In this document: positions 1 through 31,037 of the stretch, one piece after another
Layout of the letters: each line of letters begins with the position of its first letter
Position numbering within the stretch: position 1 is the stretch's first letter
Virus record (IMG/VR): IMGVR_UViG_3300023251_000011
Coordinates: 1 to 31,037 of that record
From: a virus
Direction: 5' to 3' (one strand)
DNA: 31,037 nt
Notes under the pieces: generated by a model
The model's input: only the letters and a program-made list of their open reading frames with translations
Told to the model about the DNA's origin: nothing
Database searches by the model: none
Program-made: the position numbers and the translations under genes

Positions 1-36
1 GATATTAAGGGGTTTGTAATAGTACCGACACCATGA
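1..36 (+). CDS. 3' end of an upstream gene (partial)
   Basis: Frame 1 is open from the left edge and reads DIKGFVIVPTP before a TGA at 34-36. That stop overlaps the next ATG (33-35) in an ATGA junction, the same arrangement used by many genes further right. Only eleven residues are visible, so no function can be given. The call rests on the junction alone. Confidence 0.45.
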   Translation, partial: DIKGFVIVPTP

Positions 37-285
37 GGGGCAAGGTTTACTTTGTTGAGATCTTGATCGCTTACGAGGTCGGACTATCAAAAGAGACTCA
101 GCGGGCTACAGTCCTAACCACTTGCGGCGGGCCTAAGCTTAGAAGATGCAGAAAAGAAGCTCAAATCGAAACCTTTATTAATTGCGGCCCGTACACTAAA
201 GAAGCTCGGAAAGATAAGAAATAACGAAATTATCGGGTTTAAGCTCATTAAAGAAATGAGTCTAACTAATTACGAAATAAATTAA
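33..285 (+). CDS. small hypothetical protein, apparent +1 frame disruption
   Basis: I do not recognise a characterised family. Reading starts at ATG 33 (ATGA overlap with the previous gene) and gives a credible N-terminus, MRGKVYFVEILIAYEVGL. Continuing in that frame ends at 224 with a Cys/Arg/Lys-rich, unconvincing tail. From about 130 the +1 frame (frame 1) instead reads a natural-looking helical sequence (GLSLEDAEKKLKSKPLLIAA onward). It stays open to TAA 283-285, three bases before the next ATG. This removes an otherwise odd 64-base gap in a tightly packed operon. The likely intact protein is about 83 residues, with the shift in the G/C-rich stretch 124-133. The cause could be a sequencing or assembly indel, a real mutation or recoding; I favour an indel. 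If the shift is not real, the gene is 33-224 (63 aa). Confidence 0.5.
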
Positions 286-288
286 CCA

Positions 289-567
289 ATGCAAGAAATC
301 ACCAGAAAACAAGAGTATTTTTTCGCTATTCTTAGCGATTGCGAAAGCCGAATTTTGAAACTAGGCACCCCGTTAAGGTGCCGCGTTATACAGTCAATAG
401 AGAGCGGCCGACCCGACTCTTTTCATATAGGAACCGAGAACTCTGAGCGATTCGTTAGGGTTAGTAAACCGAAATTTAGCAAAATTAGGGAGGCTCAAAA
501 GCTTGAAGTCATAAGTCCAGAGTGGCGCCACAATCTTAAATCTCAAGCGGGTTTTGATTTGTCATGA
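289..567 (+). CDS. hypothetical protein (92 aa)
   Basis: No recognised family. This is a soluble, mixed-charge protein of 92 residues with no signal peptide or membrane segment. The ATG follows an AACCA leader, similar to the AAAACCAAA leaders ahead of other genes in this operon. Its TGA (565-567) overlaps the ATG of the next small gene at 564. Its position just upstream of the helicase suggests an early, possibly DNA-metabolism or host-takeover role, but nothing in the sequence shows this directly. Confidence 0.6.
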   Translation: MQEITRKQEYFFAILSDCESRILKLGTPLRCRVIQSIESGRPDSFHIGTENSERFVRVSKPKFSKIREAQKLEVISPEWRHNLKSQAGFDLS

Positions 568-734
568 AAAGGCCAATATTTGACGCATACGACCGCGAGA
601 CGCTAAGGCTACACCGAGAGAGCCGCCCGACATTATCGGGCGCTTTGCTCGAGTTAAATCTTTCGGGCCTCAGACTAAAGAGAGAAATTTGCGGGCTTTT
701 ATTAATGATTCATAAAATACTTATAGGCGAATGA
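564..734 (+). CDS. small hypothetical protein (56 aa)
   Basis: This 56-residue frame starts at ATG 564 (ATGA overlap with the preceding stop) and ends with TGA 732-734. That stop overlaps the helicase ATG at 731, again as ATGA. Start and stop both fit the operon's translational coupling pattern, which is the main reason to call it. The protein begins MKRPIFDAYDRETLRLHRES and is basic, with a Leu-rich second half (LLELNLSGLRLKREICGLLL). A similar small gene often lies just upstream of a phage helicase; no function can be assigned. Confidence 0.65.
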   Translation: MKRPIFDAYDRETLRLHRESRPTLSGALLELNLSGLRLKREICGLLLMIHKILIGE

Positions 735-2191
735 AGCTAAGACCATACCAACAAGAAAGCAAAGACCTTTCGAGACAATTATATCGCGAAGGTCATAGGC
801 GTGTAATGCTATGCAAGCCCACAGGATCGGGCAAGACTGTCACTTTTGCCTCTATTGCTTCGGACGCCGTAGCTATGGGCTCGAGGGCGGCGATCGTTGT
901 CGATAGAAAAGAACTACTCGAGCAAGCGGTCGAAAAGTTGAAAATGTACGGGCTAAACCCTCAGATTATTAGAGGCAAGAACCGCGTAAACTATCAAAAT
1001 AAGTGTTTTGTTGCGACCGTTCAGACTCTAATTAACAGACAACAATTAGATTTAAACCTCTTGATTATTGACGAGGCGCACAAACAAACTTTCGATAAGT
1101 TGCTCGCTCTTGACGCTTATAAAAGAACCTTTGTAATAGGGGCCACCGCGACACCTATGCGAACGGGCCGAATGAAACAACTCTCTGACAATTACACGGC
1201 CATGATTGAGCCGGTAACTATTAGCGAGCTAATTGCTGACGGGTTTCTCGTGCCGGCGATAACCTTCGCCGCTAAGTCTGGCGGGGCCGACATGTCAGAC
1301 GTAAAAACAAAGCTTGGCGACTTTGAAAAAAAGGCCATGTTTGACGCTTTCAACAAAGCGCCACTTTATGCCGGAGTAGTTGAGCAGTATAAAAAATTCA
1401 GTTATAACGAGCGAGCGATTTGCTTTAATATTAATGTCGAGCACTCCAAGAAGACCGCGCAAGCTTTCGAGGCGGCCGGAGTTAGCGCAAGGCATTGTGA
1501 CGGGTCTATGACTGAAAAGGAAAGGGCCATGACTTTAAAGGAGTGGCGCATGGGTCTGTTTTTAGTTCTTTGCAATTGTGACCTCTTTACTACGGGCTTT
1601 GACGAGCCAACGATTAGAACGGTAATTGTAAACCGTGCAACTCAATCGGTGCCCTTATGGCTGCAAATGTGCGGCCGTGGTTCTCGGCCCTCGGAGGGCA
1701 AAGGCGAGTTTAATATTATAGACATGGGCGCGAATATTTACCGGCTTGGGTTCTGGGAGCAAGAGCGAAAATATAACCTTACTCACGAATACAAAAAAAG
1801 CAAAGGCGAGGCTCCTGTAAAAGAGTGCGATCCTACGGTCGGCGATGTTAACGGCTTAACGGGTTGCGGGGCCGTTGTGCCCGCCTCGTCAACCGCTTGT
1901 AAGCATTGCGGCTTCGTTTTTCCTATCAAGAAAAAAAAACTAATTGTCGGCGATTTCGGGCAAGTTACAAACGACACGAACGCTTTGCCGGAGCACCTTG
2001 CGAATAAAAAGTATAAGTCGATGAGCCTTTCAGATCTCGATGAGGTTCGCCAGATAAGAAAGTATAATCTCGGTTGGTTAGTACGTCAAGTAGCAACGCG
2101 CTCAGACCTCAGCCTCGAGCAATTACAAGAGTTTAAAGGGTACAAAAAAAGTTGGGTCGAAGTGACTAAAAAGCGCCTCGGCCTTAATTAA
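731..2191 (+). CDS. SF2 DEAD/DEAH-box helicase with C-terminal zinc motif
   Basis: This is an ATP-dependent superfamily 2 helicase, probably acting in phage DNA replication or recombination. Visible motifs are a Q-like N-terminus (LRPYQ, residues 3-7), Walker A KPTGSGKT (29-36), DEAH (114-117), motif III GATATP (137-142), TTGFDEP (287-293) and motif VI MCGRGSRP (313-320). These define two RecA-like domains (about 1-170 and 200-345). A C-terminal extension carries C366, C379, C390 and C393 (CKHCGF), a likely zinc-binding ribbon. At 486 residues its size is normal for compact phage RecG/RAD25/UvsW-like helicases. ATG 731 couples to the preceding gene by ATGA. Family assignment is secure; the exact role (origin melting, branch migration or repair) is inferred. 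Confidence 0.93.
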   Translation: MKLRPYQQESKDLSRQLYREGHRRVMLCKPTGSGKTVTFASIASDAVAMGSRAAIVVDRKELLEQAVEKLKMYGLNPQIIRGKNRVNYQNKCFVATVQTLINRQQLDLNLLIIDEAHKQTFDKLLALDAYKRTFVIGATATPMRTGRMKQLSDNYTAMIEPVTISELIADGFLVPAITFAAKSGGADMSDVKTKLGDFEKKAMFDAFNKAPLYAGVVEQYKKFSYNERAICFNINVEHSKKTAQAFEAAGVSARHCDGSMTEKERAMTLKEWRMGLFLVLCNCDLFTTGFDEPTIRTVIVNRATQSVPLWLQMCGRGSRPSEGKGEFNIIDMGANIYRLGFWEQERKYNLTHEYKKSKGEAPVKECDPTVGDVNGLTGCGAVVPASSTACKHCGFVFPIKKKKLIVGDFGQVTNDTNALPEHLANKKYKSMSLSDLDEVRQIRKYNLGWLVRQVATRSDLSLEQLQEFKGYKKSWVEVTKKRLGLN

Positions 2192-2210
2192 AAACCAAAA
2201 CAAATCACAA

Positions 2211-2444
2211 ATGAGCGAAACTAAGAAAATGACCAGAGCAGCAAAAGACCGCCTCGCGCTAAAGACAATTGACAAAATAGACACCTTCACCAAAGAAGTT
2301 GGCAAGCTCGACCGATTCGACTTTGACGGTCATAAAAAGCTAGTTGAAGGCGTAGGCGATATTTTAGGCCGAATAGCTGACGGCGCTTTTAAGGCGGGGC
2401 AAGAAGATCAAAAGGCTAAGGGTTTCACCTTTAATAAAAACTAA
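2211..2444 (+). CDS. hypothetical protein (77 aa)
   Basis: Unrecognised. This 77-residue protein is Lys- and Asp-rich and predicted mostly helical (for example KTIDKIDTFTKEVGKLDRF). It has no membrane segment. The ATG is preceded by an A/C-rich leader (AAAACCAAAACAAATCACAA), of the type seen before several early genes here. It lies between the helicase and the primase-helicase, so a DNA-associated accessory role is possible but not shown. Confidence 0.7.
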   Translation: MSETKKMTRAAKDRLALKTIDKIDTFTKEVGKLDRFDFDGHKKLVEGVGDILGRIADGAFKAGQEDQKAKGFTFNKN

Positions 2445-2445
2445 A

Positions 2446-2661
2446 ATGAAAAATAGAGTTATAGCATACATAAAAGCAAAGCATAGCCTCGACCTAGTAA
2501 CGGCGAGCCTCATCTCTGGCGATTCAAAAAATGCCGTTGTCGAGGTTATAAGTCAAGACGTACTTAACGAGTTAGGTTTTGGCGCTGAGCGTTTCGAAAT
2601 AGAGACAGGGATCCAAATAAACGATTTAGTAAAAGGAATTTTCGAAATACTTGCCGACTAA
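2446..2661 (+). CDS. hypothetical protein (71 aa)
   Basis: Unrecognised acidic protein of 71 residues, starting one base after the preceding stop (TAAAATG). Its stop TAA overlaps the ATG of the following gene (TAATG, 2659-2663). It looks like a small soluble alpha/beta protein (MKNRVIAYIKAKHSLDLVTA at the N-terminus). The tight spacing on both sides supports expression as part of the early operon. Confidence 0.65.
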   Translation: MKNRVIAYIKAKHSLDLVTASLISGDSKNAVVEVISQDVLNELGFGAERFEIETGIQINDLVKGIFEILAD

Positions 2662-2870
2662 TGGAAAACCCCTATTTTATAAAGCACCGGCAAGAACTAA
2701 GGCCGAGACGTATCGAGCGAATAGCTGACGGCAAGCTCAAGGCCCGAAAATTAGCTTTAAAAGATCAAGATCTCGTTGCCGTTCCAACAACAGAAACCGC
2801 CTTAAAATTCCTTTCAACGATGGGCGACCCTTTAGCTTCACAAATTCAATCTTTAGAAGATGTCGAATAG
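2661..2870 (+). CDS. hypothetical protein (69 aa)
   Basis: Unrecognised. The N-terminal half is strongly basic (for example RHRQELRPRRIERIADGK is approximately its charge pattern) and the C-terminus is acidic. The first base overlaps the previous stop, and the last eleven bases overlap the next gene, whose ATG is at 2860. A nucleic-acid-binding role would fit the charge and neighbours but is only a guess. Confidence 0.6.
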   Translation: MENPYFIKHRQELRPRRIERIADGKLKARKLALKDQDLVAVPTTETALKFLSTMGDPLASQIQSLEDVE

Positions 2871-3282
2871 TATAAAAAAAGAAGGCCCTTTGTACGACCT
2901 TTGCCTCAGCAAAAACAAAAGAGGGCTTTGCGCCGTCAAGTTTTGCAGAGGCAGAAAAGTCGAAAATAAACGAATTTGCAGCAAATGTTGTAAAAGAAGG
3001 CGTAAAATAAACGACCCTATAGGGTATGCCTATGGAGTAACTAAGCAGAACGCCAAAAGGCGCGGCAAGGTTTTCACTATTACCTTAGAGTATTTTACAG
3101 AGTTTTGTTTAAAAACCGGATATATTGAAAAAAAAGGCCGCAAGCCAAATAGCCTAAGTATTGACAGAATAAACCCCGATTTCGGATATATAAATGGAAA
3201 TATTAGAGCTATGACCTACGGGCTAAATTCTGGGCGCACTCAAGACGATGAGAAACACGACCCGAACCCTTGCACTTTTTAA
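2860..3282 (+). CDS. HNH/treble-clef endonuclease-like protein
   Basis: The 140-residue protein has cysteines C24 and C29 and then C40, C43 and C44 (RICSKCC), followed by an Arg/Lys patch. At 99-123 it carries SIDRINPDFGYINGNIRAM...N. The D-R-I ... G-Y ... G-N-I-R ... N pattern is characteristic of phage HNH endonucleases with treble-clef zinc sites, where a D/E-H-I-D/N core is followed by GY..GN....N. The usual catalytic His is replaced (SIDRI), as in several phage HNH variants, so activity is uncertain. It sits immediately before the primase-helicase. It could be a homing-type or recombination endonuclease, or a structural zinc protein. Fold assignment is fairly good; catalysis is inferred. 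Confidence 0.68.
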   Translation: MSNSIKKEGPLYDLCLSKNKRGLCAVKFCRGRKVENKRICSKCCKRRRKINDPIGYAYGVTKQNAKRRGKVFTITLEYFTEFCLKTGYIEKKGRKPNSLSIDRINPDFGYINGNIRAMTYGLNSGRTQDDEKHDPNPCTF

Positions 3283-3330
3283 CTAAATTGCACCCCGCCG
3301 AAATTATCACAATTCAAAAACAATAACCAA

Positions 3331-5610
3331 ATGCCGAAAATATCATTTTATCAAAGTGTAAAAAACTCATCTCAAACGACCGTGCTAGACCTTGACGACA
3401 TTATGACAGGGATCCAAATTGGAGAATATGAGGCAATCGTCAGCGCCTACAGAAACGAAACCGACCCAGAGAAACGAAAAAAGTTAAAAATAGCGGTTCC
3501 GGCTTTCACAGGATCCGGAACCTTTGCGAAGAGATTAAACGAGAGTTTGATCAAACACTCGGGCCGAATTATTATAGACCTTGACCACCTCGAAGACGTA
3601 GCAGCGGCAAAACTAAAGTTTAAAGGTGACGAGTTTGTCGAGTATGCTTTCACCTCTTTAGGTGGTCACGGCCTTGCGGTTGTGTTTAAGATTGACGGCT
3701 CGACTCACGGACAAAGCTTTCAAGAAATAAAGCAATATATAGAAACAAAATACAAGATCGAAGTCGATAAGGGAGTCAAAGAAGTTGCGCGGCTGAGGTT
3801 CGTTTCACACGATCCGGATTTGATATATAACGCCGAGGCTATACAATGGGAGACGCAAGCGCTAGGAGGCCGCGAAGTTTACGACACCGACCGAATAAAG
3901 CATATAATCGGTACAAGTCTAAGTAATGCAATAGCGGGCGAGCGGCACTTTTTTAGAGTCAGAAACGCCAGACTTGCGGGGGGGTTTGTGGCCGGTGGCA
4001 TGATTTCCGAAGACGAAATGCGCGACTTTATGCAAAGCGAAATTATTGCGCGAGGTATTGACGGCACGCGAAGACAAGCCGCTTTTAAGACAATAGAGGA
4101 CGGTTTGATCTATGGGCGGCGCGATCCTATCACCAAAGAGAAAGCGCAAGAGTATGAAGTCAGACACGCCCAGACAACGAGCGCAATAAAAGAGGTTTTC
4201 GCTTTTGCTAATGATGTGAACAGAGCCGGCCGTGAATGGAACAAAGCCGACATTGACAACCTCGCAAAGCAGCACGGGTTGAATTTTCCAGAGGTTGAGA
4301 AGATATTTAAAAGAGTATTTCACGAAAATAAAGACGAGTTCGGAATAAATGAAAAGCCAGAAATTGACAAAGTAGAATTATTCCTTTCGCGTCAATACGA
4401 GTTCTTTTTTAATGAGGTAACTCAGTTGAGAGAATATAGGGCCAAAGGGTCTAGTAGTAAATTTGTAAAAGTAAACTATGACACCATTTGGAGAGCACTC
4501 TCAAAGCGCGGGTTTAAATTTCCACTCGATAAGCTCAAGAGTCTGTTGCGGTCTGACTTTGTGACGTCTTACAACCCGTTCAAAATGTATTTCGATAGCT
4601 TGCCAACTTGGAAGGCTAAAGACAAAAATCATGACCCTATAGGCGATTTAGCCGGCCACGTAGTTACTAAGACGCCCGTCTTTTTTAAAGAGCAGTTTAA
4701 AAAAGCGCTCGTGAGACAAATCGCTTGCGCTCTGGGCGGCTACGTAAATAGAATAGTGATTGTTTTAGTTTCCGAAGCTCAAGCCACCGGTAAAAGTACT
4801 TTTATTCGGTTCTTAAACCCTTTCGGCTTGGAGTATTACACTGAGAGCCCTTTGCAATCAAACAAAGATACAGAGTTCGCCTTTGTTGAAAATTTTATGT
4901 ACAATTTAGAAGAGCTGAGCAGCTTATCAAATACAGACGTTAACAGGCTCAAGGCTATAATTTCGAAAGCGTCAATAAAGGAGCGTAAACCATACGCCCA
5001 AGACGCCGAGAGTCAGCCTAGGCGTTGCACCTTTTGGGGTTCTACTAATAAGACTGAGTTTTTGACCGACACACAAAACACCCGTTGGCTTTGTTTTACG
5101 GTTGAGTCGATCAAATGGGCCTACTCTAAAGAAATTAATATTAATGACGTTTACGCTCAAGCTCTGGCGCTATATAATGACAAAGACTTTAATTTTGAGT
5201 TAACGAGCGATGAGCAAGAAAAAAGAGATTTCATAAATAAAGGTTTCGAGATCGTAGATATAGAAAAGGAATTAATAATGCTGCATTTTAAGGTGTGCGC
5301 AAAGAATTCGGGCGAGTTCGTCAGTAATGCCGATATTTTAGAGCGCTTAACTAATTTCACAGAGGGCAAAATAAAATTAAACACTCGTTTTATTAGTAAG
5401 TCGATGGTTCAACTCGACTTTGAGAGAGACACCAAAAAAGCAAACGGGCACGCGGTTCGCGGCTTTTGGGTTAAGCAATACGCAAAGCCTAACTATGAAG
5501 TTGTAACCGATAGCGCTATGACTTTAGACGAAAAGATCAAGATCGCCAGAGAGGCACGCGAAGCACTCGCCGAGTGCGTAGTCGATGAGAACGGAGACGC
5601 CCCTTTTTAA
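3331..5610 (+). CDS. BT4734-like/VirE primase-helicase
   Basis: This large 759-residue replication protein has an N-terminal BT4734-like primase domain (about 1-170): conserved IIIDLDHL (80-87, acidic D83/D85), SLGGHGLAVVFKI (109-121) and ARLRFVSHDPDL (153-164). A helical PriCT-like linker follows (about 205-340). The C-terminal virulence-associated-protein-E AAA domain (about 435-600) has a P-loop SEAQATGKST (481-490), a Walker-B-like NLEEL (525-529) and a sensor-like FWGSTNKTEFL. In the P-loop the first glycine of the canonical GxxxxGKST is Glu482, a variant worth noting. The expected role is priming and unwinding at the phage origin. The candidate origin repeats lie 580 bases downstream. 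Start is ATG 3331 after an AATAACCAA leader. Confidence 0.92.
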   Translation: MPKISFYQSVKNSSQTTVLDLDDIMTGIQIGEYEAIVSAYRNETDPEKRKKLKIAVPAFTGSGTFAKRLNESLIKHSGRIIIDLDHLEDVAAAKLKFKGDEFVEYAFTSLGGHGLAVVFKIDGSTHGQSFQEIKQYIETKYKIEVDKGVKEVARLRFVSHDPDLIYNAEAIQWETQALGGREVYDTDRIKHIIGTSLSNAIAGERHFFRVRNARLAGGFVAGGMISEDEMRDFMQSEIIARGIDGTRRQAAFKTIEDGLIYGRRDPITKEKAQEYEVRHAQTTSAIKEVFAFANDVNRAGREWNKADIDNLAKQHGLNFPEVEKIFKRVFHENKDEFGINEKPEIDKVELFLSRQYEFFFNEVTQLREYRAKGSSSKFVKVNYDTIWRALSKRGFKFPLDKLKSLLRSDFVTSYNPFKMYFDSLPTWKAKDKNHDPIGDLAGHVVTKTPVFFKEQFKKALVRQIACALGGYVNRIVIVLVSEAQATGKSTFIRFLNPFGLEYYTESPLQSNKDTEFAFVENFMYNLEELSSLSNTDVNRLKAIISKASIKERKPYAQDAESQPRRCTFWGSTNKTEFLTDTQNTRWLCFTVESIKWAYSKEININDVYAQALALYNDKDFNFELTSDEQEKRDFINKGFEIVDIEKELIMLHFKVCAKNSGEFVSNADILERLTNFTEGKIKLNTRFISKSMVQLDFERDTKKANGHAVRGFWVKQYAKPNYEVVTDSAMTLDEKIKIAREAREALAECVVDENGDAPF

Positions 5611-5634
5611 TACTAAAAACCAAAACCAAAACAA

Positions 5635-6021
5635 ATGAAAAATTACATTCGTTGGCTAATCGCTAACACTAGAATAAGAAAAGCAACCTTTGAGCTCTTT
5701 TGGCTTGCGTGCTACGTAGCCGGAGCGGTTGCCTCGATTTACTTTTCGATAGTCGAAGAGTGGCAAAATATATTCGGGCTTGGCTTTGTTTTTGCTATGG
5801 CTTTAAACCAATGGAAGAGGGCCAAAGCGGCTGAGGTTTTCAAGGTTGGCGAAATCGTTGGTTATTCTAAAAGATATATTGAGGACTTCGACCGGCCGCC
5901 GTTCTGGGCGGTTGACACTTTTAAAATATTAGAGGTTCACGAGTCGAGAGTCGAGGCCGAGAGGCTTAGAGACGGCATAAAAGTAGGATTAGAAAATTAT
6001 CAAATAATCAAAACCAAATAA
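5635..6021 (+). CDS. small membrane protein (128 aa)
   Basis: Two hydrophobic segments lie at about residues 20-40 (FELFWLACYVAGAVASIYF) and 47-58 (IFGLGFVFAMAL). A soluble C-terminal domain rich in charged residues follows (VFKVGEIVGYSKRYIEDF onward). No family is recognised. The leader before ATG 5635 is two units of AAAACC followed by AAAAC. The gene ends in IIKTK because a copy of the AAAACCAAA leader for the next gene is embedded in its 3' end. Possible roles are membrane anchoring of replication, or exclusion of other phages; neither is shown. Confidence 0.75.
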   Translation: MKNYIRWLIANTRIRKATFELFWLACYVAGAVASIYFSIVEEWQNIFGLGFVFAMALNQWKRAKAAEVFKVGEIVGYSKRYIEDFDRPPFWAVDTFKILEVHESRVEAERLRDGIKVGLENYQIIKTK

Positions 6022-6022
6022 C

Positions 6023-6202
6023 ATGACACAAACAGGAATAAACATTGTTTCTTTTACAGGAACTAAAGCCGTTAGTAAAAGCGAAGAGTATGCCAGAGAC
6101 GCAATAAAAAGAGGGCTAAGAGTACACCCTCCTAGTGTGGCCATAGATTCTGGCTACAGAATAACTGTTGTTTTAATGGTTGACAAGGTTACACTTGGCT
6201 AA
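6023..6202 (+). CDS. small hypothetical protein (59 aa)
   Basis: ATG 6023 lies one base after the preceding stop and follows an AAAACCAAATAAC leader. The frame runs 59 residues to TAA 6200-6202. The sequence begins MTQTGINIVSFTGTKAVSKS and looks like a compact alpha/beta protein; no family is recognised. The first GTTACAC repeat (6188-6194) lies inside its last codons. The early-operon terminator starts 32 bases downstream, making this the last gene of the operon. Confidence 0.65.
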   Translation: MTQTGINIVSFTGTKAVSKSEEYARDAIKRGLRVHPPSVAIDSGYRITVVLMVDKVTLG

Positions 6203-6233
6203 AAGTTACACTTGAGAGCTTTAAGTGTAACCC

Positions 6234-6273
6234 GCCCGCCTTCGCCCGTCTGTCAAGCGAACGCGGGCTTTTT
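6234..6273 (+). terminator. rho-independent terminator of the early operon
   Basis: Stem GCCCGCCTTCGC (6234-6245) pairs with GCGAACGCGGGC (6257-6268), twelve positions with a single C-C mismatch and an 11-base loop. TTTTT (6269-6273) follows directly. It lies 32 bases after the stop of the last early gene and inside the GTTACAC repeat locus. Confidence 0.85.
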
Positions 6274-6281
6274 GTGGGCTC

Positions 6282-6401
6282 GGGTTACACTAGTTACACT
6301 AGTTCTCTATATAGTTCTTTTACGGGGTGGGCGCGTGCCCTCCCTATTATTATTATTCTTTGATAATCTTTTTAGAAATATAAGTGTAACTAGTGTAACC
6401 C
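6282..6401 (+). repeat. perfect 19-bp inverted repeat around an AT-rich core
   Basis: GGGTTACACTAGTTACACT at 6282-6300 is the exact reverse complement of 6383-6401. Each arm contains two GTTACAC units spaced by 9 bases. The 82-base interior contains CTATATAG, a GGGCGCGTGCCC near-palindrome (6329-6340) and an AT-rich run with TAT/TTA repeats. The dyad could seat a protein dimer of dimers or help form an opened origin structure. Confidence 0.8.
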
Positions 6402-6495
6402 TATAATAAAAACCAACAAGGGCGAGGGCTAAGCGGTAAACACTACAAGTGTAACCTAGTGTAACCTAGTGTAACCCTAAAAAACACAATTAACA

Positions 6496-6855
6496 ATGAT
6501 AGAAGCAAAAAGCGAAAGCCAAATACAAGCCGAATGTGTGAGATATATGAGAAACGATTTAAGGGTCGTATATGGCACTTTCTTTTCAGTTCCTAACGAG
6601 GGCAAGAGAAACCCCGTTAACGCCTCGAGAATGATCGCGCTAGGTCTTTTATCCGGTATTCCAGACCTTTTGTGGCTTGTAAATCAAACAATCGTATTTT
6701 TTGAGCTAAAAACGACAAAAGGCCGAGCCTCAGCGAAACAAATATTAATACATGACAATCTAAGGGCCGAAGGTTTTGAGGTCTATATTGTAAAATCATT
6801 CGAAGAGTTTAAAAATGTCGTAACTTTGATAATTCAACGAAACCCTAAAACATGA
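6496..6855 (+). CDS. VRR-NUC domain nuclease
   Basis: This 119-residue single-domain protein is of the VRR-NUC family (PD-(D/E)xK superfamily). The signature residues are visible: E7 in the first helix (SESQIQAECVRYM), GIPDLLW with D57 (55-61), FFELKTT with E70 and K72, and Q82 in the ASAKQ helix. Stand-alone phage VRR-NUC proteins are thought to be structure-specific nucleases acting on branched DNA, for example resolving intermediates before packaging. The gene follows the repeat locus by 20 bases and its stop overlaps the lipoprotein start (ATGA, 6852-6855). It may therefore be the first gene of a second transcription unit. Confidence 0.9.
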   Translation: MIEAKSESQIQAECVRYMRNDLRVVYGTFFSVPNEGKRNPVNASRMIALGLLSGIPDLLWLVNQTIVFFELKTTKGRASAKQILIHDNLRAEGFEVYIVKSFEEFKNVVTLIIQRNPKT

Positions 6856-7526
6856 GAAACTTTTTTTTAATATGCCTTTGTGCTCTTGCTTTCTTGAGTT
6901 CATGCACACAATCAAATACAGACTTTAACACCGAAGAGGCTAACGAAGTCCTAGAAATAAAAACACTACTCGACAAGGCGGCAATTGAATTTCGAGCGCC
7001 TTCTTTGATCTTGACAGAAAGCGAAATCTCTCTCGCTCTCACAGGATCGCACCCGCTCGAAATTCAAGCCGACCGAGTAGAGTGCAATGATTACCCTTTT
7101 AAAAGAAGAGTTCAAGATTTGGTCGAGTATCAAGTTGACATCTTTACAATAGTAGGCGAAATATTGCCCGCTTTTGGTCAAGAGGTCGAGACGACTAACC
7201 CGCGAGACGTCTCTCAGAATGGCGTAATAGATATTAATGACCTAGGTACTCTTTTAGGTTATTTTGGCAACGAATTTGAACCCGTCTATTTTGATGAGGT
7301 CGAACTCATAGGCGGCGAGGTTTCGGGCTCTGGCGAATTTGCTAACTTTAGCGGCTCTCTAATTGTCGCGGGCGACACCTTAGAGATATTAAATTTATAT
7401 AAGGGCTCTAATTGCTTTGTTCAAGATTACGACTCTAGTACCTCAGCTTTTGACCAATGCAACAACGAAACGACTTTAACTTTTGCGACACCTTCGGGGG
7501 CCGTGAAATACACCTCAATAAATTAG
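6852..7526 (+). CDS. lipoprotein with EF-hand/dockerin-like loop
   Basis: The N-terminus MRNFFLICLCALAFLSSC is a clear signal peptide with a lipobox (LSSC, Cys18), so the mature protein should be lipid-anchored. At 119-130 DVSQNGVIDIND matches the EF-hand calcium loop: D1, S3, N5, G6, I8 and D12. It is followed by LGTLLGYFG, the dockerin-like continuation common in secreted Bacteroidetes proteins. The C-terminal part (about 145-224) is beta-rich with two cysteines in the last 40 residues. The length, 224 residues, is too large for a usual o-spanin. It is translationally coupled to the VRR-NUC gene. A surface role such as lysogenic conversion or superinfection exclusion is plausible; none is proven. 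Confidence 0.82.
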   Translation: MRNFFLICLCALAFLSSCTQSNTDFNTEEANEVLEIKTLLDKAAIEFRAPSLILTESEISLALTGSHPLEIQADRVECNDYPFKRRVQDLVEYQVDIFTIVGEILPAFGQEVETTNPRDVSQNGVIDINDLGTLLGYFGNEFEPVYFDEVELIGGEVSGSGEFANFSGSLIVAGDTLEILNLYKGSNCFVQDYDSSTSAFDQCNNETTLTFATPSGAVKYTSIN

Positions 7527-7528
7527 AC

Positions 7529-7783
7529 ATGAAAAAATTTTCAGACGTAAAAGAAGGCGATAATATAGAAGTCACAAAAGGGTTTTCTAAAAACGCAAAG
7601 CTTGACAAGGTAGTTAAGATACTAAAAACAAACTACAGTTTAAAAATAGAGCTTAAAAGCGGGCTCGCTTTTGTTACTTGCCGCGTCTCTCAGCATTTGA
7701 GCGAGTTTTTCACCTTTAGCACAAAAAACGGAAACTTCGCCTATAAGGTGCAACAACCCAAAACCAAAACCAAAACCAAATAA
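7529..7783 (+). CDS. hypothetical protein (84 aa)
   Basis: I chose ATG 7529 (MKKFSDVKEGDNIEVTKGFS), two bases after the lipoprotein stop. An upstream in-frame ATG at 7457 would put 24 poorly composed residues inside the lipoprotein gene. The start resembles a small beta-barrel (VKEGDNIEV...KLDKVVKIL) of the KOW/SH3-like size class; this is only an impression. The C-terminus is PKTKTKTK because a run of AAAACC repeats, the leader for the next gene, is embedded in its 3' end. No known family. Confidence 0.65.
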   Translation: MKKFSDVKEGDNIEVTKGFSKNAKLDKVVKILKTNYSLKIELKSGLAFVTCRVSQHLSEFFTFSTKNGNFAYKVQQPKTKTKTK

Positions 7784-7796
7784 AAAACCTCATCAC

Positions 7797-8171
7797 ATGC
7801 AAAACAGGATTATACAAAAGAAATCTCTAAACTATATTTTTGAGATTGTAAATTATTTATATTTCAGCCTTGAGTTAGATCAAGCGATCGAAGTCGTTAA
7901 GCTCAGAAAGGAACCTAATAAAGACATGTTCGCGGCCGCTCTGGATTTCATTATCGACCGAAACCTCACCTTTCTCGGGGCCTTTTCTATACGGTACACC
8001 GATGAGACTCGCACCGCAATTAAAAAGATACCTCACTTTCTAGCTAAAGAGGTTGAGGGCGTCAGAATGGATAAACACTTAATGCCGTTCGACTTTAAAC
8101 TCTCGAAAGATAAAAAGCCCTTAGTAGTGGGCGAAAAATATATCAAACTTTTTGACTATGGCAACTCCTAA
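7797..8171 (+). CDS. hypothetical protein (124 aa)
   Basis: Unrecognised soluble protein, 124 residues, mixed helix and strand (KKSLNYIFEIVNYLYFSLEL near the N-terminus). No catalytic motif or membrane span was seen. It is preceded by the (AAAACC)n leader in the previous gene and overlaps the small terminase gene by 14 bases, which places it at the head of the packaging cluster. It could be a packaging or transcription accessory factor; I cannot tell which. Confidence 0.65.
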   Translation: MQNRIIQKKSLNYIFEIVNYLYFSLELDQAIEVVKLRKEPNKDMFAAALDFIIDRNLTFLGAFSIRYTDETRTAIKKIPHFLAKEVEGVRMDKHLMPFDFKLSKDKKPLVVGEKYIKLFDYGNS

Positions 8172-8586
8172 AAAAGAACCTTATAAGCTCGCCGAGATGT
8201 ACCGATTCGGTATTGTCACGGGCCGACCGCCTAAGTTTAACACGCCAAAGGCTATGAGTACAAAGATCAACTTATACTTTAAACATTGCGATGATGTACT
8301 TAAACCCCCGACAATCACGGGTTTAAGTTTGTTTTGTGGCTTTTCAGATAGGCGAAGCTTTTACGATTATCAAGACGACAAGCCCGAGTTTTCACACGTA
8401 ACGCGCGCGGCTCGCACCGTTATCGCTAACTTTCATGAAATAAATGTCGCAACTAGCGACAAGCCTCAAGGGTCTATTTTCATGCTTAAAAATTTCGGGT
8501 TTTCAGATACTCAGACAATCGAGCATAAAGGCAAGGCCGAAGTGCGCCAGACGTTCAAAATCGGCAAGACTATAATCGAATTTTAA
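8158..8586 (+). CDS. terS: terminase small subunit
   Basis: This DNA-recognition subunit of the packaging motor is 142 residues from ATG 8158 (MATPKKEPYKLAEMYRFG). A TTG two codons upstream is less likely. Residues 52-75 (TITGLSLFCGFSDRRSFYDY) form the helix-turn-helix typical of small terminases of the DNA-packaging gp3 type. They are followed by a helical oligomerisation region and the common SIFMLKNFGFSDTQ segment (106-119). The large subunit follows after one tiny gene, the usual order. Assignment is from motif pattern plus context. Confidence 0.85.
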   Translation: MATPKKEPYKLAEMYRFGIVTGRPPKFNTPKAMSTKINLYFKHCDDVLKPPTITGLSLFCGFSDRRSFYDYQDDKPEFSHVTRAARTVIANFHEINVATSDKPQGSIFMLKNFGFSDTQTIEHKGKAEVRQTFKIGKTIIEF

Positions 8587-8596
8587 TAACCCCACC

Positions 8597-8734
8597 ATGA
8601 AAAAAACGATCAAAGTAAAAGTAGGGAATAGAGTCTTTGAGGGGGTTGTGCCTTTAGAGTACGAAGAGACGGCGAGCAGCAAAGTCAAAGGCCTAGCTAT
8701 TGAGCCGCTGACTAAAAAAGCATCTCAAAACTAA
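8597..8734 (+). CDS. tiny hypothetical protein (45 aa)
   Basis: A 45-codon frame (MKKTIKVKVGNRVFEGVVPL...) lies between the terminase genes, starting ten bases after the small subunit stop behind an ACCCCACC leader and ending 17 bases before the large subunit. It fills a gap that would otherwise be an unusual 165 bases in this compact region. The N-terminal half looks like a beta-hairpin. No family recognised; short enough to be called with caution. Confidence 0.5.
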   Translation: MKKTIKVKVGNRVFEGVVPLEYEETASSKVKGLAIEPLTKKASQN

Positions 8735-8751
8735 CAACAGACGCTTGACGC

Positions 8752-10176
8752 ATGAGTACACCCGAAACGCAACTCTTATTTGATCCGTTCCCAAAGCAAT
8801 TGGAATTCTTAGAGAAAGCGCTCGACAAAGTGGCTGAGCTTGTTATTTACGGTGGGGCGATTAGAGGGGGCAAGACGTTCGTATCTCTGGGCGCGTTAGT
8901 CGTTCTTTGCAAAATGTACCCAAATAGCCGTTGGGCAATCGTCAGAAAAGACCTACCAACGCTAAAAAGGAACATATTACCACCATTTAGAAAGATTGCG
9001 CCAAATAGTTTTTTAAAGGGTGGTTCGTTTGATAATGCATACAACCAAGCCGATCAAGTAGTCACGTTTAACAACGGCTCTCAAGTCATTCTATTTGCAG
9101 AAAATTACTCCCAAGATAAAGAGCTCAACCGTTGGAAGGGGCTCGAGGTTAACGGCTTTTTGCTCGAAGAGTGCAACGAATTGCAAGAGGAATCTTTTTA
9201 CAAGGCAATCGAGCGGGCCGGCACTTGGATCTTACCGAGCGGCCAAATTCAGCCACCATCTAAAATATTAATGACTTGCAACCCCTCGCAAAACTGGGTT
9301 AAAACGACCCTATACGACCCCGCGCAAAACAACGCCTTGCCAGACTGTTGGCACTACATACAAGCCCGAATTTTTGACAACCCTTTCATGCCTAAGTCTT
9401 ATATTGAGGGGCTTAAAAGGTTGCCTAAAAATCAATATCAAGTTTTTGTTTTGGGTAATTGGAATATAAAGCTCAAAAACGGGGCCGAGTTCTATCACAA
9501 ATTCAATGTAGATACTAATATCGGGCCCGCGAAGTACAACCCCGCCTTGCCTCTTCATATTTCTTTTGACGAAAACGTAAACCCTTATTTGCCGGCGACT
9601 ATATGGCAAGGCGAAGGTTTGAACGTCTGGCAAATAGATGAGATAGCGCTCAAGAAGCCCCACAATAAGATAAAAAGCGTATGTAACGAGCTCGGGCGGC
9701 GTTATAAATTCCATTCTGGCGGCGTTTTTGTTTATGGAGATGCCACCTCGAGAAAAGACGACACCAAGATCGAGCACGGCATGAACTTCTTTAATTTGGC
9801 CTTGCGATACCTTGCGAAATTCAGACCTACTAAAAGAGTGCCTAAAAGTAACCCGAGTGTGATCATGAGAGGCAACTTTATAAATGCTTTATTTGAGGGC
9901 GAGATTGACGGCGCGAGCGCTTTAATAGGAGAAAAAAACGAGCTCACAATCGGAGACATGACCAACGTATTAGAAGATAGTGACGGTAAAAAGTTAAAAA
10001 TAAAGGTAAAAGACGCAAAAACGGGCGTAACTTTCGAGCCTTGGGGCCACCTTTCGGACGCGAACGACTATTTTTTAACATGGTATTTTAAGGCTCAGTT
10101 TCGCGCCTATCAAGGTAGCGCGAGCCTTGAGGCTCCTAGAACAGTAAAAAAGAGAGTTATAAAAAGAACTTATTGA
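8752..10176 (+). CDS. terL: terminase large subunit
   Basis: This is the ATP-driven packaging motor and headful/site nuclease. The ATPase domain shows a Walker-A-like GGAIRGGKT (34-42), Walker B FLLEEC (136-141, E139/E140) and coupling motif MTCNPS (174-179). The C-terminal RNase-H-like nuclease domain has its expected acidic residues at D273 (HISFDENV), E297 (QIDEIAL) and D330 (VYGDATS), with a late Asp in HLSDANDYF. At 474 residues it is normal for Terminase_3/6-like families. It docks on the portal encoded two genes downstream. Confidence 0.95.
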   Translation: MSTPETQLLFDPFPKQLEFLEKALDKVAELVIYGGAIRGGKTFVSLGALVVLCKMYPNSRWAIVRKDLPTLKRNILPPFRKIAPNSFLKGGSFDNAYNQADQVVTFNNGSQVILFAENYSQDKELNRWKGLEVNGFLLEECNELQEESFYKAIERAGTWILPSGQIQPPSKILMTCNPSQNWVKTTLYDPAQNNALPDCWHYIQARIFDNPFMPKSYIEGLKRLPKNQYQVFVLGNWNIKLKNGAEFYHKFNVDTNIGPAKYNPALPLHISFDENVNPYLPATIWQGEGLNVWQIDEIALKKPHNKIKSVCNELGRRYKFHSGGVFVYGDATSRKDDTKIEHGMNFFNLALRYLAKFRPTKRVPKSNPSVIMRGNFINALFEGEIDGASALIGEKNELTIGDMTNVLEDSDGKKLKIKVKDAKTGVTFEPWGHLSDANDYFLTWYFKAQFRAYQGSASLEAPRTVKKRVIKRTY

Positions 10177-10177
10177 C

Positions 10178-10888
10178 ATGAATTTTATACTAAAGCACGA
10201 CCTTCTTACTAAGATAAAGGCCCAAGAGCTTACAATCTTAACTGAGGACACTCAAAACCCCGCGCAAGAGTTGTTCACCTCAATAGAGGCCGCGCAAAAG
10301 GAGTTAAAAAGCTATATTTCGCACCGTCATGACGTTGCTCTCGCTATGCCTTCGGTTTGGTATTACAACACCAACGAGCCCAGAGCTACGGGCGACCTTG
10401 TTGTCGTTTATACTGAAAACCCCTACAATGCCGCTACTACTTACGCCGTTGACGCCTTAGTAATTGAGCCAGAAACGGGCCGCGTGTACATGTCAATAAA
10501 TAGCGGAAACGTGGGCAATGCCTTGTCTGAGGTTCTAAAGTGGGCCCCCTTGGGCTATAATTATAACTTTTATAGGAGCCTTTCAGACGATAACGAAGAC
10601 CCTGTCACAACAACGACAAGTTGGTCGCCTGTTGGGTTAGACCCGCGAGACTCCTTACTTAAACGCATGTTAATTGATCTCACTCTCTACGACCTACATG
10701 CGAGAATAAAGCCGCGCCAGATACCAGAGCACCGGATCCAATTGCGAGACGATACGATCAAACTATTAAGAGACGCGGCCGACCCGCGCAAAAATATAAC
10801 TCTCGATTTACCACTAATAGACCACGGCACAAAGTCGGGCGTTGACTTGACTTTCGGAGGTAATACAAAAACAACTCATAGTTACTAA
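10178..10888 (+). CDS. Mu gp36-like (DUF1320) head-tail connector with an insert
   Basis: The C-terminal part (about 152-212: DPRDSLLKRMLIDLTLYDLH...LRDDTIKLLRDAADPRKNITL) matches the helical DUF1320/gp36 head-completion family. The N-terminal 55 residues supply its first helices. In between, about 60-150 is an inserted beta-rich stretch (TGDLVVVYTENPYNAATTYA...GRVYMSINSGNVG...KWAPLG). Its spacing of Tyr/Val, GRVY and W.P recalls small carbohydrate-binding-type modules (ChtBD3-like). Mu gp36 lacks such an insert. The position between terminase and portal differs from Mu, where gp36 follows the capsid gene. Family call moderate; the insert's nature is inferred. Confidence 0.72.
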   Translation: MNFILKHDLLTKIKAQELTILTEDTQNPAQELFTSIEAAQKELKSYISHRHDVALAMPSVWYYNTNEPRATGDLVVVYTENPYNAATTYAVDALVIEPETGRVYMSINSGNVGNALSEVLKWAPLGYNYNFYRSLSDDNEDPVTTTTSWSPVGLDPRDSLLKRMLIDLTLYDLHARIKPRQIPEHRIQLRDDTIKLLRDAADPRKNITLDLPLIDHGTKSGVDLTFGGNTKTTHSY

Positions 10889-10891
10889 GCC

Positions 10892-12178
10892 ATGAAAATA
10901 CCATTTACAGACGTTAGCATTAATTTCGGCAAAGTCCAAAATAAAGACAGGAAACGCCGCGACATGTCCGACATTATCGAGAGAATTAAAAAAACTCAGT
11001 TAATTAGGGCCCGCGAAGACGTTAAGAAGTGGCGAGACGCTTTAAACCGTGCCGAGAGCCACCATTTGCCAGACCGAACCGACTTAATACGGATATTTAA
11101 AGACATCACTCTTGACGCCCACCTCTCAAGTCTAATGACTACGATCATACTAAAAACGACCTCATCGCCTTTTTTTATAGAGGACGAAAACGGCGAAATT
11201 GACGAAGATGCAACCGCCACTTTTAAAAAGAAATGGTTCAGAGACTTTACAAAGCACGTAGTCGAGGCCCCTTTATACGGCTTTTCTCTGGTGCAATTTG
11301 GCGATATAATGGGCTCGGCGTTTAAAAATACCGAGTTAGTGCCGCGCGAATACATAGTACCGGAAAAAAGAGCAGTAAAAAAGCATCTTTATCAGTCTGG
11401 GCAAGATCTTACCTACTTTGACGATAGGCCCTTCGATTTGTGGACTATCTTCATACATGATAAATACGATTTAGGTCTATTAACTAAGGCCGCGCCTTTG
11501 GTTATATGGAAAAAAAACGTCCTCGGAGCGTGGAGTGAGGCGGCCGAGCTTTTCGGTATGCCTATTAGAGTAGGTAAAACGGACATAAATAACCCGATCG
11601 CTTACAAAAACATGACCGACATGCTAGAGAATATGGGCTCGGCGGCTTGGGCGGTCATGGATTCAGACGATGAGATCGACCTCAAAGAGATCACAAAGTC
11701 AGATTATTACAATGTTTACGACCGCTTGATCGACCGCGTAAATTCAGAGCTTAGCAAATTAATTTTAGGCCAAACAATGTCAAGCGACAACGGGAGCTCT
11801 AAAAGTCAAGCCGAGGTGCATGAGAGAGTACTAGACGACTATATTAGCGCGAGCAAGATGCTAGTTGCTGACGTTGTTAACGATCAATTAATTCCTTTAA
11901 TGGTTCGCCATGGAATGATAAAAGAGGGCCTAAAATACAGGCAAGACAACGAAGAGAAAATAAATATAAAAGCCCGCTTTGACATGGTTAATTCCATGCA
12001 GAAATGGACGGGCGCAAAGGTTCCTATTGACTACATTGTCGAGACTTTCGGAATACCACTAGAAGAGGTCGAAGCCCTTACAATCGAAACAACAGACCCA
12101 ACAGACCCCGAAGAGATCGAGAGCGTAATGCCTACAATAAAAGACTTGTACAACGAGATAAACGGACACAGTCACTAA
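10892..12178 (+). CDS. portal protein, Mu gp29-like (DUF935)
   Basis: This 428-residue portal forms the dodecameric DNA gateway at the capsid vertex. Diagnostic DUF935 features are the basic, helical N-terminal region, APLYGFSLVQFGDI (126-139), and the C-terminal LGQTMSSDNGSSKSQAEVH segment leading into ADVVNDQLIPLMVRHG. Length is slightly shorter than Mu gp29 (about 510), as in other Bacteroidetes relatives. It is followed without a gap by the MuF gene (stop TAA 12176-12178, ATG 12179). Confidence 0.93.
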   Translation: MKIPFTDVSINFGKVQNKDRKRRDMSDIIERIKKTQLIRAREDVKKWRDALNRAESHHLPDRTDLIRIFKDITLDAHLSSLMTTIILKTTSSPFFIEDENGEIDEDATATFKKKWFRDFTKHVVEAPLYGFSLVQFGDIMGSAFKNTELVPREYIVPEKRAVKKHLYQSGQDLTYFDDRPFDLWTIFIHDKYDLGLLTKAAPLVIWKKNVLGAWSEAAELFGMPIRVGKTDINNPIAYKNMTDMLENMGSAAWAVMDSDDEIDLKEITKSDYYNVYDRLIDRVNSELSKLILGQTMSSDNGSSKSQAEVHERVLDDYISASKMLVADVVNDQLIPLMVRHGMIKEGLKYRQDNEEKINIKARFDMVNSMQKWTGAKVPIDYIVETFGIPLEEVEALTIETTDPTDPEEIESVMPTIKDLYNEINGHSH

Positions 12179-13729
12179 ATGCCGGATAAAATAACATACA
12201 ACAGGCGGCAATTAAACAATCTTTTAAAAGGCGTTTTCGGTGGCTCTTTTACGCCCTCAAGCTTGCCTTTGGACTTGCACGAGGCTACTATAAAAACTTT
12301 AAGCGAGGGCGTTGCTCGTGGTTTTGGGTCTGGCAAGCTCACGAATGAAGTGAGCGAGCTTTTTGAGCACTTCGACCATAATGTCGCGGTTTTCTCAGCG
12401 GCAAAAACTCACCAACAAATTAACGACATGTCTCGCGCTCTTATAGACCCAAGTACGGGGCTAAAGAGATCGTTTTCGGAGTTCAAAGCTAGCGCAAACG
12501 AGGTTTTTGATCAATACAACTCTAATTGGTTACGTACTGAGTACCGAACGGCCGTAAATCAAGGTCTAGGGGCTAAGCAATGGATTGAGTTTTCAAAAGA
12601 TAAAGACTCTTTTCCTGTATTGAGGTATCAAACGGCAAACGATGAGCGAGTGAGAAAAGAACACTCGAGCTTAGATAATATCGTGAGACATATAGACGAC
12701 CCCTTTTGGCTTAAATGGTTCCCTCCTAACGGTTGGAATTGCCGTTGTGATGTTACTCAGCACGAAGCTGACGAGTTAAAATTGACGAGCGACAAAGGGC
12801 TCGCCGGTATTCAAGACCCGAGCGCTCTATTTAAAGGAAACCCCGCTTTAGATAAGGTTATTTTTGACCCAGATCACCCCTATATTTCGAAAGTTGCCGA
12901 AAGGTTCCACGTTTTAAGGGCTAACAACTTTAATTTGCCTGTACCTCCTTTACCTAAGACGGCGAAAAAAGTTAGAAAAGCTAAAAAAACCATAGTTAAA
13001 AAAGATCCGGTAATAATCAAGCCGAAGCACTTGGAAATGGAGCCGGACGAGTTAAAAGACATTGCGGGTGTCAAGATGAGTAAGGAGTTTTGGCCTTTGT
13101 TTAAAGAAAAGGTGCCCATAGTGGTGGCGGCTAAGGGTAAGGGGTCGTTTCATAGAGCGGGCACCGTTCACATTGCCAACTCGAAGAGAAACCCGAAAGG
13201 GTCGCCTAGAATGAAGCAACTAATATCTCATGAATTCGGTCACGCTTTCCACTACCAACACAATATGTTAAGGCCTTATCAGAAAGTAGACGAAGACTTT
13301 GAGGAATTTTTCACACGACACCAAAAGGACACGTTCGGGCGAGGTCGAAGAGACAAGGCCGGCAAGGCTATAAGGTTAAAAATAGACTCTTGGAATAAAC
13401 GCCCTACAATGGAAGCTTTTAACTTGCATAATGCCGAGTTAAAAGAAGTCGCCGAGGCGGCGGGCTTAGATTTCTCGTCAGAAATTTGCAATGAGATGAT
13501 CTTGACTTGTGCCGACACGGTGGGCGCCATGACTATGGGCCGCCGTGGCTATGGTCATAGCGAAGCATATTACAAGAGAGCGGGCGGCTATGGCGGGCGG
13601 GTTGAGGTTTTTGCTCACATGTTTGAGGTAAATAATTATAGAGAAAACCCTTTTATAACGCATTTTTTTCCAGACTATGCCGCTGAGCTCGAGATATTAT
13701 ACAAAACTTTAACGGATAAAGTGAAATAA
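12179..13729 (+). CDS. MuF minor head protein fused to a HExxH zincin-like domain
   Basis: Residues about 75-205 are a Mu F/gp30 head morphogenesis domain, ending in the hallmark WNCRC (186-190) after DERVRKEHSSLDNIV. A Lys-rich linker (about 258-280, KTAKKVRKAKKTIVKK) follows. Residues about 290-516 form a separate domain with SHEFGHAFHYQH at 350-361, an HExxH zinc-metallopeptidase motif (H351, E352, H355). A later RVEVFAHMFE (474-483) could give the third ligand (E476). MuF proteins are injected or capsid-associated, and in many prophages they carry C-terminal toxin or enzyme domains. Here the cargo would be a metallopeptidase, acting either in head maturation or as an effector delivered with DNA. 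The fusion is seen directly; its role is inferred. Confidence 0.9.
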   Translation: MPDKITYNRRQLNNLLKGVFGGSFTPSSLPLDLHEATIKTLSEGVARGFGSGKLTNEVSELFEHFDHNVAVFSAAKTHQQINDMSRALIDPSTGLKRSFSEFKASANEVFDQYNSNWLRTEYRTAVNQGLGAKQWIEFSKDKDSFPVLRYQTANDERVRKEHSSLDNIVRHIDDPFWLKWFPPNGWNCRCDVTQHEADELKLTSDKGLAGIQDPSALFKGNPALDKVIFDPDHPYISKVAERFHVLRANNFNLPVPPLPKTAKKVRKAKKTIVKKDPVIIKPKHLEMEPDELKDIAGVKMSKEFWPLFKEKVPIVVAAKGKGSFHRAGTVHIANSKRNPKGSPRMKQLISHEFGHAFHYQHNMLRPYQKVDEDFEEFFTRHQKDTFGRGRRDKAGKAIRLKIDSWNKRPTMEAFNLHNAELKEVAEAAGLDFSSEICNEMILTCADTVGAMTMGRRGYGHSEAYYKRAGGYGGRVEVFAHMFEVNNYRENPFITHFFPDYAAELEILYKTLTDKVK

Positions 13730-13938
13730 TGACAAACAACAACGAATTAAATAAAGCCCTATTCGCTTACTTTGATAAGCACCCTAATGCCGAAAGCCCT
13801 CTCGATCACATTGCCTTTTTTGGGGTCGATGAGCTCTTGACTATAATGCAAAAGGCTAACGGGCGATTTATTAAATTTACCGAGGACAAAACCCAAGGGC
13901 AACAAGATAACGCTCCTATGACATTTAAATATGAGTAA
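13729..13938 (+). CDS. small hypothetical protein (69 aa)
   Basis: Unrecognised, acidic, 69 residues, begins MTNNNELNKALFAYFDKHPN. It starts on the last base of the MuF stop (TAATG) and overlaps the next gene by 8 bases. Strict coupling to MuF makes a partner, chaperone or immunity role for the MuF C-terminal domain worth considering. The sequence itself offers no further clue. Confidence 0.65.
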   Translation: MTNNNELNKALFAYFDKHPNAESPLDHIAFFGVDELLTIMQKANGRFIKFTEDKTQGQQDNAPMTFKYE

Positions 13939-14365
13939 AAGAAGAGGCAAACAAATAGACTTTGATAAAATAAACCGAAATCTCGATAAAATGGCCGAGA
14001 GGTTGCCGAGAATTGCGGGCGTTTATATGCTTAACCATTCAAAAAAAGCCTTTAGAGAACAAGGCTTTACAGACAATGCGCTCAAGCCTTGGGCTAAGAG
14101 ATCCACTAAGAACAGAGCCGACAAAAATACCAACAAATCGAGGGCTATTCTTATAGACTCGGGCAATTTAAAGCGATCTTTGAGAATAAGAAAGGCCAAT
14201 TTTAGAGAGGTCATTGTCGGATCTTACGGCATGAGTTACGCCTCTAGGCACAACAGGGGCTTGAAAGGCATGCCAGAGCGTAAATTTGTCGGGCGGTCTA
14301 AGGTCTTGAATGACAAAATAGAAAAGTTAGTGTTTAAAGAGTTTAAAAAAGCTATTGAGCCATGA
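13931..14365 (+). CDS. phage virion morphogenesis protein (Mu gpG / P2 gpS-like tail completion)
   Basis: This basic protein of 144 residues has the Phage_tail_S/virion morphogenesis signature: ILIDSGNLKRSLRI (about 75-88), VIVGSYGMSYASRHNRG (about 95-111) and MPERKFVGRS (about 114-123). These proteins act in tail completion and head-tail joining. It overlaps its neighbours at both ends (ATGA at 14362-14365). Confidence 0.88.
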   Translation: MSKRRGKQIDFDKINRNLDKMAERLPRIAGVYMLNHSKKAFREQGFTDNALKPWAKRSTKNRADKNTNKSRAILIDSGNLKRSLRIRKANFREVIVGSYGMSYASRHNRGLKGMPERKFVGRSKVLNDKIEKLVFKEFKKAIEP

Positions 14366-14853
14366 GTAAAATAATATTATACAACAAGATAAAAGAACAT
14401 ATTAACGCGGTTGAGGGTTTCAAGTGCTTCGGCCTGTATAATGGGCAATTTGATCGCGAGATAGATGAGGACGTTTTGACCTATCCGGCCGTTTTCGTTT
14501 CTTTTGGGTCTATAGAGTGGGCCAACGTCTTAGGGTCTGTTAAAAACTTGCAAGAGGGTTTAATCGAGGTAGAATTGCGCGTTGGGTTTAAGAGACTAGA
14601 CAAAGACAACGAGGGCACTCTCTCAGAAATAGATAAGTTATTTGTGGCCCTCGAGGCTTTCGGAGACGATGAGTTCGACCCGCTTAGACGGGTTCGCGAT
14701 ACTCAAGACACTAACTACAACAACCTTGAAGAGTGGATCTTGACCTTTAGAACGATATTAAGAGACACGCAAGCCACAATGACAGGCACCCAAACGCACA
14801 CAATAACGAGTTTAGACGCCCGAACCGACTCGACTATCTCAACAGACGTTTGA
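14362..14853 (+). CDS. probable tail terminator / Mu gp37-like protein
   Basis: This 163-residue protein has the layout of tail-terminator proteins: an N-terminal helix (NKIKEHINAVEGFKCFGLYN), an edge strand with TYPAVFVSFGSIEW, a central strand LIEVELRVGF, and a helix DKLFVALEAFGDDEFDPL before a final strand (EWILTFRTIL). Position directly after the virion morphogenesis gene matches Mu gp37 order. Homology is by architecture and synteny only. Confidence 0.6.
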   Translation: MSKIILYNKIKEHINAVEGFKCFGLYNGQFDREIDEDVLTYPAVFVSFGSIEWANVLGSVKNLQEGLIEVELRVGFKRLDKDNEGTLSEIDKLFVALEAFGDDEFDPLRRVRDTQDTNYNNLEEWILTFRTILRDTQATMTGTQTHTITSLDARTDSTISTDV

Positions 14854-14951
14854 CTCTATTTTTGTCGTATATTGCGCCCTTCATGTATAGACTTTCCTAG
14901 CGTTTTGTGATGAGGACGTTTTGAATTTGATTAATTTTGGTTAATTAGTAT
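14854..14951 (+). promoter_or_regulatory. promoter-like motif in gap before the accessory island
   Basis: The gap contains TTTGACTCTATTTTTGTCG followed by TATATTGCG (14868-14876). This resembles the TTGA...TTTTTTCGTCT-TATATTTGCG block upstream of the tail chaperone gene at 20765-20789, both near the Bacteroidetes TAnnTTTG -7 consensus. Spacing from TTTG to TATATTG is 15 bases, shorter than the usual 19-21, so confidence is low. It could drive the two membrane protein genes, but the terminator at 14952 lies between. Confidence 0.3.
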
Positions 14952-14983
14952 AAAAAGGGCTTTTCAGTAGGCCCTTTTTATTT
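14952..14983 (+). terminator. rho-independent terminator after the first head gene block
   Basis: AAAAAGGGC (14952-14960) pairs with GCCCTTTTT (14971-14979) around a 10-base loop, followed by ATTT. It sits about 98 bases after the gp37-like gene and 18 bases before the first membrane protein gene, separating the head block from the accessory island. Confidence 0.8.
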
Positions 14984-15001
14984 AAACGATAACTTTAGAT
15001 C

Positions 15002-15301
15002 ATGGATAAAAATAAAAACCCTTCTTTCTTACGTTGGACGCTCAAAAGCAAAACAAAGCGCGCGGGCCTTGCTTTTTTACTCCTGTTTTCTTTGCTCGGG
15101 CGTCTGTTTATGTACTCGGATCTTTTAAGCATACCGTGTGACGGTCAATTTCTTTGCGGGTTCTGGCGACATCTTGACGAGTTGCCTTTTTTCCTAATAC
15201 TATCCTATGAGTTGGCGACAACGGTGCCCTTTGCCCTTGTTTTGCTCTCGTTTTGGGGCTTGTACAAGTCTAACGTCTTATTTAAGAAGCCTAAGCCATG
15301 A
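15002..15301 (+). CDS. two-span membrane protein (99 aa)
   Basis: Two strong hydrophobic segments lie at about 21-37 (AGLAFLLLFSLLGRLFMY) and 61-86 (LPFFLILSYELATTVPFALV). A basic N-terminus (KNKNPSFLRWTLKSKTKR) suggests the N-end faces the cytoplasm. Two cysteines (IPCDGQFLCG) lie in the connecting segment and could form a periplasmic disulfide. No family recognised. It is coupled to the following membrane gene by ATGA (15298-15301), so the two probably act together. Being flanked by a terminator and an antisense gene, it looks like accessory cargo rather than virion structure. Confidence 0.7.
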   Translation: MDKNKNPSFLRWTLKSKTKRAGLAFLLLFSLLGRLFMYSDLLSIPCDGQFLCGFWRHLDELPFFLILSYELATTVPFALVLLSFWGLYKSNVLFKKPKP

Positions 15302-15804
15302 GAGGCGCGGGCGAGTTTATCACTAGAGCTTTAGAGGCCAACTTTGACGATCCTAGATTTATTTTTGCGGCCGTTTGTTTGGCTCTTGCCGGTGTTTTCA
15401 ACGCATGGCTCGACCGTCTCGACAATGTCGGGGCCTTTTCGACCTCAATTTTTAAAGGTTGGCGGCGTGACTTCTGGCTTAAACCAGAATCGGCAAATAG
15501 AAAATATAAAACGTACCCAACGGGCAAGCTTATAGTTTCGCATTACGACAAACAAAACCGCCCCATTTACAAGCCCGCTTTCACCTTCTTAGGGCTGAGG
15601 TCTGACAAGTCGCTCGTTTTCCTTTCGGACGGTTGGCACCTTGTACAGTTTGGGCAATGGTCATTTGTGTGCTTTGCGGTTGTTTTTGCCTCTGGTCTAA
15701 CCATGGGCAATTTGTGGTTTTGGGTTCTATGGACTTGTATGCGCGGGGTTTTGACGGGAACTTTTGCCGCCTTTTATGGCTCAGTATTTCGAGCCCGAGG
15801 CTGA
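15298..15804 (+). CDS. multi-span membrane protein (168 aa)
   Basis: Hydrophobic segments lie at about 20-37 (PRFIFAAVCLALAGVFNAWL) and, as one long stretch or a hairpin, 121-162 (WSFVCFAVVFASGLTMGNLW onward). The middle is soluble and aromatic/basic. The combination FKGWRRDFWLKPESANRKYK and LSDGWHLVQFG recalls small Bacteroidetes membrane proteins of unknown function that carry W..F/N..K and F.TDGWH motifs. That resemblance is from memory and should be checked. It is coupled to the preceding gene and its 3' end overlaps the convergent HTH gene by 24 bases. Confidence 0.7.
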   Translation: MRGAGEFITRALEANFDDPRFIFAAVCLALAGVFNAWLDRLDNVGAFSTSIFKGWRRDFWLKPESANRKYKTYPTGKLIVSHYDKQNRPIYKPAFTFLGLRSDKSLVFLSDGWHLVQFGQWSFVCFAVVFASGLTMGNLWFWVLWTCMRGVLTGTFAAFYGSVFRARG

Positions 15805-15969
15805 GCGCGAATTCAACGCCTTTTCAAAGTCGCCCCAAATAGTGCGTTCGCTCAAAAAAAGCTCGTCAGCTAGTTGACCGACCGCCCGCGATATTGAAAC
15901 GGGCCGCTTGTTAACCTCTCTCAAAACATGTTCGGCCCTTTTATCGAGCTTGCCCTCTTTTCGTCTCAT
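15781..15969 (-). CDS. small HTH DNA-binding protein on the opposite strand (62 aa)
   Basis: This is the only minus-strand gene in the morphogenesis region. Residues about 23-52 (RPVSISRAVGQLADELFLSE followed by RTIWGDFEKAL) form a good helix-turn-helix: a helix with A-x-x-L-A, a turn, then LSERTIWGDF as recognition helix. It resembles short HTH proteins found in Bacteroidetes prophages, and the DeoR/sigma-region-4 style. The N-terminus is strongly basic. It is transcribed divergently from the protease gene across a 70-base gap containing an inverted repeat, which could be its operator. Likely a regulator of late or accessory genes; target inferred. Confidence 0.68.
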   Translation of the reverse strand: MRRKEGKLDKRAEHVLREVNKRPVSISRAVGQLADELFLSERTIWGDFEKALNSRSASGSKY

Positions 15970-15973
15970 TTAC

Positions 15974-16036
15974 TGCAAAGATTGATCTATCTATCAAAAT
16001 TAAGGTAAATCAATAGACAAACAAGCTTTCTTTGCA
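15974..16036. promoter_or_regulatory. inverted repeat in the divergent intergenic region
   Basis: TGCAAAGA (15974-15981) and its reverse complement TCTTTGCA (16029-16036) stand 4 and 3 bases from the two divergent ATGs. A second, inner pair ATTGAT (15981-15986) / ATCAAT (16009-16014) is also present. The TCTTTG words resemble the TTTG end of a Bacteroidetes -7 element. If used as such, both messages would be nearly leaderless. An operator for the HTH protein is the alternative. Confidence 0.45.
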
Positions 16037-16039
16037 TTT

Positions 16040-17194
16040 ATGGACTTGCAATATGTAGAAAATTTTACAGGTGGTACCGTTGTCATGCTAGTGTATGGTG
16101 AGATAGGAGGCGAGAAAGGCGTCAACGGTGCGCAATTTGCTCAAGTTATTCAATACTTGCAAGGCGATCCGGAGGTCTTAGATATAGAGGTGAGGGTAAA
16201 CTCTCACGGTGGCGGCGTTCTTGACGCCCTCAATATATTCAACGCGATTAGAGGCTCAAAAAAACCATGTAGAACGATAATTGACGGCATTGCCGCAAGT
16301 TCTGGCGGGTTGGTAGCTATGGCCGGACATACTCGAGCGATTAATGACTTTGGCCGCTTAATGGTACACGCTCCAAGCGTGCCAGACAAGGCAAAAGAGA
16401 CTTTAAACGAAAACACCGTTAAAATGCTCGATCAATTTCAAGATTTGATTGCCGACTTATTGACGGCCAACTCGAAACACGAAAAGAGCGAAGTCGTGAC
16501 CATGATAAACGGCGAAACATGGTTTAATGCAAATCAAGCCCTCGAGGCGGGTTTTGTTGACGAGGTTATCAATACAGGCCGACAATTTGACGAGGTTTTC
16601 AACGGCCTCGACTTCGAAACTAGCGAGCTTAGCCTCGTTGTAAATAATTTTAATAGGAACCCTAAAAACATCATAAAGATGAAACTAGTAAAAAATACGC
16701 TCGGGCTTGACGAGAACGTCAGCGAGCAAGTGGTAAATGAAACAATCGCAACGATTGTAAACGAGAAAGCCACGGCCGACAAGGCCCTCGAGACTGAGCA
16801 AAAATTGCACGGCGAAACGAAAACGGCACTAAAGACGGCAACGGATAAAGTGACTGAGATTAACAACTCGGCGGCGGTTTCTTTTGTTGAGAACGCTATA
16901 AAAGAGGGCAAATTTGCACCAGAGGCAAAAGAAGCGCTTATCTCTCAAGCTAAAAACGACCTAAAAGGGTTTAAAACTCTTTGTGAGTCTATGGCGACAC
17001 CCGCGAAAAAAATCACGGATAAAATAGACACTAAAGGAGACGCTAAGGCGGGCGAAGTTGTCAACGGAAAGCTTGACGGTAAAACTTTTAGAGAGCTTGA
17101 AAAGTCAAGTCCTCAAGTTATCGTTGACCTTTTGGCTAACGATCCAGAAAAGCACGCGGCTCTATTCGCTGCTCAGTACCCAAACGCGAAATAA
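16040..17194 (+). CDS. ClpP-like head maturation protease with C-terminal scaffold
   Basis: Residues 1-180 are a ClpP/S14-like prohead protease: VRVNSHGGGVLDALNIFNAI (51-70), nucleophile S87 in GIAASSGG (83-90), H110 in RLMVHAPS and D174 in AGFVDEV. Residues about 210-384 are a charged, helical, coiled-coil-like tail (KATADKALETEQKLHGETK) typical of scaffolding. An internal Met214 in an A-rich context (CATAAAGATGAAA, ATG 16679) could start a separate scaffold of about 171 residues, as Mu does with its I/Z pair. The capsid gene follows directly. Protease call firm; internal start inferred. Confidence 0.9.
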   Translation: MDLQYVENFTGGTVVMLVYGEIGGEKGVNGAQFAQVIQYLQGDPEVLDIEVRVNSHGGGVLDALNIFNAIRGSKKPCRTIIDGIAASSGGLVAMAGHTRAINDFGRLMVHAPSVPDKAKETLNENTVKMLDQFQDLIADLLTANSKHEKSEVVTMINGETWFNANQALEAGFVDEVINTGRQFDEVFNGLDFETSELSLVVNNFNRNPKNIIKMKLVKNTLGLDENVSEQVVNETIATIVNEKATADKALETEQKLHGETKTALKTATDKVTEINNSAAVSFVENAIKEGKFAPEAKEALISQAKNDLKGFKTLCESMATPAKKITDKIDTKGDAKAGEVVNGKLDGKTFRELEKSSPQVIVDLLANDPEKHAALFAAQYPNAK

Positions 17195-17231
17195 GGGCGC
17201 GAAAATTATTAAAAGAAAAAAAGACAAGAAA

Positions 17232-18326
17232 ATGAAAACTATTATTTCACTTATGAGCGCCTTTTTAATCGGTTGCGTTATTGCAATCGTTTCGAGCGTG
17301 TTCGGGTTAGTTGTTAACCCTCTAATCGGCGGCCTTGCGACTACGGGCGCCTTAACTATGTCGGGCGTTGTTTCGTTCGTTTCTGGCGCCTCTCAAGCCG
17401 GTATTCTTTGCGCGTTGCAAAAACAAGTCTGGGTTGCGGATATTATGGACAACCTATTTTTAGGTCAAGAGTTTATCGGTCGCTCAATTGACGATGGAAG
17501 TTTTATAAACAACTCTATTGTACATATTCCACAGGCGGGAAACGCTCCAAGTATTACAAAAAATAGGTCTTCTTTTCCGGCGACTATTGCAGAACGTACG
17601 GACGCAGAATTGACTTATTCGGTTGCTAATTTCACAACGGATCCAATAAGAGTTAGAAACTTTGACGAGGTTCAAGTGAGTTACGCTAAGAGGCAATCCG
17701 TTTTAGGTGAACACTCAGCGGCATTGTCTGAGAGAATGGGCGATGAGGTTGCTCATATATGGGCGCCAACGGCTGACGCCGCTCTCGTATTGAGAACAAC
17801 AGGAGCAGCAACGGCCGACCTTGCACACGGCACGGCAACGGGTACAAGGTTGAGACTTACAAAGAATGATGTCGCGAAAATGGCTAAGAAATTAGACAAA
17901 GACAGGATGCCGAAACAAGGCAGAACATTGCTACTTAGCCCAGAAATGTACTACGAACTTTTTGAGGTCGAACAGTTAATTCTGGCCGATGTTATGGGCC
18001 GCGTAACTTTACCAGAGGGCGCGATAAATAGACTATTCGGTTTTGATATTATGGTGAGAGATACTATTGTCACTTATAACAACGTAGCAGCCGGAGCAAA
18101 GAAAGCAGTCGGAGCAGCAGCAGCGGCAACGGATTGTCTGGGGGCCTTAGCATGGTCTAGTTTTGCAGTTCGTCACGCTTTAGGCTCTATAGGAGTTTAT
18201 TTAAATGAGGGGCAAGCTGAGCACTACGGCGACATCATGAGCGCTGAGGTTAATCTAGGCGCATCTATATCGAGAACAGACTCAAAAGGTATTGTTTCGA
18301 TCGCTCAAGGTTACGTTGCACCATAA
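17232..18326 (+). CDS. major capsid protein with hydrophobic N-terminal segment
   Basis: This 364-residue shell protein starts at ATG 17232 after an A-rich leader. Upstream in-frame starts would overlap the protease gene in a poor reading frame. Residues 68-364 look like an HK97/P22-type coat: ADIMDNLFLGQEFIGRSIDD, HIPQAGNAPSITKNRS, the RVRNFDEVQVSY segment, LLLSPEMYYEL and a C-terminal VNLGASISRTDSKG region. Residues 1-62 are unusual: MKTIISLMSAFLIGCVIAIV followed by further Gly/Ala/Val-rich sequence resembling a signal or membrane segment. It may be a cleaved delta-like region for the upstream protease. Position between protease/scaffold and terminator supports the capsid call. Confidence 0.85.
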   Translation: MKTIISLMSAFLIGCVIAIVSSVFGLVVNPLIGGLATTGALTMSGVVSFVSGASQAGILCALQKQVWVADIMDNLFLGQEFIGRSIDDGSFINNSIVHIPQAGNAPSITKNRSSFPATIAERTDAELTYSVANFTTDPIRVRNFDEVQVSYAKRQSVLGEHSAALSERMGDEVAHIWAPTADAALVLRTTGAATADLAHGTATGTRLRLTKNDVAKMAKKLDKDRMPKQGRTLLLSPEMYYELFEVEQLILADVMGRVTLPEGAINRLFGFDIMVRDTIVTYNNVAAGAKKAVGAAAAATDCLGALAWSSFAVRHALGSIGVYLNEGQAEHYGDIMSAEVNLGASISRTDSKGIVSIAQGYVAP

Positions 18327-18353
18327 GCAACAAATTGAAAAAAAAGAATCGAG

Positions 18354-18385
18354 GGGCGCGGTCGATAGCCGCGCCCTTTATTTTT
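18354..18385 (+). terminator. rho-independent terminator after the capsid gene
   Basis: GGGCGCGG (18354-18361) and CCGCGCCC (18369-18376) form an 8-bp GC stem with a 7-base loop, preceded by an A-run and followed by TTTATTTTT. It would attenuate reading from the highly expressed capsid gene into the tail genes. Confidence 0.88.
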
Positions 18386-18402
18386 AACCATAATTTGAGA
18401 GA

Positions 18403-19119
18403 ATGAAAAAACAAGAACTTTTAAAGATAGCTAAGGAATTCGTGAAAGGCGAAAGCCTAAAGAATAAACAAGGGTGTTATTTGACACTTGACGGGTCTGT
18501 CTTTTACCGAAACTATGCCGGTTTACAGTATGCCAGAGCTCACGCGGGTAATACTACTGAGGTTTATGAATTTGACGAAAACGCCGAGCTTGTCGTTTAC
18601 AAAAGTGAAGACGTTGAGCGAATTGAGCTACTTAGGCGAATAGCTGACGACAACGAAAATAAGTACCAAAAACCTCAGCTTGAAAACTTGACAAACGAAG
18701 GTTTGAGAAAATTAGCCTCAGACATATTGACCGAAGGCTCAACAGGAGCAACAGGAGCAACAGAAGGTGACGAAGACAACGAGAACGACATAAATCTTGA
18801 TAAAATGAGCCGTGACGAGCTTGTCGGTTTGTTAATGGAGTTGGATCCTACTCACGAAGTACAAAAGGAAAATAAAGCGCAATTAAAAGACATAATTGTT
18901 AACGCTAACACTCTAGCCTTATCGTCAGACTCGAAATTAATCTCTATGGTGAGGGCTTTTAACCCCGACATGATTGCTAAGGAAATGCCAGAAGGTGAGG
19001 TTTTAAGAATATTAAACAGTAACGAGCTCAAGGCCGTTGTGCTTAATTTGCGCGATGAGGTTGAGCTTGATCAAGAAATAAGCGACAAGCTTTTCGCACT
19101 AGGCGAGGAGATTAATTAA
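18403..19119 (+). CDS. hypothetical head-tail region protein with HeH/LEM-like domain
   Basis: The first 70 residues (for example QGCYLTLDGSVFYRNYAGLQ followed by YARAHAG) resemble a short module seen after capsid genes in Bacteroidetes phages, with a DG.vF...A..HA pattern. A flexible linker GSTGATGATEGDED (112-125) is encoded by tandem ACAGGAGCA units. Residues 133-168 (LDKMSRDELVGLLMELDPTH...NKAQLKDIIV) fit a HeH/LEM/SAP-like helix-extended-helix fold. Acidic overall. It may be a head decoration or connector protein; function unknown. Confidence 0.65.
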   Translation: MKKQELLKIAKEFVKGESLKNKQGCYLTLDGSVFYRNYAGLQYARAHAGNTTEVYEFDENAELVVYKSEDVERIELLRRIADDNENKYQKPQLENLTNEGLRKLASDILTEGSTGATGATEGDEDNENDINLDKMSRDELVGLLMELDPTHEVQKENKAQLKDIIVNANTLALSSDSKLISMVRAFNPDMIAKEMPEGEVLRILNSNELKAVVLNLRDEVELDQEISDKLFALGEEIN

Positions 19120-19140
19120 GGACTTTTAAAATTCAGTTAA

Positions 19141-20316
19141 ATGAATGATGTAATTTTTACAAGAGGAAACGGGGCACTAGGCCGACCGTTGGCAACTCGT
19201 GACCATGTCAGCGCGATTTGTATGCCTGTCCCAGACGCTAATTTACCGGCGGGAATCACTACGACTGACAGAATAAAATTAATTTATTCAGTCGCGGACG
19301 CTGAGGCTTTGGGTATTTTATTGAGTGCTACCAATTTAACACATGCGCACTATCAAATAAGCGAGGTTTTTAGGCTTAACCCAAAGGCCGAGTTGTACGT
19401 TTATCTTTATGACTCAACGGCCTCAACGGCGGCGGTTTATTTGCAGCCTGTTATCGAGTTTCCAGAAAACGGCGAAATTAGAAATGTCGCTATATTTAAA
19501 GATGATGCAATCGCGAGCGCTGACGTTTTAGACGTTCAAAGCGTAGTAACGGCAATGCGAGCAGTACACCGACCTTTCTCGGCAATTGTAGGCTTTTCAG
19601 CTTATGGAGCTTCTAACGATTGGAGCACCGCGCTAGATTTGAGATCTTTAAACGCTGACGCGGTCGGGGTTGTTATTGGTGGCGATGGTTCGGGCTTAGG
19701 CTTTAACTTAGCGACAACAGACAACAATATACCGGCAATAGGCGCGGTTTTGGGGGCAACCTCTAAGGCGGGCGTGCATGAGTCTATTGCTTACGTTGCA
19801 AAGTTCAACTTTAGCAATGGGCTCGAGCTTGAAAAAACAGTTATCGGAGACAAGAGCAACCTCGTCAACGATCAAACTGAGGTTTTATTGACGGCTTTAA
19901 CTGCTAAAGGTTACATTTTCTTTAGGAAGCACATGGGAATAACAGGATCGTACATAAACGACTCATCTAACGCGGTCGCTATTACTTCGGACTATGCTTA
20001 TGGCGAGAACACCAGAACGATAGATAAGGCAATTAGAGGGGTTAGAACCTTTCTACTACCTCAGCTTGCAAGTCCGGTCTATTTGAACAATGACGGCACT
20101 ATGAGAGAGGACACCGTTGCAAATTTCAGAGCTTTAGCACTTAGATCGCTTGATCAAATGCAACAAGCGGGCGAAATTTCAGCGAGAGAGGTCACAATCG
20201 ACCCGACTCAACCGGTATTAAGTACGAGCAAACTAGTTATAGGTGTAAAAATTGTGCCCGTAGGAGTTGCCAGAAATATAGAAGTTAATATTGCTTTCGC
20301 TTTGAAAGTTAGCTAA
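19141..20316 (+). CDS. contractile tail sheath protein (DUF2586-like)
   Basis: This 391-residue protein matches the DUF2586 family that fills the sheath position in Bacteroidetes Mu-like phages. It has an N-terminal MNDVIFTRGNGALGRPLATR, a central domain with KAELYVYLYDS and AVHRPFSAIVGFSAYG, and a C-terminal part with YGENTRTIDKAIRGVRTFLL, an R-T-I-D-K-A-x-R sheath-like segment. The adjacent tail tube gene, tape measure and gpD/J-type baseplate genes confirm a contractile tail. Assignment from family pattern and synteny. Confidence 0.85.
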   Translation: MNDVIFTRGNGALGRPLATRDHVSAICMPVPDANLPAGITTTDRIKLIYSVADAEALGILLSATNLTHAHYQISEVFRLNPKAELYVYLYDSTASTAAVYLQPVIEFPENGEIRNVAIFKDDAIASADVLDVQSVVTAMRAVHRPFSAIVGFSAYGASNDWSTALDLRSLNADAVGVVIGGDGSGLGFNLATTDNNIPAIGAVLGATSKAGVHESIAYVAKFNFSNGLELEKTVIGDKSNLVNDQTEVLLTALTAKGYIFFRKHMGITGSYINDSSNAVAITSDYAYGENTRTIDKAIRGVRTFLLPQLASPVYLNNDGTMREDTVANFRALALRSLDQMQQAGEISAREVTIDPTQPVLSTSKLVIGVKIVPVGVARNIEVNIAFALKVS

Positions 20317-20335
20317 ACCCTTTAAAACTGCAAAA

Positions 20336-20761
20336 ATGCCAGTAAACAATACACCTTTAATAAATGGGCGCGCGTATGACTTCGCTCAAATTGTCGTTAA
20401 TGTTCTTGGAGTGCCTTTGATGGGTATTTCGAGCGTAACATATAGCGAAGAGCAAGAGAAAACAAACAACTACGGGGCCGGCAAGTATGCCGTTTCGCGT
20501 GGTCATGGAGCGGTCGAGGCGAGCGCGTCTTTTGACATTCACATGAATGACATAGAAGCGCTAAGAGACGCGGCACCCCTTGGGCGTCTGTTGGATATAC
20601 CGCCCTTTGATATTCCTATCACTTTTTTAAACGCTAACAAGGTTGTGACTCACACTTTGAAAAATTGCGAGTTCACTAATGACGGGGTCGAAGCCTCACA
20701 GGGAGACACTCAAGTACAAAGGTCTTTTGATCTAGTTATCTCACATGTAGAGTATCGTTAA
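20336..20761 (+). CDS. tail tube protein
   Basis: A 141-residue beta-rich protein directly after the sheath, the usual place for the tube subunit. Features fitting tube proteins are the early INGRAYDFAQIVVNVLG strand pair, a loop with NNYGAGKYAVSRGHG, and a final strand FDLVISHVEYR. The sequence TFLNANKVVTHTLKNCEFTN is like the conserved core beta-hairpin. It is followed by a short gap holding a promoter-like element. Confidence 0.8.
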   Translation: MPVNNTPLINGRAYDFAQIVVNVLGVPLMGISSVTYSEEQEKTNNYGAGKYAVSRGHGAVEASASFDIHMNDIEALRDAAPLGRLLDIPPFDIPITFLNANKVVTHTLKNCEFTNDGVEASQGDTQVQRSFDLVISHVEYR

Positions 20762-20779
20762 AACTTGATTTTTTCGTCT

Positions 20780-20787
20780 TATATTTG
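20780..20787 (+). promoter_or_regulatory. TATATTTG, Bacteroidetes-type -7 element
   Basis: TATATTTG exactly matches the TAnnTTTG -7 consensus of Bacteroidetes primary sigma factors. It lies 28 bases before the chaperone ATG, which would give a short A-rich leader. The nearest TTG (20765-20767) is only 12 bases upstream, shorter than the usual -33 spacing, so the -33 element is weak or absent. It could drive the tail tape measure/baseplate operon. Confidence 0.45.
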
Positions 20788-20815
20788 CGAGAATAAACCC
20801 CGTAAATAAAAAGAC

Positions 20816-21157
20816 ATGTCAGACGACAAAAAAGAAAACGGCGCCGCAACTTCTAAAGAGGGCGCGGCGTCTTTGGTTCCTGTTGGTGCAAAATTTGAGA
20901 TCACTCTCGAGGACGGCGAAAAAATGTATTTAAGAGCTATTAATCGCCAACAGTTAGGTATTGTATTAAGCTTAATAATGCCGAGCTCTGGGCAACCCGA
21001 TTACATAAGAGCGGGCGAGGTTATTCTTGAAAATTGCGCCATAAAAGACGCGGGCGACTTTGCAGCAATAAAAGCTGACGAAATGCTTTTCGTTGGGGCT
21101 TGTTTTCAAGCGTTTCAATTGATAGAGTTAAAAACCGGAGTTATAAAAAAGCTCTAA
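20816..21157 (+). CDS. tail assembly chaperone, short form (gpG-like)
   Basis: A 113-residue acidic protein between tube and tape measure genes, the position of lambda G/GT-type chaperones that coat the tape measure during tail assembly. The N-terminus is low-complexity (KKENGAATSKEGAASLVPVG), then FEITLEDGEKMYLRAINRQQ and a helical core. The last sense codons are GTT ATA AAA AAG CTC TAA. The heptamer A AAA AAG there is in the correct phase for -1 slippage into the open frame downstream, which makes the longer form. Assignment rests on context plus the frameshift. Confidence 0.8.
   Translation: MSDDKKENGAATSKEGAASLVPVGAKFEITLEDGEKMYLRAINRQQLGIVLSLIMPSSGQPDYIRAGEVILENCAIKDAGDFAAIKADEMLFVGACFQAFQLIELKTGVIKKL
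21145..21151 (+). other. programmed -1 frameshift slippery site A AAA AAG
   Basis: The heptamer AAAAAAG is phased X XXY YYZ in the chaperone frame: ATA (21143), AAA (21146), AAG (21149), two codons before the stop at 21155-21157. Slippage puts the ribosome in the frame that is open to 21357. A small CGAC-TACTTG-GTCG hairpin (21165-21178) lies 13 bases downstream and might stimulate it, though the stem is weak. Confidence 0.85.
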
Positions 21158-21357
21158 GCCGCAACGACTACTTGGTCGAGACAATTAAAAACATGGCGGC
21201 CCATGAAACGGCCAAAATAGAGGCCCTCATTCGGTTTCATTTTAAAATTGATGCGACACTCTTAACAGACGATGAGCTCGGGGCGGCATGGGGCGATTTA
21301 AAATTTGCCCTTGAGTATAATAAACTAATGACGGGCAACACTAACCCTTTAATGTAA
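21151..21357 (+). CDS. tail assembly chaperone, T part of the frameshift product
   Basis: In the -1 frame, reading continues GCT CTA AGC CGC (ALSRNDYLVETIKNMAAHE) for 68 residues to TAA 21355-21357. The full product, 112 residues of the short form plus 68, would be about 180 residues. This parallels the lambda G/GT pair, in which the T extension recruits the tail tube protein. The frame extends upstream to 21100 only as a spurious overlap. An in-frame ATG at 21192 could allow independent initiation but is less attractive. Confidence 0.75.
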   Translation, partial: ALSRNDYLVETIKNMAAHETAKIEALIRFHFKIDATLLTDDELGAAWGDLKFALEYNKLMTGNTNPLM

Positions 21358-21362
21358 AAAAA

Positions 21363-22976
21363 ATGTCAAAACACGTTGAAGAGATAGTTTTAAGGCTAAA
21401 CGACAAATTTAGCAAAGGCATGGGCAATGCCGAGCGTAGCACTAAAAAAGTGAGAGCCCAAACGCAACAGTTAAGCGGTCAAGTAAAAAAACTACAAGGC
21501 ACCGCAATGAAGGCTTTCGCGGCTTTCGCTATATTTAAGGGCGTTAAGGCTATAGCGAATTTAGGTATTGAGATGGAACAAACGAGGGTTGCTTTCTCGA
21601 CCTTTCTAGGCTCAGCCGAAAAGGCAAACGCAGTTATTAAGGAGTTAAACGAGTTTTCTAACGTGACCCCTTTTACAAACGATCAAGTAATTAAAGCCGG
21701 CAAGAGTTTACTCGCTTTTGGTACGCCCGCTGAAAAGCTAAAAGGTCAACTAAAAAGTATTGGAGACATCTCAGCCGGAACCGGCAAAGATTTCAACGAG
21801 CTCACGACTATATACGGAAAGGCTCAAATCGCGGGCACGTTGTACGCTGAAGACATTAACCAACTAGTCGAGGCCGGTATCCCTATAATTGGAGAATTTG
21901 CGAAGCAATTAGGAGTTAATGAAAGCCAAATTAAAAAAATGGCGTCTCAAGGAAAGATAAGTTTTTCAGACTTAGAAACGGCTTTTGGGAACTTGACAGG
22001 AGAAGGCGGCACTTTTTTCGATTTAATGGAAAAGCAAAGTAAAACTTTAGGCGGTCGATTAAGTAGTATAGAGGGTAAAGTTAATTTAGTAGGCGTTGCA
22101 TTAGGCGAGGCTTTGCTCCCTGTTCTTAAACAAGTAGCCGACAAATTAGAGGTTCTGGTCGCTTGGATTGTTAAAAACAAAGACGCAATTGCCGCTTGGG
22201 TGCCCTTTATAGCTAAAAGCGTTGGCGTTATTTTAAGCGTTATCGCGGTCATAAAAGTATGGATGGGCGTGCAAACAATGATTAATTTTTTGCTGACGGC
22301 TAACCCTATAGGCTTAGTTATAATGGGGGTCGCGGCTCTTATTGCTTTAATAGCGGTCATTATCGTTAAATATGACGAATGGGGCGCGGCTATGACTTTA
22401 CTGCTAGGCCCTCTAGGTACAGTTATTAATTTAATTCAATCTTTTCGCCGAAATTGGGATGATATAAAAAAGGCGTTTACTGACGGAGACATAATTGGAG
22501 GACTTAAAAAAATAGGCTTAGTTATTGTCGATTCATTGCTTATGCCTGTTCAACACTTGCTAGAGTTGGCGTCAAATATTCCGGGGTTACAACATTTAGC
22601 GGGCGCGGGCGCTGCAAAAATTGAAGAGATAAGGCAAGGGCTTGGTGTTAATATGGATTACGGCCCAACAGGCCCGCCGGCACCCGAAGACTCAGATGTC
22701 GAAGAGGCCGCGAGCACTAGCACTAACAAATACAAATTAGACTCTTTACTCGACCCCGTAAAAGACGCCACAAAGAAAGCAAAAGGCGGGGTTTCTGGCG
22801 GTTTAAATGGAGTTGCAAGCTCAGCGCCTAAGAATATCACAATATCAATTAATAAGTTAGTCGAGAGCTTGAACGTGAACACTACCAACTTAAAAGAAGG
22901 CACGGCCGAAATTCGCGAAGAGATAACGAAAGCGCTAATGTTAGCAATAAATGACTCACAAATAATAGCAAGCTAA
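21363..22976 (+). CDS. tail tape measure protein
   Basis: A 537-residue protein that sets tail length and is ejected with DNA. The N-terminus is basic and coiled-coil (1-50). Residues about 60-260 are the TMP core: MEQTRVAFSTFLGSAEKANA, the NVTPFTNDQV segment, YAEDINQLVEAGIPIIGEFA and GRLSSIEGKVNLVGVALGEA. A hydrophobic stretch at 282-336 can make two or three membrane spans, probably the channel-forming part. A Gly/Pro-rich C-terminal region follows. It is short for a contractile tail, implying a short tail (order of 80 nm by the usual 1.5 A per residue). It starts 5 bases after the chaperone frame. Confidence 0.93.
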   Translation: MSKHVEEIVLRLNDKFSKGMGNAERSTKKVRAQTQQLSGQVKKLQGTAMKAFAAFAIFKGVKAIANLGIEMEQTRVAFSTFLGSAEKANAVIKELNEFSNVTPFTNDQVIKAGKSLLAFGTPAEKLKGQLKSIGDISAGTGKDFNELTTIYGKAQIAGTLYAEDINQLVEAGIPIIGEFAKQLGVNESQIKKMASQGKISFSDLETAFGNLTGEGGTFFDLMEKQSKTLGGRLSSIEGKVNLVGVALGEALLPVLKQVADKLEVLVAWIVKNKDAIAAWVPFIAKSVGVILSVIAVIKVWMGVQTMINFLLTANPIGLVIMGVAALIALIAVIIVKYDEWGAAMTLLLGPLGTVINLIQSFRRNWDDIKKAFTDGDIIGGLKKIGLVIVDSLLMPVQHLLELASNIPGLQHLAGAGAAKIEEIRQGLGVNMDYGPTGPPAPEDSDVEEAASTSTNKYKLDSLLDPVKDATKKAKGGVSGGLNGVASSAPKNITISINKLVESLNVNTTNLKEGTAEIREEITKALMLAINDSQIIAS

Positions 22977-23543
22977 ATGTCAAGATCTACTTTTGTTGTA
23001 ACGGGCGCGGGCTTGCAAGCCATAAAGTCCGAATTGTTTAAGGTTGGCGACACTAACGCTGACGACCCCCGCCCAAAGGCTTCTTTGATGGGCACGAGCG
23101 TTTGGTCTAACCTCATCTTTTCAGCGGGCAACTACGAGACGCTTGAGGGCGATCAAATCGAATTCGATGAGATAGTATTTAATTCGGCTTTATTAAGTAT
23201 AAACCAGAGCAAAAACGTAGTCACTACGGAAATACAAGGCCGCAACGGGTCTGTAAAAGAGTATATAAGTGACGGCGACTTCGTTATCACTATTTCGGGC
23301 GTTATTACTGGCGAAGGTTCTGACGTTTATCCAGAGCTTGAAGTTATTAATTTGATCGAGATACTAAAGGCGCCCGTTTCGCTAAAAATAGAAAGCGAAT
23401 TTTTAAACTTTTTTGGTATTGATGAGATAGTCGTGACTAGTTATTCTTTACCTCAAGTCTCTGGATCCAGAAACACGCAACCCTTTCAAATAAATGCGCT
23501 CTCAGACGAGGCGCTTGAATTACAAGATTTAAACAATATTTAA
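22977..23543 (+). CDS. DUF6046-like tail/baseplate protein
   Basis: A 188-residue beta-rich protein directly following the tape measure. LLSINQSKNVVTTEIQGRNG (around 71-90), VKEYISDGDFVITISGVI and the YPELEVINLIEILKAPVSLK segment match the DUF6046 pattern of Bacteroidetes phages. It occupies the place of the Mu gp43-like or LysM tail-hub protein, so a baseplate-hub-to-tube adaptor role is likely. Function inferred from synteny. Confidence 0.75.
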   Translation: MSRSTFVVTGAGLQAIKSELFKVGDTNADDPRPKASLMGTSVWSNLIFSAGNYETLEGDQIEFDEIVFNSALLSINQSKNVVTTEIQGRNGSVKEYISDGDFVITISGVITGEGSDVYPELEVINLIEILKAPVSLKIESEFLNFFGIDEIVVTSYSLPQVSGSRNTQPFQINALSDEALELQDLNNI

Positions 23544-23556
23544 ACACTAAAAAAAA

Positions 23557-23832
23557 ATGGCGAAATCCACTAAAAAACAATTGTTACTAGCCGATAACAA
23601 TATGCTTATCGTTCACAATAAGGCAACCGCTAAAATTGAGATAGTGATCGGATTAAGTGACAAGATCATTCGGCCCATGCCAGACGATGAGGAAAACACT
23701 ATCTTGATAAGCTCAGATTTTAACGGCCGCGAGGGGTTTGCAATTAAATTTCTCGAGGCTTACGGAAACAGAGGCGAGCGATTTACTGAGGTTGAGCAAA
23801 TCCTTTCTTATCTTGCCCCTGTCTCTAAGTAA
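23557..23832 (+). CDS. hypothetical protein in baseplate cluster (91 aa)
   Basis: Unrecognised 91-residue protein, beginning MAKSTKKQLLLADNNMLIVH and preceded by an A-run leader. Its stop abuts the next ATG (TAAATG). Several short strands in the middle (NTILISSDFNGREGFAIKF) are visible. Position between the hub adaptor and gpD-like hub suggests a minor tail protein. Confidence 0.65.
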   Translation: MAKSTKKQLLLADNNMLIVHNKATAKIEIVIGLSDKIIRPMPDDEENTILISSDFNGREGFAIKFLEAYGNRGERFTEVEQILSYLAPVSK

Positions 23833-24780
23833 ATGAAACGGCCTACTTGTAAAATAACGATAGGAAAATTTGAGCTTGATTTCTTGACTGACCTCGAGAT
23901 TATTAGCGCTTGGAGAAACTTGACTGACACCGCAATTTTAACCTTACCTAATAAGATTAGAAAAGGCGGCAAGTCAATCGTTTCGGGGTCTGACAATCTT
24001 TTTAAGAGGGGCGATGAGGTTGAGATTGTTCTAGGTTATTATCCAGAGACGGCGCGAGTTTTTACGGGGTTCGTTGCCGGAATTATTCCAGACTCGCCCC
24101 TTGTTTTAAAAATAGAAGATCACGCCTACTTATTTAAGCAAAAAACGATAACGGCGTCTTATAAAGAGACGACACTCAAGAACCTCTTAATAGACCTTTG
24201 CCCTATTGAATTTGTAAGCGTTGACGCTAACCTCGGAGGGTTTAGAATATCAAATGTAAACTTTGCCCAAGTTTTAGCCGAGTTAAAAAAGACTTACGGC
24301 CTCGTGAGTTGGGTGCGGGCGGGCGTCTTATATTGCGGCCTTGCCTACGTGCCGGCGATAAGTTCAAAACATAAGTTGCACTTTCAAAGGAATATTATAG
24401 AGAGTAGCCTCGAGTACTTACTCGAAGAGGACGTCAAAATAAAAGTCAAGGGCGTTTCTATTTTCAAAGACAACTCAAGAGTTGAGCTTGAGGCCGGAGA
24501 TCCAGACGGTGCGCAAAGAACTCTTTTTTATTATGGACTAAGCGAAAGCGAGTTAAAAAAAATAATCGAGACAGAATTGCCAAAACTAAAATACGAAGGC
24601 TATCGAGGAGGCTTAACTACTTTCGGGTCGCCAACTATAAAGCACGGCGATACAATCGAACTAACAGACCTTAAATTTACAGAGCGCGAAGGTGAGTATT
24701 TAGTCGATGAGGTTGTAACAACTCAAGGGCTTAACGGATTTCGCCAGAGCATAACTTTAGGCGCCAAATTATCGAAGTAA
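23833..24780 (+). CDS. baseplate hub, phage late control gpD / Mu gp44-like
   Basis: A 315-residue protein with the gpD/gp27-like hub pattern: an N-terminal strand segment KITIGKFELDFLTDLEII, FKRGDEVEIVLGYYPETARV leading into FTGFVAGIIP (about 55-82), a helix TLKNLLIDLCPIEFVSVD, and a C-terminal domain ending GEYLVDEVVTTQGLNGFRQS. It forms the trimeric hub that joins the tube to the spike, whose gene follows directly (TAAATG). Confidence 0.88.
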   Translation: MKRPTCKITIGKFELDFLTDLEIISAWRNLTDTAILTLPNKIRKGGKSIVSGSDNLFKRGDEVEIVLGYYPETARVFTGFVAGIIPDSPLVLKIEDHAYLFKQKTITASYKETTLKNLLIDLCPIEFVSVDANLGGFRISNVNFAQVLAELKKTYGLVSWVRAGVLYCGLAYVPAISSKHKLHFQRNIIESSLEYLLEEDVKIKVKGVSIFKDNSRVELEAGDPDGAQRTLFYYGLSESELKKIIETELPKLKYEGYRGGLTTFGSPTIKHGDTIELTDLKFTEREGEYLVDEVVTTQGLNGFRQSITLGAKLSK

Positions 24781-25344
24781 ATGAAAGATAAGAACCTAAA
24801 AGAGCTAATTGAAGACTTGGCAAACGACCCCGCCGCTGAGAACTACGGAAAACCTTGCGAGGTCATAGAGGTTGACGAGGTTGCTAGAACTTGCGATGTC
24901 AAGCCCTATGACGGCACCGCGACAATTTACGGGGTTAGATTGCAAGCGGTCGAGGGTTCGGTCAAAGGCGTTGTTTTAATTCCAAAAAAAGGCGCGGGCG
25001 TGCTCGTTGTTTTTATAAGTAAATCGCGGGCCTTTGTCGCTATTTGCGAAGAGATAGACAAGGTTCTTGTCGATTGCGATGAGGTCGTATTTAATGGCGG
25101 CACAAATGGCGGCACGTACAACGCGCCCGCGACAAATTTAGAATTGAATAAATTAAAGTTAAGAATGACGGCACTCGAAGCGTCTGTTTTAGCTTTTGGA
25201 ACGGCCCAGAATTCGGCCGCTTTGGCGGTCGTTGTTTTGGCGCCCTTAGCCGTTGCGCCCGCTGCTCTTGTTGCGGCCGTTGGTGCATTGCCTCCGAGCG
25301 GTTCGTTTGGGAGCTCCTTAATTGACGATAAAATAAAACATTGA
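24781..25344 (+). CDS. baseplate spike/assembly protein, gpV (Mu gp45)-like
   Basis: Residues about 22-95 look like the OB-fold of gpV/gp45 spike proteins (KPCEVIEVDEVARTCDVKPY, GVVLIPKKGAGVLVVFISKS). A beta element DEVVFNGGTNGGTYNAPATN (100-119) then leads to a helical segment and an Ala/Val-rich hydrophobic C-terminus (143-170). That last part is unusual for a spike tip and may insert into the outer membrane or pack in a trimeric bundle. It lacks the His-x-His metal-binding apex. Function from position after gpD and before gp46. Confidence 0.75.
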   Translation: MKDKNLKELIEDLANDPAAENYGKPCEVIEVDEVARTCDVKPYDGTATIYGVRLQAVEGSVKGVVLIPKKGAGVLVVFISKSRAFVAICEEIDKVLVDCDEVVFNGGTNGGTYNAPATNLELNKLKLRMTALEASVLAFGTAQNSAALAVVVLAPLAVAPAALVAAVGALPPSGSFGSSLIDDKIKH

Positions 25345-25345
25345 C

Positions 25346-25651
25346 ATGATAGACAACGCAAAAGACATTATCTTTACCGAAGACTTGCAAATCGTAAACG
25401 GCGACTTTTTAGTCGGCGAGAGTGACGGGCAAAGCATAGAACATATATTGAGGGCTGACGTTGGGCAATTTCGTCAATCGCCTTTAGTTGGCGTAGGCTT
25501 ACAATTGCAAGATAATTCTAGCGTTGAGCCTCAGAAACTAAAGCAAAAGATTAAATTGCAGCTAAAAGCTGACGGGTTTAGCGTTAAAAAGGTTTCTATT
25601 GTCGCGGGCGATGTCTTGGGAATTGATATTGACGCCAAAAGAGTTAAATAA
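25346..25651 (+). CDS. baseplate wedge, gpW/gp25 (Mu gp46)-like
   Basis: 101 residues. GDFLVGESDGQSIEHILRAD, followed by VGQFRQSPLVGVGL, matches the T4 gp25 / Mu gp46 wedge pattern: an N-terminal strand, D..GD....s.e..v...l....G..r..P..G. It joins the sheath to the J-type wedge. Its stop abuts the next start. Confidence 0.82.
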   Translation: MIDNAKDIIFTEDLQIVNGDFLVGESDGQSIEHILRADVGQFRQSPLVGVGLQLQDNSSVEPQKLKQKIKLQLKADGFSVKKVSIVAGDVLGIDIDAKRVK

Positions 25652-25969
25652 ATGAGTTATCAATTTAGAAATAAAGCGAGAATAAGATCAAAGCAAAATT
25701 TGCTTGATGTAGCCATACAGGAGTACGGCAACGCTGAGGCTTTTTTTAAATTGATAGACTTAAATGCGAGTAACTCTTTTACTATTGATTCGGTGCTCGA
25801 TTCGAGCGTAAGCAAAGAAATTTTTGCCGACAATCAAACGGGGCAAGAGATTGACCTCGTTAAAAAGTTCAATTTAGAAGATAAAAACATTGTAAACGAA
25901 GACTTCGGCCTCGTGCCCGTGACGACTTCGGAGTCTGGATTTAGTATCGGGTTTAGTAGCGGATTTTAA
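25652..25969 (+). CDS. LysM-like baseplate/tail protein
   Basis: 105 residues. KQNLLDVAIQEYGNAEAFFK and the following LIDLNAS fit the LysM-like D.A...YGn...f..li..N core used by gpX/gp53-type baseplate proteins. The C-terminal half is acidic and then Gly/Ser/Phe-rich. It is found between gp46-like and gpJ-like genes, which supports a baseplate role. Confidence 0.68.
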   Translation: MSYQFRNKARIRSKQNLLDVAIQEYGNAEAFFKLIDLNASNSFTIDSVLDSSVSKEIFADNQTGQEIDLVKKFNLEDKNIVNEDFGLVPVTTSESGFSIGFSSGF

Positions 25970-25978
25970 AAAAAAACC

Positions 25979-26578
25979 ATGGCATTTGACACCCCTTTAA
26001 AAGCGACCGTTGTTAGCGAGATATTAACAAAAATAAATGATAATGTTTCGCAAGATATTACACCCGCTGAGCTTCGCGAGGTTCTTAACTCGTGTTTAGA
26101 TTATGCCGAGCAAGCCGCCAACTCTGACAATATAACGCAAGGCTCAACAAATAAATTTGCAGCAGCAGCGGCAACGGAAGCTGAGTCCGAGGCGGGCACC
26201 GAAACGGCCTTGAGGTCGTTTTCGCCTTTACACGTAGGCAAAGCAATTGAGGCCCTACAGGCTATAAATGTTATAATAGACACCCCGTTAATCACCTCGG
26301 CGATGACGTTTTCAGATAAGATCTATCTTTTAAACTTATCAATTGCCGCGGCGTTTTTGCCGCCCGCGTCACCTAGTTCGGGTGATCAGTTTGGAATAAT
26401 TGACGCGACACGAAGTTTTAGTAGTTCGGTTTATTGTCAAATTAGATTCGCATCGGCGGGGGTCAAGTTTCACGGAAACAATGTTAACATTAACATTCAA
26501 AAACAAGACGCGAGCGTCGTTTTTGAATACGTGAACACCACTACAGGGTGGGTTATTATTCGGGGTTCAATAACTTAA
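25979..26578 (+). CDS. putative short tail fibre or baseplate-associated fibre protein
   Basis: 199 residues. The central AAAATEAESEAGTETALRSF continuing into SPLHVGKAIEAL (about 61-92) matches the tail-fibre repeat in which ATEAEA.aG.dt...sP..l..A. recurs. The C-terminal part is beta-rich (FHGNNVNINIQKQDASVVFE near the end), as in distal fibre domains. Placement inside the baseplate cluster, between LysM-like and gpJ-like genes, rather than after it, is uncommon. Function inferred. Confidence 0.65.
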   Translation: MAFDTPLKATVVSEILTKINDNVSQDITPAELREVLNSCLDYAEQAANSDNITQGSTNKFAAAAATEAESEAGTETALRSFSPLHVGKAIEALQAINVIIDTPLITSAMTFSDKIYLLNLSIAAAFLPPASPSSGDQFGIIDATRSFSSSVYCQIRFASAGVKFHGNNVNINIQKQDASVVFEYVNTTTGWVIIRGSIT

Positions 26579-26592
26579 AAAAATAACTAAGA

Positions 26593-27471
26593 ATGGCAAG
26601 AACGGTACAAGTAATTTATGACGCTTTAGTCGCTGAAAAGGAGCTTTTAAGTAACCTCAGCGGGTTGCAACCTAACCCCGAAAGCTCTCAGACTTTTTTG
26701 CAAGACTTGACGAGCACTTCAAAAGTCGCCGTCTGGCGCTTGTTTTTGTACGTGGTGGCCTTCGCTAATCACGTTATTGAGGTTTTATTTGATAGGCATG
26801 CCGCTGAGGTTACGGCTTTAAAATACACGCTTATAACGGGCACTATTAGATGGTACCAACAAAAGGCGCTCGAGTTTCAGTATGGAGACGCTTTGACTTG
26901 GAACGGTGCACAATATATTTACACTCCTGTTGACGCTTCGGCTCAAATCGTCAAGAGGGCGGCCGTTTTTGCTTCGGGTGGTATTACTAGAGTTAAAGTT
27001 GCAAAACTTGATACAGACGGCATGACCCCCATACCTTTGACCTCGGCCGAAAACGTGAGCTTCACCTCTTATATGGCCGCGATAGCTTTCGCGGGCGTTA
27101 ACATTATAGTGATCTCAACAACCGCTGACGACATTACTATTAACGCTACTATTTACTACGACCCCTTGGTCATGACACCAACGGGCGAGCTTATAGGTTC
27201 GGCCGGAGTGTTTCCGGCTAGAGATGCTATAAATTCATATATTTCGAATTTGCCTTTTAATGGTATTTTTAACAAAACCGAACTCGTTGACGCTTTGCAG
27301 TTGGCCCAAGGTGTAATTGATCCTGTCCTCGGCGACTTGACGGCAAGATACGGGGCTAACCCCTTCGCGGCCGTTGGTGACAATTACACGGCCTTTGCGG
27401 GGCACATGACTATTTACTCGAGCACGCCTTTAAGTGGCACTTTGACATACATAGAGGCTCAAAATTTATAA
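26593..27471 (+). CDS. baseplate wedge, gpJ (Mu gp47)-like
   Basis: 292 residues. It has an N-terminal helical region with TSKVAVWRLFLYVVAFANHV followed by IEVLFDRHAAEV, the central ALEFQYGDALTWNG segment and a C-terminal domain with DAINSYISNLPFNGIFNKTE and LVDALQLAQGV. Together these match Bacteroidetes J-like wedge proteins, including the repeat-like beta region MTPIPLT...INATIYYDP. Shorter than Mu gp47. Context (gp46-like upstream, gp48-like downstream) agrees. Confidence 0.82.
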   Translation: MARTVQVIYDALVAEKELLSNLSGLQPNPESSQTFLQDLTSTSKVAVWRLFLYVVAFANHVIEVLFDRHAAEVTALKYTLITGTIRWYQQKALEFQYGDALTWNGAQYIYTPVDASAQIVKRAAVFASGGITRVKVAKLDTDGMTPIPLTSAENVSFTSYMAAIAFAGVNIIVISTTADDITINATIYYDPLVMTPTGELIGSAGVFPARDAINSYISNLPFNGIFNKTELVDALQLAQGVIDPVLGDLTARYGANPFAAVGDNYTAFAGHMTIYSSTPLSGTLTYIEAQNL

Positions 27472-27474
27472 AAT

Positions 27475-27948
27475 ATGTACGATTTTAATGTACTTCGACT
27501 ATATACGCGGCTCGTGCCGTGGTTTCTGAGAACGCCCGTTTTCATGTCGTGGCTCGGCGTTTTGGCGTCTGTTGTTTCGTTTGTTCAAGGTTTACTTTTG
27601 GCGTTCGTTAATCAAACAACTTTTGACCTTTTATTTAACGCTCAAGTCGTTTATTTAGAACATGTCTTAAATGAAACTTTTGACTCAACGCCCGACATTT
27701 ATATCGAAAACGTGTTCTTGCCTTCGTTGTATTTAGATAATAAAATTGAGTCTCAGCCGGCCGACTACTTTAGACAAGAGGCCGAAAACGACCCTATATA
27801 CATGAGAAATCGGGAAGAGTACGAAAGCATAAATCAATACATTGTGCACGTTGCCGCGTCACTTTCTGGCGATGTTATTTTAATCACTTCTTTAATAAAT
27901 ATGTATAACTTAGCCGGCATACCTTATACTATAGTTTTCGACCTTTAA
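27475..27948 (+). CDS. probable Mu gp48-like tail/baseplate protein
   Basis: 157 residues. The N-terminus (LVPWFLRTPVFMSWLGVLAS with following hydrophobic residues) is amphipathic. LDNKIESQPADYFRQEAEND and YMRNREEYESINQYIVHVAA follow. It lies after the J-like gene and before a fibre gene, the place of Mu gp48 (a wedge or fibre-attachment protein). No motif proves the link, so this is a synteny-based call. Confidence 0.55.
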   Translation: MYDFNVLRLYTRLVPWFLRTPVFMSWLGVLASVVSFVQGLLLAFVNQTTFDLLFNAQVVYLEHVLNETFDSTPDIYIENVFLPSLYLDNKIESQPADYFRQEAENDPIYMRNREEYESINQYIVHVAASLSGDVILITSLINMYNLAGIPYTIVFDL

Positions 27949-27958
27949 AAAAACAAAA

Positions 27959-28729
27959 ATGAATTCATTAACGACAAATATTAACGGCGGGTTTCCTTGG
28001 GTTCTTGACGATTTTAGGTGGCATAACGATCAAGAGCAAGCTTTTGCAAATAGCTTAATTAGCGGCCTTTGTGGCGGCGTTGACTGTATTGTCTCGGGCG
28101 TTGTTTTAACTAGTGGCGTGAATGTCTCAGCGGGCTATTTGTTTTTGTCTGGCGAACTCGTTAGGGTTGACGCTCACACGGCCCCCGATTTAGACCAAGG
28201 CGGCGACTTTCATAAGATTATAATAACGGAGTCTTTTGACTCGGCCGGCTTAAAGTCTTTAGAGGACGGGGGCACGGGCAACGCTTACAATAAAAGACGC
28301 GCAACTCTCACGGTCGGAAATTTTCCGGTGGGATCTAGTGTGAGATATTCAACTCTCGATCTATTGCCCGAAATTGTAGGGCTGCAAGGCTCAACGCCTT
28401 GGATTACGGTAAACGCGACCGACTTAACTGTCAACTCGGGAACTATAGACGAGGGCACTTTCTCTTATAGAGTCAGAGATAATAGGGTCGAGGTTTCCTT
28501 TAGTATTGGTTTAACGCTCGGCGACATAAATCAATTTTCAATAACACCGCCTAGTGCCGTCATTGGTGATAACGTCTTTTCTGTTCTGACTCACTACTCA
28601 GATAATGACGCCTTAAAGGTTGCGCATATTACTAAAAACGGTTTGCTCTGGAATGTTAGTAGAGACGCCGCCGAGGCTTTTGCAGCGGGTTCCGTTACTT
28701 TAAAAGGTGAGTTTTCTTATAAAATATAA
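27959..28729 (+). CDS. tail fibre / receptor-binding protein
   Basis: 256 residues, beta-rich. The N-terminal region (GLCGGVDCIVSGVVLTSGVN continuing into VSAGYLFLSGELVRVDA) resembles fibre N-terminal attachment domains in this phage group. A distal beta-sandwich-like part includes FSYRVRDNRVEVSFSIGLTL and the GEFSYKI C-terminus. It is the last structural gene before lysis, as expected for the host-recognition fibre. Much shorter than typical fibres; no chaperone gene follows. Confidence 0.75.
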   Translation: MNSLTTNINGGFPWVLDDFRWHNDQEQAFANSLISGLCGGVDCIVSGVVLTSGVNVSAGYLFLSGELVRVDAHTAPDLDQGGDFHKIIITESFDSAGLKSLEDGGTGNAYNKRRATLTVGNFPVGSSVRYSTLDLLPEIVGLQGSTPWITVNATDLTVNSGTIDEGTFSYRVRDNRVEVSFSIGLTLGDINQFSITPPSAVIGDNVFSVLTHYSDNDALKVAHITKNGLLWNVSRDAAEAFAAGSVTLKGEFSYKI

Positions 28730-28738
28730 TTTTTTGGA

Positions 28739-29158
28739 ATGGTAGAGGCTGAGAGAAAGGAACTTTTAGAGCTTATGGTTCTAGCGGGCAAATCAAGAGG
28801 GCAAAGCGAAACGAACGACCTCAAGAGGTGGGCCTTGCCTGTTGTGATAGGGCTTACAATCGCTTTCGCGGGTTGGTTCGCAACAAAGTCAACTCAAGAC
28901 ATAGAGAACACCACGGCGATAAATAAAACGCTTGAGTTTATGCAATTGCAGCAAAGCGCAACTAACGAGGCGCTAAAGGAGCAGCTTGACGACATGAAAG
29001 CGGCCTTTGAGTCGGCCGTTGAGAGAATAGACGGCAAGCTCGGCGAGCAGTTCACGAGAGTAGATTTTAACCGCGAAATGCTATACAGAGATCAAGATTT
29101 TAAGCGAATACAAAACCAAGTCGAGGCCGTTCTTGACAAACTAAACGAGAAAAAATGA
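28739..29158 (+). CDS. TM/coiled-coil lysis-region protein (spanin- or holin-like)
   Basis: 139 residues. Basic residues (K18, R20, K29, R30) precede a single TM segment at about 31-47 (RWALPVVIGLTIAFAGWFAT), then a long coiled-coil-like C-terminus (FMQLQQSATNEALKEQLDDM onward). With N-in orientation the coil would be periplasmic, as in an i-spanin. No o-spanin lipoprotein is nested or adjacent, so a holin-associated or antiholin role is also possible. ATGA overlap with the endolysin (29155-29158) ties it to lysis. Confidence 0.6.
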   Translation: MVEAERKELLELMVLAGKSRGQSETNDLKRWALPVVIGLTIAFAGWFATKSTQDIENTTAINKTLEFMQLQQSATNEALKEQLDDMKAAFESAVERIDGKLGEQFTRVDFNREMLYRDQDFKRIQNQVEAVLDKLNEKK

Positions 29159-29658
29159 AAGCAAACGAGGCCCTTTTAAGCGTAGCGATGAGCCAACTCG
29201 GCACAAAAGAAATAGTCGGAGGTAATCATGAAATCGAAGTATTAAAATATTATAAAGAGATCGGTCATTCTTGGGTTGCTGACGATGAGACCCCTTGGTG
29301 TGCCGCCTTCTTAAATTGGGTTTGTCTTCATGCTTTAACTCCAATGGTTACAAAGTCGCAACGATTGAGAGCTCGGGGGTTTCTCGAGTGGGGTTATGAA
29401 GTCGAGAGAGCGCAAGCCTATCAAGGCGACATTGTCGTACTATGGCGCAAGAGTAAAGACTCGGCTTCTGGGCACGTTGGTCTATTGATCGGTTGGTCTG
29501 TTGATCGTGAGTTCGTTTACCTTTTGGGCGGCAACCAATCAAATCAAGTAAAGGTTGCGAAATATGCAGCCGCTAGGATCCTAAGCATAAGAAGAGGGCA
29601 AACTCATAGCGAAATCGTTTTCGCTCCTAAAATACAAGCTCATGAAGTGGTTAACTGA
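29155..29658 (+). CDS. CHAP/NlpC-like endolysin (TIGR02594-type)
   Basis: 167 residues. ETPWCAAFLNWVC (45-57) with nucleophile C49, then YQGDIVVLWR (89-98) and SGHVGLLIG (105-113) with H107, and LLGGNQSNQVKVAKYAAARI (123-142), match the TIGR02594-type CHAP-like amidohydrolase/peptidase family used as Bacteroidetes phage endolysins. No signal peptide is visible; export depends on the holin encoded next. The 3' end overlaps the holin start by 17 bases. Confidence 0.9.
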   Translation: MKANEALLSVAMSQLGTKEIVGGNHEIEVLKYYKEIGHSWVADDETPWCAAFLNWVCLHALTPMVTKSQRLRARGFLEWGYEVERAQAYQGDIVVLWRKSKDSASGHVGLLIGWSVDREFVYLLGGNQSNQVKVAKYAAARILSIRRGQTHSEIVFAPKIQAHEVVN

Positions 29659-30127
29659 ATTATTCGGCGGCAAAATTGTCGAAGACGTAGGGGCCGCGAT
29701 TGACGGCTTAACAACTAGCAACGCCGAAAAAAGCGCGGCAAAAAATACGATTGCTAAAACCGTGCTCGATTCACTTAACAGACTTGGAGACGCGCAAAGA
29801 GACGTCCTAGTGACAGAACTTAAAGGCAATAAGATCCAGAGAATGTGGCGGCCCGTGACAATGCTCGCCTTTGTTTTTATTGTGATATTTCATTTTTTTA
29901 TTTACCCTTTGATAAGAGTATTTAATCCAGAGTTGCCAGAGTTGCCAGAACTTGAGGCTTATTTCTGGGAGCTTCTAAAAATTGGCCTCGGTGGTTACGT
30001 TGTCGGCCGGTCGGTTGAGAAAGTTGCCGAGACTATGACAAAGAACACGGATTTATCTTTTTTAAAGAGAAAAGACCGCAAAAGGGCAATGAAGGAACAG
30101 TTTGACGTTGACACCTCAGAAGACTAG
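29642..30127 (+). CDS. 3-TM holin-like protein (GTA_holin_3TM)
   Basis: 161 residues. An N-terminal amphipathic helix (MKWLTELFGGKIVEDVGAAI) and helical RNA-like spacer precede RMWRPVTMLAFVFIVIFHFF (67-86), the R-P-x-x-M signature of the GTA/3TM holin family. A second span lies at about 106-122 (AYFWELLKIGLGGYVVGRSV), followed by a charged tail (KRKDRKRAMKEQF). Position after the endolysin and before a terminator closes the lysis cassette. Confidence 0.85.
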   Translation: MKWLTELFGGKIVEDVGAAIDGLTTSNAEKSAAKNTIAKTVLDSLNRLGDAQRDVLVTELKGNKIQRMWRPVTMLAFVFIVIFHFFIYPLIRVFNPELPELPELEAYFWELLKIGLGGYVVGRSVEKVAETMTKNTDLSFLKRKDRKRAMKEQFDVDTSED

Positions 30128-30143
30128 CGAAACAAGCCACCAG

Positions 30144-30183
30144 AACAACAAAGGGGCACCATTAGCGCACCTTTGTTGTTTTT
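30144..30183 (+). terminator. terminator at the end of the late operon
   Basis: AACAACAAAGG (30144-30154) pairs with CCTTTGTTGTT (30170-30180), an 11-bp perfect stem with a 15-base loop, followed by TTTG. It separates the late plus-strand operon from convergent minus-strand genes, and may serve both directions. Confidence 0.85.
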
Positions 30184-30203
30184 GTGTGGTCTATGACCTT
30201 TTA

Positions 30204-30395
30204 TTAATTAGACTCAAATGCAATGACTCCTAAAGATCCAGAAAGTCTTAGCGTTGTCATTCTTTTAGAGACTTGATACAACATGTCTCTAGTATCCATT
30301 TTATGCACACCTAAAGCTATCGCAGCTCTTAAAAACAAAGCCGCTCTTTTATGTCCAACGCTCGCACCTTTTCGAAATTTAATTTCTATAATCAT
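30204..30395 (-). CDS. small hypothetical protein (63 aa)
   Basis: Unrecognised basic protein (MIIEIKFRKGASVGHKRAAL at the N-terminus), convergent with the holin gene across the terminator. Its start lies 11 bases after the next upstream minus-strand stop, so it fits as the last gene of a minus-strand operon. Composition is natural for a real gene; no function visible. Confidence 0.55.
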   Translation of the reverse strand: MIIEIKFRKGASVGHKRAALFLRAAIALGVHKMDTRDMLYQVSKRMTTLRLSGSLGVIAFESN

Positions 30396-30406
30396 GGTTT
30401 TTAGAT

Positions 30407-30646
30407 TTATTGCTTTCGCTTCATTCTAACGCTTTCAGCGTGGAATTCGAAAAATAACCATTTAAAGGCGTAGCTCATTCGGTCGCGGGTTCCGATTGTC
30501 TGGGTGTGCGTTGAATGTTGGCGATATTTCCACCAAACAGGCAAGAGGTCGCAAGATATTTTCGGCAAAATGTAAAGCCTTGTTTGATATTTGCAGTCGT
30601 CAATTTTGACGGCTTCGCCTCGGGTTCTTTTTACTCTATCTTTCAT
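30407..30646 (-). CDS. hypothetical protein (79 aa)
   Basis: Starts immediately after the stop of the upstream ATPase-like gene (TAAATG on the minus strand). Rich in Trp, Tyr and basic residues (DLLPVWWKYRQHSTHTQTIG, YAFKWLFFEFHAES). A short aromatic strand followed by W-L-F-F recalls small phage proteins with a 'IFLP...W.....WLF' layout seen in Bacteroidetes prophages; this is a memory-based similarity. Possibly a small beta protein of the early minus-strand region. Confidence 0.6.
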   Translation of the reverse strand: MKDRVKRTRGEAVKIDDCKYQTRLYILPKISCDLLPVWWKYRQHSTHTQTIGTRDRMSYAFKWLFFEFHAESVRMKRKQ

Positions 30647-31037
30647 TTATTTCGTTTTTGTGGTTTCGTTTTGGGTGTCTTCGGAAAACTCGAGGCGAAG
30701 CTCCTTTTCGTTTCTGTCAACAAGTTCAACAAATAATTGTAAACCTTCGGCCTCAGCGAAAGCGCTAACGGCGTCAAGGCTCTCTTGATCTAAGAGAGAA
30801 CCCTCAAAGCGTGCGATCTTAACGTCACCTAACAGACCCGCCCCCAACTTGAGCCCCGCGACAATTTGCGCGGCCGTGTTATTCTGGTCTATATGGAAGG
30901 GTAACCCGTTAAGAGTAAAGCCGAGAGTTTCGTCATAATCAAAGCCCTCAATCGCTTTCGTATGCGAAGCAATTAGCGCTTTTTTCTCGGTAATTTTCGC
31001 GGCCTTTTCGGTTTTGGCCGTTTCCAGAGTGACCTCG
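30647..31037 (-). CDS. C-terminal part of a Rad50/SMC-like AAA ATPase (partial)
   Basis: The minus-strand frame is open from the right edge (31036) to TAA 30649-30647, at least 129 residues, with no Met needed before the window edge. It begins in a charged coil (EVTLETAKTEKAAKITEKKA). It then reads GFTLNGLPFHIDQNNTAAQI, VAGLKLG, and FEGSLLDQESLDAVSAFAEA before GLQLFVELVDRNEKELRL. This layout (small hydrophobic strand, ABC-signature-like segment, then GSLLD..SL...) resembles phage-encoded AAA_23/Rad50-like ATPases that assist recombination, where the GSLLD motif corresponds to the D-loop/Walker-B neighbourhood. The N-terminal P-loop lies outside the window. Confidence 0.72.
   Translation of the reverse strand, partial: EVTLETAKTEKAAKITEKKALIASHTKAIEGFDYDETLGFTLNGLPFHIDQNNTAAQIVAGLKLGAGLLGDVKIARFEGSLLDQESLDAVSAFAEAEGLQLFVELVDRNEKELRLEFSEDTQNETTKTK

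Follow-up and report, generated by a model that had tools for sequence, protein, structure and literature searches.

The tail assembly chaperone frameshift of phage lambda, with its products gpG and gpGT, and those of its relatives were treated by Xu, Hendrix and Duda (2004), to which we refer here as cited in PMC5009743. Mu has been reported to use -2 frameshifting (PMC5009743). Prokaryotic frameshift signals do not always come with a hairpin or a Shine-Dalgarno-like element, and in E. coli a slippery tetramer by itself causes little shifting unless a strong stimulator is present (PMC4066793). Here we analyse a stretch of 31,037 nucleotides (hereafter the window) from an uncultivated virus record, IMGVR_UViG_3300023251_000011 of IMG/VR. 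An earlier note had proposed that a gene upstream of the tape measure gene is extended by a programmed -1 frameshift. Judged by sequence comparison, the two overlapping frames very probably belong to one tail assembly chaperone gene whose translation involves a programmed -1 ribosomal frameshift.

Direct reading of the sequence bore out the positions, the phasing and the product sizes (113 and about 180 residues) of the earlier note, as well as the placement upstream of the tape measure gene with a five-base gap; the gene is also located downstream of the tail tube gene (Table 1). The 113-aa ORF ends with the codons GGA GTT ATA AAA AAG CTC TAA, in which the heptamer is in X_XXY_YYZ phase with frame 0 and is followed by a lone sense codon, CTC, and then the stop. 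If the ribosome slips by -1, reading restarts at GCT (21151) and ends at TAA (21355-21357), five bases before the tape measure ATG, which gives a fusion of 112 + 68 = 180 aa. The extension differs from that of a relative (L002) at 8, 6 and 31 first, second and third codon positions of the -1 frame, respectively, which is a coding pattern. Since the genes of the window contain seven in-frame copies of A_AAA_AAG in approximately 7,400 codons, the heptamer alone is little proof, and comparison with relatives therefore served as the test.

Table 1. Features of the tail module and the slip site, in window coordinates
Feature	Position	Strand	Basis
Tail sheath, DUF2586	19141..20316	+	domain and PHROGs matches
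Tail tube protein	20336..20761	+	phrog_4579 'tail protein' 8e-17; same position in relatives
Putative frame-0 tail assembly chaperone (gpG analogue), 113 aa	20816..21157	+	phrog_19076 'unknown function', predicted fold
Slippery heptamer A_AAA_AAG	21145..21151	+	sequence read; same distance from stop in relatives
Frame-0 stop TAA, second codon past heptamer	21155..21157	+	same spacing in relatives
-1 frame extension (T-like domain), 68 aa, probably joined to chaperone by frameshift	21151..21357	+	codon-position pattern, homologous extensions
Tape measure protein, 537 aa	21363..22976	+	Pfam TMP_3 9e-24, phrog_9959 8e-60

The window belongs to a contractile-tailed phage, with the gene order DUF2586 sheath, tail tube, chaperone gene, tape measure, DUF6046 and baseplate hub, and with a portal of the Portal_Mu family. 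The order tail tube, chaperone, tape measure is kept in relatives. Since the named hosts of these relatives are Bacteroidota, the host of the phage is probably a member of that phylum too. Rfam and tRNA scans of the window were empty. Upstream of the chaperone gene, TATATTTG at 20780-20787 corresponds to a -7 box of the Bacteroidota type (TAnnTTTG), conserved in the window, L002, L003 and L005, and this could possibly be a separate promoter for an operon of chaperone and tape measure.

Profile searches yielded a first set of 127 distinct loci, to which 15 loci from whole genomes and two hold-out sets (n=34 and n=27) were added, giving about 200 distinct relatives in all, from Bacteroidota phages and prophages and with complete isolate genomes among them. 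A first scan of genome contigs, with a profile of the window's closest relatives, confirmed no relative. Close homologues from IMG/VR (71-88% identity) keep heptamer, stop and extension, and heptamer and extension are common to five close relatives. Among the more diverged relatives are two Flavobacterium phages of the Winoviridae, lotta8-1 and FPSV-S1, and a gut phage. In nearly all of the approximately 200 relatives the slip site is found one codon before the frame-0 stop and is followed by a homologous -1 extension of about 51-74 aa (52-72 aa in nearly all loci of the first set). The extension is present in 34/34 loci of the first hold-out and, with two mis-anchored rows taken out, in 27/27 of the second. 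Conservation of the heptamer in relatives, which the earlier note had suggested as a check, goes well beyond what was expected. The site has the same distance from the stop even in relatives only 18-38% identical. Exceptions are the group without a frameshift that is treated below, L021, where the contig ends, L154, with a short extension of 40 aa, L063, where the stop of the extension is lost and the -1 frame from 3786 runs on into the tape measure, and L066, where near 2187 both the slip site (G_GAA_ACG) and the extension are broken. L321 and L323 were rejected as exceptions, being anchored on the stop of the preceding gene. The frame-0 stop is TAG in 73/127 family loci versus 64/686 other ORFs of the same loci; this preference may reflect a residue of the -1 frame or the termination context. 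A literature search, from which subscription papers were largely absent, found no report of this frameshift.

The heptamer itself varies. Among the 142 loci of the first set and the whole genomes we found A_AAA_AAG (44), G_GAA_AAG (28), A_AAA_AAA (14), G_GTA_AAG (10), A_AAA_AAC (9), G_GTA_AAC (9) and some less frequent forms. In about half of the relatives the P-site half deviates from X_XXY_YYZ and only the A_AAR half is kept, as in G_GAA_AAG and G_GTA_AAG. The tetramer Z_ZZN is retained in 132/142 loci, and in equally many X is identical to the base with which the P-site codon begins. In the hold-outs the tetramer is kept in 34/34 and in 24/29 rows (the 29 including the two mis-anchored ones); the rule for X is weaker in the first of them (24/34). 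On a quick tree of a short alignment, the class of slip site has switched at least about four times. The PRFect list includes a motif named 'twofour' (PMC10885494), which, on our reading of the name only, fits GGAAAA.

Synonymous positions around the slip site are under nucleotide-level selection. With expectations derived from each locus's own codon usage, and P-values that treat loci as independent, A is the last base of the preceding codon in all 58 loci with Lys as first slip codon (14.5 expected, P 3e-39), and that Lys is AAA in every one of them (31.8 expected). Where the second slip codon is Lys as well, it is AAG in 38/50 (22.8 expected). When only 26 cluster representatives are considered, these signals are still significant (about 1e-6 to 1e-5). 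The other classes show corresponding patterns: all 34 loci of the Glu class have G as the last base of the preceding codon (13.5 expected, P 5e-15), and in the Val class GTA is used in 25/25 (8.4 expected). In pairs at most 65% identical, both members use the same codon at the two slip positions in 95% and 77% of cases, versus about 49% at most other two-fold codons, and synonymous sites away from the slip codons are near saturation. The -1 frameshift inferred in the earlier note is therefore supported by the position of the site, by its conservation in relatives and by synonymous selection.

The extension could instead be a separate small gene coupled to the chaperone gene, translated from a start of its own (TTG at 21100 or ATG at 21193). 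The overlap in the window does contain a TTG, and in GenBank NC_048829 the counterpart in lotta8-1 is annotated as a separate ORF, gp39. However, the -1 frame lacks ATG, GTG or TTG before position +12 from the stop in 118/127 loci and before +30 in 98/127; this scarcity of possible starts makes separate translation less likely, without disproving it. Moreover, extension residues ahead of the first possible start are conserved, with more differences at the third position of -1 frame codons (19/10/29), and independent translation does not explain the selection on the heptamer. We consider this alternative highly improbable.

Transcriptional rather than ribosomal slippage, on the run of six consecutive A at the window site, is more improbable still. 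A run of this length is short for slippage by the polymerase, the same extension is retained where the homologous site has no more than three or four A (G_GTA_AAG, G_GAA_AAG), and conservation tracks codon phase. A chance overlap, a sequencing error or a decayed gene, as might be suspected in an uncultivated viral contig and in view of the broken site and extension of L066, is essentially refuted by the relatives, since the same arrangement is found in about 200 loci, complete isolate genomes included.

Under programmed -1 ribosomal frameshifting, most ribosomes would stop at the frame-0 TAA and release the 113-aa chaperone, while a minority would move back by one base at A_AAA_AAG, where two tRNA-Lys would pair anew with AAA AAA, and produce the 180-aa fusion. 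For slippage in the host, for its efficiency and ratio and for what the two products do, we extrapolate from lambda (PMC5009743): by analogy with G/GT, the short form would coat the nascent tape measure protein and the extension would recruit tail tube subunits.

The chaperone belongs to a protein family that has no name. All 48 aligned members match phrog_19076, annotated as 'unknown function', and searches of Pfam, NCBIfam and PDB sequences gave nothing convincing and no fitting chaperone model; the extension gave one weak match in 48 against PHROGs. The predicted fold of the chaperone (pLDDT 85) has as its top three solved structures 3FGX (Z 6.9), 3KLU (YqbN, Z 4.1) and the HK97 tail chaperone 2OB9 (Z 2.9), and 2OB9 is also the top PDB match by Foldseek, at a weak E-value of 0.45. 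The model thus weakly resembles tail chaperones, and the name we use rests mainly on synteny and the frameshift.

Some members of the family differ in architecture. The genome G318 encodes a stand-alone chaperone homologue of 114 aa without -1 extension (L177, 9078-9422, minus strand) as well as a paralogue of 156 aa (16679-17149, minus strand) with chaperone domain and extension in one frame, with profile scores of 20 and 24 bits. A similar in-frame fusion is found in G208 (L167). This suggests that two genes instead of a frameshift can supply both products. The island of G318 is sheath-based, and neither of its chaperone genes has a tape measure gene beside it; sheath-based islands of this kind are also seen in L158-L162 and L167. 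L177 further encodes a tail-fibre-like protein of 843 aa (670-3201, minus strand), the C-terminal part of which looks, by eye, like an intein/Hint domain. In L007 (1923-2465), L008 (1926-2453), L030 and L155 the chaperone has about 175-199 aa; in L007 and L008 its domain appears to be duplicated in tandem, and the slip site follows the second copy.

Possible stimulators were studied at both sides of the heptamer. Upstream, 42/142 loci have AAGGAGG in the 36 nt that precede the stop, always at -24 to -18, seven nt before the heptamer; examples with the motif at codons -8 to -6 are L034, L037, L038, L042 and L044. Lys-Glu at codons -8 and -7 is written AAG.GAG in 43/71 cases (13.7 expected), as compared with 2/26 (4.1 expected) elsewhere in the same genes. 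Upon thinning, an excess of long Shine-Dalgarno matches persists, with z 4-7 below 65-70% identity and z of about 3 at 55-60%. The motif is found in 12/30 Bacteroidales genome loci and in 0/7 of Flavobacteriales. Shine-Dalgarno enrichment as a family-wide rule was rejected, because the first hold-out showed none (2 observed, 2.1 expected). In the hold-outs, full AAG.GAG was seen in 7/33 (4.8 expected, P 0.2) and GAG at -7 in 20/33 (12.2 expected, P 0.005). Since the signal, strong in the discovery set, was reproduced only in part, we regard AAGGAGG as a lead that would be limited to a clade, a Bacteroidales-rich subset. Presence of the element is not associated with non-canonical heptamers (Fisher P 0.37). 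The window lacks AAGGAGG; it only has GGAG four nt upstream of the heptamer (21137-21140), which is not conserved in L002-L005.

The motif is of note because ribosomes of Bacteroidia have been reported not to recognise Shine-Dalgarno sequences (PMC9976891), and yet prfB frameshift sites in Bacteroidia keep a strong Shine-Dalgarno-like sequence (PMC8710568). The phylum hardly uses such sequences for initiation (PMC8710568), and in the phage loci studied here they are rare before start codons (about 4-7%). A speculative scenario, which we hold to be rather unlikely, is that in the Bacteroidales-rich branch the internal AAGGAGG pairs with 16S rRNA and stimulates the -1 frameshift despite a sequestered anti-Shine-Dalgarno, such that the fusion ratio would follow bS21 occupancy of the ribosome, and that in the other branches slippage would depend mainly on the A_AAR half, full P-site re-pairing being dispensable.

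Downstream of the slip site, RNA structure showed no clear excess stability, with a mean z of about -0.6 or weaker in the three main classes, and no convincing conserved hairpin. In the window's own group neither a conserved downstream hairpin nor a conserved upstream Shine-Dalgarno-like element was found; in a consensus fold computed from five relatives, the covariation term is positive, hence unfavourable.

Frameshifted chaperones are already well known in other phages and the window is an ordinary, well-supported further case. Here the arrangement recurs across an unnamed gene family, in about 200 relatives and with unexpected variations that carry the main interest. The finding points to a function for phrog_19076, which so far has none, and shows that many phages and prophages of Bacteroidota carry an extension of 50-70 residues that was missed or split off in the two annotated isolates. 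The family also forms a natural experiment: A_AAA can be compared with G_GAA and G_GTA for the rules of slippery sites, and one can ask whether Shine-Dalgarno pairing is open to Bacteroidia ribosomes in elongation, a puzzle already posed by prfB.

As in lambda G/GT, the gene is located between major tail protein and tape measure, appears to specify a short chaperone and a -1 extended fusion, and has its slip site close to the end of the first ORF; unlike lambda, the heptamer is A_AAA_AAG and the chaperone lacks detectable sequence similarity to named chaperone families. With Mu the window has its portal family in common, but the -2 shift reported there differs from the -1 shift proposed here. 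The E. coli dnaX and IS-type -1 cassettes have the same A_AAA_AAG slip site, and some relatives, though not the window, display a dnaX-like layout with AAGGAGG seven nt upstream of the heptamer; in contrast to dnaX, neither a Shine-Dalgarno-like element nor a conserved hairpin is established in the window. The prfB frameshift of Bacteroidia (PMC8710568) has a strong Shine-Dalgarno-like sequence at its site, as do some relatives, but it is a +1 shift in a host gene that serves release-factor autoregulation. In lotta8-1 and FPSV-S1 a homologous chaperone gene with A_AAA_AAG is followed by a -1 extension and the tape measure, as in the window, whereas their chaperones, of 175-180 aa, look like a tandem domain duplication and the fusion is absent from the annotation of their records.
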